This document shows positions 1 through 64,000 of a DNA stretch of 64,000 nucleotides, one piece after another. Origin of the DNA: Catillopecten margaritatus gill symbiont (GTDB taxonomy: Bacteria; Pseudomonadota; Gammaproteobacteria; PS1; Pseudothioglobaceae); assembly GCA_037956075.1 (NCBI GenBank), contig CP138327.1, positions 558,001 through 622,000 of the forward strand, read 5' to 3'. The notes beneath the pieces were generated by a model, which saw only the letters and a program-made list of their open reading frames with translations, searched no databases and was not told where the DNA came from. Both the position numbers and the translations under genes were made by a program. Every line of letters begins with the position of its first letter. Within the stretch, counting starts at the first letter, position 1.

Positions 1-357
1 AGGCGAACGAGAGGCGTAAAAATCATCCGCTTGCGTTTGTAAAACAGCATTCACATAACAATACTTTGCCACCTTGCCATTGCCTGTTTTAGCGTCAATA
101 CGCGCAATTTGCGGGGTAATATCAGCATGAACACCAAGCATCTTACCACTTGTTGGGTCTAAAAACTTGAAAGTCTTTTTATTGATAGAATCACTGGTTA
201 AAAGCAGCGATTCAATGTTTTCCACCATCGGCGGAATCACCAAATCAAAGCCTTTTTCCGCATACAAATCAATCAACTGCCGACGCACCTTTTCAAAGGT
301 TAACGCCCTGTTACCAGTGAGCTCATCAATACCCTCAGGAAGTTGCCAAGTATTCAT
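1..357 (-). CDS. hisZ: ATP phosphoribosyltransferase regulatory subunit (partial, 3' end outside window)
   Basis: Reading the minus strand from the ATG at 357 gives a protein beginning MNTWQLPEGIDELTG and continuing with PPMVENIESLL and HADITPQIAR, which are the class II aminoacyl-tRNA-synthetase-like features of HisZ. HisZ is the catalytically inactive HisRS paralogue that pairs with short HisG for the first step of histidine biosynthesis. The frame stays open to base 1, so about 119 N-terminal residues are visible and the rest lies outside. It follows hflC by 5 bases on the same strand, the hflK-hflC-hisZ order seen in many gammaproteobacteria. The product family is fairly certain. Confidence 0.85.
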   Translation of the reverse strand, partial: MNTWQLPEGIDELTGNRALTFEKVRRQLIDLYAEKGFDLVIPPMVENIESLLLTSDSINKKTFKFLDPTSGKMLGVHADITPQIARIDAKTGNGKVAKYCYVNAVLQTQADDFYASRSP

Positions 358-362
358 CAAGA

Positions 363-1220
363 TTATTTAAGGGTCGGGTTAAAGTGCTTGAAAAATTCCG
401 TATTCGGGTTCAACACCATAATATCACTTTGCCCAGAAAATGACTTTTTATAGGATTCTAACGAGCGATAAAACGAATAAAAATCTGCATCTTCATTATA
501 TGCTTTTGCATAGTTACTCGCAGAAACCGCATCGCCTTCACCTCGAATAACCTCAGAATCACGATACGCATCGGCTAAGATGATGGTGCGCTTTTTATCA
601 GCCGCAGCACGAATCACTTCCGCCTCTTCTGCACCCTTTGACCTAAACTCTTTTGCCACTCGTTGTCGTTCTGCTTGCATACGACGATAAACCGAGTTTG
701 AGACTTCTTGTGACAAATCAATTCGTTTAATACGCACATCGATAATTTCAATACCAAATTCGCCAATGTCTTTTTTTGCTAACTTGGCAATATTAGACAT
801 AATTTCACTGCGTTCACCCGAAACAACATCGGTAATGGAGCGCTTAGAAAACTCACTTTTAAGTCCTGTTTTAATGATTTGTGCAAGACGATTATTGGTT
901 CTAGTGATATTACCACCTGTTGACTTATAAAACTGCTCAGCATCACTAATACGCCATTTGACATAAGAATCAACAATCACATTTTTCTTCTCGCCCGTCA
1001 AAAAACGCTCTGCAGGCGCATCTAAAGTCTGAATACGCTTATCAAATTTCACCACATTATTCACAAATGGGGTTTTGAATTTAAGCCCTGGCGTTTTCTC
1101 AACGGTAATAATTTCACCCAAACGCAACTTAATGGCTGTCTCTGTTTCACTCACAGTATATAACGCTGAACTACCAACAAAAAGTAATACCGCCAAAATA
1201 ATTAATGCAAATTTTTTCAT
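363..1220 (-). CDS. hflC: HflC, SPFH-domain protease modulator
   Basis: A 285-residue protein with one N-terminal membrane segment (MKKFALIILAVLLFVGSSAL) followed by an SPFH/band-7 domain (LRLGEIITVEKTPGLKFKTP, residues about 33-200) and the coiled AERQRVAKEFRSKGAEEAE stretch typical of HflC. HflC with HflK forms the membrane complex that encloses and restrains the FtsH protease. The hflK stop and hflC start share bases at 1220, indicating translational coupling, and hisZ follows directly. Length and domain order are normal for the family. Confidence 0.95.
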   Translation of the reverse strand: MKKFALIILAVLLFVGSSALYTVSETETAIKLRLGEIITVEKTPGLKFKTPFVNNVVKFDKRIQTLDAPAERFLTGEKKNVIVDSYVKWRISDAEQFYKSTGGNITRTNNRLAQIIKTGLKSEFSKRSITDVVSGERSEIMSNIAKLAKKDIGEFGIEIIDVRIKRIDLSQEVSNSVYRRMQAERQRVAKEFRSKGAEEAEVIRAAADKKRTIILADAYRDSEVIRGEGDAVSASNYAKAYNEDADFYSFYRSLESYKKSFSGQSDIMVLNPNTEFFKHFNPTLK

Positions 1221-2386
1221 TATCTTACCTCTCTATTACGGAAAACATTTCTAATGCCGCCATCTTGTTGCCTTACTTGCTGCGGCTGCGAACCCTCAAC
1301 AATAACTTCGGTGCGCACTTGATTGTTATTTAATAATTTATCAATCGGCAAATACATCATACTATTCGCCTTCGAGTCAACCACCACCTTGCTGGTATTC
1401 GCCAACACACCTTCCATAGTTTCACGATACAAACGCTCTTTAGTCACCTCAGGTGCTTTTTTATATTCCGCTAAAATTTGACCGAAGCGAGACGCCTCAC
1501 CCTCTGATTTAGAAACAACCTCTGATTTATAAGCCTTTGACTCTTCAATCATTCGTGCCGCCTTACCCCGCGATTTTGGCAAAATATCATTGGCATAAGT
1601 TTGTGCCTCATTAATCAATCTTTGCTTATCTTCTCGCGCCTTCACCGCATCAGAAAATGCTGCTTGCACAGGCTCTGGTGGCTGTGCATCCTGCATATTC
1701 ACCGTGGTAATAATCAAGCCCGTCTTATAGTTTTCTAGTAATTCTTGCGACTTTTCCTTAATACTGTCTGCAATATCGACACGACCTTCAGTTAAAACAT
1801 AATCCATGGTATTTTTACCCACTACTTGACGAATCGCACTTTCAACCACATGACGCAAAGTTAAATCAGGTCCAGACACATTAAATAAATAAGCCTGCAC
1901 ATCGTTAATCTTGTATTGCACTGCAAATTTCGCATCAATCATATTTTCATCTTTCGTTAACATTAACGACTCAGACGACACATTACCACCACGACGGTTA
2001 CTAATCGCATCCCTATAACCAATTTGTGCCGTTCTAATTTGCTCAACATTAATTCTATCAAGAGTTTCAATCGGATACGGCAAATGCCAATGCGGCCCTT
2101 GCCCAGTCTCTTCTTGAAAAGCACCAAAACGCAACACCACCCCTTTTTCAGCAGGGTCAATGATATAAATACCTGATAACACCCAAATCAGTAGAATCAG
2201 CATCAATACATACTTCAAGCCACCCATTGACGGTGCAGACATCTTTCCATTGTCATCCGCTCCTGTTGGTTTACCATTAAAAACACCATTAAATTTATCT
2301 TTAAAATCTTTAATTACTTCATCTAACTCTGGTGGTGTCTGTCCGTCACCACCCCAAGGGTTCTTCTTATCATCGTTCCAAGCCAT
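1220..2386 (-). CDS. hflK: HflK, SPFH-domain protease modulator
   Basis: A 388-residue protein starting MAWNDDKKNPWGGDGQTPP, the glycine/proline-rich cytoplasmic head of HflK, then a membrane segment (GGLKYVLMLILLIWVLSGIY, near residue 60) and a band-7 domain (RFGAFQEETGQGPHWHLPYP). It partners HflC in the FtsH-regulating complex. I chose the ATG at 2386 because MAWN is the usual HflK beginning and a GTGGAT stretch lies 5-10 bases upstream; the in-frame GTG at 2401 would add five residues without family support. First gene of the hflK-hflC-hisZ run, divergent from lptD. Confidence 0.95.
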   Translation of the reverse strand: MAWNDDKKNPWGGDGQTPPELDEVIKDFKDKFNGVFNGKPTGADDNGKMSAPSMGGLKYVLMLILLIWVLSGIYIIDPAEKGVVLRFGAFQEETGQGPHWHLPYPIETLDRINVEQIRTAQIGYRDAISNRRGGNVSSESLMLTKDENMIDAKFAVQYKINDVQAYLFNVSGPDLTLRHVVESAIRQVVGKNTMDYVLTEGRVDIADSIKEKSQELLENYKTGLIITTVNMQDAQPPEPVQAAFSDAVKAREDKQRLINEAQTYANDILPKSRGKAARMIEESKAYKSEVVSKSEGEASRFGQILAEYKKAPEVTKERLYRETMEGVLANTSKVVVDSKANSMMYLPIDKLLNNNQVRTEVIVEGSQPQQVRQQDGGIRNVFRNREVR

Positions 2387-2527
2387 AAAATTTATCCACA
2401 CACAGGTTATAAAATAAAATTATTTTACCTATTTAAGTATTGCATTAATACATTATATTTTTTATTATCAGGATGCATATAATGTTAAAATTCACACCTA
2501 TTATTAAAATCAAACGCGAGGCACCTT

Positions 2528-4705
2528 ATGAAAAAGCAATTTGCTCTTTCTACACTTCTTTTATTGTCAGGCGTTGTCAGCGCACAAGAGACGGGGTACG
2601 CCCTCAGTTGTAGTGACACACCCCTACTTTTTCCTAGACAAACACTCTCTACGGACCCTGAAAATGTCGAAGTAACCGCAGACCATAGTGAAGGTAGTGA
2701 AGGCAACTACTTATTAACTGGTAACGCTTCTTTAAATTCAAGTAAGTATTATCTATCAGCAGATAAAATCAAAGTAGAAAAAAACTCTAAAACTTCAAGC
2801 GCCAGTGGCAATGTTAAATTTCAAGGTAAGCAAATCATGCTAACTGGCGACAATGCCGTGATCAAAAAACAAGATAAAACAATACATACTGTTTTTAAAG
2901 GTGCCAACTATCACTATCCAGAAGCCAAGATTAATGGTAAAGCAGGAAAAATTATTGATAATGGCAACAAGCAAACCTTTGAATCTATGAGTTACAGCCT
3001 GTGCCCAATAGGCAATACAGACTGGCAAATGAAGGCGGACAAAGTAACGCTCAACCCCAAAACCAACCTTGGTGTCGCTGAAAATGTAACTATTGAGTTT
3101 ATGGGTGTGCCCATTTTCTACACGCCGCACCATGAATGGGTTTTAAAAGGTAGGAGTTCTGGTTTTTTAGCGCCAAGTATTGGTGACTACACTGAATCAG
3201 ATGTGAGTGCAGATAAAGGCTACCAAGTTCGCATCCCTTACTACTTCAACATCGCTGCTGACCGTGATTTCTTGTTAACACTCAATCAAGTTTCCACTCG
3301 AGGCAGTGTCATTGAGGGTAAATATCGTCAGTTATTGAACAAAGGTCGTATTGAAGTTGAAGGGCATTATCTTAATAAAGATAAAATCATCAAAGAAAAG
3401 CGTTGGTTGATAAATTCAAAATTAGACCTGTCTTTGAATAGCAAGACCGAATTAACCGTTATCAATAATCGCGTATCAGATGTAAATTATTTTAAAGAAA
3501 TTGCCCACGCAAATACGGGCAAAGTTGCTTTAATGTCTTCTGCAAATATCGCCTACAAAGATAAAGCAAACAATCTAACTGCCTCTATTTTTACTGAAAA
3601 TGAACAGTTACTCACCAAAGGTGCTGCAGAATATACGCGTGCACCTGAAGTCTTTATCAATAAAAAAGTATTAGGACTAGGAAATAGGGAAGCTAATTTT
3701 TCCGTAATGAGCACCAAATTCAAGCACGCAGATAGCACTAAAAATACCGGCACTCGTACTCATGCTCAAGCGGCTTTTACTCGTAATATTGAAACCAATG
3801 GGTACTCAATGCAGCCCAAGTTTTCCATTTCTAAAACCAAGTATTCAATGAACAACCTTAAGAATCAAGACCGCTCTATTTACAACTTTGGCATTGACTC
3901 TAAGTTGTTTTTTGAGAGGGATATTAATTTACTCGATAAAAGTATAGTACAAACGCTAACCCCAAGATTGACTTACAACTATACACCAGGTAAAGACCAA
4001 AGCGCTTTAACTAATTTTGATTCTGAGAATATAGGTGAGTCATATGAAAACCTATTCTCGGGCAAAAAATTCACTGGTTTTGATCGTATTAGTAAAGTCA
4101 ATGATGTAGTATTTGGATTGGAGTCTAGTTTTATTGACGCAAAATCTGGTGAAACCTATTTAACCTTAAAAGTCGCACAAGCCCGTCATTTAAGCGATAC
4201 AACTACAGATATAAAAGGTGGTTTAGTTGCTCAAAAAGATTACTCAAATATCGCTGCAGGTGCCGATTTAACTTTGGATAAGTTCACTTTTAATAACGCC
4301 GTTCAATATGACCCAGATATTAAAGAGACAGTTAAAAGCAACAGCACTCTCAGTTATGTTCTAGACCCTAGAAAATTCATCTCTCTAACGCACGAAAACG
4401 ATATAGGGAAAAGAACAGCAGGTATATATGCTTCTTACCCAGTTACACAAAATGTACATGTATTTGGTGGTGTTAACCGCTCTCTAAGTGAATCAATTAA
4501 CAACAGGAAAACTGCTGGGTTGGCTTACGAATCTTGTTGCTGGGCAGTACGCCTTGTACGCTTTAATGAACACACTGCCACTGGTGTTTACGATAAAGTA
4601 ACTAAGTTTGAACTGGTGCTTAAGGGTTTGGCTTCAAGTGACTCCTCTTTAGCGGCACGCTTAGAAAAAGAAATGCCAAACTATCTAGCTAACCTAAACA
4701 ACTAA
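2528..4705 (+). CDS. lptD: LPS-assembly outer-membrane protein LptD
   Basis: A 725-residue protein with a signal peptide (about residues 1-20, ending VVSAQE), an OstA/LptA-like beta-jellyroll (residues about 45-180, with YLLTGNASLNSSKYYLSADK and GNVKFQGK) and a long C-terminal beta-barrel domain (WVLKGRSSGFLAPSIG onward). LptD with LptE inserts lipopolysaccharide into the outer leaflet. The GAGG ribosome site lies at 2518-2521 before the ATG, and a TATAAT at 2478-2483 is a plausible -10 box. It is followed after 3 bases by surA, which in proteobacteria assists LptD folding. A CC pair (ESCCWAV) near residue 672 fits the conserved C-terminal cysteines of LptD. Confidence 0.93.
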   Translation: MKKQFALSTLLLLSGVVSAQETGYALSCSDTPLLFPRQTLSTDPENVEVTADHSEGSEGNYLLTGNASLNSSKYYLSADKIKVEKNSKTSSASGNVKFQGKQIMLTGDNAVIKKQDKTIHTVFKGANYHYPEAKINGKAGKIIDNGNKQTFESMSYSLCPIGNTDWQMKADKVTLNPKTNLGVAENVTIEFMGVPIFYTPHHEWVLKGRSSGFLAPSIGDYTESDVSADKGYQVRIPYYFNIAADRDFLLTLNQVSTRGSVIEGKYRQLLNKGRIEVEGHYLNKDKIIKEKRWLINSKLDLSLNSKTELTVINNRVSDVNYFKEIAHANTGKVALMSSANIAYKDKANNLTASIFTENEQLLTKGAAEYTRAPEVFINKKVLGLGNREANFSVMSTKFKHADSTKNTGTRTHAQAAFTRNIETNGYSMQPKFSISKTKYSMNNLKNQDRSIYNFGIDSKLFFERDINLLDKSIVQTLTPRLTYNYTPGKDQSALTNFDSENIGESYENLFSGKKFTGFDRISKVNDVVFGLESSFIDAKSGETYLTLKVAQARHLSDTTTDIKGGLVAQKDYSNIAAGADLTLDKFTFNNAVQYDPDIKETVKSNSTLSYVLDPRKFISLTHENDIGKRTAGIYASYPVTQNVHVFGGVNRSLSESINNRKTAGLAYESCCWAVRLVRFNEHTATGVYDKVTKFELVLKGLASSDSSLAARLEKEMPNYLANLNN

Positions 4706-4708
4706 AAA

Positions 4709-5257
4709 ATGAAAACTTTATTAACGCTTTTATTGACACTTTCATTTGGTGTGCTTGCTGCACCAAATAGTATTATTGCTATTGTTAATGACAGTGTTAT
4801 CACTATGGATAATATTAGTACCAATATCAATAAAGAAACTACTAGGGAGGAAAAAATAGCTTTAGTTGAGCGGCAAATTAACATTGAGTTACAAAAAGAA
4901 AAAATCCAGGCGCTGGGCATCACACCCAAATCAGAAATTATTAGCAAAGCACTGGAAAATGTTGCTACGCAAAATGGCTTAACTTTTGAACAGTTACGCA
5001 CCAATAATCAATACGAACAGATTGTTAAAACTATTACTCAAAACCTCTCCCTTGGAGGACTCGAGCAAGTAATTCTTCAACAGGCAAATATTAAAGTTAC
5101 TCAAGCAGAAATCAACACATTCCTCGCTAAAAACCCCAAAGCAGACAATGCAAAAGCACAAATCATTCGCACTAAACAAACTCTGTTTTTGCAAAAATGG
5201 ATTAAAGACTTGCGTAAAAATGCCTATATAGAAATTTTTGCAAATAAACTAAAATAG
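4709..5257 (+). CDS. surA: SurA-type periplasmic chaperone lacking both parvulin domains
   Basis: A 182-residue protein with a signal peptide (MKTLLTLLLTLSFGVLAAP), then the SurA N-terminal chaperone signature (IAIVNDSVITMDNI, residues about 24-37; LVERQINIELQKEKIQALGI, about 51-70). The last 35 residues (LFLQKWIKDLRKNAYIEIFA) resemble the closing C-terminal helix of full SurA. Family members are usually about 430 residues with two parvulin domains between these parts; here both are absent, and the frame is clean with no sign of a broken copy. Position between lptD and rlmB supports SurA identity. It is expected to bind unfolded outer-membrane proteins without prolyl isomerase activity. Confidence 0.82.
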   Translation: MKTLLTLLLTLSFGVLAAPNSIIAIVNDSVITMDNISTNINKETTREEKIALVERQINIELQKEKIQALGITPKSEIISKALENVATQNGLTFEQLRTNNQYEQIVKTITQNLSLGGLEQVILQQANIKVTQAEINTFLAKNPKADNAKAQIIRTKQTLFLQKWIKDLRKNAYIEIFANKLK

Positions 5258-5258
5258 C

Positions 5259-6002
5259 GTGTCAAAATCCATCGTCATTTTTGGATTTCATTCAATCCAA
5301 GCACAACTTGAAACTAACCCAGAATGCTTGTTAAAAGTCTGGACACTGGACAATCGTCACGACAAACGCTTAAACACCCTTACCGCGCAGCTCAACCAGT
5401 TAGGTGTGAACACTCAATCAGCCACCAAACATCAATTGGATAAAATCAGCAAAAACCAAACACATCAAGGTATTGCGGCGGAAATACTGCTTCCCACCCT
5501 ACCCAATCAAGATGAATTAATCAAGCATATCGCACCATTAGAAAAATCAGTTTTAATTTTGATTTTGGACTCTATTCAAGACCCAAGAAACTTAGGTGCT
5601 TGTCTGCGTAGTGCAAATGCAGCAGGGGTGGATTGTGTGGTGATTAACAAGGACGGTTCAGCACCGATTAATGCCTTGGTGCACAAAACTTCGGCAGGAG
5701 CGCTCAATCAACTGAAAATCTTTTCAGTGACTAATCTTGCACGCACCATTAAAGCATTAAAAGAGGAAAATATTTGGGTGGTGGGTTTAGATGGTGCAAC
5801 AGAAACTTCACTCTATCAAGTGGATTTAGCCACACCAACTGCGATTATTATGGGTTCTGAGGGCTCAGGTTTGCGTGCATTAACAAAGAAATCTTGCGAC
5901 CAATTAGCAATGATTCCTATGCAGGGCAATGTAGAAAGTTTAAATGTTTCGGTGGCAACGGGAATTGCTTTATTTGAAGCCAGCAGACAAAGATTAAATT
6001 AA
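5259..6002 (+). CDS. rlmB: 23S rRNA 2'-O-ribose methyltransferase (SpoU family)
   Basis: A 247-residue SpoU/TrmH-family protein. The N-terminal substrate-binding part (residues 1-75) is followed by the knotted methyltransferase domain with the family motifs ILDSIQDPRNLGACLRSA (about 104-121), IMGSEGSGLRALTKKSCD (about 199-216) and LNVSVATGIALFEASRQ (about 228-244). RlmB methylates G2251 in the 23S rRNA peptidyl-transferase loop. It starts with GTG one base after the surA stop, so it is probably read from the lptD-surA transcript. A TrmH-type tRNA target is less likely given the N-terminal L30e-like part. Confidence 0.88.
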   Translation: MSKSIVIFGFHSIQAQLETNPECLLKVWTLDNRHDKRLNTLTAQLNQLGVNTQSATKHQLDKISKNQTHQGIAAEILLPTLPNQDELIKHIAPLEKSVLILILDSIQDPRNLGACLRSANAAGVDCVVINKDGSAPINALVHKTSAGALNQLKIFSVTNLARTIKALKEENIWVVGLDGATETSLYQVDLATPTAIIMGSEGSGLRALTKKSCDQLAMIPMQGNVESLNVSVATGIALFEASRQRLN

Positions 6003-6049
6003 ACACCAAAACAGGTTCATTTTTTGGTAAAATTATCGGGTTTTTATAT

Positions 6050-6553
6050 ATGAAACAAGGAATTCCAGAAACAATCAAACTTTTTAAGTTTGCTTCGAAA
6101 GGGTTAGTCTTCTCGCAGACCTATAAAGTGAGTGACTTTCCAAGGATTAGCAAACTGTCAGGTAACCCAGATTCACCCGTTACTGTCGAAGTTAACTTTA
6201 GCCTTGAAGAAGGTAGAATTCCTTGCATTAAAGGTGGGGTTAAGTTAGATTTAGACCTTACTTGTCAAAGGTGCTTGAATGAAGTTAAAATTCATTTAGA
6301 GCCTAAATTTGAATTGGCTTTTATTAAAAACGAACAACAAGGTGAGGGGTTAGGCTCAAATCTTGAGATGATTCTAAACACTGAAGAAGAATTTTCGACC
6401 ATAGAATTTATAACGGATGAAGTGTTAATATCTGTACCGATGACACCCATGCATGAGCATGAATGCGTATCGTATCAGGACACGCAGCCAATAACCGAGC
6501 AAAAGAGAGAGAATCCTTTTGCCATATTAAAACAATTGAAAACCAAGGAGTAA
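6050..6553 (+). CDS. yceD: YceD/DUF177 family protein
   Basis: A 167-residue protein with the DUF177 signature: the [12 protein letters not shown] cysteine motif near residues 76-87 and an acidic C-terminal half. The family sits directly upstream of rpmF in most bacteria and has been linked to 23S rRNA accumulation; its chemistry is not settled. Here it precedes rpmF by 4 bases, matching that arrangement. The 48-base gap after rlmB includes a GGGTTTTTATAT run that may carry a weak promoter. Assignment rests on the cysteine motif and the neighbour. Confidence 0.85.
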
Positions 6554-6557
6554 GAAA

Positions 6558-6755
6558 ATGGCAGTACAAAAAAGTAGAAAAACCCCTTCAAAAAGAGGCA
6601 TGCGTCGCTCACACAATGCATTAACAAGCCCCGCTTTATCTGAAGACCAAGAAACTGGTGAGACACATTTGCGTCATCACATTACCGCTGATGGTTACTA
6701 TCGTGGCAAGCAAGTCATTAATAAAGTACAAGATATTCCTGAAGTAGAAGCCTAA
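6558..6755 (+). CDS. rpmF: 50S ribosomal protein L32
   Basis: A 65-residue basic protein starting [19 protein letters not shown], the invariant beginning of bacterial L32. A GGAGTAAGAAAATG ribosome site precedes it. This is a version without the zinc-binding cysteine pairs (no C residues in the C-terminal part). It lies between yceD and plsX, the standard order that couples ribosome and fatty-acid gene expression. Confidence 0.97.
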
Positions 6756-6761
6756 TTCTCA

Positions 6762-7781
6762 ATGACAATCAAGGTATCTATTGATGCCTCAGGGGGAGAT
6801 CATGGAATACCCACCACTGTTATAGCGGGTATTGAAGCCTTGGGTGCATTTTCAGATTTATACCTCGTTTTTGTAGGGGATAAGTCTAGTATTCAAGTGG
6901 AACTTGATAAAAATTCTGCCAGCCAAAAGTTTGCTGAGCGTTTTAGCGTTATGCATGCCAGTGAAGTAATTGCCATGAATGAATCCCCTGCTATTGCGCT
7001 GCGTAAAAAGAAAGATTCTTCTATGCGCGTTGCCATCAACCTTGTCAAAGATAAAACTGTTGACGCTTGCGTAAGCGCTGGCAATACAGGGGCGTTAATG
7101 GCAATTTCTCGCTTTGTTCTTAAAACTATTAATGGCATTGACCGCCCTGCCATTATGGGGCGCATGCCGACCATGGACGGACATACGTACATGTTAGACC
7201 TTGGTGCGAATGTTGATTCTTCACCTGAAGCTTTATTTGAATTTGCAACTATGGGTTCTATTGCTGTTAAACATACTGAAAATATCACCGCACCAAGTAT
7301 TGGACTACTTAATATTGGCGAAGAAGAAATGAAAGGTAATGAGAAAATTAAACGCACTTCAGAATTACTCAAAGATTCCAGCCTCAATTATTACGGCTTT
7401 GTTGAAGGTAACGACATTTACAAAGGCACCGTTGATTTAGTGGTTTGTGATGGTTTTGAAGGTAACATTGCTCTTAAAGCCAGCGAAGGTGTGGCGTCAA
7501 TGATGGGACATTATCTTAAGCAAGCCTTTACCAAAAACCTCTTCACTAAAGTTATCGCCTTAATTGCCACCCCAGTTTTAAAAGATTTCAAATCCAGCTT
7601 AAACCCTGGAAAATACAATGGTGCCAGCCTTTTGGGGTTAAGAGGTATCGTAGTGAAAAGCCACGGAGGTGCAGATGCTGATTCATTTTTTCAGGCTATC
7701 AAAGAAGCCTACCTCGAAGTCAACGCTAAAATTATTGAAAAAATAGAAAACCAAGTATCTTCAGAGTTAGTCAATGAATAA
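6762..7781 (+). CDS. plsX: Phosphate acyltransferase PlsX
   Basis: A 339-residue protein opening with TIKVSIDASGGDHGIPTTV, the PlsX N-terminal signature (D-x-x-G-G-D), and containing CVSAGNTGALMAISRF (about 102-117), ALRKKKDSSMRVA and VVCDGFEGNIALKASEG (about 222-238). PlsX makes acyl-phosphate from acyl-ACP for phospholipid synthesis. It starts 6 bases after rpmF and overlaps fabH by 8 bases, so the four genes are likely co-translated. Confidence 0.96.
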   Translation: MTIKVSIDASGGDHGIPTTVIAGIEALGAFSDLYLVFVGDKSSIQVELDKNSASQKFAERFSVMHASEVIAMNESPAIALRKKKDSSMRVAINLVKDKTVDACVSAGNTGALMAISRFVLKTINGIDRPAIMGRMPTMDGHTYMLDLGANVDSSPEALFEFATMGSIAVKHTENITAPSIGLLNIGEEEMKGNEKIKRTSELLKDSSLNYYGFVEGNDIYKGTVDLVVCDGFEGNIALKASEGVASMMGHYLKQAFTKNLFTKVIALIATPVLKDFKSSLNPGKYNGASLLGLRGIVVKSHGGADADSFFQAIKEAYLEVNAKIIEKIENQVSSELVNE

Positions 7782-8718
7782 ATACGCAAGGATCACGGGG
7801 ACAGGTTCATATTTACCACCCAAAGTGGTAACCAATGACGACTTATCTAAAACCATTGATACTACAGACGAATGGATTACCAGCAGAACAGGCATCAAAG
7901 AAAGGCACATTGTTACTGATGAAAGTACCTGTGATTTAGCAGAGATTGCCTCAAAAAATGCCCTTGAAATGGCTGGTATTAGTGCCAGCGAATTAGATTT
8001 AATCATTTTGGCCACTACCACCCCTGATAAGATATTCCCAGCCACAGCAACTATGTTGCAAACTGCTCTTGGTGCCAACTGCCCTGCTTTCGATTTACAA
8101 TCAGTTTGTGCAGGTTTTATTTTTGCCCTAACTACTGCCGAACAATACATTAAAACTGGCGCTGCCAATAAAGTTTTGGTCGTTGGCAGTGAAACACTTT
8201 CTCGCATTGTTGATTGGAATGACCGAAATACTGCTGTTTTATTTGGTGATGGCGCGGGTGCTGTTGTACTTGAAAGCAGTAAGGAGGCCGGTATTCTACA
8301 TTCAAAACTCTTTAGTGATGGTAGCTATCTTTCCTCTCTGCAAGTTAGCAACAACCGCATTAACGAAGTTGGCTTCATCGAAATGTCAGGCAATGAAGTT
8401 TTTAAAATTGCCGTCAGTCGCCTATCCGCTTTAGCAGAAGACACGCTAAAAGAATGCAATATGAGCCCAGAAGAATTAGATTGGATGGTGCCACATCAAG
8501 CCAACATCCGCATTATTTCCGCCGTTGCCAAACGCATTAAAACTTCAATGGACAAAGTCATCGTCACCCTACCAAAACACGGCAACACCTCTGCTGCATC
8601 CATTCCGTTAGCGTTAGATGTGGCAGTGCGTGATGGGCGCATTCAAAAAGGTCAAAACCTTTTATTAGAGGGTATCGGTGGTGGATTTAGCTGGGGCAGT
8701 GTCTTGGTTAGGTTCTAA
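7774..8718 (+). CDS. fabH: 3-oxoacyl-ACP synthase III (KAS III)
   Basis: A 314-residue thiolase-fold enzyme. The catalytic triad is visible: Cys112 in FDLQSVCAGF, His in WMVPHQANIRI (about 244) and Asn in KHGNTSAASIP (about 274). A GIGGGFSWGSVLV C-terminus is typical. FabH condenses acetyl-CoA with malonyl-ACP to start fatty-acid elongation. Its start overlaps the end of plsX. No fabD or fabG follows; the run ends here, convergent with ispA 12 bases away. Confidence 0.96.
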   Translation: MNKYARITGTGSYLPPKVVTNDDLSKTIDTTDEWITSRTGIKERHIVTDESTCDLAEIASKNALEMAGISASELDLIILATTTPDKIFPATATMLQTALGANCPAFDLQSVCAGFIFALTTAEQYIKTGAANKVLVVGSETLSRIVDWNDRNTAVLFGDGAGAVVLESSKEAGILHSKLFSDGSYLSSLQVSNNRINEVGFIEMSGNEVFKIAVSRLSALAEDTLKECNMSPEELDWMVPHQANIRIISAVAKRIKTSMDKVIVTLPKHGNTSAASIPLALDVAVRDGRIQKGQNLLLEGIGGGFSWGSVLVRF

Positions 8719-8730
8719 GATAAAACCGCT

Positions 8731-9573
8731 TTAAAAAGTTCTATTTCGAAGTTTTTGGGTCAGTGCTTGTAATTGCACGGTATCTACACTCAATTCACTC
8801 AGATTAGTTAAAGCTTGTTGATACAAATTTTCATATTCAAACTTTGATTCCTCTAAACCTAGCAAAGAAGGGTAAGTGGGTTTATTTTTCTCCACATCTG
8901 AATTTTGCTTTTTGCCTAATATTTCTTCAGGTGTGAGCACATCTAACACATCATCTTGAATTTGATAGGCTAAACCGATATTTTTAGAGAACTGTGCCAG
9001 TATTTTCGCATCATTTTCACTGCAATTTGACACTAGCACGCCTAATTGCACGGCACAACTGAGTAAAGCGCCAGTTTTTTTCTGGTGCATATTTTTCAAA
9101 GTATCAACATTGATGGTTTTTGACACCACATCAAGGTCAATTGACTGCCCTTCTGCCATTTCAAAAGCGGCATGCGTCAACGCCTGCAAGTTATTGATTC
9201 TAATTTCTGCTGGGAGTTGCGTATCACTTGCCAATACCTCAAATGCCAAGGCTTGTAGCCCATCTCCTGTCAAAATCGCCTGTGCTTCGCCAAATTGTTT
9301 GTGACAGGCGGGTTGATTGTGGCGGATGTCATCGTCATCCATTGCGGGTAAATCATCGTGAATCAACGAATAAGCGTGAATTAACTCTACGGCACAAGCA
9401 CTGGAATCTGCTAAATCAAGATTAGTACCAAAAGTATCGGCAACCGTATAAGTTAAGGTAGGTCGAAAACGCTTACCACCAACCAAAACACTATAACGCA
9501 TCGCTTCGGTTAGACTGCCTTGGTTAGATAAATACCTATCTAAATGTTGATTAACGCGTTCGGTGTAGTTCAT
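8731..9573 (-). CDS. ispA: Polyprenyl diphosphate synthase (farnesyl-PP synthase type)
   Basis: A 280-residue trans-prenyltransferase with the first aspartate-rich motif in SLIHDDLPAMDDDDIRHNQP (about 71-90) and the second in LAYQIQDDVLDVLTPEE (about 205-221). The two residues between the DD pairs of the first motif fit short-chain IspA enzymes that make farnesyl diphosphate. The ATG overlaps the xseB stop at 9573; xseB-ispA is the usual gammaproteobacterial order, though dxs is not next to them here. Confidence 0.9.
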   Translation of the reverse strand: MNYTERVNQHLDRYLSNQGSLTEAMRYSVLVGGKRFRPTLTYTVADTFGTNLDLADSSACAVELIHAYSLIHDDLPAMDDDDIRHNQPACHKQFGEAQAILTGDGLQALAFEVLASDTQLPAEIRINNLQALTHAAFEMAEGQSIDLDVVSKTINVDTLKNMHQKKTGALLSCAVQLGVLVSNCSENDAKILAQFSKNIGLAYQIQDDVLDVLTPEEILGKKQNSDVEKNKPTYPSLLGLEESKFEYENLYQQALTNLSELSVDTVQLQALTQKLRNRTF

Positions 9574-9794
9574 TATTTGTCTAAAGGTTGTTCAGATTGA
9601 TAGCCATCATCTGCCGTTAACAGTGCTATTTTTTGCTCGGCTTCACTAAGTGCCGTTTGGCACTGGCGAGTTAACGCTACACCTTGTTCAAAGAATTTCA
9701 AGGAATCTTCTAAACTTAAATCGCCCTCTTCCATCGTTTGCACAATGCTTTCCAATTCTTCTAGTCCTTTATTAAAATCAAATTTTTTCGTCAT
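9573..9794 (-). CDS. xseB: Exodeoxyribonuclease VII small subunit
   Basis: A 73-residue acidic helical protein, MTKKFDFNKGLEELESIV followed by MEEGDLSLEDSLKFFEQGVA, the XseB signature. The small subunit binds XseA to form the single-strand-specific nuclease. It shares base 9794 with the upstream dehydrogenase stop and base 9573 with the ispA start, so the three are tightly coupled. Confidence 0.93.
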   Translation of the reverse strand: MTKKFDFNKGLEELESIVQTMEEGDLSLEDSLKFFEQGVALTRQCQTALSEAEQKIALLTADDGYQSEQPLDK

Positions 9795-10627
9795 TATCTT
9801 TCTCCGCCACCACCGGCTTTATTAAGTATTTTATCCATCCATCGAGTTGGCAATATTCGGATCAAAAACGCAAATAACTGGGTTGGAAAAGTTATGTGGT
9901 AATGAATTTTTGCCCGTTTTGCACTCAGTGCGTGTAGGCAACATTTTAGCACTGCTTCTGCTGGTAATGTAAAGTCTGCTAATTCTTTTGATTGCAAACG
10001 CACAATCATTTTTTCATAACGCTCTTTGTAATCACTATTTTGCATATCCACATTTTTGCTAAATGCCTTATAAGCATTGATTCTAAAGTCAGATTCAATC
10101 GGTCCGGGTTGCATTAATGACAGTTGAATATTGGTATTTGCCAATTCCAATCTGAGTGTATTTACCAAGCCTTCAATCGCAAATTTAGAGGCGTTATAAG
10201 GTCCACGAAATGGCATAGCAACAAAACCCAACACTGAACTAAGGTAAATAATACGCCCTTGATTGCACTGTTTCATCCTTGGTAGCACCAAATTAGTCAA
10301 CTCATGCCAGCCAAATACATTGGTTTGAAATTGTGCCTCCAAGGCTTCACGAGAGATGTCTTCTAGCGCCCCCACTTGCCCGTACGCACCATTATGGATT
10401 AAGCCGTAAAGTGTGTCTGTCTTTTCAAAAATAGTATTCACTGCGTTGTTAATAGAGGTTGACAAGGCTAAATCAAGTTGTAAAGCATCAAAACCTTTGG
10501 TTTTTAACGCCTCCACATCTTTTTCTTGTCTAGCGGTGGCAAAAACTTGATAACCCGCCTGCTTTAAACCCTCTGCAACACACAAACCAATACCACTAGA
10601 GCAACCCGTGATTAACACTGATTTCAT
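9794..10627 (-). CDS. Short-chain dehydrogenase/reductase, substrate unknown
   Basis: A 277-residue classical SDR: cofactor motif VLITGCSSGIGLCVAEGL (residues 4-21), the NAG-like HNGAYGQVGALED (about 85-97), active-site Ser in YLSSVLGFVA and the YNASKFAIEGL catalytic Tyr/Lys pair (about 155-165). The arrangement resembles YciK/DltE-like SDRs acting on hydrophobic substrates, but the substrate cannot be read from the sequence. It overlaps pcnB by 4 bases upstream and xseB downstream, sitting inside a housekeeping run. Confidence 0.85.
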   Translation of the reverse strand: MKSVLITGCSSGIGLCVAEGLKQAGYQVFATARQEKDVEALKTKGFDALQLDLALSTSINNAVNTIFEKTDTLYGLIHNGAYGQVGALEDISREALEAQFQTNVFGWHELTNLVLPRMKQCNQGRIIYLSSVLGFVAMPFRGPYNASKFAIEGLVNTLRLELANTNIQLSLMQPGPIESDFRINAYKAFSKNVDMQNSDYKERYEKMIVRLQSKELADFTLPAEAVLKCCLHALSAKRAKIHYHITFPTQLFAFLIRILPTRWMDKILNKAGGGGER

Positions 10628-11808
10628 TGCTGTGCCTTAGTCCAAAAATCTGCGACTCTTTTAAGTTCTGGATTGATACTTTGTGAGCGTAACACTAAAA
10701 AATCATAAGCGATTCTAAAGCCTCGATTTTCTAACAATAATTGCACTTTTTTAGGGTGCATTTTTTCTAATTTATGCTGCATCATCCATACATCTTTCAT
10801 TCTTGAAGTTAAATAACGAGGCATTGAAACTTGCTTAATTTGATTGATAATCGCTTCATCACAAGCCTGTAACTGAGCCAGGTGAAAAGAGCGTTGTTTT
10901 TTCTTAATCAAAGCAAAGCGTTCATTTTGCGCTTGCCATAAAAATACCGAAAACAAGAAGGCAGGGGTAACTGGCTTTCCAGCTTTAATGCGATCAGAGG
11001 TGTTATTACAGGCCTTTCTAATAAAATCATTTTTATGTGTTTGCTTAAATAAATACCTAAGCAACCCATATTTTTCTAATTGCTCATACACCGCAAATGA
11101 ATACTCATTTTGAAACAATTTAATGCATTCTTCATACAAGCGCGCTGAAGACACATTACCCAGTAGAGCTGCTTGTTTATGGATAGCTGCTTTAATCTCT
11201 CCACTCATTTCTGCACCAAGCTTTTGGCTAAATCGCACTGCGCGAATCATACGCACCGGGTCTTCTGCAAAGCGTTTACTGGCATTGCCAATCATATGAA
11301 TTTCACCTGCCCGAATATCTTCTAAACCACCCACATAATCAATCACTTCTTGCTTGTGAATATCGTAATACAAAGCATTAATATTAAAATCTCGACGCAC
11401 TACATCGTCTTCTATCTTGCCATAATGATTATCGCGCACAATCACGCCATTCTTGGCAGTTTGCACTTTGCCGGAGCGAAAAGTGGCAACTTCAAGAAAA
11501 TCGCGTGCACCAAATAGCACATGTACTAAGCGAAAACGCCTACCAATTAAACGCGAGCGCTTGAATAGTTTATGAACTTGTTCAGGTTTGGCGTTCGTGG
11601 CAATATCAAAATCTTTAGGTTCCAAACCAAGTAACAAATCTCTAACGCAACCACCAACTAAATAGACTTCGTAGCCCGCTTTGTGAATAGTGTTAACGAC
11701 TTTTACCGCATTCCTGTCTATTAGTTTTTTGTCAAATTCAATAAATTGACGGACAGGCGTATTTTTTTGCCCTGTGCCTGAAAAGACTTTTTTGAAGAAA
11801 TTATACAA
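10624..11808 (-). CDS. pcnB: Poly(A) polymerase I / tRNA nucleotidyltransferase family
   Basis: A 394-residue class II nucleotidyltransferase: YLVGGCVRDLLLGLEPKDFD (about 50-69) contains the G-G and the D-x-D metal motif, followed by RRFRLVHVLFG and VVRRDFNINALYYD, both typical of PcnB. PcnB adds 3' poly(A) tails that speed RNA decay. The protein is shorter than the E. coli enzyme (about 465 residues), mainly at the C-terminal basic tail. A CCA-adding role is possible in principle but both fully seen tRNA genes here already encode CCA. Confidence 0.85.
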   Translation of the reverse strand: MYNFFKKVFSGTGQKNTPVRQFIEFDKKLIDRNAVKVVNTIHKAGYEVYLVGGCVRDLLLGLEPKDFDIATNAKPEQVHKLFKRSRLIGRRFRLVHVLFGARDFLEVATFRSGKVQTAKNGVIVRDNHYGKIEDDVVRRDFNINALYYDIHKQEVIDYVGGLEDIRAGEIHMIGNASKRFAEDPVRMIRAVRFSQKLGAEMSGEIKAAIHKQAALLGNVSSARLYEECIKLFQNEYSFAVYEQLEKYGLLRYLFKQTHKNDFIRKACNNTSDRIKAGKPVTPAFLFSVFLWQAQNERFALIKKKQRSFHLAQLQACDEAIINQIKQVSMPRYLTSRMKDVWMMQHKLEKMHPKKVQLLLENRGFRIAYDFLVLRSQSINPELKRVADFWTKAQQ

Positions 11809-11814
11809 AAGGCT

Positions 11815-12201
11815 TCACAGGTTAACAACAGGTTTTGGTTTCCAATTTTCCTGCTGGTGTTCAGTAACTACCGTAGTGTAAACGCCACCACGCACATTGA
11901 AAACAGCTTTAAGACGCATAAAACGAGGATTAGTAGCCGCTACTAAGTCTTCTAAAATTTGATTAGTGACAGCTTCATGAAAAGCCCCCTCATCTCGAAA
12001 TGACCAAATATACATTTTCAAAGATTTTAGCTCGACACAAGCTTTGTCAGCGATATACTCCAAATGCAAGGTAGCAAAATCAGGTTGTCCTGTCTTTGGG
12101 CATAAGCAAGTAAACTCTGGCATGTCAATTTGAATAACATAGTCACGCTCAGAATTTGGATTGTCAAAAATTTCTAGGGTTTTACTGGGTTGAGAAGACA
12201 T
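11815..12201 (-). CDS. queF: preQ0 reductase QueF (short type)
   Basis: A 128-residue single-domain QueF. The nucleophile cysteine lies in [17 protein letters not shown] and the NADPH-binding QueF motif in [20 protein letters not shown], with H and E residues for proton transfer. It reduces 7-cyano-7-deazaguanine to preQ1 in queuosine synthesis. I chose the ATG at 12201 ([12 protein letters not shown]) because family members begin near there; the longer frame to 12261 adds 20 residues that overlap the lptF terminus. queE, an earlier enzyme in the pathway, is at 37.8 kb. Confidence 0.92.
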
Positions 12202-12233
12202 TGGATAAATTTTCTTTTTATAAAAGGGGTATT

Positions 12234-13394
12234 TTACACTTTCCTTGGTAGTAATCGCCATACAGTTGCCAACTTATCATGTCGAAAAACATATAATAAC
12301 AAGGTAAGCCCAAGCGCTAATAAGTGTACCCACCAAAGTCCAATCCACACAAAGGTCTCTCCTTGTTCTAACGAGGATTTAGCCACCATTAAAGCGTTAT
12401 TATATAAAATAAAAGCGGCAACGCCAAATATTACCCCCAAATTCTTCCCTCCTCTGGGTGACGCTTTACCCAGTAACACACCTAAAAATGACAAGATAAG
12501 GGTGCTGAGTGGCTGCGAGAGTCGCCATTGCAATTCTGCTATATCTTTAGCGTTGTCTGAATAGAGTAAATCAATCGTACTTCGTGATTCTATTTTGGTA
12601 AAGTTAATATTTGCCTGTTGCTTTTCACCATCTACAATCTGCAAATCATACAAATCAAAGTTTAAAATCCTTTTATTAACATCACCTGGAAATCCATGAT
12701 AACGCACACCATCCTTGAGGCGTAAATAGGCACTATTGGTATCTAAGTCAGTATATTTTTGTGCTTCTTTTGCCAGGGTAATAACAGGTTCGTCATTGAT
12801 AAGGGTGTAAATAAACACCTCTTCCATGGTTTGCTGCGTACCTTCAACACCGTCTTCCACTTTAGAGGCATAAAAAACGATGTTGCCACCTTTGAATTTT
12901 TGGAATTCTTTTTGCTTGATAAAGGCAAACTCTGAAGCATTGTCGCTACGGCTCATAATAAGCCCTCTTTGTTGCTTGGTCCAAGGCACTACCAATGTTG
13001 TCAACAATAAAATAAAGATAAATACCGGTAATACTACTGGCTGGATAAATACCATAAAATGTTTATCGCCAATACCCATTGAATTCATGACAACTGCCTC
13101 TGAATCTTTATACAGTTTATTGATTGCTAAAATAATAGCTAAAAATAAAGAGAGAGACAAGATTAAAGGTACATCTCTAATCATATTAAACATAATCAAC
13201 GGTAGCAAATCAGTAGTGGGGATACCGTGCTTCAAACTTTCCTTCACCATTAACACCACTTGATTGCCAAAAATAACTAGGCCGATAATTAAGAAAATTG
13301 CACCCAACACTACCCATACATTGCGCGTTAAATATTTTGCAACAATCGTGTTAATTAAAAAATAAGCGTGTTTAAAGGGAATTAATGACTTCAT
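12234..13394 (-). CDS. lptF: LPS export permease LptF
   Basis: A 386-residue YjgP/YjgQ-family membrane protein: three N-terminal membrane segments (near residues 28-48, 62-80 and 100-125), a periplasmic beta-jellyroll (residues about 130-290) and three C-terminal segments ([12 protein letters not shown]-like loop through [15 protein letters not shown]). LptF forms the inner-membrane LPS extraction channel with LptG and the LptB ATPase. Usually lptG follows immediately; here queF follows instead, so the partner must be elsewhere. It lies between rho and queF on the minus strand. Confidence 0.9.
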
Positions 13395-13413
13395 ACGCTA
13401 AGTATAAAAGATT

Positions 13414-14676
13414 TTATTTCTTTTGTGCCATCGATGAGAAGAATTCATCGTTGGTTTTGGTTAGTTTTAAACGGTCAATTAAGAATTCCGCTGCCTCTAC
13501 TGTGTCCATCGGATGTAAAATTTTACGTAAAATCCACATCTTTTGCAGCTCCTTCTCATTTGTAATTAACTCTTCACGACGGGTGCCAGAAGCATTAATA
13601 TTAATCGCTGGGAAAATACGCTTTTCACTCAAACGACGCTCCAAGTGTAATTCCATATTACCCGTTCCCTTGAATTCTTGGTAAATTACCTCATCCATTT
13701 TAGAACCTGTATCAATTAATGCCGTAGCAATGATGGTGATGCTACCACCATTTTCAATATTTCTTGCCGCACCAAAGAAGCGCTTTGGTCGTTGCAAGGC
13801 ATTCGCATCCACACCACCCGTCAATACCTTACCCGAAGACGGGGCAACGGTATTATAGGCACGGGCTAAACGAGTAATAGAGTCTAATAAAATAATCACA
13901 TCTCTACCCTGTTCTGCACGGCGTTTGGCTTTTTCAATGACGATTTCAGCTACTTGCACATGACGCTTTGCTGATTCATCAAAAGTTGAAGCAACCACTT
14001 CACCTCGTACTGTGCGTGCCATTTCTGTTACTTCTTCGGGACGCTCATCAATCAATAAAACAATCAATTCGCATTCTGGATGATTGCGGGAAATAGAAGC
14101 TGCAATATTTTGCATAATCATCGTTTTACCTGCTTTTGGCGGTGCCACCAACAAGCCTCTCTGCCCTTTACCAAAAGGTGCAATTAAATCAATCACTCTC
14201 GCAGTAATGTCTTCCGTGCCACCATTACCAATCTCCAATCCAATACGCTCTTCGGGGTGCAAAGGTGTGAGTGAGGCAAAAGGCACTCGGTTTCTAATCT
14301 TATCTGGTTCTTCGTTATTCACCTCATAAACCTTTACCAAGGCAAAATATTTTTCACCTTTCTTTGGTGCGCGAGTCTTACCCGAAACCACATCGCCAGT
14401 TGATAGATTGAAGCGACGAATTTGATTAGGCGATACATAAATATCATCAGGTCCAGAAACATAAGAATCGTCTGCAGACCTTAAAAATCCATACCCTTCC
14501 TGTAAAATATCCAGCACACCATCACCAATCACCTCTTCATCATTAGATGCCTTATGTTTTAAAATAGAAAAAATAAGGGTTTGTTTTTTGGCTCTGGCAA
14601 TATTTTCAATACCAAGAGATTGTGCTAATTCCAATAGTTCTTCGGCTGTAGAGCGCTTTAAGTCAGATAATTTCAT
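13414..14676 (-). CDS. rho: Transcription termination factor Rho
   Basis: A 420-residue Rho: N-terminal [20 protein letters not shown], cold-shock-like RNA-binding domain with [23 protein letters not shown] (split over about 62-84), Walker [13 protein letters not shown] (about 179-190), Walker [15 protein letters not shown] and the Q-loop region. I chose the ATG at 14676 because MKLSDLK is the conserved start and AGGA sits 8 bases upstream; an upstream in-frame start at 14745 would add 23 unrelated residues. The leader of about 95 bases runs back to a large palindrome. Confidence 0.97.
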
Positions 14677-14770
14677 AATTTTCCTAAGTGTAGGCGTGTT
14701 ATAAGTGCCAGTCAGAATGACCAACAAAGAGGTGTTGCCCAACAATAGTCAGGACTTTTTTAAATAAATT

Positions 14771-14930
14771 ATACTATTTTCAAAAAATAATTATACTAAA
14801 AAGTGCTGATAGTTTTCCATTTTAGTGTGCTTAAAAAATTAAGGATACTTATTGCTATCATTGATTTTTTAAGCGCGCTAAAATGGGAAAGGATTGGTGC
14901 TTTTGTATTATTACTTTTTGAAAATGGTAT
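14771..14930. repeat. Long imperfect palindrome between trxA and rho
   Basis: The left half (14771 to about 14839) and the reverse complement of the right half (about 14864-14930) match over nearly 70 bases with scattered mismatches and a few small gaps. The inner core pairs TTTTAGTGTGCTTAAAAAAT with AAAATGGG-side sequence AAGCGCGCTAAAA; the outer part pairs ATACTATTTTCAAAAA with TTTTTGAAAATGGTAT. About 24 bases form the loop. On the minus strand it would be transcribed after trxA and before rho, making a very long hairpin. It could be a miniature inverted-repeat element, a terminator for trxA, or part of the rho leader. Confidence 0.7.
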
Positions 14931-14954
14931 TAGTTTGTAAGTTTGGGGTGCCCT

Positions 14955-15281
14955 TTAGATATTGGCGTCAATAAATGCACTCAACTCTGCTTTAGATAAT
15001 GCACCCATTTTGGTTCCTTCAACCACACCTTCCTTAAATAACAACATCGTTGGAATACCGCGAATACCATATTTTGGGGGAGTTTGGTCATTTTCATCAA
15101 TATTCACCTTGGCAATAACAATCTTGCCATCATACTCATCAGCAATTTCATCAAGGGTTGGTGCTAATGCTTTACAAGGTCCACACCATGGCGCCCAAAA
15201 ATCAACTAAAACCGTAGAAGGTGAGTTAACCACATCTGCTTCAAAAGAATCGTCCGTTACTACTTTAATTTTATCGTTCAT
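14955..15281 (-). CDS. trxA: Thioredoxin 1
   Basis: A 108-residue thioredoxin with the active-site [10 protein letters not shown] (Cys33 and Cys36), the cis-proline stretch [14 protein letters not shown] and the usual length. It is the general cytoplasmic protein disulfide reductant. It precedes rho on the same strand, as in many gammaproteobacteria, but is separated from it by the large palindrome. Confidence 0.97.
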
Positions 15282-15328
15282 ATTTATTTTGTCTGAATAT
15301 CGCTAGAAAAAGCATTGAATTTCGGTAG

Positions 15329-15334
15329 ATTATA
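15329..15334 (-). promoter_or_regulatory. Probable -10 box for trxA
   Basis: A perfect TATAAT on the minus strand, 48 bases upstream of the trxA ATG, in the 82-base gap after glnD. I see no good TTGACA-like -35 box at the correct spacing, so the call rests on the -10 hexamer and position alone. Confidence 0.4.
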
Positions 15335-15363
15335 GCGTCATTTATTGTTTTAGGTGTCTTATT

Positions 15364-17886
15364 TTATAATTTTTCTTGTAAAAACTGCTTTAACCTGTGT
15401 TCTTCTGCTTTACTAAGCGGCTTATTGTTGGCGTTACTAATAAAAAAAACATCTTCTACGCGCTCACCCATTGTTGAAATTCTTGCGTTTATCAAATGAA
15501 TATCCAATTCATAAAAAACATGTGCAATATTAGACAGTAGCCCTTGTTTATCAATCACACTTACCTCAACTTCAGTTAAATCCCACCTACTATTATGGCT
15601 AAATGTAATTTTCATTTTATGATCAAAGTAGCGATGCGTATATTTCTCACTCATTTCTCTAACATTGACATCACTGCGCACAAGCTCTGCCAACTCCCCT
15701 TCTATTACTTGATTAATATCAGTATTCTCCAAAATATCATCTTGTAAAACACTGATAGTGTTGTAGGCCTTGTGATCTTTACTGGTTATAATTTTTGCAT
15801 CAACAATATCTAGGCCTAATTTTTCAATAACACTCACTAATTTAAAGAATAAACCCTTAAAGTCTTCACTATGGACAAAAATATCAACCACATTGTGTTC
15901 TGATAAGCGGCTCAGAACTCTAATTGTCTTATCGTTTTTCTTGGTCAGACATTGTAAATGCCACAGCATATCATCCACCTGATAGCGTAAAAAATAATCT
16001 TTCGGCAAAGTATCCAGTATTGTACCCACCTGCTGTAAATCATAGCCCTGCTGGATAACTGACACTATAAGCGCTTGATTCACTTCTTTAACTTTAACAT
16101 TAATACTCGGCACCTTAACATCTTCTTGCAATTGTTCTTTAGCCTTATAAAACAGTTTTTTAAGTAAAGAATCTTTCCAGCCATTCCATAAATCTGCTTT
16201 AGTAGCACGAATATCTGCCACAGTCAGTAAATACAAAAATTCTAAGAACTCAACCGTTTTTACAGTTTTAACAAACTTTTTAATCACCTCAAAATCTTCT
16301 AAATCTTGTTTTTGTGCCACTTGCGTCATTAGCAAATGTTGCTCAACTAAGCCCGATACTAAAGCAACATCCTTCGCTTTAAAATGATGATGCTTAAGAA
16401 AATCTTGTGCATCTTTTGCCCCTAAAGTGGCATGATTGCCACCTCTCCCTTTAGCGATATCATGAAACAAGCCTGCTAAAAAAAGTAACTCAGGCTTGTC
16501 CATAGTTTGCGCAATTTCACTACACAAATCAAACTCTTGGGTAAACTCACTGACAAAGAAGCGCCTAAGATTACGAATCACAAATAAAGTATGTTGGTCC
16601 ACTGTATAAGCATGGAATAAATCATACTGCATCAAACCCGTTATCTTGCCAAAAGCAGGAATATAGCGCTCTAAAATACCGTAACGATTCATCAATTTAA
16701 GCGCTTTATTAACCCCTCTTTTTTGTTGTAATAGCTCGATAAATAGGCGGTTATTTTGGCGTTCTTTGTAATAGTTTTTATTGATTAAACCAATATCTTT
16801 TTGCATTTGTCTGAGCGTGTCGGCACTAATGCCACTAACATAGTTGTGTTTTGCCACCAACAAAAAAATCTCAATAAAAGCAGAAGGATGTTTGCTAAAA
16901 ACAGTACTATCGGTCATATAAATATAACCATGGCTGATTACAAAACGCTCATTTAGATGTTGCACATGCAACACACTCTCTTCAAATAATTGCAATAAAA
17001 TATCGTTCAGACGCGCTACTTTAGTTGCTGTTTGATAATAGTCACGCATCAATTGCTCAACTGCCATTGCATCACCGTCACTATAACCCAATACCTTTGC
17101 AACCTCGCGTTGATATTGAAAAGCCACTCTGTCCTCTCGGCGTTTGGCAATCACATGTAAAGCAAAACGCACTTTCCATAAAAATGACTGTGCTTCTATC
17201 AATAAATCATATTCACTTTGGGTTAAATATTCCTTTTCCACCAAATCAGAGAGCAAATCCACATCAAAATACCACTTTGCCACCCATGCTACTGTTTGAA
17301 TATCACGCAGTCCGCCAGGGCTTTCTTTTAAGTTTGGCTCTAAATTATAGGCGGTATTGGAATAATTTAAATGACGATTATGCTGCTCTTTTTGCTTACC
17401 GACAAAGAAAGAACGAGAAGACCAATCACTAGATTTAATCATCGCTTTCATTCTTAAAAACAAAGATTCCTTACCCACTAAAATACGCGATTCTGACAAA
17501 TTTGTTGCCACACTCAAATCGTGAATATTCGCTACACAATCAGCAATATCACGGGTTGCATGCCCAACTTCTAAGCCTACATCCCACAAGAAAGTTAAAA
17601 ACTTAGATAGATTTTGTTGGTGTGTGTCGTGTGAACCGTTCGGAATTAAAATCAACAAATCAATGTCGGAATGCAAATGCAACTCACCACGACCATAGCC
17701 ACCTACAGCCGCTAAACAAAGTTGCCCACTAATGTCAAAGGCTCGCCAAATATCTTGCAATAATGCATCCACTTCGTCGCTGCGTTTTTGCACTAAGGCA
17801 TCAACAGAGTCGGGGGTTTTTAAAAAATCTGCTTCCAGTGAGGCTTGCAACGCCTGATATTTTTCTTTGTAAGCGGCAAGTTCCAT
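15364..17886 (-). CDS. glnD: Bifunctional uridylyltransferase/uridylyl-removing enzyme GlnD
   Basis: An 840-residue protein with the nucleotidyltransferase motif GGYGRGELHLHSDIDLLIL (about 62-80), an HD hydrolase domain (FLAGLFHDIAKGRGGNHAT, about 464-482) and two C-terminal ACT domains (about 675-840, the second starting near RWDLTEVEVSVIDKQGLL). It uridylylates and deuridylylates PII proteins according to glutamine level. The start shares bases with the upstream hydroxylase stop (TAATG), indicating coupling. Length is close to the family norm. Confidence 0.95.
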   Translation of the reverse strand: MELAAYKEKYQALQASLEADFLKTPDSVDALVQKRSDEVDALLQDIWRAFDISGQLCLAAVGGYGRGELHLHSDIDLLILIPNGSHDTHQQNLSKFLTFLWDVGLEVGHATRDIADCVANIHDLSVATNLSESRILVGKESLFLRMKAMIKSSDWSSRSFFVGKQKEQHNRHLNYSNTAYNLEPNLKESPGGLRDIQTVAWVAKWYFDVDLLSDLVEKEYLTQSEYDLLIEAQSFLWKVRFALHVIAKRREDRVAFQYQREVAKVLGYSDGDAMAVEQLMRDYYQTATKVARLNDILLQLFEESVLHVQHLNERFVISHGYIYMTDSTVFSKHPSAFIEIFLLVAKHNYVSGISADTLRQMQKDIGLINKNYYKERQNNRLFIELLQQKRGVNKALKLMNRYGILERYIPAFGKITGLMQYDLFHAYTVDQHTLFVIRNLRRFFVSEFTQEFDLCSEIAQTMDKPELLFLAGLFHDIAKGRGGNHATLGAKDAQDFLKHHHFKAKDVALVSGLVEQHLLMTQVAQKQDLEDFEVIKKFVKTVKTVEFLEFLYLLTVADIRATKADLWNGWKDSLLKKLFYKAKEQLQEDVKVPSINVKVKEVNQALIVSVIQQGYDLQQVGTILDTLPKDYFLRYQVDDMLWHLQCLTKKNDKTIRVLSRLSEHNVVDIFVHSEDFKGLFFKLVSVIEKLGLDIVDAKIITSKDHKAYNTISVLQDDILENTDINQVIEGELAELVRSDVNVREMSEKYTHRYFDHKMKITFSHNSRWDLTEVEVSVIDKQGLLSNIAHVFYELDIHLINARISTMGERVEDVFFISNANNKPLSKAEEHRLKQFLQEKL

Positions 17887-19100
17887 TATTTTTGTAGTAA
17901 CTTTTGCAAACCTGGAAATGCCTTGCCTGATTCTGTCAAATGTTGCGTAATTAAATGCTTAATCGGCGGAAAACGCTCGGCAAAATTCAACACAAAACGC
18001 CTAACTTGCTTGGCAATTGGTGCATCATTTGTAAACAATGCCACAATGCCATTAGTGCCGTAAAACATCACACGGGTTAAATGAATTTGCTTTTTCTCAA
18101 ACAAACTCAACAAAGCCTGTGAGCCAATGTCCTGCCCATTCGCCATCGCCTCTTTAATCAGTGTCGTAAGAATGTCCTGCCCTCTCAAACCTAAATTAAA
18201 TCCGTGTGCCGTTACTGGGTGCATTCCGACTGCCGCATCACCAATCAAAGCAAAACGCTTGGCGATAAAAGTCTTGGCATGAACCCCCATTAATGGATAA
18301 GAATGACGCTTACCAACTTGTGTTATCTGTCCCAATTCTCCCCTAAAATCTTGGGTCATCTTTGCGTTAAACGCTTCTTCGCTCATCTCTAAAATCGCCT
18401 GAGATTGCTCAGTTGATACCGTCAAAACTACAGAAGACTCATCGCCAATCATTGGCAACAACGCCAAAGTTTGCCCATAATCAAAACATTCTAGGGCAAT
18501 ATTTTGATGACTTTTCTCGTGCTTCATCTTGGTTACAATCATCACCTTGGAAAAATCTTTCATTGTCGATGGAATGCCGACTTTACGACGAATGCCAGAA
18601 AAACGACTGTCCGCCGCAATCACCAATTTTGCCTCAACCATCTCGCCATCAGCAAAGACAACTTTAGAGTGTGCCTGCTGATAATTCACATCCTCCACCC
18701 TTGCATCGGTCATTATTGTAATATTATCTGCTTGCGATGCACGCTGATATAACGCTTGTCGGATTTGATAATTTGGCACAAGATAGCCCAACGCCTCAAT
18801 ATTTGAATCTTCACTTTTGAAATTCAACAACGATTTTGAGTCACCATCAAATACCTTGGCTTCTTTCAACAAAGACACCTCGCTCTGATCTATCAACGCC
18901 CAAACCCCCAATTTACTCAAAATATCAAGCGACTGATGCGTCAAAGCAATTTCCCTACCATCATAAGTTGGTTTAGAAATCGCCTCTAAACCCGAACGCT
19001 CCACCACCAATACCTCAGCATCAGTGTTCATCATCGAACAAGCAAAACTTAATCCTGCTGGTCCACCGCCAATAATTACAATATCGTAGTTAGTTTGCAT
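17886..19100 (-). CDS. UbiH/UbiM-family FAD-dependent ubiquinone hydroxylase
   Basis: A 404-residue flavoprotein monooxygenase with the FAD-binding VIIGGGPAGLSFACSM (8-23), the DGREIALTH stretch (about 47-55) and the second FAD motif FALIGDAAVGMHPVTAHGFN (about 282-301). The family hydroxylates the ring of ubiquinone precursors. The REIALTH-x-S pattern and LVPNYQIRQALY recall UbiM, a promiscuous member in some proteobacteria, but UbiH or UbiF cannot be excluded from sequence alone. It overlaps glnD. Confidence 0.8.
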   Translation of the reverse strand: MQTNYDIVIIGGGPAGLSFACSMMNTDAEVLVVERSGLEAISKPTYDGREIALTHQSLDILSKLGVWALIDQSEVSLLKEAKVFDGDSKSLLNFKSEDSNIEALGYLVPNYQIRQALYQRASQADNITIMTDARVEDVNYQQAHSKVVFADGEMVEAKLVIAADSRFSGIRRKVGIPSTMKDFSKVMIVTKMKHEKSHQNIALECFDYGQTLALLPMIGDESSVVLTVSTEQSQAILEMSEEAFNAKMTQDFRGELGQITQVGKRHSYPLMGVHAKTFIAKRFALIGDAAVGMHPVTAHGFNLGLRGQDILTTLIKEAMANGQDIGSQALLSLFEKKQIHLTRVMFYGTNGIVALFTNDAPIAKQVRRFVLNFAERFPPIKHLITQHLTESGKAFPGLQKLLQK

Positions 19101-19163
19101 TTTTTATTTCTAAATTAATGAGATAATGACGCCTATTATAACGACCAAGCGCCGATACTAATT

Positions 19164-19580
19164 ATGATTTATGTTATTGTTCAATTTAGCTGTATTTTTT
19201 ACTTTATTTTTAACGCTCGTTTTGAGGCATTAGACACATTTTCCTATGTCTTTATTGGCATTGCAATCATCATCGGACTGAGTGCGGTAGCAACAATGAA
19301 ACTCAGTAATCTCAACATCGTCCCCACTCTAAAAGACCAACATCAATTGGTTACAAGTGGTATTTATCGCTGGATTCGTCATCCAATGTACACCAGTGTT
19401 CTAGCGCTGTGCTTTGCATTTGCTACAACCAATGACCATAAAATAGCACAGTTGGTGATGTTGGTATTGTTGGTTGATTTGGTGCTAAAATCCAATCTAG
19501 AAGAAAAATTACTCACCCAGCGTTTTGACAGCTACCAAAACTACAAAAGCAAAACTGGGCGTTTTATTCCTTTCTTATAA
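19164..19580 (+). CDS. Isoprenylcysteine carboxyl methyltransferase-like membrane protein
   Basis: A 138-residue membrane protein with about four hydrophobic segments and the family signature LVTSGIYRWIRHPMYTSV (about 62-79), where R, H-P-M-Y form the SAM-binding region shared with ICMT and PEMT-type methyltransferases. A C-terminal EEKLLTQRFDSYQNYKSKTG also fits. Bacterial members rarely have a known substrate. It stands alone on the plus strand, convergent with the Sel1 gene 6 bases away and divergent from the hydroxylase. Confidence 0.75.
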   Translation: MIYVIVQFSCIFYFIFNARFEALDTFSYVFIGIAIIIGLSAVATMKLSNLNIVPTLKDQHQLVTSGIYRWIRHPMYTSVLALCFAFATTNDHKIAQLVMLVLLVDLVLKSNLEEKLLTQRFDSYQNYKSKTGRFIPFL

Positions 19581-19586
19581 ATAGTG

Positions 19587-20621
19587 TTACTCTCTAAGCC
19601 TCTTCGACCAATAATTTGCTTTTTTCATTGATTTTTTAACCCCTCTGCCAGTTCGATACATCTGCGTAACTTCTCGTTGTGCGATACGATGATTGGCTCT
19701 TGCAGCTATAAGTGTAAAGTGATAAGCCTTAGTTAAGCTTCTTTCAACGCCCTGACCTTTTTCATAATGCCGTGCAACATCTAAATAAGCCTCTAAATTA
19801 CCTTGATTAAGTGCCTGCTGATAGAGACGATGTGATTGATAGTAGTCTTTCTTGACACCTAAGCCTTGATCATACAAACCCGCCAAAAGGTAAGTTACTT
19901 TACGCCTGCCTTTCTCATTGGCGTCAATATTGTCATGAAATTCCTTGTACCATTTAAAAGAAGCCTCATAATTAGGTGCAGTTCCTTGTGAAAATAATTG
20001 TCCAAGCCTATATTGCGCCTCTACATTACCTTGTTCAGCACTTTTTAGTAACAAAGATTCTGCTTTTTCGGTGTTACCTGTTTTAAAATGAGTATTAGCA
20101 AGATGATATTGCGCATCTGCATTACCAAATTTTGCAGCCGCTAAAAACCATGTGTTGGCTCTTTTTAAATTTACCTTGACGCCTCGTCCTTGTTCATACA
20201 TTAAAGCAAGATTATAATACGCATCTTCATAACCTTGTTTGGCTGCTTTCTCGATCCATTGATAAGCAATATTAAAATTACGCTTGCCACCAATACCCAA
20301 ATAATACATCGTTCCAAAATAATATTGTGCCTTAGCATTGCCACTATGAGCAGATTTTCTTAACAATTCAATGCCTTTTTTGTCATTTTGCTTGGTTCCT
20401 TCTCCTCGAATATACATCAATCCCATAGCAGTTTGCGCTTCTACATCGTCAAGTTTAGAGGCATGAGAAAAAAGATTAAATGCTTTGCTGTAATTCTGTT
20501 CCACATTATTGCCATAATAATATTTTTTACCTTTCTCATAAAGGTCGTCATCAGCATAAAGGCTGTCGTCAGCCAACAAAGGTTGACTTAATAATAAAAG
20601 TAATAATATAATTTTTTTCAT
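19587..20621 (-). CDS. Secreted Sel1-repeat protein
   Basis: A 344-residue protein with a signal peptide (MKKIILLLLLLSQPLLADDS) and about seven Sel1-like repeats from residue 35 to the end, each with the AQ-x-x-LG-x-MY-x-x-G-x-G-V pattern (for example AQTAMGLMYIRGEGTKQND and AYYNLALMYEQGRGVKVNL). Sel1 repeats are helical protein-binding solenoids; several bacterial members act in host contact or envelope stress. No catalytic domain is visible. It is one of three Sel1 proteins in this window. Confidence 0.88.
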   Translation of the reverse strand: MKKIILLLLLLSQPLLADDSLYADDDLYEKGKKYYYGNNVEQNYSKAFNLFSHASKLDDVEAQTAMGLMYIRGEGTKQNDKKGIELLRKSAHSGNAKAQYYFGTMYYLGIGGKRNFNIAYQWIEKAAKQGYEDAYYNLALMYEQGRGVKVNLKRANTWFLAAAKFGNADAQYHLANTHFKTGNTEKAESLLLKSAEQGNVEAQYRLGQLFSQGTAPNYEASFKWYKEFHDNIDANEKGRRKVTYLLAGLYDQGLGVKKDYYQSHRLYQQALNQGNLEAYLDVARHYEKGQGVERSLTKAYHFTLIAARANHRIAQREVTQMYRTGRGVKKSMKKANYWSKRLRE

Positions 20622-20791
20622 AAGAAATTAGCCTAGTATAACCCAGAAAATACAGAAAGTAGCGTACTTTTTACTCAAAAGCAAAGGAGATAACCAGTCA
20701 TTTGACGAGTTTTTGAGCGGGAGAGGTGTTGTTTTATATGCTTCATAAGTAAATAGACAGAATTGTATACGAAAATAATATTTCAAGCAAT

Positions 20792-20820
20792 AAAAAACCA
20801 CCTCGAAAGGTGGTTTTTTA
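20792..20820. terminator. Bidirectional rho-independent terminator
   Basis: AAAAAACCACCT, a CGAA loop, then AGGTGGTTTTTT: a perfect stem with A-tract and T-tract on either side, so it can work in both directions. It lies 46 bases past the stop of the NWGPF-repeat protein gene on the minus strand, which is the likely gene it ends. Confidence 0.93.
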
Positions 20821-20866
20821 TTTGTTGTGCTGAAATTAATCATCCACTAACAAAGCTGAGAATCGC

Positions 20867-21340
20867 TTAACGATTAGCGCCTCTTGCTTGTGCATCTGCA
20901 TAACCTTTGGCATAAGCATCAGCCTGTGCCTTAGCAAAACCATCAGCTTGACCTTTAGCATAAGCGTCAGCTTGACCTTTAGCAGTTGCATCAGCAACAC
21001 CATAAGCCTTACCATCAGCAACGCCAGAGCCAGTAGCATCGTTCTTATTTTTAGTGTCGAAGTTCATACCAAAGTCTGTATCGTTCAACCAGTTATTACC
21101 GCCCTTGAAAGGACCCCAGTTTTGAGCGCCATTGAATGGACCCGCATTAGAGCCACCGTTGAAAGGACCCCAGTTGTTGCCGCCATTAAATGGACCCCAG
21201 TTTGAGCCGCCATTTGCAGGGCCAAAGTTTGAACCAGAATCAAAAGGACCCCAATTGTTACTACCATTAGAACCATTGTTAAAGAAAGCTGAAACCGATG
21301 TAGCTGCCACAATAGCAGTAATTGCGATAATTTTTTTCAT
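20867..21340 (-). CDS. Secreted NWGPF-repeat protein, candidate sulfur-globule protein
   Basis: A 157-residue protein from the ATG at 21340, which has GGAG 8-11 bases upstream. A signal peptide (MKKIIAITAIVAATSVSA) is followed by about seven 9-residue repeats of the form N-W-G-P-F-x-G-G-x (residues about 23-80), a short linker (DTDFGMNFDTKNKND), then five or six repeats of A-x-A-K-G-Q-A-D type (about 105-152). Glycine/asparagine/tryptophan-rich secreted repeats are a mark of sulfur-globule envelope proteins in sulfur oxidisers, and the DFxMxFD linker also fits. A structural surface protein is the main alternative. Own promoter and terminator flank it. Confidence 0.6.
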   Translation of the reverse strand: MKKIIAITAIVAATSVSAFFNNGSNGSNNWGPFDSGSNFGPANGGSNWGPFNGGNNWGPFNGGSNAGPFNGAQNWGPFKGGNNWLNDTDFGMNFDTKNKNDATGSGVADGKAYGVADATAKGQADAYAKGQADGFAKAQADAYAKGYADAQARGANR

Positions 21341-21368
21341 ATTGTATTCTCCGAATTTTAAAAATTTA

Positions 21369-21422
21369 CGCATCATTATTGATGCGCTTTAGTTTGTATC
21401 AAGTATTTTCTTGATAAACAAA
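21369..21422 (-). promoter_or_regulatory. Two hairpins in the leader of the NWGPF-repeat gene
   Basis: On the minus strand the transcript would start near 21417 and open with TATCAAG-6-CTTGATA (21397-21416), then CGCATCA-TTAT-TGATGCG (21369-21386), both perfect 7-bp stems, before the ribosome site. A stem-loop at the extreme 5' end is a known way to stabilise abundant mRNAs such as ompA; that role here is inferred. Confidence 0.6.
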
Positions 21423-21423
21423 C

Positions 21424-21451
21424 ATTATACTCAAATTATATGATAAATCAA
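21424..21451 (-). promoter_or_regulatory. Sigma-70-type promoter of the NWGPF-repeat gene
   Basis: Minus strand TTGATT (21446-21451), 16-base spacer, TATAAT (21424-21429), 84 bases upstream of the ATG. It abuts the end of an IS1595-type remnant that begins at 21453, so the insertion landed just behind the promoter. Confidence 0.65.
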
Positions 21452-21452
21452 G

Positions 21453-21679
21453 GGGCTTAACCAGTTAAGCACCTTTTCTTGAAATTTTCAAGTGAGCTTT
21501 TATAAATATATTGCTTATAATTACTAAACCTAAATCCATATTATTTAAAGGTGGCGCTTAAATCTGCTGAAAAACACCTAATTATCTTTCTGAATTTTGC
21601 CTAAGTTAAATTTTTAAATGGCTGTAGTATTTTTTTTCTTGTTATAACTATTATTTTAAACAGTAACTAGTTAATTCCA
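21453..21679. mobile_element. Internally deleted, decayed IS1595-type element
   Basis: The left end (GGGCTTAACCAGTTAAGC, 21453-21470) and right end (AGTAACTAGTTAATTCC, to about 21679) match the inverted ends of the complete element at 53.1 kb. The first 90 or so bases follow the transposase 3' end and the last 120 follow its 5' end, with the middle missing, giving about 227 bp instead of 748. Many substitutions show it is old. It resembles a miniature derivative (MITE-like). Confidence 0.75.
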
Positions 21680-21725
21680 AAAAAAATTACTAAAAATAAG
21701 GTATCTTACAGTATGATTAAAATTT

Positions 21726-21941
21726 GGGTCTTAACTAGTTAAGCGGCTCTTTTCTAAAATTATCAAGTAAGATTTTATACATATCTTGCTTACGATTATT
21801 AAATCTAAATTCACATTCTTTAAGATGATATTTAAACATTTTTTTATTCATTCCTTTAAATTTTACTAGTCTAATTTTAGCATAACCCCAAAAAGATTCG
21901 ATGCCGTTAATATGAGAATTTCCTCTGGCAAATTCATTTAT
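21726..21941 (-). pseudogene. Truncated IS1595-type element with transposase C-terminal fragment
   Basis: From the terminal repeat GGGTCTTAACTAGTTAAGC at 21726 the sequence follows the complete copy at 53094 almost base for base to about 21937, covering the transposase codons for the C-terminal 65-70 residues. It stops where the IS3-family element begins; the rest of the IS1595 copy is not found on the other side. Few differences from 53.1 kb indicate a recent copy, unlike its neighbour. Confidence 0.85.
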
Positions 21942-21943
21942 AA

Positions 21944-23227
21944 TACCCCAACAATTTCAGACAACATTCTAAACTTTCTTATTTCGAACAAGTTAAACTA
22001 AACAAAAAAAATCGGAGTAAAAAAATGAGTAAAAAACGAACCAAATACACCTCAGCATTTAAAACAAAATTAGTGCTTGAGTTATTACAAAATGAAAGCA
22101 CTTTAGCACAGATTGCCAGCAAACACAATATTCTTCCACAGAATTTAGCAAACTGGAAGAAGACCTTCCTTGCCAACGCAGAGATTGCTATGGAACCATC
22201 AAAAGCAGTCAAAGAATACAAAGAAGCGCTTATTAAATCACAAAAGCAAAATGAGCGCTTAACTACACTCGTTGGCAAGGTAACTGTAGAAAAGGAGTGG
22301 TTATCAAAAAAGCTCGTCAGCTTGGGCTCATCTAATCTCAAACAATTAGTTGACCTCAAGCCATCCTTATTATCGGTTAATCATCAATGTCAATTGTTAG
22401 GCGTCAACAGAAGTGGGCTTTATTACAAGTCAAGTGTCAATCACACCAAGCAAACAATTAAAAAACACATTACCAAAGTGTTTGAACAAATACCCATCTA
22501 TGGTGAAAAAAAAGTTCATCAACAATTACTTGAAGAGGGTTGCAAAGTCAGTTTAAACACCGTTGCACGCTATCGCCAAGAGTTAGGATTAAAGGCAGTA
22601 TTGGCAGTTAAATCACTCCATGCTACAATACCAATCAAAGCACATAAAAAATACAGTTATAAGCTTAGGGGCTTGATATTAATCAGGCTAATCAAGTGTG
22701 GTCTACAGACATCACTTACATCAAGATTGCAGGCGGTATGGTTTATATGGCTGCTGTTATTGACTGGCATTCAAAGGCTGTATTATCACATAGAATATCC
22801 AACACTATGGATACACAATTGGTAATGGGTGTATTAAATGATGCACTAGATAAACACCCACATCCAGAGATATTTAATACCGATCAAGGTGCTCAATATA
22901 CCAGTGAAGTGCATACCAAACGCTTAAAAGATTTAGGCGTTACAATATCAATGGATGGAAAAGGTAGGGCTACAGATAACATTTGCATTGAACGCTTCTG
23001 GCGAAGTGCCAAATGTGAAAGAATTTATTTAAACGAGTATCAATCTATTAGTGAGCTAGTCGCTGATGTAGATGATTATATTGAGTTCTATAATCATCGA
23101 AGATTCCACGAGACATTGGAATATAAAAAACCAATGAATGTGTATCAAGAAAGTGTAGAATTGAACCAGAAAAAGAAGAAGGCTTCTATATAAGAAAATT
23201 TAAAAAGTTGTCAGAAGTTTTGGGGTA
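21944..23227 (+). mobile_element. IS3-family insertion sequence, copy 1
   Basis: About 1284 bp bounded by TACCCCAACAATTTCAGACAA on the left and, inverted, TACCCCAAAACTTCTGACAA on the right. It is nearly identical to copy 2 at 51.0-52.3 kb, which is inverted relative to it. Both copies share a few extra bases outside these ends (TATAA on one side, ATGTAG on the other), so the exact tips are uncertain by about six bases. No direct target repeat is seen: the left flank is an IS1595 fragment and the right flank a truncated RTX gene. Confidence 0.9.
22025..23193 (+). pseudogene. IS3-family transposase, frameshifted (copy 1)
   Basis: The frame begins MSKKRTKYTSAFKTKLVLEL with an N-terminal helix-turn-helix (residues 8-50) and a leucine-zipper-like stretch, then the IstB/HTH_21 part, and continues as a DDE integrase (WSTDITYIKIAGG, IFNTDQGAQYTS, IERFWRSAKCER) in another frame. 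The break is in a G run at 22668-22671: four Gs here, five in copy 2. Restoring one G would give a single protein of about 389 residues. An A-AAA-AAG slippery heptamer occurs at 22306-22312. Confidence 0.9.
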
Positions 23228-24975
23228 ATGTAGGTAGTTATAGAAACACAACAGCCAACCCGAGTGAAGATGATCGCACCATAAAAATCTCTTATAAAGA
23301 CGCTGCTGACAACGAAAGTGCCGTGGGAACGGTAACTTTAGATATGGATTTAACACCACCTACGGCAACTTTAACCACAACAGAAAGCACAAAAAATAAC
23401 AGCAATGTTGTTGTTCAAAGTAATGAAACTGGTTACGCTTACTTAGTTAAAAATGGTGAAACTATTCCTACAACCAAAGTAGGTTTTGATACTTTAGCAA
23501 CTGGTAACACGGCTAATACAGTGGCAATTGGCGCAACAAACACAGCAACCAACTTACCAACAACAAACTTAGAAGCGGGCACTTACAAACTTTACACTAT
23601 TGACGGTGCAGGCAATATTTCAGCAGTCAGCGCTAGTGGTGTAACAATTATCCCTACCCCTGCACACAGTCACACAATAAACACAGTGGGAACATTGGCT
23701 ACACCTACCACTACGGGTGTTTCTTCGCTTGATTCTGGGATTCACTGGAATGTACCCACTGATAGAAAGATTACTTATAGTTTTAATACAGCCGCCATAG
23801 GCATGCCCAGTGATTACAATAATGCGGGTTATGGTATTGCTGATGGTTGGGCGGAACTTAGTGATGCACAAAAAACAGCAGTTAGATCTGTGATGACAAA
23901 AGCAGGGGAACTCGTCAATATCAATTTTACGGAAGTAGCAGATACTACCGCTCAAAGTGATGGCGATATTCAATTTAACATTACCAATACAAGCAGCGGT
24001 ACCAATGGTTATGCTTATTCCCCTGGTACTTCTAGCAATTATTCTGGAGATATTTTTCTTTCGAGTACATTTAATACCAACCCTGCTGGTCATGGTTTGA
24101 ATGCTGGAGAATCGGGCTGGTCTACAATTGCCCATGAATTGGGACATGCTTTAGGTTTGAAGCACCCTTTTTCAGGTTCAAACCCATTACTTCCTGGCGA
24201 AAATAATAAAAATCACACGATTATGTCTTATAATCCTGTAAATGCTTGGTTAGTCAAGTTCACTGCAACTAGTGATAGCACTGTTTCTTTTAGTGGTAAA
24301 TACCTCTCGCCCGAACTTTTCTCTCTTTATGATGTTGCCGCCCTCCAGGCGCATTATGGCGTCAACGATAACACCAATACAGGCGACACAACCTATAGTT
24401 ACGAATATACAGATTATGAACGCAATACAATCTGGGACGCTGGCGGCGTTGATTTAATTGACTTGTCTATGTGCATAGGTAATAGCAATGTTGATTTAAA
24501 CCCAGGTTCTTTAAGTAGTGTTGATCAATATACAATGGCGCAAGTTATTCAAGTGCACCAAAACTCTGTAGGCGGGTCCAATTCAGCAGATTTTATAAGA
24601 GATAAGATTAATGCGCATGGAGCAGGTGTGATATATACAGGCAAAGACAATCTAGGTATCGCTACAGGAACAATTATTGAGAATGTCCTAACAGGTGTAG
24701 GAAATGACATAATCATTGATAATTTAGTTGATAACATCATTAAAACTGGTGCAGGTGATGATAATATTCATATCGGTCAAGGGGGTTACGATACCATTGA
24801 TGGTGGTTTAGGCACTGATAAGCTTTATATTGATGCAAAGAAAGAAGATATTACTTATACAGCTGCATCTGCAAATGGTGGCGAATATGGGCTATTGACA
24901 ACATCCAGTTACACAGCACAATTTAAAGGTATTGAAACTTTGTATTTTCAAAACGGCGAAACTATTATGGTTTAA
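23228..24975 (+). pseudogene. 5'-truncated serralysin-like RTX metalloprotease
   Basis: The frame is open from the IS3 end at 23228 (NVGSYRNTTANPSEDD) and the first possible start is a GTG at 23323. Visible are the end of an Ig-like module (DAADNESAVGTVTLDMD), another module with YKLYTIDGAGNIS, then an M10 metallopeptidase domain with the zinc site HELGHALGLKH (His at about residue 271 from the GTG) and Met-turn HTIMSYNP, and C-terminal RTX-like repeats (GAGDDNIHIGQGGYDTIDGG). Serralysins leave the cell by type I secretion. The missing 5' part must have coded more Ig-like modules, so the gene is probably inactive or expressed from within. Confidence 0.85.
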
Positions 24976-24999
24976 CTAAAGGGCACCCAAAAAGCGCAT

Positions 25000-25455
25000 T
25001 CACGATACCCATCAGGGACATGATAAACCCATCTATTGAGAATAAAATAAGTTTAAGAATGTGGTAGTCGCGAGTGAATTCGAATCACCGACTTTCCATC
25101 ATAATATCCGTCAGGAACAGAGAGGAACTTACATATTAAGAATAAATAAGTTTTGGAATATGGTAGTCGCGAGTGAATTCGAATCACCGACTTTCCATCA
25201 TAACATCCGTCAGGGATATGATAAACCCATCTTTTAAGAATAAATAAGTTTAAGAATGTGGTAGTCGCGAGTGAATTCGAATCACCGACTTTCCATCATA
25301 ACATCCGTCAGGGATATGATAAACCCATCTTTTAAGAATAAATAAGTTTAAGAATGTGGTAGTCGCGAGTGAATTCGAATCACCGACTTTCCATCATAAT
25401 ATCCGTCAGGAACAGAGAGGAACTTACATATTAAGAATAAATAAGTTTTGGAATA
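25000..25455 (-). repeat. Tandem array of tRNA-Val 3' ends (four units plus a partial)
   Basis: Four units start at 25062, 25161, 25259 and 25357, with periods of 99, 98, 98 and 99 bases; the intact tRNA-Val is the fifth member at 25456. Each carries an exact copy of the last 33 bases of the tRNA (variable loop edge, T-arm, 3' acceptor strand and CCA), followed on the plus strand by a spacer of about 65 bases of two types: one with CAGGAACAGAGAGGAACTT, one with CAGGGATATGATAAACCC, in order A-B-B-A. A degenerate B spacer lies at 25000-25061. Nothing else codes between the protease stop (24975) and the tRNA. Confidence 0.93.
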
Positions 25456-25532
25456 TGGTAGTCGCGAGTGAATTCGAATCACCGACTTCCTCCATGTCAA
25501 GGAGACACTCTAACCAACTGAGCTACGCGACT
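25456..25532 (-). tRNA. tRNA-Val(GAC)
   Basis: 77 bases on the minus strand: acceptor AGTCGCG pairing with CGCGACT, D-arm GCTC..GAGT, anticodon stem CTCC/GGAG around loop TTGACAT (anticodon GAC), T-arm with TTCGAAT, and an encoded CCA end. A TATAAT lies about 11 bases upstream. Its 3' third is repeated four more times just downstream. Confidence 0.95.
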
Positions 25533-25542
25533 AAAAAAAGAA

Positions 25543-25548
25543 ATTATA
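25543..25548 (-). promoter_or_regulatory. -10 box of the tRNA-Val gene
   Basis: A TATAAT on the minus strand directly behind the pyrF stop codon and 11 bases before the mature tRNA 5' end. The -35 box would lie inside the pyrF coding end; no strong match is seen there. Confidence 0.45.
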
Positions 25549-26250
25549 CTAGAAACAAGATTTAATTGTGGCTTGAATATCGCTTGCTGCTTGATATGGA
25601 TTTTCAGCATTTTTAATTGGACGCCCTACTACGATATAATCCGACCCCGACTCAAAGGCAGTAGCAACATCAATTACACGCTTTTGATCGTCATCTGCGG
25701 TATTGTCCACAGGGCGAATGCCTGGAGTGACAGCAATTAATTTGTTATCAACAAACTCACGCAAAAATGGCACTTCTAAACCCGATGAGACTACACCATC
25801 ACAACCCGCTTCAAAGGCGCGTTTGGCACGGGAAATAACCAAATCTTGGATATTGCATTGAAAGCCTAAATCATCTAAATCCCCCCTATCAAGACTGGTG
25901 AGTGCGGTAACGGCTAAGATTTTAAGGTCGCCTTTATTTTCAGCCGCTTTTTCCATTAACGCCTGATTACCGTGAATGGTGGCAAAAGTTGCCCCATATT
26001 CACTTAAACGACTAATGGTTCTGCCAACAGTTTCTGGCACATCGAAAAATTTTAAATCAACGAAGACTTTTTTATCTTGCGCAATTAACCAATCCATCAA
26101 TTGAAAATATTGCCCAGTCATCAACATTTCCATACCAATTTTGTAAAAACTGACGCTGTCATCTAACTGCTTGACCAAATCCTTAGCCTGTGCGACTTCT
26201 GGCACATCCAATGCAAAAATCAGTCTGTCTTCAATTTTAATGTCTTTCAT
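25549..26250 (-). CDS. pyrF: Orotidine 5'-phosphate decarboxylase
   Basis: A 233-residue enzyme. The catalytic D-x-K-x-x-D lies in VFVDLKFFDVPETV, the substrate-binding LAVTALTSLD follows, and the phosphate loop is TPGIRP...DYIVVGRPI near the C-terminus. It makes UMP in pyrimidine synthesis. I chose the ATG at 26250 (MKDIKIEDRLIFALDVP), which has AAGGG 8-12 bases upstream; a longer frame to 26304 overlaps the upstream Sel1 gene. Confidence 0.95.
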   Translation of the reverse strand: MKDIKIEDRLIFALDVPEVAQAKDLVKQLDDSVSFYKIGMEMLMTGQYFQLMDWLIAQDKKVFVDLKFFDVPETVGRTISRLSEYGATFATIHGNQALMEKAAENKGDLKILAVTALTSLDRGDLDDLGFQCNIQDLVISRAKRAFEAGCDGVVSSGLEVPFLREFVDNKLIAVTPGIRPVDNTADDDQKRVIDVATAFESGSDYIVVGRPIKNAENPYQAASDIQATIKSCF

Positions 26251-26263
26251 ATTTATGCCCTTG

Positions 26264-26545
26264 TTAAAAAATACTTGCCCCTGAATAACCATTTTTATTC
26301 GCACAGCGTATCCAGTGTTTTGACTGGGTTATGTCTTTTTCTACGCCTTTACCGAGTGCAAAAAAAATACCTAAATTATACTGTGCTTTTGCCTGCTGCT
26401 GATTGGCAGATTTCTGATACCAGTTAAATGCTTGTGTCAAATCCTGCTCTACGCCCACCCCTAACTCATACATTAAACCTAATTCATATTGCCCATCGGC
26501 ATCATTTTGATTGGCGAGTTCAATTATTTCTTGGTATTCTTTCAT
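26264..26545 (-). CDS. Short Sel1-repeat protein
   Basis: A 93-residue protein without signal peptide containing two Sel1-like repeats (DGQYELGLMYELGVGVEQDL and AQYNLGIFFALGKGVEKDI). It ends 13 bases before the pyrF start and is probably co-transcribed with it. No enzymatic motif is visible; a small cytoplasmic adaptor is the best guess. A possible alternative is a remnant of a longer Sel1 protein. Confidence 0.75.
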   Translation of the reverse strand: MKEYQEIIELANQNDADGQYELGLMYELGVGVEQDLTQAFNWYQKSANQQQAKAQYNLGIFFALGKGVEKDITQSKHWIRCANKNGYSGASIF

Positions 26546-26558
26546 AGTCTTCTAAAGG

Positions 26559-26564
26559 TATAAT
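26559..26564 (+). promoter_or_regulatory. -10 box of the tRNA-Arg gene
   Basis: A TATAAT 10 bases before the tRNA-Arg 5' end, followed by a GGGCAG discriminator region, as is usual for stringently controlled stable RNA genes. No clear -35 box is visible at 16-18 bases. Confidence 0.5.
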
Positions 26565-26573
26565 GGGCAGCTT

Positions 26574-26650
26574 GCCTTCGTAGCTCAGCTGGATAGAGCA
26601 GTCGCCTCCTAAGTGACAGGTCAGAGGTTCGAATCTTCTCGAGGGCACCA
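26574..26650 (+). tRNA. tRNA-Arg(CCT)
   Basis: 77 bases: acceptor GCCTTCG with CGAGGGC (one G-U pair), D-arm GCTC..GAGC, anticodon stem GTCGC/GTGAC with loop CTCCTAA (anticodon CCT), T-loop TTCGAAT and encoded CCA. It reads AGG codons. It stands between two minus-strand Sel1 genes. Confidence 0.95.
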
Positions 26651-26672
26651 TTTTAATATCATAAGTAGCGCT

Positions 26673-28220
26673 TTAACGCTTTTTATTTGCCTTATTTAGA
26701 TTATTTTGCGCTGCGTTGGTGCCTTGTTCAGCTGCTTTTTTCCACCAAAGGAACGCTTGCTCTTTGTCTTGTGCAACGCCTTGTCCACTATGGTACATAA
26801 TCCCTACATTGTTTTGAGCGCTGGCATCGCCTTGCTTAGCCGCTTCCTTGTACCAATAAAAAGCTTGATTCATATCTTTCGGCACGCCCACACCCTTGCG
26901 ATACGCATTGCCTAACTCAAATTGAACATTAACATCTCCTTGCTTGGCGATACTTTTCAACTTGAAAATAGAATTTTTTAAATGTTTTTCACTTGCTTTT
27001 TGTATAATTTTTAGTGCAATTTTTGATTTAACTTGAGGCTTTGGCTTAATTATTTCAACTATTGTTACTGCATTAGCTTTTGGGTCAACTTCTGACTTAA
27101 CTTTAATTGTTTTGCTGGTAGTTATTGCGGCAACTTTCAGACTGGGTGGATTTTTTTTCTGTACAGGTTTAAGGTTATTTTTTACCTCAGAAATAGAATC
27201 CTGTGATTGTTTTTTATTTGCTTTTTGTGTAACTTTTGATGCAATTTTTGACTCAATCTGAGGTGTTGACTTAATTATTTCAACTGTCTTAGCATTTGGT
27301 TTAACTTGCGACTTAATTTTAATTACTTTTTTGGCGGCCACTATAGCAACTTGCGGACTGAGTGGATTTTTTTTCTGTGTAGCTCTCAGGTTATTTTTTG
27401 TTTTAATAGTGCCTTGCTTAGCGATACTTTTCAACTTAAAAGTAGATGATTGATCTTCGTTTGCTTTTTGTGTAACTTTTGATGCAATTTTTGACTTAAC
27501 CTGAGGCTTTAGTTCAATTCTTTCGACTGTCTTTACTATTTTAGCTTTTGGACTCACTTGTAACTTAATTTTAGTTGCTTTGTTGACCGCTGTTATAGCA
27601 ACTTGTGGTTTGAGTGGATTTTTTTTCTGTGCAGTTCTAAGGTTATTTTTTGCTTTAATAGTCCCTTGTTTAGCGGCTTTTTTCCACCAAAAAATCGCTT
27701 GTTCTTTATCTTTTTCAATGCCTTTACCCTTGTTGTACATGGCACCTAAATTAGTTTGTGCCTTAGTATCCCCTTGTTTAGCAGATTTCATATACCAATA
27801 AAGAGCTTGCTGATAATCTTGTTTAGCAATCCTACCTTTTTCATATGCAATCCCTAAATTGAATTGTGCTTTGCGATTGCCTTTTTTAGCGGCAATTGTC
27901 CACCAATACATTGCTTGTTTGTTGTCTTGCTCAATACCTCTGCCTTTTTCATACATGGTGCCTAAATTAGTCTGTGCGTTAATATTTCCTTTCTCAGCTG
28001 ACTTTGCAAGCCAATACACTGCTTGCTTATTGTCTTTTGCAACGCCGTCACCTTTGATATACCTCATTCCCAAGTCAAATTGGGCGTCAGTATCTTGATC
28101 TTTAGCCAAATCAAACTGCGCCTTAGCCTCCTCTAAAATATTTGAAATACTACAAGACGATAAACCAAGACTTATAAATATCAGCAATAAGGAGAATGTA
28201 AATTGTTTAATAATATTCAT
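26673..28220 (-). CDS. Sel1-repeat lipoprotein with lysine-rich internal repeats
   Basis: A 515-residue protein with a lipoprotein signal (lipobox LSSC, cysteine at about 23). Four Sel1 repeats follow (about 42-190, e.g. AQFDLGMRYIKGDGVAKDN), then a basic middle region (about 195-420) built from three long diverged copies of a KIASKVTQKAN...NNLxxxQKKNPLxPQVA unit, then two more Sel1 repeats (VQFELGNAYRKGVGVPKDM). It starts 5 bases after the giant adhesin stop, so the two are probably one transcription unit and may work together at the surface. The middle repeats match nothing I recognise. Confidence 0.85.
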   Translation of the reverse strand: MNIIKQFTFSLLLIFISLGLSSCSISNILEEAKAQFDLAKDQDTDAQFDLGMRYIKGDGVAKDNKQAVYWLAKSAEKGNINAQTNLGTMYEKGRGIEQDNKQAMYWWTIAAKKGNRKAQFNLGIAYEKGRIAKQDYQQALYWYMKSAKQGDTKAQTNLGAMYNKGKGIEKDKEQAIFWWKKAAKQGTIKAKNNLRTAQKKNPLKPQVAITAVNKATKIKLQVSPKAKIVKTVERIELKPQVKSKIASKVTQKANEDQSSTFKLKSIAKQGTIKTKNNLRATQKKNPLSPQVAIVAAKKVIKIKSQVKPNAKTVEIIKSTPQIESKIASKVTQKANKKQSQDSISEVKNNLKPVQKKNPPSLKVAAITTSKTIKVKSEVDPKANAVTIVEIIKPKPQVKSKIALKIIQKASEKHLKNSIFKLKSIAKQGDVNVQFELGNAYRKGVGVPKDMNQAFYWYKEAAKQGDASAQNNVGIMYHSGQGVAQDKEQAFLWWKKAAEQGTNAAQNNLNKANKKR

Positions 28221-28225
28221 TGTTA

Positions 28226-31200
28226 TTACACCAGTATTAAAGAATTTTGTAAAGCTGTCAAATTCTCAGTGGCAGTTGAACTAGAAGTATGTCCGTCAAC
28301 ACCTCCTTGTAAAGTAACAATTTCAACAAAATTAGCACCGCCAGCAGTACCATTAGCATCAACTTTTACGATTAAATCATTACTGCCTACTGCTTGCTCT
28401 ATATTAACAAAATCAGAAATGATATCGCCACTATTGTATGTCAACAAATCACTTAAATTTAATTTGTCAAAATAACTATTCTTCTGAAAGTCAGTAATAA
28501 CATCTGCCGTATCATCGGTGGATTTAAAAACAAAAATGTCAGAACCATTGCCACCTGTTAGTATGTCTTTACCCTTGCTAGCAACAATAACATCGTTATA
28601 GCTATAGCCAGTAATAACATCGTCATTGTCGGTACCATATAGCGTGTTACCACCAGATCTATCAGGTGCTGAAACCACAATATTAGTCCCGCCTGTTGCC
28701 AAAGAAGGAGGTGTGCTATTATCCAAATAATTGCCAGCAACATCCTTATGCTTATAATTTTCTATCGTTAACCCTACAGCAGCAACATATGTGGATTCAT
28801 TAGTGACATCGCCATAATCAACAACATAAGTAAACTTTAATTCTGTGCCATTAACAAGTTCATTATCCAGGGGTATTTCTATTTCACTCCCTGCGCCAAT
28901 CTTGATTTTGTAAGTTGTTCCAGGTGCTTTAACATTAATATTTTCACTTGCTTTGACGGTTACTACAATTTTGTCACCTGTCGTAAGCGCTGATGTTTTT
29001 TCTGTTGTGCCATTACTCTCAAAACCCTGAATAGTGACAGTGTCCAGTGTTGGCGCAACTGTATCAATATTTGTCGGCAATGTATTTTCATTCTTAATAT
29101 TAATGGTGCCAACATTAATTCGATTACCTGCCAAATCAACAATATTGTCATTTAATAAAGTTTTTAAGGCGTCCTTATCAATGGTCAACGCACCTTTATC
29201 CCCAGCAACAATTGTGTAACTTAACAATCTATTCACTGTACCATTTGTGCCATAAAAATCAGCACTTACAGCAGCGCCATCTACTTTAACGAGGTTGTTA
29301 TAACTTGGTGCTGTTAGTCCATTAACAGGCTGTGAAAAAATAATAAAGATATCAATACGGCCATTAAGGTGGGAATCAGATTTCCAAACATCAACATCTG
29401 CTAATATGACGCTATCATGAAGCTCATAGGTTTTTCCTTCAACGGTGCTTTCATTGCCTGCTTCGTCAACAACTTTAAACAAAATTTTATTTTTTGTGTC
29501 TGGATCTGTATCTGTATCCTTTGCCAAGTTTGCACCTTGGATATTAACATTAACACCTGAAACTTTATCAGTTGCCTCAATCCAATTTTCTATACCTGGT
29601 GTATTAGCGTGTGTATCTACACGATAGTAAAGCTTTTCACCGGCGTTTAATTCAGCATTAAGTGTTGCGGTAATATTCTGAGTCTTTGTTTTAGTAATAA
29701 AATCTGTTGAGCTAGTGCCTGTATCACTGCTAATTGCAATATTACTAATGGTTTGCGTTGGTGCAGCAGTATCAACAATCAAAGTTGCTGTTGCTACTAC
29801 CCCTACATTACCCGCAGTATCTGTGTATGCAAAGGTTGCTGTGCGATTGGTATCTCCTGGCGTTGTTTCCGTATTTTGTAATTTAATTGCTTCAATAATT
29901 TTTTCCACTTCAGCGGCAGCAAACACACCATTATTATATTTACTTATGGTCAAAGTATTGGTGGCCAAATTAAACTCATAATTAACACCTGAAACAGTGC
30001 CCACCGTCTTATTGAGCTGAGCACTAATATCTGCAGAAACCGTATAAGTAGAATCCAATATCAGCTTATCCCCTGATTTTTTACCTGCTAATGTCATGCT
30101 GATTTTTTGAATATCTGTTGTCGTTGGTGTAGCAACATCCGTAGCAAATGCAATACCATTTGCTAATTCTGTCTTACTAACAGTGTCAGAGTTGCTGTTC
30201 AAATTAACGGCATCTGGTGCCTTAACATCAACCAATAAAGGTGTGGTATGCGATACTGATTCAACTACCAAACTGGCACTGGTTTCTTTAACTGTTACTT
30301 GTATTTGATAGTGCTTGTTATCGGTCAAATTACTTATTTTAGACCAGCTACTTGTGTCGTTGTCTAATTTCCAATTACCTGAGGCATCAACAGATAATGG
30401 CGTTGTTGCCACACTGCTTACTGCATAAGTCACACCACCGTCATTGGAAATAAATTCAATTTTACTAATTTCATAACTTTTACCGGACTCCACTGCAATA
30501 TTACCAGTGATATTAGTATTAGTAATGTCAGCAATATTAATGGCGTTATCAGCGATAACATTGACACCCGATTGATTAACAAAATTTATCGTAGTATTTA
30601 GATTTAACGCTTCAAAACCAATAGCTGTTGTATCTGTAATTGCAGAAAATTCATTACCCTTATGATCTTTAAAAGTGCCTTCATCTATTTTTATATAGTA
30701 TTCATAGCCACCGGTGAAATCAGCGACATTTATCTCAACCTTAGTCGCATTAGTGGTATTTTCCAATCTAATCTTGCCTTCTGGAATTGGAGTGGTGGAA
30801 AATGCAGCTGAACTTGTTGTGTCTATATCGTTAACAATATCATAGCTCGCAACCTCTGTGTCAGCTGCACCACCTGTGCCTTTTTTCCAAATACTAATCT
30901 TTTTTCCTGTTGCGCCAGGGACAACCACATCGTCAATAGTAAAGGCAATATTTGAAGTTGTACTCAATGCCTCTGGTACTGACAATGAAATTGCAGGTCT
31001 AACAGTATCGATACCTGTTGGCAATGTATCTCCATCAATACTACTAATGTCACTACTGGTATAAAAATTATTACCTGAATTATCTTTGATACTAGCCATT
31101 AAAGCATCCTTTAAAGCAACCTTGTCAATCGTTACATTGCCAATATTATTATCGCCAATCGTAAAAGTCAATGTTCTTATTGCTTCGCCTTCTACCCCCG

Positions 31201-33409
31201 ACCAAACAGCCTGTACACCTGTATCGCCTATTTTGATAACGGTGCTATCTGTACCTGATACCAATCCTTTGACATTATCATCAAAAGTAAGGGTTAATTT
31301 AATGGTATCACCCAAAGTATCACCACCACCTGTTAAAGCGATACTTGGGTTAGTTGTTGCATGAAGTTGCGGTCCAGTTACATCTTCAATCGCAACAGTC
31401 ATGTAATCACGACCCTCAAGTTCGTTGCCTGCAATATCTTTGATTGACTTGGTTACATCCGTGTCTTTGATGTATTTAACCTTAACCACATTTTGTGTTG
31501 CTGTAATGGGGTTCTTTAAGGTCAGGGTAATTTTCTTACCCGTACTATCTACTGAAAAACCAATAATATCAACATCATTTAAAGTATTACCAGCACCAAT
31601 TTTAACGCTAAAATCATCTAAATTATTGCCGCTATCAGCATTGATTTTTTCACTTAAAGTTACAATAACTTCCGTACCTAATGGATCAATATTAACACTT
31701 TCAATCGTTGCTGCAGTCGTATCTAATGTATATTGCTGTGCAGCAATACCGCCTACTTTATTCTCAACCACCGTGGAAGAGTTAACGGCAACACCTGATG
31801 TATCGTTTATTGGTGTAATGGCAAACTTAACCAAATGACTACCTTCCAGTAAATTAGTCACAAATGAATCAGTTGCCAATAAATCATCGGTTGCCGTATT
31901 GTTGAACCTTACAATAATCCAACTCTTGCCATTATCAATCGAACCCCAAAGCTTTTGATAGGCATCAAGTTTTGCTGTAACCTTAACGGTAACACCATCA
32001 TTATCCTTAGTGATTAAATCCTTGTCACTTACACCTGTATCGTCAGCTTCCAACAATTTAATCTCTGTAATCTTAGTAACAACATTGTCAGTTTTTAAAC
32101 TGTTAAGTTTAACCTTCATTTTACTTTCTTCATCACCAGCTTCTATCGCATCCGAAACAGTTTCAGCTCCTTTAAGTAAACGATCAGCAGTGGTAGCACT
32201 CAATCCACCCTTTTTAGAGATGTCATTAGCAACCTCAATAACAGCTGCCTGAATAGCCGAAGAGCCAGTGCCTTCATTATAGCCAGCAATTGCTGCTGCT
32301 ATATATCCCGCTTCTTTTGATTCCGTGGCACCAGCATCTATACTATTTTCATCACCTGTACTATTTATAGTGTCAACACCTGTTGTTAAAATATCTCCCT
32401 TGAGTCCAAAAGCATCTTTAATGAGTTTATTGGCATTTCTAACAACATCCTCTTTGAGATTTAAATTCTTTAAATCAGTAGACTTGTTTGTACCTGCATT
32501 CACAATTCCAGCAACTTTAGCAGCAATTGTTGTCATTGCATTAATACGCACATCATTGCTGCCAGAGGTGATAATGGTAACTGCATACAAGTCAAAGTCT
32601 AAGGAGGTCGTCTTATCTGTTGCCTCGTCCTTGTAAGTAACACCTTGGTGTTTAAGTCGAATATAAGCCACTCCTCTATAATCAGTGTCATTTAAAGTAA
32701 TATCATATGCGCCATTTGTTTTAAGTATGCCATTGTATGCGCCATTTGTTTTAAGTGCGCCTGTGCCCAATAAAGTGCCATCGGCTTTATACACTTCAAC
32801 TGCATTACTAATAGTATTTGCAATATTAAACATACCTGCCGAACCAACACCGCCAAGAGTTGTGCTTATGACTTTAGGGATAATAGCAGGGATAACGCCA
32901 CCACCTCCACCACTACCTCCGCCACCAAGCAAGCCAAGCCCAAGCACGCTTGGGCTGATAGAAAATGATGAAGATGCAATATTGGTACCTGCAATAGCAA
33001 TCTCGCTAAATTCAGAGGTGGAAAAACTTTCCTCACCATAAAAATAGACAACCTGCGCACCATCCTCTAATATCATCAGAATGTCATCAGTAATAAAATA
33101 TAACTCCTCTTCTGCAGCAGGAAGAGAAACCAAACAAGCTGTTTCAATACTACAAATATGAAAATAATCATCAAAAAGAAGGGTTGTATCATTTAAGACA
33201 ACCTCCAAACTTTGTCCGACTTTTTTAGCAATAATATCAAGTTCTTCAGCTGGAATTGTATTGCCTTTATCATCTTCGACATTGACCTCATAATAAGCGC
33301 CTGGCTTAACATCAATATACTGTCTAATCTGAGCCCCTTGATTGCCTTGCTCAACCAAAATAGTTGATTTTTCTAATCTAGCGCTGGCAAATTTTGCATC
33401 AATTTGCAT
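28226..33409 (-). CDS. Giant RTX adhesin with Ig-like modules
   Basis: A 1727-residue protein. Residues 1-150 form an N-terminal region, followed by a glycine linker (LGLGLLGGGGSGGGGG, about 152-167), then a long array of Ig-like/cadherin-like modules with recurring D-T-x-x-P-T and D-x-A-G-N motifs (KDIAGNEL, DTAGNVG, VDEAGNES, VDLAGNRI). The C-terminus has calcium-binding RTX repeats (YGTDNDDVITGYSYND, LTGGNGSDIFVF) and a type I secretion-like tail. No signal peptide is present. It likely leaves by a type I system encoded elsewhere and mediates attachment. The true start may be upstream, beyond a frameshift (see 33412-33456). Confidence 0.85.
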   Translation of the reverse strand: MQIDAKFASARLEKSTILVEQGNQGAQIRQYIDVKPGAYYEVNVEDDKGNTIPAEELDIIAKKVGQSLEVVLNDTTLLFDDYFHICSIETACLVSLPAAEEELYFITDDILMILEDGAQVVYFYGEESFSTSEFSEIAIAGTNIASSSFSISPSVLGLGLLGGGGSGGGGGVIPAIIPKVISTTLGGVGSAGMFNIANTISNAVEVYKADGTLLGTGALKTNGAYNGILKTNGAYDITLNDTDYRGVAYIRLKHQGVTYKDEATDKTTSLDFDLYAVTIITSGSNDVRINAMTTIAAKVAGIVNAGTNKSTDLKNLNLKEDVVRNANKLIKDAFGLKGDILTTGVDTINSTGDENSIDAGATESKEAGYIAAAIAGYNEGTGSSAIQAAVIEVANDISKKGGLSATTADRLLKGAETVSDAIEAGDEESKMKVKLNSLKTDNVVTKITEIKLLEADDTGVSDKDLITKDNDGVTVKVTAKLDAYQKLWGSIDNGKSWIIVRFNNTATDDLLATDSFVTNLLEGSHLVKFAITPINDTSGVAVNSSTVVENKVGGIAAQQYTLDTTAATIESVNIDPLGTEVIVTLSEKINADSGNNLDDFSVKIGAGNTLNDVDIIGFSVDSTGKKITLTLKNPITATQNVVKVKYIKDTDVTKSIKDIAGNELEGRDYMTVAIEDVTGPQLHATTNPSIALTGGGDTLGDTIKLTLTFDDNVKGLVSGTDSTVIKIGDTGVQAVWSGVEGEAIRTLTFTIGDNNIGNVTIDKVALKDALMASIKDNSGNNFYTSSDISSIDGDTLPTGIDTVRPAISLSVPEALSTTSNIAFTIDDVVVPGATGKKISIWKKGTGGAADTEVASYDIVNDIDTTSSAAFSTTPIPEGKIRLENTTNATKVEINVADFTGGYEYYIKIDEGTFKDHKGNEFSAITDTTAIGFEALNLNTTINFVNQSGVNVIADNAINIADITNTNITGNIAVESGKSYEISKIEFISNDGGVTYAVSSVATTPLSVDASGNWKLDNDTSSWSKISNLTDNKHYQIQVTVKETSASLVVESVSHTTPLLVDVKAPDAVNLNSNSDTVSKTELANGIAFATDVATPTTTDIQKISMTLAGKKSGDKLILDSTYTVSADISAQLNKTVGTVSGVNYEFNLATNTLTISKYNNGVFAAAEVEKIIEAIKLQNTETTPGDTNRTATFAYTDTAGNVGVVATATLIVDTAAPTQTISNIAISSDTGTSSTDFITKTKTQNITATLNAELNAGEKLYYRVDTHANTPGIENWIEATDKVSGVNVNIQGANLAKDTDTDPDTKNKILFKVVDEAGNESTVEGKTYELHDSVILADVDVWKSDSHLNGRIDIFIIFSQPVNGLTAPSYNNLVKVDGAAVSADFYGTNGTVNRLLSYTIVAGDKGALTIDKDALKTLLNDNIVDLAGNRINVGTINIKNENTLPTNIDTVAPTLDTVTIQGFESNGTTEKTSALTTGDKIVVTVKASENINVKAPGTTYKIKIGAGSEIEIPLDNELVNGTELKFTYVVDYGDVTNESTYVAAVGLTIENYKHKDVAGNYLDNSTPPSLATGGTNIVVSAPDRSGGNTLYGTDNDDVITGYSYNDVIVASKGKDILTGGNGSDIFVFKSTDDTADVITDFQKNSYFDKLNLSDLLTYNSGDIISDFVNIEQAVGSNDLIVKVDANGTAGGANFVEIVTLQGGVDGHTSSSTATENLTALQNSLILV

Positions 33410-33414
33410 CTCTT

Positions 33415-33456
33415 TTAGCTCTTCAGGTGTTTTTTAGTCGTTTTTAACATATTCAT
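33415..33456 (-). other. Short upstream reading frame, probable frameshifted adhesin start
   Basis: From an ATG at 33456 with GGGAG just upstream, the frame reads MNMLKTTKKHLKS and stops at 33415. Adding one A to the A6 tract at 33430-33435 changes this to MNMLKTTKKTPEELKEMQ, which joins the adhesin frame at its ATG (33409). The good ribosome site belongs to the upstream start, so either translation is reinitiated at 33409 or the run length switches the gene on and off. Confidence 0.6.
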
Positions 33457-33463
33457 TCTCCCT

Positions 33464-33829
33464 CTATTTGATATCAATAATTTGATTCAACACAACACAA
33501 GCTTGATCAAATATTGTTTTCTTCAACCGTCCTACTGGATGCGGTTCTGCCTGCCAAGTACGCCAATCAAGCGATTTAACTTGATGCGCTAATATATAGC
33601 CATTCGTCTCTTTACCTTTTTTCAATATTTTTCCTATGTCAATAGCGAAAGGATTATCTTTGTTGTAATCAGCCATCGTCAGTGGTAATCCTGATACCAA
33701 TGAGGTTTTATTGTTAAAGTCTTTTTCTGATAGCACCAAAAACGGATGTACTTCATTTGTTTTCGATGGGTGGCTTACCAAAATAATATCGCGCCTATCA
33801 GGTATCCAATCAAAGGATTTATTTACCAT
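33464..33829 (-). CDS. MazF/PemK-family endoribonuclease toxin
   Basis: A 121-residue protein of the PemK/MazF fold: RRDIILVSHPSKTNEVHPFLVLSEKDF (split 12-38) is the family's first strands, with the PFLVLS core, and LAHQVKSLDWRT follows in the position of the conserved catalytic threonine/serine region. Members cut mRNA. Its start overlaps the antitoxin end by 7 bases, antitoxin first, the normal order. The ribosome-arresting RNase role is inferred from the family. Confidence 0.85.
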   Translation of the reverse strand: MVNKSFDWIPDRRDIILVSHPSKTNEVHPFLVLSEKDFNNKTSLVSGLPLTMADYNKDNPFAIDIGKILKKGKETNGYILAHQVKSLDWRTWQAEPHPVGRLKKTIFDQACVVLNQIIDIK

Positions 33830-34080
33830 TTTTTAACCTCTATAGGAATAACAATCTTCATCGCCTCACCACCATCACGCTTTTCATTAAAACGAGACAA
33901 ACGCTCTTTTAAACTCATAAAAGGATTGTTCACAGGTGAAATAACAACTTGCCCATCCTCAACCCCAAGGCTAACTTTCTGATCTACATGTAAATGTGCT
34001 GATTTAACAATAGCTGCAGGCAGCCTAACACCTAAGCTATTCCCCCATTTTTTAATATCCAACTGCACCGTCTCTATCAT
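33823..34080 (-). CDS. MazE/AbrB-type antitoxin
   Basis: An 85-residue protein from the ATG at 34080, with AGGCGAG upstream. The N-terminal swapped-hairpin DNA-binding fold is clear in TVQLDIKKWGNSLGVRLPAA (residues 4-23), and the C-terminal part (SLKERLSRFNEKRDGGEAM) would cover the toxin. It should repress its own operon through palindromic sites; three such sites lie upstream. Confidence 0.87.
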   Translation of the reverse strand: MIETVQLDIKKWGNSLGVRLPAAIVKSAHLHVDQKVSLGVEDGQVVISPVNNPFMSLKERLSRFNEKRDGGEAMKIVIPIEVKKW

Positions 34081-34103
34081 TTTGCTCGCCTTTTTATTTA
34101 AAA

Positions 34104-34343
34104 GTTTTAACATAGTATAAACTAAAAATTAATTTAATGCAATTAATTTTAAAATTAATATATTTTAAATATATGTAAAAACAATAAATTAATAAATTTT
34201 TATATGAAAGTTTAAACTTAGTTTAAATAAAAAAATAATTTTATACTCAATATTTTAAAAAAATTAGACTTTATATTTATTTAAAATATTATTTTAATTA
34301 TATAATTTATAATTTTATTTTAATGTTTAAACATAGTTTAAAC
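34104..34343. promoter_or_regulatory. Three palindromic sites upstream of the MazEF-type pair
   Basis: GTTTTAACATAGTATAAAC (34104-34122), GTTTAAACTTAGTTTAAAT (34210-34228) and GTTTAAACATAGTTTAAAC (34325-34343) are near copies of one 19-bp palindrome, spaced 106 and 115 bases. The first overlaps the expected promoter of the antitoxin gene. They are probable autoregulatory operators. The 336 bases from 34114 to 34449 hold nothing else but very AT-rich sequence and the aroC leader. Confidence 0.6.
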
Positions 34344-34408
34344 ATAAATATAATTATATACGACACATAATACAGGGGTCTCTTAATATGTTGCAAATAG
34401 ATGTAAGG

Positions 34409-34414
34409 TATAAT
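34409..34414 (+). promoter_or_regulatory. Probable -10 box for aroC
   Basis: A TATAAT 36 bases before the aroC ATG, in a region otherwise without genes. A TTGCAA lies only 12 bases upstream, too close for a standard -35 box, so the call rests mainly on the hexamer. Confidence 0.4.
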
Positions 34415-34449
34415 ATGATTTTTCAAAAAATAACCAATAGAGGCGACTA

Positions 34450-35547
34450 ATGAGCGGCAATAGCATCGGAAAATTATTCACAGTAACCACCGCTGGCGAA
34501 TCGCATGGCGAGGCATTGGTAGGTATTGTTGATGGTTGCCCGCCAGGTTTAGAGCTTTGTGCAGCAGATTTGCAAGGTGACCTTGACTTGAGAAAACCCG
34601 GCACTTCTCGCCACACTACGCAGCGCCGTGAAGAAGATTTAGTGAAAATTTTATCTGGCACTTTTGAGGGTAAAACCACAGGCACGCCAATTGCACTAAT
34701 CATCCAAAACACCGACCAACGCTCCAAAGACTATGGCAATATTGCCAATTCATTTCGCCCAGGGCACGCCGATTACACTTATCAACAAAAATATGGCATC
34801 CGTGATTATCGTGGAGGTGGTCGCTCTTCTGCCCGTGAAACGGCGATGCGTGTGGCGTGTGGTGGTATTGCCAAAAAATATCTTAAACAAGAATTTGGCA
34901 TTGAGATTAAAGGCTATCTCTCACAATTGGGTTCGATTAAAATTGATTTATTGGATTGGAACGAAGTGCATAGCAACCCGTTTTTTTGTCCCGATGCGAG
35001 CAAAATTACTGAACTTGAAGACTATATGGACGCACTTAGGAAATCAGGTGATTCCATCGGTGCACGCATTAACATCGTTGCCACCAATATGCCTGTAGGT
35101 TTGGGTGAGCCGATTTTTGACCGACTAGAAGCCGATGTTGCACACTCAATGATGAGTATTAACGCCGTTAAGGGCATCGAAATTGGTGCAGGCTTTGGTT
35201 CTATTACGCAAAAAGGCTCTGAACATCGTGATACGATTAACACAGATGGTTTTGAGTCGAATAATGCAGGTGGTACGCTCGGTGGCATCAGTTCTGGGCA
35301 AGATTTACTCGTATCAATTGCCCTAAAGCCCACATCCAGTCTGCGTTTACCGATTGACAGCATGGATAAAGACGGAAAAATGGCAGAAGTCATTACCACA
35401 GGTCGTCATGACCCATGCGTTGGCATTCGTGCCACACCGATTGCGGAAGCGATGCTAGCAATCACTTTACTCGACCATGTACTGCGTCATCGTGGGCAAA
35501 ATGCGGGCGTTGAATCATTAACGCCTGTTGTTCCAGCGGCTAAATAA
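34450..35547 (+). CDS. aroC: Chorismate synthase
   Basis: A 365-residue protein with the three family signatures: [18 protein letters not shown] (about 16-33), the [17 protein letters not shown] stretch (about 123-139) and [17 protein letters not shown] (about 318-334). It uses reduced FMN to turn EPSP into chorismate. AGAGG lies 7-11 bases before the ATG. It stands alone before the sulP-type gene, 32 bases away. Confidence 0.97.
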
Positions 35548-35579
35548 ACTATTCACTATATAACTAATCTAAGGAAATC

Positions 35580-37103
35580 ATGCTTTTCTCGCTTATCCAT
35601 AAGTACCTTTCTACCAATCCAAAAAATGACATTTTATCGGGTCTAACCGTTGCACTGGCTTTGGTGCCTGAAGCGGTTGCCTTCGCCTTGCTCGCTGGTG
35701 TTTCGCCCTTAGTTGGCTTATATGCCGCCTTCACCATCGGCTTAGTCACCTCAATCATCGGCGGTCGCCCAGGAATGATTTCTGGTGCAACGGGTGCGAT
35801 TGCCGTGGTGATTGGCACACTGGTGGCAATGCACGGAGTAGAGTATTTATTTGCTGCCGTAGTCTTAACGGGTGTTTTGCAAATGATTTTTGGAATATTA
35901 AAACTGGGTAAATTTATCCGTCTGGTACCACACCCCGTTTTTTTAGGGTTTGTGAATGGCATTGCGATGGTGATTTTCATCGGGCAGGTCAAACAATTTA
36001 AAGTGGGTGATGCCTGGATTACAGGCGAACCACTGATGATTATGCTGGTCATTATTGCTGCAACAATGGCAATTATTCAGTTCTTGCCAAAATTTACCAA
36101 AGCAGTACCTGAAATACTGGTGGCTGTGATTGTCGGCAGTTTAGCCGTAATCTGGCTAGGTCTTGACACCCGCACAGTGGGTGATGTCGCCTCTATCGCA
36201 GGCGGATTACCCACCTTCCACCTCCCCGAAGTGCCCTTCAATTTAGACACTTTAAAAATTATCTTTCCTTATGCTCTAACAATGGCATTGGTTGGCTTGA
36301 TTGAAAGTTTATTAACCCTCAACTTAGTCGATGATTTAACCGAAACCACAGGACAGCCAAATCGTGAAAGCGTTGGACAAGGCGCTGCCAACTTAGTTAC
36401 CGGCTTATTCGGTGGCATGGGTGGCTGTGCAATGGTTGGGCAAAGCATTATCAATGTCAAATCCGGTGGTCGAGGTCGCTTATCAGGCATCGTTGCCTCA
36501 ATTGCCCTGCTATTATTCATTCTCTATTTGTCAGAATACATCGAAATGATTCCAATAGCCGTACTTATTGGCGTAATGATGATGGTCGTCATTGGCACCT
36601 TTGAATGGTGTACACTGGGTCTATTCGGCAAAATACCTGTATTGGATGTGGTTACAGGCATCTCAGTTGCCGTCATAACAGTATTGACAGACAATTTAGC
36701 CTTAGCCGTCATCGTCGGCGTCATCTTATCCGCCCTATCCTTTGCCTGGGAATCTGCCAGCAAAATCCACCTCAGCAAAGAACAAAACGATAAAGGTAAC
36801 AATGTCTATAAAGTCAACGGTACCCTATTCTTCGCCTCAAAAGAACACTTTCAAGAATTATTCAACCCCAAAGCAGACACAGACGATGTTTATATTGACT
36901 TCGGCAACGCCAGAGTCTTAGACCACTCCGCTATTCAAGCCATCGACAAACTTGCCACCCGCTACAAACGCGTCGGAAAAACCCTACATCTACAACACCT
37001 AAGTGCCGAATGTCGCTTACTCCTAAAAACCGCTAAAAACTTAGTAGAAGTCAACGTCTTAGAAGATCCAACTTACCATGTCGTCGATGACAAACTTGCT
37101 TGA
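35580..37103 (+). CDS. SulP-family anion permease with STAS domain
   Basis: A 507-residue transporter with 10-12 membrane segments over residues about 15-400, including the family motifs ALALVPEAVAFALLAGVSPLVGLYAAF (split over 24-50) and GMGGCAMVGQSIINVKSGGRGRLSG (split), and a C-terminal STAS domain (about 410-500). Members carry sulfate, bicarbonate or other anions. In a carbon-fixing sulfur oxidiser, bicarbonate uptake or sulfate handling are both plausible; the sequence does not decide. Confidence 0.88.
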   Translation: MLFSLIHKYLSTNPKNDILSGLTVALALVPEAVAFALLAGVSPLVGLYAAFTIGLVTSIIGGRPGMISGATGAIAVVIGTLVAMHGVEYLFAAVVLTGVLQMIFGILKLGKFIRLVPHPVFLGFVNGIAMVIFIGQVKQFKVGDAWITGEPLMIMLVIIAATMAIIQFLPKFTKAVPEILVAVIVGSLAVIWLGLDTRTVGDVASIAGGLPTFHLPEVPFNLDTLKIIFPYALTMALVGLIESLLTLNLVDDLTETTGQPNRESVGQGAANLVTGLFGGMGGCAMVGQSIINVKSGGRGRLSGIVASIALLLFILYLSEYIEMIPIAVLIGVMMMVVIGTFEWCTLGLFGKIPVLDVVTGISVAVITVLTDNLALAVIVGVILSALSFAWESASKIHLSKEQNDKGNNVYKVNGTLFFASKEHFQELFNPKADTDDVYIDFGNARVLDHSAIQAIDKLATRYKRVGKTLHLQHLSAECRLLLKTAKNLVEVNVLEDPTYHVVDDKLA

Positions 37104-37124
37104 TACTCGCAAATGCGTTATAAT
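37096..37124 (+). promoter_or_regulatory. Sigma-70-type promoter upstream of the small coiled-coil gene
   Basis: TTGCTT (37096-37101), 17-base spacer, TATAAT (37119-37124), overlapping the end of the SulP gene and 33 bases before the next ATG. It probably drives both the 66-residue protein and the heat-shock protein behind it. Confidence 0.65.
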
Positions 37125-37156
37125 CAAGACTGAATTTCATTAAAGATTATATAATT

Positions 37157-37357
37157 ATGGATACATTAAAAATATCAAATAAACTAACTGAATTGGGCAT
37201 GAAAAAAATACAGTCTGATTTCATTGCTGAGGCTATTAATGATAAAAATAAAGAGGTAGTGACAAAAGATGACATTAAAAACCTTAAAGAATTAATGTAT
37301 TTAGCGATTGCCGTAGGTGGCGCAACATTTGGTTATGTCATTTCAAAATTAGGCTAG
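37157..37357 (+). CDS. Small DUF1640-like coiled-coil membrane protein
   Basis: A 66-residue protein. The N-terminal MDTLKISNKLTELGMKKIQS and IAEAINDKNKEVVTKDDIK resemble the CCDC90/DUF1640 pattern of bacterial coiled-coil proteins, and the C-terminus (LAIAVGGATFGYVISKLG) is a membrane anchor. Function is unknown. It has its own promoter and is 4 bases ahead of the secreted heat-shock protein gene, so the two form a probable operon. Confidence 0.7.
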   Translation: MDTLKISNKLTELGMKKIQSDFIAEAINDKNKEVVTKDDIKNLKELMYLAIAVGGATFGYVISKLG

Positions 37358-37361
37358 GGTT

Positions 37362-37814
37362 GTGAAAAAAACACCAGCAATCGCTGCACTACTTATATCG
37401 ACAGTACTTAATGCACACTATAATCATTCAGGTTTTTTTAATGATAATTTTTGGAACGATTTTGAGCATCAATTTCAACAATTTGACCGTCAAATAACAA
37501 AATTACAACACACTCAATCAAGACAATATTTTGATAAAAACAGTAATGCCTATATCCTTGAGCTTAAAACACAGGGTGTTAATAAAAGAGACTTAAGTAT
37601 CAAAGCTGAAAACAATAGGCTAACCATCAAGGGTCAACACAAACAAACTAACGATAATGCACAGTCATCAAATACTTTCTTATTTACCACTTCTCTTCCA
37701 GCTAATGGCGACATTACCAATATCACTACTGACTTCAAAAATGGCATCCTAAAAGTATCCATTCCAAAACATAAACGCCAAAAGTCTCAATCTCAAAAAA
37801 CCGCCATCCAATAA
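37362..37814 (+). CDS. Secreted small heat-shock protein (Hsp20 family)
   Basis: A 150-residue protein starting with GTG after an AGGGTT site. A signal peptide (MKKTPAIAALLISTVLNAHY) is followed by a short N-terminal arm and an alpha-crystallin domain (about 58-138: NAYILELKTQGVNKRDLSIK, LTIKGQHK, FLFTTSLPANGDI, FKNGILKVSIPK). Hsp20 proteins hold unfolding clients; nearly all bacterial ones are cytoplasmic, so export to the periplasm is unusual. The C-terminal I-x-I motif is missing. Confidence 0.83.
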   Translation: MKKTPAIAALLISTVLNAHYNHSGFFNDNFWNDFEHQFQQFDRQITKLQHTQSRQYFDKNSNAYILELKTQGVNKRDLSIKAENNRLTIKGQHKQTNDNAQSSNTFLFTTSLPANGDITNITTDFKNGILKVSIPKHKRQKSQSQKTAIQ

Positions 37815-37815
37815 C

Positions 37816-37842
37816 TTTACAACAGGTCAGACCTGCTGTAAA
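37816..37842. repeat. Palindrome between the heat-shock gene and queE
   Basis: TTTACAACAGGTC, one base, GACCTGCTGTAAA: 13-base arms with one mismatch. It lies between two convergent genes and could end both transcripts, but no T-tract follows on the plus strand. Its ACAACAGGTC core recurs around 41.7 kb. Confidence 0.6.
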
Positions 37843-37844
37843 TG

Positions 37845-38480
37845 CTATTTACCCTTCTGATCACCCCACAACAACTTATGCATTTGCACTTGTAAGCGCA
37901 CATTAAGCTGCTTGTCTAAAATCCAATCCGCCAATTCAACAGGTTGCACTTTATCAAATACTGGGGAAAATAAAACCCCTGCTGATGTTGGATATTGGCT
38001 GAGAATATCAACACTCCAGTCAAAATCTTTTTTTGAGCCAATAACGAATTTTAATTGGTCTTTGGATTTCAGTTTTTCAATGTTGCTGTATAGATTTTTA
38101 TCTGCTTCATTTGAACTTGGGGTTTTGACATCCATTACCACCGATATCGCTGGATTAACATCGCTAATATCAATACTACCACTGGTTTCCAACGATATTT
38201 TATAGCCTTCTTTAGCCAATCTATCTAATAAAATATGGCAATTAATTTGCGCCAATGGTTCACCGCCCGTCACGCAAACCAGTTTGGTGTTGTATTGCTG
38301 AATTTCTGCAACAATATCATCAATACTCAGTAAATTATTACCTTTAAATGCATATTCAGTATCGCAATAAGTGCATCGTAGTGGGCAACCTGTTAGGCGG
38401 ATGAATACAGTTGGTAAACCGACTTCTCGGGCTTCGCCTTGTAGGGAGTAAAAAATTTCGTTGATATTAAGCATAACCAT
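37845..38480 (-). CDS. queE: 7-carboxy-7-deazaguanine synthase
   Basis: A 211-residue radical SAM enzyme with the cluster motif CPLRCTYCDTEYAF (C-x3-C-x2-C) near residue 31, the EIFYSLQGE N-terminal signature and the GGEPLAQ motif. It forms the 7-deazaguanine ring on the queuosine route. I placed the start at 38480 (MVMLNIN), 4 bases after the uvrB stop; 38474 is nearly as good, and a frame to 38546 would run back into uvrB. Confidence 0.93.
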   Translation of the reverse strand: MVMLNINEIFYSLQGEAREVGLPTVFIRLTGCPLRCTYCDTEYAFKGNNLLSIDDIVAEIQQYNTKLVCVTGGEPLAQINCHILLDRLAKEGYKISLETSGSIDISDVNPAISVVMDVKTPSSNEADKNLYSNIEKLKSKDQLKFVIGSKKDFDWSVDILSQYPTSAGVLFSPVFDKVQPVELADWILDKQLNVRLQVQMHKLLWGDQKGK

Positions 38481-38484
38481 AGCG

Positions 38485-40470
38485 TTATTTAAATTGCCCT
38501 TCTTTAAGTTGTTTGATTTTATTACGCACATCTGCCGCTTGTTCAAATTTTAATTCTTCTGCAAAGCCCATCATTTCCTTTTCTAGTATTTTCAATTCTT
38601 TAGCGAGTTGAACGGGGGAAAGTTTTGCCATAATCGGGACATTGTATTCGCCTTCTGGGTCGGCGACCATGGAATCGGTGTCTAAAATATCAACGATTGG
38701 TCGCACCACGCTTTTTGGGGTGATGCCATTGGCTGTGTTGTGCTTTTCTTGTAATTTGCGACGGCTAGTGGTTACATCCATCGCTTTTTTCATAGATTTG
38801 GTGATTCTATCGGCGTATAAAATCACATGTCCGTTGACATTTCTGGCGGCTCTGCCCATGGTTTGAATGAGTGAGCGTTCGGAGCGCAGAAAACCTTCTT
38901 TGTCAGCATCTAAAATTGCGACAAGTGATACTTCTGGAATGTCTAAACCCTCTCTAAGTAAGTTGATGCCGACTAATACATCAAAGATGCCGAGGCGTAA
39001 ATCACGGATGATTTCTACCCGTTCGACGGTGTCAATATCGGAATGTAGATAGCGGACTTTGACTTGGTGTTCGTTCAAATATTCACTCAGTTGTTCGGAC
39101 ATTCGTTTGGTTAAAGTGGTCACCAAAACTCGTTCTCCGACCTCGACGCGTTTGTGGATTTCGCTGAGTAAGTCATCGACTTGTGTTTCCACGGGACGCA
39201 CTTCGATTTCGGGGTCTAATAAGCCTGTTGGGCGTACCACTTGGTGGACAATTCGACTGGAGACATCCATTTCATATTGTGCGGGGGTGGCTGAGACTAA
39301 AATGCATTGATGGACTTTATCTTCAAATTCTGCGAATCTCAAAGGGCGATTGTCGAGTGCTGATGGGAGTCTAAAGCCAAATTCTACTAAGGTGGTTTTA
39401 CGCGCCCTGTCGCCGTTATACATCCCACCAATTTGACTGGCACTGACATGCGATTCGTCCAAAATAATTAGGGCATTTTCGGGTAAATAATCAAATAATG
39501 TTGGGGGTGGCTGCCCTTCTTTTCTATTGGATAAATAGCGGGAATAATTCTCAATGCCGTTGCAGTATCCCAACTCACTCATCATTTCAATGTCCATTCG
39601 CACTCGCTGGGTTAAGCGTTGTTCTTCTACGAGTTTATTGGCTGCTAATAATTCTTTTTGTCTGGCTTTAAGTTCAATTTTAATGTCGTCCAACATATTT
39701 AAAATTTTAGATTTTGGTGTAACATAATGCGTTTGTGGATAGACGGTAACTCGTTGCAAGCGCTTATACTTTTCACCTGTCAGTGGGTCAAACCAATAAA
39801 TCGCTTCAATCTCCTCATCAAATAATTCAAGTCGCAACGCTTGCTCTTCCGAGTCCGCAGGGAAAATATCAATCACCTCGCCCTTCACTCGAAAATGCCC
39901 ACGGGTCAAACTCACATCGTTACGCGTATATTGCATTTGCGACAAACGCGATAAAATCTCTCGCTGGTCAATCACTTCGCCAACACCTAGGTGCAATAAC
40001 ATTTGCATATAACTGTCTGGGTCACCCAAGCCGTAAATTGCTGATACAGAGGCGATGATAATTACATCGTCCCGTTCTAATAATGCTTTGGTTGCTGACA
40101 AACGCATTTGTTCAATTTGCTCGTTAATTGAGGAATCTTTTTCAATATAAGTGTCACTCGCTGGCACATATGCCTCAGGCTGGTAATAATCGTAGTAAGA
40201 AACGAAATATTCCACTGAATTATTCGGGAAAAACGCCTTCATTTCACTATATAACTGTGCGGCAAGGGTTTTATTCGGTGCCATAATCAAGGTTGCTCGT
40301 TTGGTTTGCTCAATCACATTTGCCAAAGTGAAAGTCTTGCCAGAGCCTGTTACGCCTAGCAATGTTTGAAATTTTTCACCCGCATTAATCCCTTCTATCA
40401 ACGACTCAATTGCCTTTGGCTGGTCTCCCATCGGAGAAAATTGCGATTCTAATTGAAATTTCTCACCCAT
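38485..40470 (-). CDS. uvrB: Excinuclease ABC subunit B
   Basis: A 661-residue helicase-like protein with Walker [20 protein letters not shown] (about 38-56), the beta-hairpin tip region [17 protein letters not shown] and helicase motifs [16 protein letters not shown] and QTMGRAARN, and a C-terminal UVR motif ([20 protein letters not shown]). UvrB verifies DNA damage in nucleotide excision repair. queE follows directly. Length is normal. Confidence 0.97.
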
Positions 40471-40522
40471 TAAGCGATTTTTTGATTATCATAACCCATC
40501 AATTTTAAACAATATTAAGTCT

Positions 40523-41698
40523 ATGAACAGCCTCCTTTCAAATAGAGTCGGAAAAGTTAAGCCATCCGCCACTTTAGCCGTTACTGCAAAAGCTAATGAA
40601 CTTAAAGCTCAAGGTATTCAAATCGTCTCAATGGGTTCAGGCGAGCCTGATTTTGACACACCACAAAATATTCAAGATGCAGGCATTGCCGCTATTAAGA
40701 ACGGACAAACTCGTTACACAGCCGTTGACGGCACACCTGAATTAAAAAATGCAATCATCAGCAAATTCAAACGCGAAAATGATTTAAACTACAACAATAA
40801 TGAAGTAATGGTCTCATCTGGTGGTAAACAAGTGTTTTACAACCTCTGCCAAGCCGTTCTCGATGAAGGTGATGAAGTCATCATTCCATCGCCTTACTGG
40901 GTCAGCTACCCCGATATGGTAATTTTGGCAGATGCCACACCCATCGTTGTGGAAACGGGTTTAGAGCAAGATTTTAAAATCACCCCCGAGCAATTAGAAG
41001 CGAGCATCACCGACAAAACCAAACTTTTTGTCATTAACAGCCCTTCCAATCCAACAGGTACAGTATATAGTAAGACGGAACTCCAAGCCTTGGCCACCGT
41101 CTTGCAAAAGCATCCAAAAGTGCTAATTATCACCGACGATATTTATGAACACATCCGCTGGGGCAACGAAGATTTTATCAACATCGTTATGGCGGATAAC
41201 AACTTGAAAGACCGCACAGTAATTTTAAATGGCGTTTCCAAAGGCTATGCCATGACCGGCTGGCGCATCGGCTATGGCGCAGGTCCAGAACACATCATTA
41301 AAGCCATGAAAAAAATCCAAGGACAGTCCACCTCAAACCCCTGCTCTATCGCTCAAGCCGCAGCATTAGAAGCCTTAAACGGTGACCAAAGTATTATTAA
41401 TGTCATGGTAACCGCCTTCAGTGAGCGCCACGACTTCATTGTCAACGCCCTAAATGCAATTGATGGCATTGAATGCCCTAAATCACAAGGTGCATTTTAC
41501 TCATTCCCTCGTGTAGAAGGCTTAATCAAGCGTTTAGGTTTAAAAGACGATGTGGAGTTCTCCACTTATTGCCTAGAAGAACTCAACATTGCCCTAGTCC
41601 CAGGCTCCGCTTTCGGTGCCTCAGGCTATGTGCGTTTTTCATTCGCCACCAGTATGGACAATATCAAGATTGCCACCGAAAAACTTGCCAGCATTTAA
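40523..41698 (+). CDS. Class I aspartate aminotransferase
   Basis: A 391-residue PLP enzyme of the AspC/AatA Ib subgroup: IVSMGSGEPDFDTPQNI (about 34-50), SPYWVSYPDM, NSPSNPTGTVYS (Asn/Pro motif) and the cofactor lysine in ILNGVSKGYAMTGWRIGYG (lysine about 239). It most likely exchanges amino groups between aspartate and 2-oxoglutarate; a prephenate aminotransferase role is known in the same subgroup. It stands alone, divergent from uvrB. Confidence 0.88.
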   Translation: MNSLLSNRVGKVKPSATLAVTAKANELKAQGIQIVSMGSGEPDFDTPQNIQDAGIAAIKNGQTRYTAVDGTPELKNAIISKFKRENDLNYNNNEVMVSSGGKQVFYNLCQAVLDEGDEVIIPSPYWVSYPDMVILADATPIVVETGLEQDFKITPEQLEASITDKTKLFVINSPSNPTGTVYSKTELQALATVLQKHPKVLIITDDIYEHIRWGNEDFINIVMADNNLKDRTVILNGVSKGYAMTGWRIGYGAGPEHIIKAMKKIQGQSTSNPCSIAQAAALEALNGDQSIINVMVTAFSERHDFIVNALNAIDGIECPKSQGAFYSFPRVEGLIKRLGLKDDVEFSTYCLEELNIALVPGSAFGASGYVRFSFATSMDNIKIATEKLASI

Positions 41699-41793
41699 AA
41701 ACAGGTCCAACCCGTGGTGATAGATAGATGATGGTGGCTAGTGTTTTGTGTTTTTCCTTGTGGTAAATTAACAACGGGTCGGACTGTTGTTAA
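41695..41793. repeat. Inverted repeat between aspartate aminotransferase and relE-type genes
   Basis: TTAAAAACAGGTCCAACCCGT at 41695-41715 pairs with ACGGGTCGGACTGTTGTTAA at 41774-41793, with a 58-base loop. The arms overlap the stop codons of both convergent genes. The ACAACAGGTC/GACC core also occurs in the 37.8-kb palindrome, suggesting a small REP-like family. A terminator role is possible. Confidence 0.55.
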
Positions 41794-42068
41794 TGAATGT
41801 TTCTATAAACTTGGTTATTTTCACGCTTGGCGATTGTTAACACTAAAATGATAATTTCTTGGTCTTTAACTTCGTATATCAAGCGATAGCCTGATTTTTT
41901 AAGTTTAATTTTGTAGAGGTTTTTATACTCTCTAAGTTTGTCTTTCGGAACCCTTGGGTTTTGTAGTCTTTGCTGTAGTTTTTTATCAAGTTGTTGGCGA
42001 ATGCCATACCCCAACTTCCTCCATTCTTTGTTTGATGCTTTAGTAAATACTAATTTAAAAATCATCAT
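41790..42068 (-). CDS. RelE/StbE-family toxin
   Basis: A 92-residue basic protein with the RelE/ParE fold pattern: LVFTKASNKEWRKLGYGIRQQ at the start, RLQNPRVPKDKLREYKNLYK in the middle, and KKSGYRLIYEVKDQEIIILVL..AKRENNQVY at the end, where R, Y and the terminal K-R are catalytic-type residues. It is probably a ribosome-dependent mRNA endonuclease. It overlaps the antitoxin by 14 bases. Confidence 0.87.
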   Translation of the reverse strand: MMIFKLVFTKASNKEWRKLGYGIRQQLDKKLQQRLQNPRVPKDKLREYKNLYKIKLKKSGYRLIYEVKDQEIIILVLTIAKRENNQVYRNIH

Positions 42069-42324
42069 TCATCAGATCCTTAATATCTACCTCAATTAAA
42101 TCTTCGTCTTTGTATTTCAACCGTTCATTAATCAATGGCATTAAATAATAATCTTCTAAATCACCCATCATTTTTTCATACATCTCTGCTGGCACTAAAT
42201 AAGAACTGGCGATATTGTGATTGAGAATTGCCACAGGATATCCGCCTGCTTCTTCAAGAATTTTAGTTGGTGATTTTTTTAACTCAGTAATACTGGCGAT
42301 ATGGTCGCTAAAAATTGCTTGCAT
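42055..42324 (-). CDS. StbD/Phd-family antitoxin
   Basis: An 89-residue protein beginning MQAIFSDHIASITELKKSPT, the typical start of StbD/YefM-type antitoxins, followed by EAGGYPVAILNHNIASSYLV, which completes the Phd/YefM DNA-binding fold; the acidic tail (DEDLIEVDIKDLMNDDF) should bind the toxin. I chose the ATG at 42324 because AAGGA sits 9-13 bases upstream; the ATG at 42333 is too near it. Confidence 0.87.
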   Translation of the reverse strand: MQAIFSDHIASITELKKSPTKILEEAGGYPVAILNHNIASSYLVPAEMYEKMMGDLEDYYLMPLINERLKYKDEDLIEVDIKDLMNDDF

Positions 42325-42400
42325 TTTTTTCATCCTTAATTAAATACTAAATAACGCCTATTATTTAATATCATTTACACTCATTTGTCAAATTAAAATC

Positions 42401-42466
42401 CCCCAATCCAAAAGTAGAGACTGAAAAGATAGTGCTAGGTTTATGATTTCTACTTTTGGATTAGGG
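42401..42466 (-). terminator. Terminator of galE and the polysaccharide locus
   Basis: CCCTAATCCAAAAGTAGA on the minus strand (42466 down to 42449) is matched by TCTACTTTTGGATTGGGG (42418 down to 42401) with a 30-base loop, followed by GATTTTAATTT. The first arm contains the galE stop codon itself. It would end the long minus-strand polysaccharide transcript. Confidence 0.75.
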
Positions 42467-43471
42467 AAATCCAGCAGGATTTTGAGATTGCCAACGCCAA
42501 GTGTCTTCACACATTTCGTCTAACTCACATTTAGCCTGCCAATCTAATTTTTCCTTAGCAAAACTTGGATCAGCATAGCAAGTAGCAATATCTCCAGCAC
42601 GCCTATCAACAATCTCATAAGCAACAGTCTCACCCGATGCTTTTTCAAAAGCCTTAACCATATCCAATACCGAGTATCCATTGCCTGTACCGAGATTAAC
42701 AATCAGCACCTGTGGTTTATTTAATGCCTGCAAGGCTTTAACATGCCCTTTTGCCAAATCCACCACATGAATATAATCCCGCACTCCAGTGCCATCAGGC
42801 GTGTCGTAATTGCCACCAAATATACTCAATTTATCAAGTTTTCCGACTGCTACTTGTGAAATATAAGGAATAAGATTATTGGGGATGCCATTTGGATTTT
42901 CGCCAATCAGTCCACTTTTATGCGCACCCACGGGGTTAAAATAACGGAGTAAAACAATATTCCAAGTGTCGTCTGCAACAAAAACATCTTGCAAAAATTC
43001 TTCAATCATCAACTTTGAACGCCCATAAGGATTGGTCGCTGACAAGGGGAAATTCTCTCGAATTGGTACTGTTTTTGGATTGCCATAAACCGTTGCTGAC
43101 GAGCTAAAGACAAAAGTTTTACAGCCAAAATCACGCATCACTTTAGCTAAAACAAAAGTCCCACCAACATTAGTATCATAATACTCAATCGGCATCTCCA
43201 CCGACTCACCCACTGCTTTCAAGCCTGCAAAATGAATCACCCCATCAAAAGTGTGTTGTTTAAAAACCTTGGTTAACCCTATCTTATCACGCACATCCAC
43301 TTGATAAAAAGGAATTGCCATACCCACAATTTTTTCAACCCGCTTCAACCCTTCCAATGACGCATTACACAAATTATCGACCACCACAACTTCCAATCCT
43401 GCTTCAATCAACTCAATGCAAGTATGTGTGCCTATATAGCCTGCACCACCTGTTACTAATATTTTTTTCAT
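42461..43471 (-). CDS. galE: UDP-glucose 4-epimerase
   Basis: A 336-residue extended SDR: NAD motif VTGGAGYIGTHTCIELIEAG (5-24), catalytic serine in FVFSSSATVYG and the Y-x3-K pair in NPYGRSKLMIEE (about 148-159), with GTGVRDYIHVVDLAKGH. It interconverts UDP-glucose and UDP-galactose (or the N-acetyl forms). It is the last gene of the polysaccharide locus; 150 bases separate it from the transferase upstream. Confidence 0.93.
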   Translation of the reverse strand: MKKILVTGGAGYIGTHTCIELIEAGLEVVVVDNLCNASLEGLKRVEKIVGMAIPFYQVDVRDKIGLTKVFKQHTFDGVIHFAGLKAVGESVEMPIEYYDTNVGGTFVLAKVMRDFGCKTFVFSSSATVYGNPKTVPIRENFPLSATNPYGRSKLMIEEFLQDVFVADDTWNIVLLRYFNPVGAHKSGLIGENPNGIPNNLIPYISQVAVGKLDKLSIFGGNYDTPDGTGVRDYIHVVDLAKGHVKALQALNKPQVLIVNLGTGNGYSVLDMVKAFEKASGETVAYEIVDRRAGDIATCYADPSFAKEKLDWQAKCELDEMCEDTWRWQSQNPAGFP

Positions 43472-43621
43472 AGATGTGTTTTATTTAAATATGATATTCA
43501 GTATATTGGGTATTAAGCCACATTATCTAAGCTTCCCCTTGCACTTGACTTGTTAGACAAATAAACTATTGCAACATACTTGAGTTACCCAACAAAGTAA
43601 CTGAAATTATACTAGATAACA

Positions 43622-44656
43622 TTATTTCACCCAGCGATAAATCAAAGTATAAATCACCATAAACAAACAAGCCCAGCTTATCAATGCAACCTTATCATCA
43701 TACCAAAACATTGCAGGTACAATGCTCACTAGAGACAACACCCATAAATAAGGGGAAGTTTTACTATTATTCCAGACCTTGTTTCCATTGGGATTTGCAA
43801 CCACCATAGCCTTATGTATCAACATATGCAAGTGAAATGCATCAGGTTGGCTAGCAAGTGTGCCATGAATAACTTTTTTACGATATATGCTAAACAATAG
43901 CTCATACATTGGATACATTAACAACGCCAATACAAACCAATTCGATAATACAGCGTGTCTAGACACAAAAATCAACCCAATCATTGACAACATAAAGCCA
44001 ATAAAATACGCCCCGCCATCACCCATAAACAACTTGCCAGATGGGAAATTCAACACAAAAAATCCAAGTAAAGATGCCACCAACAGTAAATTCAACTGCA
44101 CAATTACCATATCACCCAACTGATAAGCCACCACCGCCATTGCCGTTGACACCAACATCGCGTACCCCGACATCAACCCATTGTAACCATCAATCACATT
44201 GATACTATTAACTGCGCCGCCAACCACTAATAGTGTGAATACTAAAGCAATTAACGGATAAGACAACAAATCATCTACCCACACAAAGCCCAACACCGAT
44301 ACACCAACATTAAAATAAAAGAAACTTACACTAATCGCAATAAAGATAAAAATCAAACGCCACAAAGGCGAAATATCCGCTGTAAAATCCTCAATTAACC
44401 CAATCACAAATACTGGCACAGCCACCAACAGTACTGGTAATAGAACTTCTCGAGCCTCTACAGGCAACAAAAAACATCCCATAGAAAGACTCAAAAATAC
44501 CGCTAAACCACCCACATGCGGTGTCGGATGATGATGAAACTTCTGCACCCCTGTTAAATCATGCCGATTCAAAAACCATTGCTTCTTATCAGCCATCACC
44601 ACAATCAAGCTACCCAAACCCAAAGAAAAAATAAAACTCACTAAAAATACTTGCAT
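43622..44656 (-). CDS. WecA/WbpL-like undecaprenyl-phosphate glycosyl-1-phosphate transferase
   Basis: A 344-residue protein with about ten membrane segments and the family motifs HHHPTPHVGGLAVF, NVIDGYNGLMSGYAML (the D-G-x-N-G-L core) and LFMGDGGAYFIGFMLS, plus a histidine loop (HLHMLIHK). It loads the first sugar-phosphate onto the lipid carrier. I chose the ATG at 44656, preceded by GGAGTG. A second initiating transferase of a different type lies at 49.9 kb in the same locus, so two repeat units or a backup are possible. Confidence 0.87.
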   Translation of the reverse strand: MQVFLVSFIFSLGLGSLIVVMADKKQWFLNRHDLTGVQKFHHHPTPHVGGLAVFLSLSMGCFLLPVEAREVLLPVLLVAVPVFVIGLIEDFTADISPLWRLIFIFIAISVSFFYFNVGVSVLGFVWVDDLLSYPLIALVFTLLVVGGAVNSINVIDGYNGLMSGYAMLVSTAMAVVAYQLGDMVIVQLNLLLVASLLGFFVLNFPSGKLFMGDGGAYFIGFMLSMIGLIFVSRHAVLSNWFVLALLMYPMYELLFSIYRKKVIHGTLASQPDAFHLHMLIHKAMVVANPNGNKVWNNSKTSPYLWVLSLVSIVPAMFWYDDKVALISWACLFMVIYTLIYRWVK

Positions 44657-44657
44657 A

Positions 44658-44861
44658 TCACACTCCAGAAAACACTTGTATGACTCTGCCACTTTTAAGT
44701 GTTGAAGTTAACAAAATTTTCTTGTCTACTGCATCATAATTTAACACCTTCTTCTGCTTTTTCTGTGCGACCCGCTCCTTAGATGCAAATCCAAGCCAAG
44801 TGACAATTACCATGCTAATTATTATCCATAACATCATTATTTCATCATCTTCTAAATTCAT
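44658..44861 (-). CDS. Small single-pass membrane protein, unknown
   Basis: A 67-residue protein with an acidic start (MNLEDDEIM), one membrane segment (MLWIIISMVIVTWLGFAS) and a basic cytoplasmic tail. AGAGGATT sits just before the ATG and the stop is one base from the WecA-like start, so it is a real coding gene in this operon. I recognise no family. Confidence 0.6.
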   Translation of the reverse strand: MNLEDDEIMMLWIIISMVIVTWLGFASKERVAQKKQKKVLNYDAVDKKILLTSTLKSGRVIQVFSGV

Positions 44862-45003
44862 TTTTAATCCTCTATAAATACTTATTTTTTGTAATTAAAA
44901 CCACCCTTTGGTTTAAAAAAATGCTTACCCTTTTATAATCTCAACTACTTTAAACTTAATCAGTTAATATTTATCTTTTATACTTTTACATAACTTTTTT
45001 AAA

Positions 45004-46887
45004 TTATTTCATTAAATCCCTAACTTTACACTGTGGCTTAAATCCAGGCACAAGTTTTATTAATAACTGACGCAATTCTTCATGATTACTTTCTGCAAGC
45101 GTCACTTCCAATGCTTTTAAAATTACTTCTAACTCACCCCATGCCAATTTATCTTCCTGAGCATGCATAATCAACGGGTTGTCGGTTTTGTTAACATTAT
45201 CGCCAATCAACAACTCTTCATAAAGTTTCTCGCCTGCCCTCAAACCTGTATATTTAATCTCAATATCGCCGTTTGGATTGTCCATATCTTTAACTTCCAA
45301 GCCACTCAAATGCACCATTTTCCGAGCAAGGTCGTCGATACGCACAGGTTCACCCATATCCAAGACAAATACATCGCCACCCCTATCCATTGCCCCTGCC
45401 TGAATGACCAGTTCAACAGATTCTGGAATGGTCATAAAATAGCGAATAATATTTTTATCAGTAACAGTAATGGGTCCGTGGTCTTTGATTTGTTGGGTGA
45501 ATAAAGGAATGACTGAACCACTAGAACCTAAGACATTGCCGAAACGAACCATGGTAAATTGGGTTACACTTTGTTTGTCTGCCAACGCTTGCAAAATCAA
45601 CTCAGCCACTCGCTTGGTCGCACCCATCGTATTAGTTGGACGCACCGCCTTATCGGTGGATATCAGTACAAAAGTCTCGACACTCGCATCAATAGCCGCC
45701 TGTGCGCAATTCAGTGTGCCGAACACATTATTATTCACGCCTTCTGTAGTATTAAACTCCACCATCGGCACATGTTTGTAAGCGGCAGCATGATAAATCG
45801 TCTGCACGCTAAAACGCGCTAAAATTTCCGTCAATCGCTGAGTATTATTTACGCTACCAAGTATTGGATAAACTGTTATACCTGATTCGGACAACTCTTT
45901 TTCAATGGTATAAAGCGCCAATTCGCTCATCTCAAATAACACCAAAGCACTTGGCTGTAAACTCACAATTTGACGACATAATTCCGAACCAATTGAACCA
46001 CCAGAACCCGTTACCATCACTATTTTGTCCGTAATATTCTTACCCAATAACGCCTGATTTGGCGCCACCACATCACGCCCGAGCAAATCCTCAATACTCA
46101 CCTTGCGCAAATCGCCAACACTTACCCGACCCTGTGCCAACTCCGCAATCCCTGGCAACGCACGCACCACCACGGGATGCACTTCAAGATTATTAATAAT
46201 CTCCGCACGCACACTCCGAGACACAGACGGCATTGCAATCAGCACCTCGCTAATTCTCAGTTTCTCTAGTAAATCCTTAATCCCCACCATTGAATAAATC
46301 CGCAACCCACGAATTTGCGACCCTTGTAACTCTGTAGAATCATCAATAAATCCCACAGGCTTATACTCAGAAGTCCCTTCAAGCGCCGCCGATAACTGTA
46401 CCCCAGCACCCCCCGCACCATAAATCAGCACCCGCTTCTGCCCACCATTTGTGCTGTCTTTCAGCAGTGATAATCCAGATCCATAACTCAATAACGACCG
46501 TATTGCCACACGCAATCCACCCACTACTACCAACGACAATACCCAATTAATCAAAATCACCGACCGAGGAATCCCCTCAACCGCCGCCATAAACCCAACA
46601 ACCCCCCAAATCAACGCATACAAACTCACCGCCTGCACAATCGTGCGCACATCACGAAAACCCATATAACGAATCACACTACGATACAACCCAAAATGAA
46701 TAAAAATTGGCACAGCAATTACCGGTGCACCGAGTATCACCCACACCAAATCACTCTCGGGAAAATACCAGTATCCTAGGCGAATTGAAAATGATGCTAG
46801 CAAAATTCCTATCAGTAAGACGGAATCAACCGATAACATTAATAGTTGCTTATTAAAACGACATAGATTGATTACTGTACTGATCAT
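45004..46887 (-). CDS. WbpM/CapD-type NDP-sugar 4,6-dehydratase
   Basis: A 627-residue protein with four or five N-terminal membrane segments (about 12-125), a first Rossmann domain (VLIYGAGGAGVQLSAAL, about 150-166) and a catalytic second one (IVMVTGSGGSIGSELCRQI, about 290-308), with STDKAVRPTNTMGATKRVAE carrying the catalytic Ser/Asp/Lys/Met residues. It likely makes UDP-4-keto-6-deoxy-GlcNAc, the precursor of QuiNAc, FucNAc or bacillosamine. It lies behind the aldolase cassette. Confidence 0.9.
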   Translation of the reverse strand: MISTVINLCRFNKQLLMLSVDSVLLIGILLASFSIRLGYWYFPESDLVWVILGAPVIAVPIFIHFGLYRSVIRYMGFRDVRTIVQAVSLYALIWGVVGFMAAVEGIPRSVILINWVLSLVVVGGLRVAIRSLLSYGSGLSLLKDSTNGGQKRVLIYGAGGAGVQLSAALEGTSEYKPVGFIDDSTELQGSQIRGLRIYSMVGIKDLLEKLRISEVLIAMPSVSRSVRAEIINNLEVHPVVVRALPGIAELAQGRVSVGDLRKVSIEDLLGRDVVAPNQALLGKNITDKIVMVTGSGGSIGSELCRQIVSLQPSALVLFEMSELALYTIEKELSESGITVYPILGSVNNTQRLTEILARFSVQTIYHAAAYKHVPMVEFNTTEGVNNNVFGTLNCAQAAIDASVETFVLISTDKAVRPTNTMGATKRVAELILQALADKQSVTQFTMVRFGNVLGSSGSVIPLFTQQIKDHGPITVTDKNIIRYFMTIPESVELVIQAGAMDRGGDVFVLDMGEPVRIDDLARKMVHLSGLEVKDMDNPNGDIEIKYTGLRAGEKLYEELLIGDNVNKTDNPLIMHAQEDKLAWGELEVILKALEVTLAESNHEELRQLLIKLVPGFKPQCKVRDLMK

Positions 46888-46925
46888 TTAATGAGTGCTT
46901 TTATGGGCTTATATTTTTTAGAATG

Positions 46926-47729
46926 TTACCTTGATTTTCCAGATTTTGCTTTAATATTATTCACAATATCGTTAATCTTTTTATAAGCAAGATGCTGATT
47001 ATTCATTAAAGCCTTGTTATTCTTTGGTGTATCTAAATATTTTCGAATCTTTCTGATCTCAGCAATCATATCCACGCCTTTTTCTTTAAAATCTCTAGAT
47101 AAAATCACCATATTGGAATTAAGACGAAGGTGTTCAGATAGAATTAAAGATGCATCAAGATTTTCATTGCCCAATCTTGCCACTCCACCAAATCCAAACT
47201 TCACATCAGCGTCAATAATTTTTTTACTTAATTGTTCAACTGTTCCATTTGATAGCAGTTCAAACATAAAGGTTAAATTTGTGGATAAATGTAAATCATT
47301 TAAACCAATATGAATTTCATCAATACCTTTGAGTGCCAAGATATTGTCAATCTCTAAAACTGCTTCTGGTGTTTCAAGTAACAAGCAAGTTGTTACTCTA
47401 CCTCCAACAAGCTCCAAAAAATGCACTACTTCCTGCTTTGACTTAAACATTGGTAACATGATAATATCAGCACCCTGTTTGATAACCTCTTCAATTTCTT
47501 CTTCTGTATTTTTATTAATAGGATTTATTCTCACTAACAATTGTGAGGTATCTAATATGGAGCGAATGCACCCAATGTCTTTTAGTGAGTGGTTAGATAT
47601 AACTGTATTTAAGTGCCCTTGCCTATCTTTCTTATCTAAAATTTCAAGGTCAACCATAATTCTATTGACGCCCGCATCTTGAGCAATAGTGGCTGCACTA
47701 ATATCGTTGGTAATATAAATTAAATCCAC
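46926..47729 (-). CDS. HpcH/HpaI-type aldolase family protein
   Basis: A 267-residue TIM-barrel-like protein with family pieces AGVNRIMVDLEILDKKDRQG, ADIIMLPMFKSKQEVVHFLE, LLLETPEAVLEIDNIL (metal-binding glutamate) and DEIHIGLNDLHLS (aspartate). Family enzymes cleave or join pyruvate- or acetyl-type carbon units. Its place directly behind a class IV aminotransferase and a fold-III decarboxylase, inside a glycan locus, suggests the three make an unusual building block. Substrate unknown. Confidence 0.75.
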   Translation of the reverse strand: MDLIYITNDISAATIAQDAGVNRIMVDLEILDKKDRQGHLNTVISNHSLKDIGCIRSILDTSQLLVRINPINKNTEEEIEEVIKQGADIIMLPMFKSKQEVVHFLELVGGRVTTCLLLETPEAVLEIDNILALKGIDEIHIGLNDLHLSTNLTFMFELLSNGTVEQLSKKIIDADVKFGFGGVARLGNENLDASLILSEHLRLNSNMVILSRDFKEKGVDMIAEIRKIRKYLDTPKNNKALMNNQHLAYKKINDIVNNIKAKSGKSR

Positions 47730-47732
47730 AGA

Positions 47733-48653
47733 TTAATCCTTATAAACAGGCGTTAGCCAATGCTGATACTGGTTATGCTCCCCACGAACAATTTGAAAGT
47801 ACAAATCTTCAATATTTGCCGTTACTTTTCCCTTTGTTCCTACACCCACTGACGACTCATCAATACTAAATACTGGTACAATTTCAACCGCCGTACCACA
47901 CATAAACACTTCATCAGCTGACTGCAATTCTTCTCGCTTGACATCCCTCTCAACCACCTTTAGTCCCAAATTATTTTTAGCAATCTCAATCACTGTAGCG
48001 CGCGTAATACTATCTAAAATAGAGGCCGTCAGTGGTGGTGTAATCAACACACCTTCTTTCACAAGAAACACACACGACCCAGGTCCTTCTGATACCGTAC
48101 CTTGGTCATTTAAAAATATCGTTGAATCGTATCCGTTGCGAGTTGCTTCTAGTTGCCCCATTCTACTATTTATATAGTTAGCACCCGTCTTAATTTTCGG
48201 GGAAAGAGAGCGCTCATTGATTCTTTCCCATGAGCTAATACAAACATTTAATCCTTGGTTTTTATTGTAATACCTGCCCTTAGCCATTGGCGCTACGAAC
48301 ATTTCCACAGGGGAAGTTGCCGACCAACTCCCAAAACCATCTAAAAATACTGTTTGCCTACAAACCAAATCTTCTTTAAATGCATTTGCCTGAATAATAT
48401 CAATCACACTTTTACGCAATAATTGATTAGAAAATTCTGATTCAAACCCCATCATTTTAATAGAATTTTGCAGTCTATCTATATGTGCCGACAACCTAAA
48501 AACATAAAGTTGGCATTCATCAACATTCCAATACGCCCTCAGCCCTTCAAACACATTTGCACCAAATTGGCTAGTAGGAGATAGTACATTAATTTGCGCC
48601 TCATCAATAGGAACAATATTTCCCTTAAACCATATTAATCTTTCATTTGACAT
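47733..48653 (-). CDS. Class IV aminotransferase (IlvE-like)
   Basis: A 306-residue PLP fold-IV enzyme resembling branched-chain aminotransferase: SQFGANVFEGLRAYW (about 27-41), the cofactor lysine in SPKIKTGANYINSRMGQLEA and phosphate loop LDSITRATVIEIAKN, plus VFMCGTAVEIVPV. It lies 3 bases before the aldolase gene and 13 after the decarboxylase, not in an ilv operon, so a role in the glycan cassette is more likely than branched-chain amino acid supply. The exact amino donor and acceptor are unknown. Confidence 0.8.
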   Translation of the reverse strand: MSNERLIWFKGNIVPIDEAQINVLSPTSQFGANVFEGLRAYWNVDECQLYVFRLSAHIDRLQNSIKMMGFESEFSNQLLRKSVIDIIQANAFKEDLVCRQTVFLDGFGSWSATSPVEMFVAPMAKGRYYNKNQGLNVCISSWERINERSLSPKIKTGANYINSRMGQLEATRNGYDSTIFLNDQGTVSEGPGSCVFLVKEGVLITPPLTASILDSITRATVIEIAKNNLGLKVVERDVKREELQSADEVFMCGTAVEIVPVFSIDESSVGVGTKGKVTANIEDLYFQIVRGEHNQYQHWLTPVYKD

Positions 48654-48666
48654 TTAATTTACCTTT

Positions 48667-49899
48667 TCATATAACGAATGTTGCAAATACATCATCAACA
48701 GTTTCTTTACGCTTAATTATCTCGTAATTTCCCATGGTTTCGCTATATTCAATCACGGGTCCATTTGGCATAATAAAAGGTGGTTTAAACACAATGGAGT
48801 AAGACCCTATATTGCTAAATACTAAATAATCCCCCACACCAATTCTACCGTAATAACCCTTATAAAGACAATCACTTTCAATGCAAGTAAATCCAACAAT
48901 ATCAATCGCCTTATATAACTTTTGCACAACATTCTTACTATAAACTGTCATTGGCATATTGATTGTAGAAGTTAATAAACCCATATTGAATTTACTCCCT
49001 GAAGAAGTTGCAAGCACTCTACCTCTTACCTCTTTAATGTCAATGACTTTAGATACAAAATACATTGTATCTGCAACAATTGCACTACCAGGTTCAAGCA
49101 ATAACATTGGTTTTTCAGCATTATTATAGTCTTGATAATGTTCTTTAAACTTAGTTGCGATAATATTAGCATATTCTTGATACGCTACAACTGGGGTATT
49201 GAATTGTGCCTTCAAGGAGTCATTCATCTTGCCAAAGAACCCACCACCAATATCTATATATTTTGGTGGTGTAAAAAATAACATTTGTGTTAATGCCAAA
49301 ATCTTGTCAACTCTATATTCATAAGACTCTAAATCTCGATTTGGAAAATGACAGTGGATTCCATTAATAGCAATATTTTCAATGCTATTTATTTCAACAA
49401 ACATATGTTTAAAATTATCGCTTTCCACATCAAAACCAAACCTAGATATTGACACATCATTAATTTCAAAATTACACCTTATTCCCACTTGAAATTGCTT
49501 ATTTGGATGATTTTCAACAATTTTTTTAAGAGATTCAACTTCAGTATAAGAATCCAAATTAACAATACTCTTGCCTAATAAGAATTTCTCTAATACTCGT
49601 TTGTTTTTATAAGGCCCATTAATAATTATCATCTCAGGGTCAACCCCAATCTTAATCGCTAAATCATATTCCATTTCAGACACCACCTCAGCATATCCAC
49701 CCTTTTCATTTACGATTTTGCATAACTTAGGCGTGTAGTTAGTCTTATACGAATAACCAATATTTGTCTTAGGGTATATAGATGTAAATGCCGACAAAAA
49801 GGCATCAAAATTACCACTAAATTTACCAGAGTCCAACAAATAAAAAGCATCCCCAAGATGTCCACTCATATCATCTAAAATTCCATAATCCAACGCCAT
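48667..49899 (-). CDS. Fold-III PLP-dependent decarboxylase (LysA/ornithine type)
   Basis: A 410-residue protein: cofactor lysine in IGYSYKTNYTPKLC (about 47-60), histidine in INGIHCHFPNRD, YIDIGGGFFGKM (glycine-rich phosphate loop), LLEPGSAIVAD and the active-site CIESDCLYKG. The order is that of diaminopimelate/ornithine decarboxylases, but the overall sequence is divergent. Located between the sugar-phosphate transferase and the aminotransferase. It may make an amine or act on an amino acid bound for a glycan; not a confident LysA. Confidence 0.78.
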   Translation of the reverse strand: MALDYGILDDMSGHLGDAFYLLDSGKFSGNFDAFLSAFTSIYPKTNIGYSYKTNYTPKLCKIVNEKGGYAEVVSEMEYDLAIKIGVDPEMIIINGPYKNKRVLEKFLLGKSIVNLDSYTEVESLKKIVENHPNKQFQVGIRCNFEINDVSISRFGFDVESDNFKHMFVEINSIENIAINGIHCHFPNRDLESYEYRVDKILALTQMLFFTPPKYIDIGGGFFGKMNDSLKAQFNTPVVAYQEYANIIATKFKEHYQDYNNAEKPMLLLEPGSAIVADTMYFVSKVIDIKEVRGRVLATSSGSKFNMGLLTSTINMPMTVYSKNVVQKLYKAIDIVGFTCIESDCLYKGYYGRIGVGDYLVFSNIGSYSIVFKPPFIMPNGPVIEYSETMGNYEIIKRKETVDDVFATFVI

Positions 49900-49902
49900 T
49901 AC

Positions 49903-50550
49903 TCAATCCTTTTTATTAATTCTTTGCCTATCTTTTTCAACATTCTCAGCAATCTCATGGCTGCCTTCATTTTTTACAACTCTTACAATCGTCAATAATA
50001 TCAACTTAATATCAATCAATATACCCCATTTTTTAAACAGCTCAATATATTGATTGTCAAACGCCACCTTTTCATCCCAAGACAACTCATTGCGCCCACT
50101 CACCTGAGCCAGTCCTGTCACTCCTGGCTTCATCCTAAAACGCTCCTCAAACTCAGGTGTCAAATCATCCAAATCTCCCAATTCATAGGTCACTGGAGGT
50201 CTTGGCCCCACAAACGACATTTCACCCCTTACAATATTAATAAACTGTGGTAACTCATCCAAACTCGTATCCCGCAAAAAACCACCAAACCCAGTCACCC
50301 GACTATCATTCTCAGTATTAAAAATTCCACCTTTCATCTGTTCAGCTCCCACCGACATAGACCGAAACTTATAAATATAATAAGGCTTTTTATTCACCCC
50401 AAGTCGTGCCTGTCTAAAAAATACAGGTCCCTTAGAATCCAACTTAATACCAATGGCAATCAATGCAAATAATGGTAATACGCATATCAACCCCAGTAAA
50501 CCAAAATAGATGTCAAAAATTCGTTTAATTAAAAGATTGAGTGCACTCAT
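49903..50550 (-). CDS. Undecaprenyl-phosphate sugar phosphotransferase (PglC/WcaJ C-terminal type)
   Basis: A 215-residue protein with one membrane segment (IYFGLLGLICVLPLFALIAI) and the bacterial sugar transferase signatures YIYKFRSMSVGAEQ, RDTSLDELPQFINIVRGEMS and FVGPRPP...KPGVTGLAQVSGRN. It begins repeat-unit assembly by placing a sugar-phosphate on the lipid carrier. The short form without the N-terminal multi-pass part matches PglC, which uses the kind of sugar a WbpM/CapD-type dehydratase can supply. Confidence 0.9.
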   Translation of the reverse strand: MSALNLLIKRIFDIYFGLLGLICVLPLFALIAIGIKLDSKGPVFFRQARLGVNKKPYYIYKFRSMSVGAEQMKGGIFNTENDSRVTGFGGFLRDTSLDELPQFINIVRGEMSFVGPRPPVTYELGDLDDLTPEFEERFRMKPGVTGLAQVSGRNELSWDEKVAFDNQYIELFKKWGILIDIKLILLTIVRVVKNEGSHEIAENVEKDRQRINKKD

Positions 50551-50562
50551 TATTACTACTCC

Positions 50563-51050
50563 TCAAAGTCTAAACAAAATATGATCTTTTAGTCCATGGT
50601 AAGTGTACTGAATAAAACAAATTGAACTCTTAATTAAACTCAAATTCTCTACATCTCTATACAATCGCCACACCCAATATGCAGATCTAAACTTATTGCC
50701 TGACAAGGAACCTTTTGTCATTCTGTATTTAGCCAAAGGCTCTTGAATACCATAGGCATAATCAATTTTTTTTAGTATTGCAAGCCATAGTGCATAGTCT
50801 TGACCCAAAACAATATCTTTCATATACATTTTACCAATTTTTTGAGTATCATAAACAGCTGTCAAGCAGCCAATACTATTAGTTCTCAACAAAGACTCAT
50901 AAGTAATCATTTCTTTAGCAATGAATGTACTTAAGTCCTTGTTATTTTCATCAATTACATAATAAGAACCATAAGTGAATGCTATATTTTTTTTATTTAA
51001 AAAAGCAATTTGTTTTTCTAATTTCTTAGGCAGCCATAAATCATCTACAT
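50563..51050 (-). pseudogene. GT2 glycosyltransferase, C-terminal fragment cut by IS3
   Basis: The frame is open from the IS3 end at 51050 and reads VDDLWLPKKLEKQIAFL, the D-D-L-W-L-P-x-K-L stretch of many GT2 enzymes, then LRTNSIGCLTAVYDTQ and VLGQDYALWLAIL (the base region) to a stop at 50563. About 160 residues remain; the N-terminal nucleotide-binding part is missing. It is not the rest of the fragment on the other side of the IS, since both contain the same middle region. Confidence 0.88.
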
Positions 51051-52333
51051 TACCCCAAAACTTCTGACAACTTTTTAAATTTTCTTATATAGAAGCCTTC
51101 TTCTTTTTCTGGTTCAATTCTACACTTTCTTGATACACATTCATTGGTTTTTTATATTCCAATGTCTCGTGGAATCTTCGATGATTATAGAACTCAATAT
51201 AATCATCTACATCAGCGACTAGCTCACTAATAGATTGATACTCGTTTAAATAAATTCTTTCACATTTGGCACTTCGCCAGAAGCGTTCAATGCAAATGTT
51301 ATCTGTAGCCCTACCTTTTCCATCCATTGATATTGTAACGCCTAAATCTTTTAAGCGTTTGGTATGCACTTCACTGGTATATTGAGCACCTTGATCGGTA
51401 TTAAATATCTCTGGATGTGGGTGTTTATCTAGTGCATCATTTAATACACCCATTACCAATTGTGTATCCATAGTGTTGGATATTCTATGTGATAATACAG
51501 CCTTTGAATGCCAGTCAATAACAGCAGCCATATAAACCATACCGCCTGCAATCTTGATGTAAGTGATGTCTGTAGACCACACTTGATTAGCCTGATTAAT
51601 ATCAAGCCCCCTAAGCTTATAACTGTATTTTTTATGTGCTTTGATTGGTATTGTAGTATGGAGTGATTTAACTGCCAATACTGCCTTTAATCCTAACTCT
51701 TGGCGATAGCGTGCAACGGTGTTTAAACTGACTTTGCAACCCTCTTCAAGTAATTGTTGATGAACTTTTTTCACCATAGATGGGTATTTGTTCAAACACT
51801 TTGGTAATGTGTTTTTTAATTGTTTGCTTGGTGTGATTGACACTTGACTTGTAATAAAGCCCACTTCTGTTGACGCCTAACAATTGACATTGATGATTAA
51901 CCGATAATAAGGATGGCTTGAGGTCAACTAATTGTTTGAGATTAGATGAGCCCAAGCTGACGAGCTTTTTTGATAACCACTCCTTTTCTACAGTTACCTT
52001 GCCAACGAGTGTAGTTAAGCGCTCATTTTGCTTTTGTGATTTAATAAGCGCTTCTTTGTATTCTTTGACTGCTTTTGATGGTTCCATAGCAATCTCTGCG
52101 TTGGCAAGGAAGGTCTTCTTCCAGTTTGCTAAATTCTGTGGAAGAATATTGTGTTTGCTGGCAATCTGTGCTAAAGTGCTTTCATTTTGTAATAACTCAA
52201 GCACTAATTTTGTTTTAAATGCTGAGGTGTATTTGGTTCGTTTTTTACTCATTTTTTTACTCCGATTTTTTTTGTTTAGTTTAACTTGTTCGAAATAAGA
52301 AAGTTTAGAATGTTGTCTGAAATTGTTGGGGTA
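51051..52333 (-). mobile_element. IS3-family insertion sequence, copy 2
   Basis: About 1283 bp, inverted relative to copy 1 and almost identical to it. Ends are TACCCCAAAACTTCTGACAA at 51051 and, inverted, TACCCCAACAATTTCAGACAA at 52333. It separates fragments of two different GT2 genes, and no matching direct repeats flank it, so recombination or deletion followed insertion. Confidence 0.9.
51085..52252 (-). pseudogene. IS3-family transposase, frameshifted (copy 2)
   Basis: Same protein as copy 1 but broken at another place: six Ts on the plus strand at 51766-51771 where copy 1 has eight As (22506-22513), so the frame is lost after IPIYGEK. The later region, including the site damaged in copy 1, is intact (LRGLDINQANQVWSTD). 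Two As would restore the full protein. The catalytic D-D-E parts are present. Confidence 0.9.
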
Positions 52334-52908
52334 TTATAGTTGTTTGAAATAGTAGCCATAAATAAACTATCTTCACCATTTCTTAAATTAACATCAAACC
52401 TAATCTTGCCAATCATCTTTCTATGTATTGCCTTAGCACAAGCACTAGAATATATTTTTCTTGTTCTAAATTTAGATTGATTACACGCAAGATTATTATA
52501 AGTTTGACTAGTATAATGACTTTTTGGTTTGCCTCCCCCATCTTCTTCTATCATATTACTTACGCCCATCACACTGTCAGTAGTCACATCTACCAATGCC
52601 TCTAAATAATTAGGCGATATAAAATCATCATCATCTACAAAAGTCAATAACTTCTCATCCGAATACTCTACCAGCTTATTCCTAGCATTAGAAACACTAG
52701 CCAATTCTATATAAATATATTTAAATTCAAAACTATATGATTTTAGCAAAGATAGCACTTTATTTTCATAGGGAAACTTATCGCCATTCAAAGCCACATA
52801 AACACAGAATCTACGCTTATCCAAAGTTTGAAACTCCATTGAATCCAAACATTTTTTAAGATATCCTTGTGGTTTGTAAGTAGGGATAACAACCGCAATT
52901 TTTTCCAT
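52334..52908 (-). pseudogene. GT2 glycosyltransferase, N-terminal fragment cut by IS3
   Basis: About 191 residues from MEKIAVVIPTYKPQGYLKKC through the DDDD motif (LLTFVDDDDFISPNYLEAL) and NGEDSLFMATISN, then the frame runs into the IS. It is closely similar to the intact GT2 at 56860-57666 (same CVYVALNGDK, LSLLKS, NGEDSLFMATIS steps), so it is a second copy of that kind of enzyme with the C-terminal third lost. Confidence 0.88.
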
Positions 52909-53093
52909 ATTATTTTCTATCTAAGATTTCATAATTAAAGCCCGCTATAACATTATTTTGTTATGCGTTTTCTGGTTTTAGATGCTGAACATCTATCTCA
53001 TTTAATAGTAGAAATTCAACCACTAAACCCCTTTCGTATTATTGCTCATCATTAAATCAACCTAACAACCAATAACTTTGTTGAATTAATCTA

Positions 53094-53841
53094 GGGTCTT
53101 AACTAGTTAAGCGGCTCTTTCCTAAAATTATCAAGTAAGATTTTATACATATCTTGCTTACGATTATTAAATCTAAATTCACATTCTTTAAGATGATATT
53201 TAAACATTTTTTTATTCATTCCTTTAAATTTTACTAGTCTAATTTTAGCATAACCCCAAAAAAATTCGATGCCGTTAATATGAGAATTTCCTCTGGCAAA
53301 TTCATTCTTACCATGATGAACACGATAATGCTTTTTATAGTCAAAATCTACTAAGCCATTATATCCACGCCATCCGTCAGAATTAATAATACTATCTGTT
53401 GATGTTTTGTCTTTTATTATGCTGTGAAGGGTTATTCTATCGCACTTTTCTATAATTTGAGTATAAACCTTATCACCTCGTTTCAATAAGCCAAATACTA
53501 TTATCTTGCCCCTGGCACCTCGGCCGCGTTTCCCACGGACGCGCCGAGCACCAAAGTAGCTTTCATCAACTTCAATCTGCCCCACTAGTGGGGCAGATTG
53601 AAGTTGATATTGGTCTGATAATTCAAAAATTCTTATCCTTACAAGTGTCAAAATTTTATTAACAGTGTTTAAATTTAGATTGGTTAATTGTGCTATTTGA
53701 GTAGCGCTTAAATCCACTGAAAAATATTTAATAACTTCTCTAAATTTTGCCTCTGAAAGTCTTGAACGGTTGTAATACTTATTTTTCCTTTTCATAACTA
53801 GTATTTTAAGCAATTAAAAATTGCTTAACTAGTTAAGACCC
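53094..53841 (-). mobile_element. Complete IS1595-family insertion sequence
   Basis: 748 bp with perfect 19-base inverted ends GGGTCTTAACTAGTTAAGC, themselves partly palindromic. One transposase gene fills it. No clear 8-base target repeat is seen (left flank TTAATCTA, right flank ATAATTTA). It has cut a gmhA-like gene after codon 45 or so. Confidence 0.9.
53103..53795 (-). CDS. IS1595-family transposase
   Basis: A 230-residue protein from MKRKNKYYNRSRLSEAKFRE: N-terminal helix-turn-helix (LSATQIAQLTNLNLNTVNKI), then an ISXO2-like DDE/N domain with VDESYFGARRVRGKRGRG, INSDGWRGYNGLVD and HINGIEFFWGYAKIRL. I chose the ATG at 53795. The frame is intact, so this copy may still be active and may be the source of the remnants at 21.5-21.9 kb. 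Confidence 0.9.
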   Translation of the reverse strand: MKRKNKYYNRSRLSEAKFREVIKYFSVDLSATQIAQLTNLNLNTVNKILTLVRIRIFELSDQYQLQSAPLVGQIEVDESYFGARRVRGKRGRGARGKIIVFGLLKRGDKVYTQIIEKCDRITLHSIIKDKTSTDSIINSDGWRGYNGLVDFDYKKHYRVHHGKNEFARGNSHINGIEFFWGYAKIRLVKFKGMNKKMFKYHLKECEFRFNNRKQDMYKILLDNFRKEPLN

Positions 53842-53977
53842 ATAATTTATTGCCATCTTCTATTGCTGAAACAATTACAACTGCCATTTGTTCAATAACA
53901 TCAGCTGCATTGGTTTTAAGCACTTGTTGTTTAACGAAGATTGATTCACTGAAAATTTTTGTTATGTTGTTAGGCAT
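53842..53977 (-). pseudogene. gmhA/DiaA-like SIS-domain gene, N-terminal fragment cut by IS1595
   Basis: From an ATG at 53977 that overlaps the flippase stop, the frame reads MPNNITKIFSESIFVKQQVL, then AADVIEQMAVVIVSAIEDGN, the usual beginning of phosphoheptose isomerase and DiaA proteins, and meets the IS after NKLW. The SIS sugar-binding domain is gone and is not found beyond the element. On the far side (52909-53093) only a short unrecognised reading frame tail is seen. Confidence 0.75.
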
Positions 53978-55667
53978 TCATTATTCCATTTTTTATTTCA
54001 TATACTTTATCACAGTTTTTAATTGTGCTTAAACGATGAGCAATAATGATTAAAGTTTTATCCTTGCTAATTTTATAGATTTCATTCATAATTTTTTGCT
54101 CTGTCTTGTCATCTAATGCACTGGTTGCCTCGTCTAAAACCAATATTTCTGGTTGTCCGTATAAGGCTCTGGCAATGGCAACGCGTTGTTTTTGTCCACC
54201 ACTGAGTTGGATACCACCCTCTCCGACTAAAGTATCCACCCCTTCTTTGGTTTGTAAAAAGTCAAAAATATTAGACTGTTTTAAAACTTTTTCTAACAAA
54301 GTGTACTCTAATTTTCTGCCAAAACAGATGTTATCGGCAATAGTGCCATCGAATAAATAAACTTGTTGCGGAATGTAGCCGATTTGTGAGCGCCAATTTT
54401 GTAGGTTAGACTCATCTAAAATTGTACTATCAACTTGCATTGTGCCTCTGTTGGGCTGATACAAGCCAATGATTAAGTCTACTAAGGTGCTTTTACCTGC
54501 GCCACTTTCGCCTATAAATGCAATTTTTTCACCTTTGTTGATGATTAAGCTAATGCCATCCAAAACCAACTTATTTTGGTAAGAAAACTCAATATCTATA
54601 AGTTGAATTTGATGGTTAAATTGAATTAATTCACTTTTTAAGTTTTCTTGATTGGTGGATAATTCTTCATTAATAACATCAATTGACCCGTGATAATACA
54701 TTAATTGATTGTATCCCTCTACGATACGATTCACCGAGGGTAACAAACGATATAAGGCTAATACAAATAGACTTAAAGTCGGTAGGATATATGCCACATT
54801 AGACTGGTTGAAATATAATAGAACAACTAACAACAAAACAATTAAAGAAAATCCACTGGTTTCAAGGAATAATCTTGGAAAGGCACTTAGAAACTGATGT
54901 GTTGCATTTGCCTTTGCGTATTTATCGACTGATATAGCAAAATCATTTTTAGTGTCTTTTAGCCTGTCTTCATCTTGTAATTTAATGTGCTTAAAATTAC
55001 CAAATACTCGGTTAATAATTTCGTAAAATTTTGATTGTATTTGTTCTCTTATTACACCAACCACCTTTATTTTTTTAGAGATTGTTTTTGTTAAAAAAAG
55101 TATTTTAATCAAAAAGATAATGGTAAATACGAGTGTTATTTTCCAGCTGGCGATTAGCATCAATATATATAAAAAGACAATGACAAAAGCCTCGGATATC
55201 ATTAACAAAACGGTATTAATAACCGTGGACATTAAGGATGCTTCTGTAATAATTGCCTTAGTTAAATAACTGCTGTTTTTATTGGCAAAGTCTTGGTAAG
55301 GCATTGCTAAGTAAGTTTTGAATAGTTTATTGGTTGTTTCTACATAAATATTTTGGGTGGAATGTGCCATTACATAACTATACAACCAATTCATTCCACC
55401 TCTAAAAATATAAAAACCAATGAGAATAAAACCAAAAGCAATGGCAAAATTAATCTTGTTTTCAAAGCCGAAAAAATCAAAAGTCCGTTGATAATATTGA
55501 TTAGTCTGAATAACCTCAAAGTTTGTAGCGATGTCAATAAATGGCATAATTGCCGAAATGCCAATTGTTTCCACCACCGATACAAAAATAGAAAAAGCCA
55601 CCAACCAAAACAAATGGCGTTTGGTTTTTCTGTCTAATAATTGGCGGAGTTTTTGAATGTAATTCAC
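53970..55667 (-). CDS. PglK-like ABC flippase for lipid-linked oligosaccharide
   Basis: A 565-residue half-transporter starting with GTG: six membrane segments (about 18-300), then an ATPase domain with Walker A IAFIGESGAGKSTLVDLIIG (about 370-389), signature LSGGQKQRVAIARAL and Walker B ILVLDEATSALD. It resembles PglK, which flips finished lipid-linked glycans. With a Wzy-like polymerase also present, it may take the place of a Wzx flippase, which is not seen here. It overlaps the MarR-type regulator by 4 bases. Confidence 0.85.
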   Translation of the reverse strand: MNYIQKLRQLLDRKTKRHLFWLVAFSIFVSVVETIGISAIMPFIDIATNFEVIQTNQYYQRTFDFFGFENKINFAIAFGFILIGFYIFRGGMNWLYSYVMAHSTQNIYVETTNKLFKTYLAMPYQDFANKNSSYLTKAIITEASLMSTVINTVLLMISEAFVIVFLYILMLIASWKITLVFTIIFLIKILFLTKTISKKIKVVGVIREQIQSKFYEIINRVFGNFKHIKLQDEDRLKDTKNDFAISVDKYAKANATHQFLSAFPRLFLETSGFSLIVLLLVVLLYFNQSNVAYILPTLSLFVLALYRLLPSVNRIVEGYNQLMYYHGSIDVINEELSTNQENLKSELIQFNHQIQLIDIEFSYQNKLVLDGISLIINKGEKIAFIGESGAGKSTLVDLIIGLYQPNRGTMQVDSTILDESNLQNWRSQIGYIPQQVYLFDGTIADNICFGRKLEYTLLEKVLKQSNIFDFLQTKEGVDTLVGEGGIQLSGGQKQRVAIARALYGQPEILVLDEATSALDDKTEQKIMNEIYKISKDKTLIIIAHRLSTIKNCDKVYEIKNGIMNA

Positions 55668-55954
55668 CGTCTTACCCGTTGTTTAAGTTGCTCAGTTTTT
55701 CCTTGTAAAAATTGCGTTGTTAATTCAGATTTTTTACTAATACTTTGCAAGGTTAAAAGATAAGTATATTGTGTTTTATTATGACTATTTTTAAGATTTC
55801 TCACTTTAACCAACCCCTTATCAATCAAACTATTTAAGCGGTAATTTGCCTTATTCAAACTCATCCTTAACTTATTCACTAAATCACGCTGTAAATAATG
55901 GAGACTTTGTTCTAAAGTTTGTAAGATTGAGAATTGACTATCTTGATTTAGCAT
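55664..55954 (-). CDS. MarR-family EPS-associated transcriptional regulator
   Basis: A 96-residue winged-helix protein: ILQTLEQSLHYLQRDLVNKL and MSLNKANYRLNSLIDKGLVKVR (recognition helix and wing), followed by a coiled C-terminus. It matches the MarR-type regulators found within EPS and O-antigen loci. A perfect palindrome and -10 box lie directly upstream, so it may control its own operon, including the flippase behind it. Confidence 0.85.
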   Translation of the reverse strand: MLNQDSQFSILQTLEQSLHYLQRDLVNKLRMSLNKANYRLNSLIDKGLVKVRNLKNSHNKTQYTYLLTLQSISKKSELTTQFLQGKTEQLKQRVRR

Positions 55955-55962
55955 TGAAGGAA

Positions 55963-55990
55963 ATTATACCTAAGTGTTCAATAGTTGAAC
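55963..55990 (-). promoter_or_regulatory. Promoter and palindromic operator of the MarR-type regulator
   Basis: Minus strand: the perfect palindrome GTTCAATAGTTGAAC (55976-55990) followed 7 bases later by TATAAT (55963-55968), and the regulator ATG only 8 bases after that. A start site about 7 bases past the -10 box would make an almost leaderless mRNA; no ribosome site is present. A repressor on the palindrome would cover the -35 region. Confidence 0.6.
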
Positions 55991-56078
55991 GGCGATGTAC
56001 GCTCTATATAGAAAGATTTAAGAAGTTATTTAAAATTTTAGAGTAATAAAATAGGTTAATTAACCAACGTCAAAAATT

Positions 56079-56855
56079 TTAATTTTTTTTATTGAACAAC
56101 TGAAATAACTTGGACAGTGGTTTTAATAAAATCTTTAATGGATTTATGTGTAGCCCATTACCCCCCCAAGATTGATAACTCTCTATATTTGCTTTGACGA
56201 TATTTTTAATACTTTTATTACTCTCTCCACCAATCCTCATCTTAACAAAAATTTCAGGCAAATAACTTACGCTAATTCTATGCTTTTCTAAGAATCTAAG
56301 CATAATTTCATAATCAGCAGCAATTTTAAAGTCAAGATTAAAAACTCCATACTTTTTATACACCTCTCTTTTAACAAAAAAAGCAGGGTGTGCTGGATGC
56401 CACCCTTGTTGAAAAAGCCCTACTTGATAAGGTTGAGATTTCCAATATCTAACAACCTTATTGGTATTATCTTGACTTACATATACCAAATCACCATAAA
56501 CACTATCTACATTCTTAACAAGAAACTCATTGACAATATTTTCGACTATATGGTCACTAGCATAAAAGTCATCACTATTTAAAATCCCTACAATATTTCC
56601 AGTAGCAAGTGCTATGCCTTTATTCATCGCATCATAAATACCTGTGTCTGGTTCGGAGACAAATTGTGTAATTTTTCCTTGATACTCTTTTATAAGTTCA
56701 ATGGTGCCATCCGTGGAAACGCCGTCAATGATAACATATTCAATATTTGAATATGTTTGTGATAATACAGAATCTATAGTATCTTTTATAGTTTCCCTGC
56801 CATTTCGAACCACTGTAATGATTGATACTAAATTTTTACTATTTTTTTTACACAT
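56079..56855 (-). CDS. GT2 family glycosyltransferase
   Basis: A 258-residue GT-A enzyme: SIITVVRNGRETIKDTIDSV (about 11-30), YVIIDGVSTDGTIELIKEY, DTGIYDAMNKGIALATG and GILNSDDFY with the D-x-D-like metal site. WHPAHPAFFVKREVY and DFKIAADYEIMLRFL mark the acceptor side. It is the WcaE-like subgroup. It lies 4 bases after another GT2. Donor sugar cannot be told. Confidence 0.88.
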   Translation of the reverse strand: MCKKNSKNLVSIITVVRNGRETIKDTIDSVLSQTYSNIEYVIIDGVSTDGTIELIKEYQGKITQFVSEPDTGIYDAMNKGIALATGNIVGILNSDDFYASDHIVENIVNEFLVKNVDSVYGDLVYVSQDNTNKVVRYWKSQPYQVGLFQQGWHPAHPAFFVKREVYKKYGVFNLDFKIAADYEIMLRFLEKHRISVSYLPEIFVKMRIGGESNKSIKNIVKANIESYQSWGGNGLHINPLKILLKPLSKLFQLFNKKN

Positions 56856-56859
56856 GGTT

Positions 56860-57666
56860 TTAATTTAACCCTAATATCATTTTTTTAAGTGTAGCGACAA
56901 TCCTAGTTAAAATAAACCACCTGTCATACCTTGGCAGGAATAATAATTTAAGATATTCTATAATTAAATAAATATAATTCTTAATCCTGTTATTCAAAGG
57001 TATTTCTTTTCTACTTGCCGATTCAGGGCGCTCATAAATATAATAACAAGCTTCTTCATGGGGTTTACAAAGTTTTTCTATACTTTTGGAGATAGTTGCC
57101 ATAAACAAACTATCTTCACCATTTTTGACATTGATATCAAATCTAATATCACCAATAATATCTCTATGGATTAATTTTGCACAGATGGGTGAATAATATT
57201 TACGCGCCTTGAATTTAGATGCTTCTGATAAGCAAAGTTTTTCATATGATGCTCCTATCCAGTGATTTGTTGCAGCGTCAATGCTCTCCTTAAAGCTATA
57301 AACCTTGGCAATTCCTACACTTTTATCCGTAGAAACTTTTAACAGGTCATTTAAATAATTAGCCGATATTAAATCATCATCATCGACAAAAGTAACAAAC
57401 TTCTCTTTGGAAAAATCAATTAATTGATTTCTAGCATTAGAGACGCCTGGCTCTTCAATATAAACATACTCAGATTTAAAACTATGTGATTTGAGTAGGG
57501 ATAATATTTCATTCTCATAAGGGATTTTATCTCCATTCAAGGCAATATAAACACAAAATTTATCTTTGGATAAAGTTTGAACATCAATAGATTTCAAACA
57601 TTGTTTTAAGTATTCCTGTGGCTTGCAAGTGGGAATAATCACTGCAATTCCTTGGCTATGTTTCAT
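56860..57666 (-). CDS. GT2 family glycosyltransferase
   Basis: A 268-residue enzyme: GIAVIIPTCKPQEYLKQCLK at the start, FVTFVDDDDLISANYLNDLL (D-x-D metal site near 92) and NGEDSLFMATISKS, with a hydrophobic C-terminal helix region. The N-terminal fragment at 52.3-52.9 kb is a close relative, so the locus once held two versions. Its start overlaps the polymerase stop by 4 bases. Confidence 0.88.
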   Translation of the reverse strand: MKHSQGIAVIIPTCKPQEYLKQCLKSIDVQTLSKDKFCVYIALNGDKIPYENEILSLLKSHSFKSEYVYIEEPGVSNARNQLIDFSKEKFVTFVDDDDLISANYLNDLLKVSTDKSVGIAKVYSFKESIDAATNHWIGASYEKLCLSEASKFKARKYYSPICAKLIHRDIIGDIRFDINVKNGEDSLFMATISKSIEKLCKPHEEACYYIYERPESASRKEIPLNNRIKNYIYLIIEYLKLLFLPRYDRWFILTRIVATLKKMILGLN

Positions 57667-58691
57667 TTAACTAACTTTATATCGTCAACACTTTTGGATA
57701 AAAATATTTGATATGGAACAAGCGCGTTCTTAGTTGGCTCTTTATATGATAAATAAAAACTAGTGGCATACAATAATATTGAAAATAAAACTGTCGCAAG
57801 ATAAAACTGCTTCTTTTCAAACTTGTACTTTAATTCAGGAATTAATAAAATTAAATAAATAATAAAATAATAAGAGATTCTTGTTGCAAAATCCCCTATA
57901 AAAAGAAATGCGTTATATGTGCAAACACCTACAATAAATACATTGTAGTAAAATTTTGATTCTGTTGACTTAAAGGAATTATAGAAAAACATGAAAATTA
58001 CAGCCGATAGTAATAAAAATAACTGCATCTTTGCCCCTGTACCTCGATTGAGAACAGGGAGAATGTAATCACTGTATTTAGGAAGGTGTTCGATAATATA
58101 ATATAGAACGGGAGTTGTGAAAAATGAAGCGATAATAAGGGAACTGGTTATAAACCTATTCAATTCAATCCTATATAAAAAATAAAACACGATACCGATA
58201 ATTGCACTGTAATGGAACATCATGGCTAATGCTACTATTGCCAAATAATAATAAAAATTCCTTTGAACAATATACTTTATGCCATAAAAAAGTATTGCTA
58301 TTGCACAGTATTGTCTAACAATACCAAAAGAAGAAAGGTAGAAATGAGGGACAGAGATAAAAATAAGCAATGATACTAAATAATCTTTACTGTAGCGTCT
58401 CAAGGTGTGATGAATACCATAAACAATAATGAATGAGGTGATAATGAAAAATAATTGAGCAAAACCAGTGTATCTGGCAAGCTCTATCAGGTACATGGGC
58501 ATGGGTTCAAAGTTTACATCGGTTGAATTTGCCGCCTTATAATATGATACATAATCATATCCAACATCAAACCTAATGGCGGAAAAAATAAACACCGTAA
58601 AAAACAATATGTTATATTTAAGATTTACCCCTTTAGTATTCCGCAATCCAACAAACAGCACAACGAAATAAAAAAATATATATGGCAACAC
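57663..58691 (-). CDS. EpsG/Wzy-like polysaccharide polymerase
   Basis: A 342-residue membrane protein with about ten segments. The N-terminus (FVGLRNTKGVNLKY) and the AIRFDVGYDYVSYYKA loop match the EpsG family of O-antigen and capsule polymerases, which have an R-x-x-x-G-x-D-Y motif. It begins with GTG right after the upstream stop, with GGAAAGGG before it. It should join repeat units in the periplasm. Confidence 0.8.
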   Translation of the reverse strand: MLPYIFFYFVVLFVGLRNTKGVNLKYNILFFTVFIFSAIRFDVGYDYVSYYKAANSTDVNFEPMPMYLIELARYTGFAQLFFIITSFIIVYGIHHTLRRYSKDYLVSLLIFISVPHFYLSSFGIVRQYCAIAILFYGIKYIVQRNFYYYLAIVALAMMFHYSAIIGIVFYFLYRIELNRFITSSLIIASFFTTPVLYYIIEHLPKYSDYILPVLNRGTGAKMQLFLLLSAVIFMFFYNSFKSTESKFYYNVFIVGVCTYNAFLFIGDFATRISYYFIIYLILLIPELKYKFEKKQFYLATVLFSILLYATSFYLSYKEPTKNALVPYQIFLSKSVDDIKLVK

Positions 58692-59468
58692 TTACCCTTT
58701 CCTCTTGTTCAGTCTTTTGATTGTATTCAATGGTAATTTTCTTTTTATCATAATTTTTAGTAAAAGTAAAAAATAAGCAAACCGAATTTGTAATTTGTAT
58801 TGTCTGATATTTTTTAAAATTTTTATCCTTTCCAGTGTTGATTTTACCTCATTACTACTAGAAACTCCGTCCATTGCAAAAATAGAAACAACTACTGGAA
58901 TTCGTTTAACTTTATTTTTATTATTGATATAAGCCCTCAAGAGAAAATCATAATCGCCTGCAATTTTATATTCTAAACTAAATAGATTTTTTTTATGGTA
59001 AGTTGTATTAACAAAAGAACTTTGGTGCCCTATTACTTGACCATAATACATTTTAGATAAATCTAAGCTAGGTTTTAAAGAAGTGTAAGTGCCGTAATCA
59101 AGAATAGTATCACCATATACAACTATCATGTCATCACCTAATGCAGGTATAACCTTATCTACAACACTTTTATCAAGAAAGCAATCGCCTGAATTCATAA
59201 AATTAATCCAGTCACCAGTTGCTAAATCAATACCTTTGTTCATTGCATCATAAATACCTTTGTCAGGCTCACTTATCCAGCGAGAAATTTTATCTTCGTA
59301 TTTTTTAATAATCTCCACTGTGCCATCAGTTGAGCCACCATCAATGACAATGTATTCTATATTCTCATGAGTTTGACTTACGACACTTTGTATAGTTTCT
59401 TCTAAAAATTCAACACCATTAAAAACAATGGTTACAATTGATATTAAGGGACTAGTAGTAATACTCAT
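58692..59468 (-). CDS. GT2 family glycosyltransferase
   Basis: A 258-residue WcaE-like enzyme: SIVTIVFNGVEFLEETIQSV, YIVIDGGSTDGTVEIIKKYE, DKGIYDAMNKGIDLATGDW, INFMNSGDCFLD and IGHQSSFVNTTYHKK. The layout is the same as at 56079-56855 but the sequences are well diverged, so they probably add different sugars. Stop and polymerase start are adjacent. Confidence 0.88.
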   Translation of the reverse strand: MSITTSPLISIVTIVFNGVEFLEETIQSVVSQTHENIEYIVIDGGSTDGTVEIIKKYEDKISRWISEPDKGIYDAMNKGIDLATGDWINFMNSGDCFLDKSVVDKVIPALGDDMIVVYGDTILDYGTYTSLKPSLDLSKMYYGQVIGHQSSFVNTTYHKKNLFSLEYKIAGDYDFLLRAYINNKNKVKRIPVVVSIFAMDGVSSSNEVKSTLERIKILKNIRQYKLQIRFAYFLLLLKIMIKRKLPLNTIKRLNKRKG

Positions 59469-59470
59469 TA

Positions 59471-60340
59471 TTAAGATAAATACCTATAAAAACCAAGTTT
59501 ATGCAGCACCTCTTTAATTCTAAACTTTATCAATGATATTAATACATTGCCCTTTCTAACATGAAATAAAACATTTTTATATTTTTCATTATATTTAAAA
59601 TACCTATACTGCCTACCATTATCAAGAGCATGCAACTTGTTGGAAATCAAACCCTTCGTTGCATTTGCACCACTCCCACTATAGCACCATGGATTGTCGC
59701 CAAATTGTGTTGGCTCTTTAAATGGTCTTAATTTATATTTTTTATACAATAAACTAAATATAGACTGATCGTGTCTATGATCAATAAAATATTTACTTTG
59801 ATTAATATCGTTATATTTATCCGTTATATTTATTTCATTACAGCTGTATTGTAAATGTTGCTTAAAAAAATCCACACTTTTTTTAGTTTTCTTCACGAGA
59901 ACATATCCGCCCATAATCTGATTAGATTCTTTAAAAAAATCGTTATCGCACCCCATGTTTATAAATAACTCTTTTTTCGTCCATTGCTTCTCTATTAAAG
60001 GAACTTCAAAACCCATAATATCTTGGTCGTATTTTTCTAATTCTTTTATCAAAATATCAACTGACTTCAAAAAAAATGCTCCGGAGTCGCAATAAAATAG
60101 ATAATCTCCATTATTAATTTCCTGAATTTTTTTATTTATAAAATATGTTTTCCACAACCAATACCCACCACCCCTTGGTTGCCTTAATATAACTTCATTT
60201 TCTTTATAAAAAATTTTATCTGTATCTTGTGGTCCGTAAGCAGTTACCTCATCAAAATTTCCAACCAATTTAGCCATAAAAATAGCAAATTTTTGTTGCT
60301 TTTTAAAGGATTTATCGGAGTAATTTATATAATATTTCAT
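59471..60340 (-). CDS. Putative glycosyltransferase, uncharacterised family
   Basis: A 289-residue protein. The RQPRGGGYWLWKTYFINKK stretch (about 54-72) and DYLFYCDSGAFFLKS (D-x-G metal-type site, about 79-93) recall GT-A enzymes with a GGGYWxWK motif found in surface glycan loci. Later MGGYVLVKKTKKSVDFF and DHRHDQSIFSLL fit the same group. No signal or membrane segment. I would not name a donor. Confidence 0.65.
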   Translation of the reverse strand: MKYYINYSDKSFKKQQKFAIFMAKLVGNFDEVTAYGPQDTDKIFYKENEVILRQPRGGGYWLWKTYFINKKIQEINNGDYLFYCDSGAFFLKSVDILIKELEKYDQDIMGFEVPLIEKQWTKKELFINMGCDNDFFKESNQIMGGYVLVKKTKKSVDFFKQHLQYSCNEINITDKYNDINQSKYFIDHRHDQSIFSLLYKKYKLRPFKEPTQFGDNPWCYSGSGANATKGLISNKLHALDNGRQYRYFKYNEKYKNVLFHVRKGNVLISLIKFRIKEVLHKLGFYRYLS

Positions 60341-60351
60341 GCGATTAAATT

Positions 60352-61326
60352 TTACTTAAAGATTCTTTTCACTTGTACAAGTTGTGTAATTATTTCATCT
60401 CCAAACAAATTGGACAAAACTGTCTTTGTGTATCTTTTTAATAAACTACTTTTCTCACTATTGGTCGCTTGTTGACAATAAATTTCTAATTGTTCTTTTA
60501 ATATATTGTTATCTAAAATATTTGTTTTACTATTACCCAGTAAAATCTTGTCAATAATTTTCTTTGATGTTTTTTTTCTAATAAATATTTTATAAGCAAT
60601 ATCTGTAAATTTACGCACTTCTTTATCCGTTATCATTGGGCATACTGTTTTTAAATAATTACAACGAACCCTGTAGGCGACTTTCATCGGTTTAATGCCA
60701 TTAGTTTGATTAGAGTGTATGCGATATTTAATTAGCGCAGATGGGATGTTGGCATAATGATATTGCTCACTCCCTCGCACCCATAAATCATAATCCTCCG
60801 CCCCATTATATTGTTTGCGATATTTTAAATTGCAAAAAAAATCTTTTTTTCCCATAACGGTTGGGTGTCCTATACAAGAATTAAATAATAAAGCAACTTG
60901 TATTTCATTGTTTAAAATTGGATTTTTCTGAAGGTTTGTATCACCAATTTCATTAAAGCATTGCATCCAACTTCCACATATATCAATATCTGGATTTTTT
61001 TGCATAAAATTAACCTGTACTTCAAATCTACTGGGAAGGCAAATATCATCTGCATCTATTCTTGCAATATATTTACCCTTAGCAAATTTAATGCCTTTAT
61101 TTAAGGTGTCTGCTATCCTAAGGTTTTCTTTATTTTTTACATAAAAGATGCGCTTATCTACATAAGATAAAATAATTTCTTCAGTTCTATCTGTTGACCC
61201 ATCATTAATAATAATAAATTCAAAATTTACAAAAGTTTGACATAAAACACTATCAATGCACTCTTTTAGATATTGCTCGCCATTAAAAACAGGCATTACA
61301 ACAGAAATTAAAGGAGGGTTGCTCAT
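60352..61326 (-). CDS. GT2 family glycosyltransferase
   Basis: A 324-residue enzyme from the ATG at 61326, which overlaps the fucosyltransferase stop (ATGA). ISVVMPVFNGEQYLKECIDS, IINDGSTDRTEEIILSY, ARIDADDICLPSRFEVQVNF (D-A-D-D metal site) and YNGAEDYDLWVRGSEQ are typical of GT2 enzymes. It is longer than its neighbours by a C-terminal helical part. Confidence 0.88.
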   Translation of the reverse strand: MSNPPLISVVMPVFNGEQYLKECIDSVLCQTFVNFEFIIINDGSTDRTEEIILSYVDKRIFYVKNKENLRIADTLNKGIKFAKGKYIARIDADDICLPSRFEVQVNFMQKNPDIDICGSWMQCFNEIGDTNLQKNPILNNEIQVALLFNSCIGHPTVMGKKDFFCNLKYRKQYNGAEDYDLWVRGSEQYHYANIPSALIKYRIHSNQTNGIKPMKVAYRVRCNYLKTVCPMITDKEVRKFTDIAYKIFIRKKTSKKIIDKILLGNSKTNILDNNILKEQLEIYCQQATNSEKSSLLKRYTKTVLSNLFGDEIITQLVQVKRIFK

Positions 61327-62195
61327 AATCTCACCCAATCATCAGGGGTTACATCTGTTGTATTGATTGAAGTATCGTTAAACCATTGTTTGGGTGCGAT
61401 AACAATCTTTTCATTGTTCTGATTAAGCCAAGCACCCCACCAACTAAAAGAACTATTGGCAATAATATTATGCTTACATACACTCATTAAATACATCTCC
61501 TCATGGTCGGGTACACTACCATCAAGATCCACAAATACTTTATTTTTAATAAAATCAAGGTTGTCTTTCGCCCATATTAAATCATCACTAAAAATATAAA
61601 AACAAGCCTCGGAGATATTTTGAGTCACATACTCAACCGCTTCTTGATAATACCCTAAAGAGCAAATACCGTGGAAAGCGTTAGTTTCCTCACTCTCTAC
61701 ATAATCCCCTCGTCTTATGTGTAAACTTACAGCATTATTTAGCAATATTCCTTCTTTGTATTGTTGGCTTTTTATATGTAATGGGTCTTTTAGTGTAAAT
61801 TGCTTCAAAAGGTCGTTACGACTCTCTCTAAAATAAAGCTCGCTTTGCCAATAACCACTAAAATAAGTATTGTTTTTTATATTAAAAACATTTGCATCAA
61901 AATGACAATTGCCTTCTTGGTAAAAATACCCCCTATTTAAAAGCTTATATGCAATAATTTTTATTTTTTTTATTATCCCATTTAATAAATTTCTTTTTTT
62001 ACGCTTGACCCTGTAATGCGTAAATTTATCCTTGATTTTAAATATATTTAATTGGTATGGACGACAATGCTCGCAATCTTCAAAGTCGCTAATATCAATA
62101 TCAAACGATTTTTTGGTTTTTTTAGAGACACTATAAGCAAATGCATACTGAAACATTTGATTGCCCAACCCCCCTACAATACTTACAGTTATCAT
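61323..62195 (-). CDS. Alpha-1,2-fucosyltransferase (GT11)
   Basis: A 290-residue protein with the GT11 features: GGLGNQMFQYAFAYSVSKKT (about 8-27), HIRRGDYVESEE (H-x-R-R-x-D-Y, about 157-168), YIFSDDLIWAKDNL and ANSSFSWWGAWLN. It should move fucose from GDP-fucose onto a galactose or similar. The GDP-fucose synthase gene at the window end supplies the donor, which supports the call. Confidence 0.9.
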   Translation of the reverse strand: MITVSIVGGLGNQMFQYAFAYSVSKKTKKSFDIDISDFEDCEHCRPYQLNIFKIKDKFTHYRVKRKKRNLLNGIIKKIKIIAYKLLNRGYFYQEGNCHFDANVFNIKNNTYFSGYWQSELYFRESRNDLLKQFTLKDPLHIKSQQYKEGILLNNAVSLHIRRGDYVESEETNAFHGICSLGYYQEAVEYVTQNISEACFYIFSDDLIWAKDNLDFIKNKVFVDLDGSVPDHEEMYLMSVCKHNIIANSSFSWWGAWLNQNNEKIVIAPKQWFNDTSINTTDVTPDDWVRL

Positions 62196-62938
62196 TTGTT
62201 TTTCTTAAATAAAAAACATCCACAGCCATACACTTGAGAATCGGATTGCTCTTGTGTTGCATTAATGATAATCCCTTCGGTTGATTCGTCTGGAATTAAA
62301 GAAAACTCTATTAATTCTAGATTTTGAAAATAAGATAAAATTTGAGCATAGGTGTAAATTCTATGTGCATTAAACATTATTTTGGCGGACCCTCCAATTG
62401 GAACAACAAATAACAAATATCCACCTATAGAAACAACTCGCTTTAACTCTTCTATCGCCTGCAAGTCTCCATCAACATCTAATGCATCTCCATAACAACC
62501 AAGTCCCACATGCTCAACAACATGCATACAAGATAATGAGTTAATTGAGTTATTTTTAAAAGGTAGATTATTTAGATCTATATGTGTATGCGTTAGATTA
62601 TCTAGCTTAATATGTACTGGATTAAACTCATAGAATGTTATTGGCACAAATGCTGAAACCAATGTAGAGAAATAGGTAAAAGAAGATATATCCACATGTT
62701 GATCTGGCGATAACTGCTGTAATTTCCTTGCTGCCCAAGCAGTATGATACACATAATGATTATCAAATCCTGTTGTTTTTCCTTTCTCATCTAAAATTGG
62801 CCATTTATCTTTATTTTGAACCAAAAATCTATCACCATGAGTCGCTTTAAAAATCTTAAGCTCTTTTTGATATTCGGCATATTGACGATATCCTGCACTG
62901 AATAGCTTTAAGATTTTTTTTATTTTCATACTTAACAT
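62192..62938 (-). CDS. DUF268 family protein (methyltransferase-like)
   Basis: A 248-residue protein with VDISSFTYFSTLVSAFVPIT, SLSCMHVVEHVGLGCYGDALD and AIEELKRVVSIGGYLLFVVP, which follow the order of a class I methyltransferase and match DUF268 members in glycan loci. It overlaps the fucosyltransferase start and the methyltransferase stop. The start may be 62938 or the second ATG at 62929. It lacks an obvious G-x-G-x-G SAM motif. Confidence 0.75.
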   Translation of the reverse strand: MLSMKIKKILKLFSAGYRQYAEYQKELKIFKATHGDRFLVQNKDKWPILDEKGKTTGFDNHYVYHTAWAARKLQQLSPDQHVDISSFTYFSTLVSAFVPITFYEFNPVHIKLDNLTHTHIDLNNLPFKNNSINSLSCMHVVEHVGLGCYGDALDVDGDLQAIEELKRVVSIGGYLLFVVPIGGSAKIMFNAHRIYTYAQILSYFQNLELIEFSLIPDESTEGIIINATQEQSDSQVYGCGCFLFKKNK

Positions 62939-63477
62939 AATTCTTTGATTGCCTCCAAATTTAAACTCATCATCATTCCATGCTTTTTATCCATATGCGG
63001 TAGATAAGCTTGAGAAAAGTCATCTATGGAAGAGTGTTCAGTTTTTTGCCAGTCGTATTCTTGTATGTTGTTAAAGCCAATTTCTTTTAATGTCTTAACC
63101 AGTAATTTTTTATTAAATATCATCTTATGATAATCATACTCCCCTACCTTTTGCCCACCGATTAAAAGGTCCAATAACAAATCCAAATTATCATCTTTTT
63201 GCGTATAGTACTTGACAATGGCATCAAAGCTTGGAACCGAGATTCTTAACATGCCACCAGGTTTTAACGCTCTATGCCATTCTTTCAATACATCCTTATA
63301 TTCATTCCTGCCAAAATGTTCCAACACATGTGCACTATATATTAATTCTACACTATCATTTTCTGCAAAATCTAAATCATTGACAGGTACTTGATAATCC
63401 ACATGCTCTAAATCTTGTAAATCAACATGTGTAAAGCCATCAATATATATCTTACCACACCCTAAATGTAATTTCAT
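62932..63477 (-). CDS. Class I SAM-dependent methyltransferase
   Basis: A 181-residue protein from the ATG at 63477, overlapping the fcl stop. [20 protein letters not shown] holds the SAM-binding L-G-C-G motif, then [16 protein letters not shown] and [18 protein letters not shown]. It may methylate a sugar of the repeat unit or the lipid-linked chain. Target unknown. Confidence 0.83.
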
Positions 63478-64000
63478 TTTATAACTCTTCCCAAATACCA
63501 TTCATAAGTCTTTTGCAGTCCACCTTCTAAATCGGTACTATATTCCCACCCCATATTGGATAAACGAGAAATATCAATTAGTTTTCTTGGTGTGCCATCG
63601 GGTTTAGTAGTGTCGAAGGTTAGTACACCTTTAAAGTCAACCACTTTTTTCATTTTTTCTGCCATTTCTCTGATGGTAATATCTACACCTGTGCCAACAT
63701 TGATGTGCGAGAGCATGGACTTAGTGTTGGCTTGGTAGGTTTTTTCGTCGAGGTTTAGGACAAATAATGAGGCAGCTGCCATATCATCAACGAATAAAAA
63801 CTCACGCATTGCATTGCCTGTGCCCCATACAATGACTTCTTTGTCATTGTTTATTTTTGCTTGGTGAAAGCGCTGCATGAGGGCGGGGATGACATGAGAG
63901 TTTTCTGGATGGAAGTTGTCATTGATACCGTATAGGTTAGTGGGCATTACTGAACGAAAGTCGGTGCCGTGTTGGCGGTTGTAAGACTCGCAGAGCTTGA
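63474..64000 (-). CDS. fcl: GDP-L-fucose synthase (partial, 5' end outside window)
   Basis: The frame is open to the window edge and reads [20 protein letters not shown] at its upstream end, then [40 protein letters not shown] and the C-terminal [20 protein letters not shown]. These are the conserved second half of Fcl/WcaG, the epimerase/reductase that makes GDP-L-fucose. It feeds the GT11 enzyme two genes downstream. About 174 residues are visible. Confidence 0.95.

Follow-up and report, generated by a model that had tools for sequence, protein, structure and literature searches.

Tandem copies of a tRNA-Val(GAC) 3′ end behind the intact gene in a sulfur-oxidising symbiont lineage: a candidate integration scar with an rtT-like layout

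Downstream of its intact tRNA-Val(GAC) gene, the sulfur-oxidising bacterium studied here carries four further exact copies of the 33-nt 3′ end of that tRNA (AAGTCGGTGATTCGAATTCACTCGCGACTACCA), and a homologous array is present in one sister species and absent elsewhere among 83 genomes of the family. The reading we prefer, to which we give about an even chance, is that the array is an amplified and homogenised integration scar that probably shares a transcript with the tRNA and may have a function; the element origin of the array, its transcription, its processing and its function are what we infer here. The analysis started from a stretch of 64,000 nt (the window) of this genome (hereafter G000), which its named relatives place in the Pseudothioglobaceae (SUP05 clade), and whose genus also includes Bathymodiolus thiotrophic symbionts and Ca. 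Thiodubiliella.

The tRNA-Val(GAC) gene lies directly behind pyrF (OMP decarboxylase), and the array runs downstream of this minus-strand gene toward lower coordinates (Table 1). Each 33-nt repeat contains the variable loop, the T-arm, the 3′ acceptor strand, the discriminator and CCA. Counted from the tRNA gene outward, the copies are spaced at 99, 98, 98 and 99 nt, and the spacers follow the order A (66 nt), B (65), B (65), A (66) and a diverged B-like sequence; Tandem Repeats Finder reports a period of 98 with 4.8 copies (score 724). The preliminary description had claimed four exact 33-base copies at 98–99-base spacing, with A-B-B-A spacers and a degenerate fifth, and everything countable in it was confirmed; the strand, minus, was left unstated there. 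An exact pattern search of genome_contigs returned no other tandem arrays.

Table 1. Features of the tRNA-Val(GAC) locus, in window coordinates and in the direction of transcription of the tRNA.
Feature	Position	Strand	Basis
TATAAT hexamer, likely −10 element of the tRNA's own promoter	25543..25548	-	sequence
Intact tRNA-Val(GAC), CCA encoded	25456..25532	-	ARAGORN; Rfam RF00005, 62.1 bits
Spacer type A, first unit	25390..25455	-	sequence
tRNA-Val 3′ end copy 1, 33/33 identical	25357..25389	-	sequence match
Spacer type B, first copy	25292..25356	-	sequence
tRNA-Val 3′ end copy 2, 33/33 identical	25259..25291	-	sequence match
Spacer type B, second copy	25194..25258	-	sequence
tRNA-Val 3′ end copy 3, 33/33 identical	25161..25193	-	sequence match
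Spacer type A, second copy	25095..25160	-	sequence
tRNA-Val 3′ end copy 4, 33/33 identical	25062..25094	-	sequence match
Terminal diverged B-like spacer, two hairpins still possible	24997..25061	-	covariance model 82 bits; folds/pairs
Terminal hairpin, weak terminator candidate, poor U-tract	24974..25016	-	fold -13.4 kcal/mol, z -2.7

The homologous array belongs to a genome of 1.47 Mb (hereafter G006) that is sister to G000 in a pyrF tree (support 94/96). Behind its tRNA lie four 3′ ends, three of them exact and the fourth differing at one position, together with four 65-nt spacers (type S), all identical. A 25-nt core pattern that tolerated up to 3 mismatches gave five hits in G000 (the tRNA and its four copies), five in G006 (the tRNA, the three exact copies and the one-mismatch copy) and a single hit in each of 16 other genomes; the reversed control pattern was found once in all 18 genomes. 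These counts exclude a chance origin of the repeats. Trained only on the G000 spacers, a covariance model recovered the G006 spacers (E 3e-9) and found nothing convincing in the other 81 of the 83 family genomes. Unit number, whose comparison among related strains had been proposed at the outset, is four in G006 as well, with no array in other family genomes.

Within each genome, the copies follow the local tRNA sequence. The variable-loop region of the tRNA reads GGAAGTCGG in G000, whereas AGGGGTCGG is found both in G006 and in most of the genus; in the arrays, the sequence is GAAAGTCGG in each of the four G000 copies and AGGGGTCGG in those of G006. Two variable-loop bases have therefore changed in the G000 tRNA and in its four copies alike, so that the tRNA and the array evolve together, a functional tRNA gene in concert with truncated copies of itself. 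Because of this homogenisation, the exactness of the tRNA parts alone is not evidence for selection. The preliminary description had attributed their near-identity to selection or recent gene conversion; "probably both" describes the data better, with homogenisation acting on the tRNA parts and the signal of selection lying in the lower divergence of the spacers compared with synonymous sites. Between G000 and G006 the tRNA-Val(GAC) gene shows 9 differences, spread over the D-stem, the anticodon stem and the variable loop; the gene is otherwise nearly invariant in the genus, and among these differences paired positions have changed together.

At fourfold-degenerate sites, G000 and G006 differ at 52% of positions (541 sites in alignable coding regions near the locus), and their spacers show a p-distance of 0.21–0.30 (Fisher p 1e-6 to 5e-4 against the fourfold sites), a difference that suggests constraint on the spacers. 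As a control, 65-nt flanks behind other tRNAs without a following tRNA gave identities of about 0.49–0.78, and the spacer identity of 0.70–0.79 falls at the high end of these ordinary post-tRNA flanks, not outside that range. Spacer divergence could also be low if the array had moved from one species to the other, but the differences between the two tRNAs speak against a recent move. Type A is 21.5% divergent from type B within G000, roughly the distance that separates it from the G006 spacer, so the two unit types may predate the split of G000 and G006.

Co-transcription of the array with tRNA-Val(GAC) is very likely, since the terminator of G006, an AT-rich hairpin after the last copy (-11.5 kcal/mol, z -3.8), lies past the array. 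In G000 a terminator-like site (24997-24983) lies at the end of the array, where the hairpin is weaker than that of G006, and most genus members have a terminator right behind the CCA of tRNA-Val(GAC). The TATAAT hexamer stands 10 nt upstream of the tRNA, just past the pyrF stop; a promoter scan did not report it, and no −35 partner was flagged. With the array placed between the tRNA and a terminator, transcription from the tRNA promoter would be expected to run through it, and each unit would end in a T-arm hairpin and ACCA that tRNA-maturation enzymes should process, yielding RNAs of about 98 nt. The copies are predicted to fold into the T-arm hairpin with an AGUCG/CGACU extension, leaving ACCA unpaired.

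Beyond the array, G000 has a block of ~3.5 kb, carrying IS3-type transposase ORFs and a metallopeptidase gene, before the genes that follow the array in G006. Two nearby features were recorded in passing. The window encodes at 20867-21376 a small secreted-looking protein with repeated GSNWGPF-like motifs and no Pfam match, and a protein with a similar start directly follows the array in G006; at 27217-27675, a long imperfect 252-bp tandem repeat lies within a Sel1-type lipoprotein gene.

A common fold of the spacers was also apparent. Every spacer type can form two hairpins, the first of about 9 bp (hairpin 1) and the second of about 6 bp with a CUGAC or CUGAU loop (hairpin 2), and in all four types the sense (tRNA) strand folds better than the antisense strand. 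A plain MAFFT alignment of the spacers gave no covariation; pair counting on that basis misplaces the G006 stem, and a structural alignment made by hand was added. None of the eight stem changes that separate B from S disrupts pairing (p 0.04), spacer A has lost three outer pairs, and an overall shuffle test of pairing on the structural alignment gave p 0.06. The G006 spacers score 52.4 bits with the structural model against 33.6 bits with a sequence-only model, although chance matches also score higher with the structural model. The pairing evidence for the two-hairpin fold shared by the G000 and G006 spacers is weak and no more than suggestive. Since the spacers appear constrained and fold alike in both species, a processed-RNA role, either rtT-like or sponge-like as for 3′ETS-leuZ, seems somewhat more likely than pure junk.

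Taken further, the same evidence bears on a true rtT-like functional system, in which the array would exist through selection on its RNAs, however it arose. This overlaps the functional part of our preferred explanation, and we consider it possible while rating it below even. The layout is the same as in E. coli tyrT/rtT, spacer divergence is low, and the changes within the common two-hairpin fold are mostly pair-preserving; on the other hand, the structure statistics are borderline, only two species carry the array, and the function of rtT itself is not well established, its repeats being poorly explained.

As to origin, the direct repeat runs from inside the tRNA to its 3′ end (positions 45–77 in G000, 43–77 in G006), as in the scars of integrative elements that target tRNAs. 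tRNA gene fragments of this origin are known and widespread (PMC9897764). In three relatives, a tRNA-Val(GAC) 3′ copy (from about position 29–38 to 77) lies 1.4–2.5 kb downstream of the gene; these copies are degenerate or exact, and one (L093) is exact over 49 nt and extends into the flank. All three are free-living SUP05-type genomes, and two of their blocks encode a related Sel1-repeat protein. In another relative (L051/G026), a gene with Arm-DNA-bind_3 and Phage_integrase domains (P4-type integrase) starts about 200 nt downstream of tRNA-Val(GAC); a second tRNA-Val 3′ end was not found on its short contig. We therefore prefer an att-site origin, given the shape of the repeat, the att-like 3′ copies and the integrase at the same tRNA, and a unit order in G006 that suggests insertion of the spacer ahead of the terminator. 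The preliminary description had weighed integration at an att site against a parallel with rtT and had pointed to integrase genes beside this tRNA in relatives as a place to look; such a gene is there, relatives without the array do carry insertions at the same tRNA, and the origin fits the att alternative better, with the rtT parallel holding for layout only.

Near the array in G000, no integrase or element remnant was found among the ORFs profiled; the surrounding genes are pyrF, IS3-type transposase ORFs, the metallopeptidase and Sel1-type genes. Outside the array, the spacer had no convincing match in 20 genomes and no exact-pattern match in IMG/VR, and together with the search of the 83 family genomes this led us to reject it as a dispersed repeat or mobile element. 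Downstream ORFs at one further tRNA locus (L074), considered as a tRNA-specific integrase, look by eye like IS transposases and were likewise set aside.

On the preferred explanation, an integrative element would have recombined at tRNA-Val(GAC), leaving behind, besides an intact tRNA and some element DNA, another tRNA 3′ end. Once most of the element was lost, recombination between the 33–35-nt direct repeats could have multiplied the unit of 65-nt spacer plus 3′ end, and ongoing unequal crossing-over or gene conversion would keep the copies identical to the tRNA.

A neutral satellite would dispense with both element and function: slippage or illegitimate recombination would have produced a tandem duplication by chance, later expanded and homogenised. 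Concerted evolution alone accounts for the exact 33-nt copies, the identical spacers of G006 are what a recent re-expansion predicts, and the decay of a tRNA-Asp copy in another genome (G001) indicates that comparable copies can be free of selection. We nevertheless find this account somewhat unlikely, because the interspecies spacer divergence is less than about half the fourfold-site level and both species retain the array. Moreover, the order in G006 is tRNA-(S-3′ end)n-terminator and most genus terminators follow the CCA, so that the spacer looks inserted and not like an ancestral flank.

It is improbable that the units are decayed tandem copies of the whole tRNA, with 5′ halves degenerated to spacers and 3′ halves kept by conversion. 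The tRNA-Asp copy described below keeps its anticodon stem, and spacer hairpin 2 (UCC-CUGAC-GGA) resembles the anticodon arm (UCC-UUGACAU-GGA); alignments of spacers with the tRNA 5′ half were, however, mostly no better than shuffles (p 0.02–0.7), with a single alignment at p about 0.02, which weakens the idea. Repeated independent integrations of a mini-element, one unit each, are highly improbable: every unit does regenerate a tRNA 3′ end, as integration would, but the units have a length of only 98 bp, contain no genes and do not differ from one another in G006, and a single event followed by unequal recombination is simpler.

Partial copies were also seen at other tRNAs. In both G000 (G000:C1:162300-163300) and G006, tRNA-Asp is followed by a terminator, a partial tRNA-Asp copy (3′ 40 nt exact, anticodon loop altered) and a second terminator; the decayed copy of G001 is of this kind. 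In its exactness in G000 and G006, the tRNA-Asp copy parallels the tRNA-Val copies. G006 further has a 22-nt 3′ copy of tRNA-Phe 97 nt downstream, past a first terminator and with another terminator after it. These single 3′ copies, of tRNA-Asp in both species and of tRNA-Phe in G006, point to an integration-like process at other tRNAs. Some 85 nt upstream of the respective intact gene are a 5′ fragment of tRNA-Ile (1–21) in G000 and one of tRNA-Met (3–22) in G006; these 5′ copies are unexplained by the usual integration at 3′ ends. No partial copies were found at the 65 tRNAs of G004 and G011. The symbiont lineage with the array has unusually frequent partial tRNA copies.

Among known systems, attL/attR scars share with the array a direct repeat that starts in the tRNA body and stops at the 3′ terminus; the array differs in its four tandem copies, short spacers, homogenisation and lack of a remaining element or integrase. 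3′ETS-leuZ, unlike the array, derives from a polycistronic tRNA transcript, and it is not known to occur in repeats or to contain copies of a tRNA 3′ end. It does demonstrate that an RNA released by processing downstream of a tRNA can be a regulatory sponge (PMC5222698).

The closest parallel is E. coli tyrT/rtT (RF00391), in which tandem units of spacer and exact tRNA 3′ end, including CCA, likewise lie downstream of the tRNA. The E. coli K-12 region, which served as a control, has three units of 178 bp downstream of tyrV, every one closing with 19 nt from the 3′ end of tRNA-Tyr and matching the Rfam RtT model at 133–138 bits; the array gave no match to RF00391 up to E 5 and lies outside a tRNA-Tyr (tyrT) operon. 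The only sub-threshold Rfam hits, to HPnc0260 on the opposite strand and below the gathering score, were judged to be chance. The likeness to rtT drawn in the preliminary description therefore stands for the tandem-unit layout and not for sequence: the array is an analogue of rtT in layout and not a member of the RtT family, with tRNA-Val in place of tRNA-Tyr, 98-nt units in place of 178-nt units and 33 nt of tRNA in place of 19 nt, in unrelated sequence and in a distant lineage. That a chemosynthetic symbiont lineage independently evolved an rtT-like system from an integration scar, as a tRNA-coupled multicopy small RNA, is a fairly unlikely possibility; it would imply a small RNA that has two conserved hairpins, ends in a tRNA-like CCA tail and is made in fixed proportion to tRNA-Val. 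The E. coli rtT repeats are the single familiar example of this layout. The array adds another, unrelated to the first and present in two divergent species, and comparing these offers a means of asking whether such arrays serve as sources of functional RNA or are no more than integration scars or recombination satellites.
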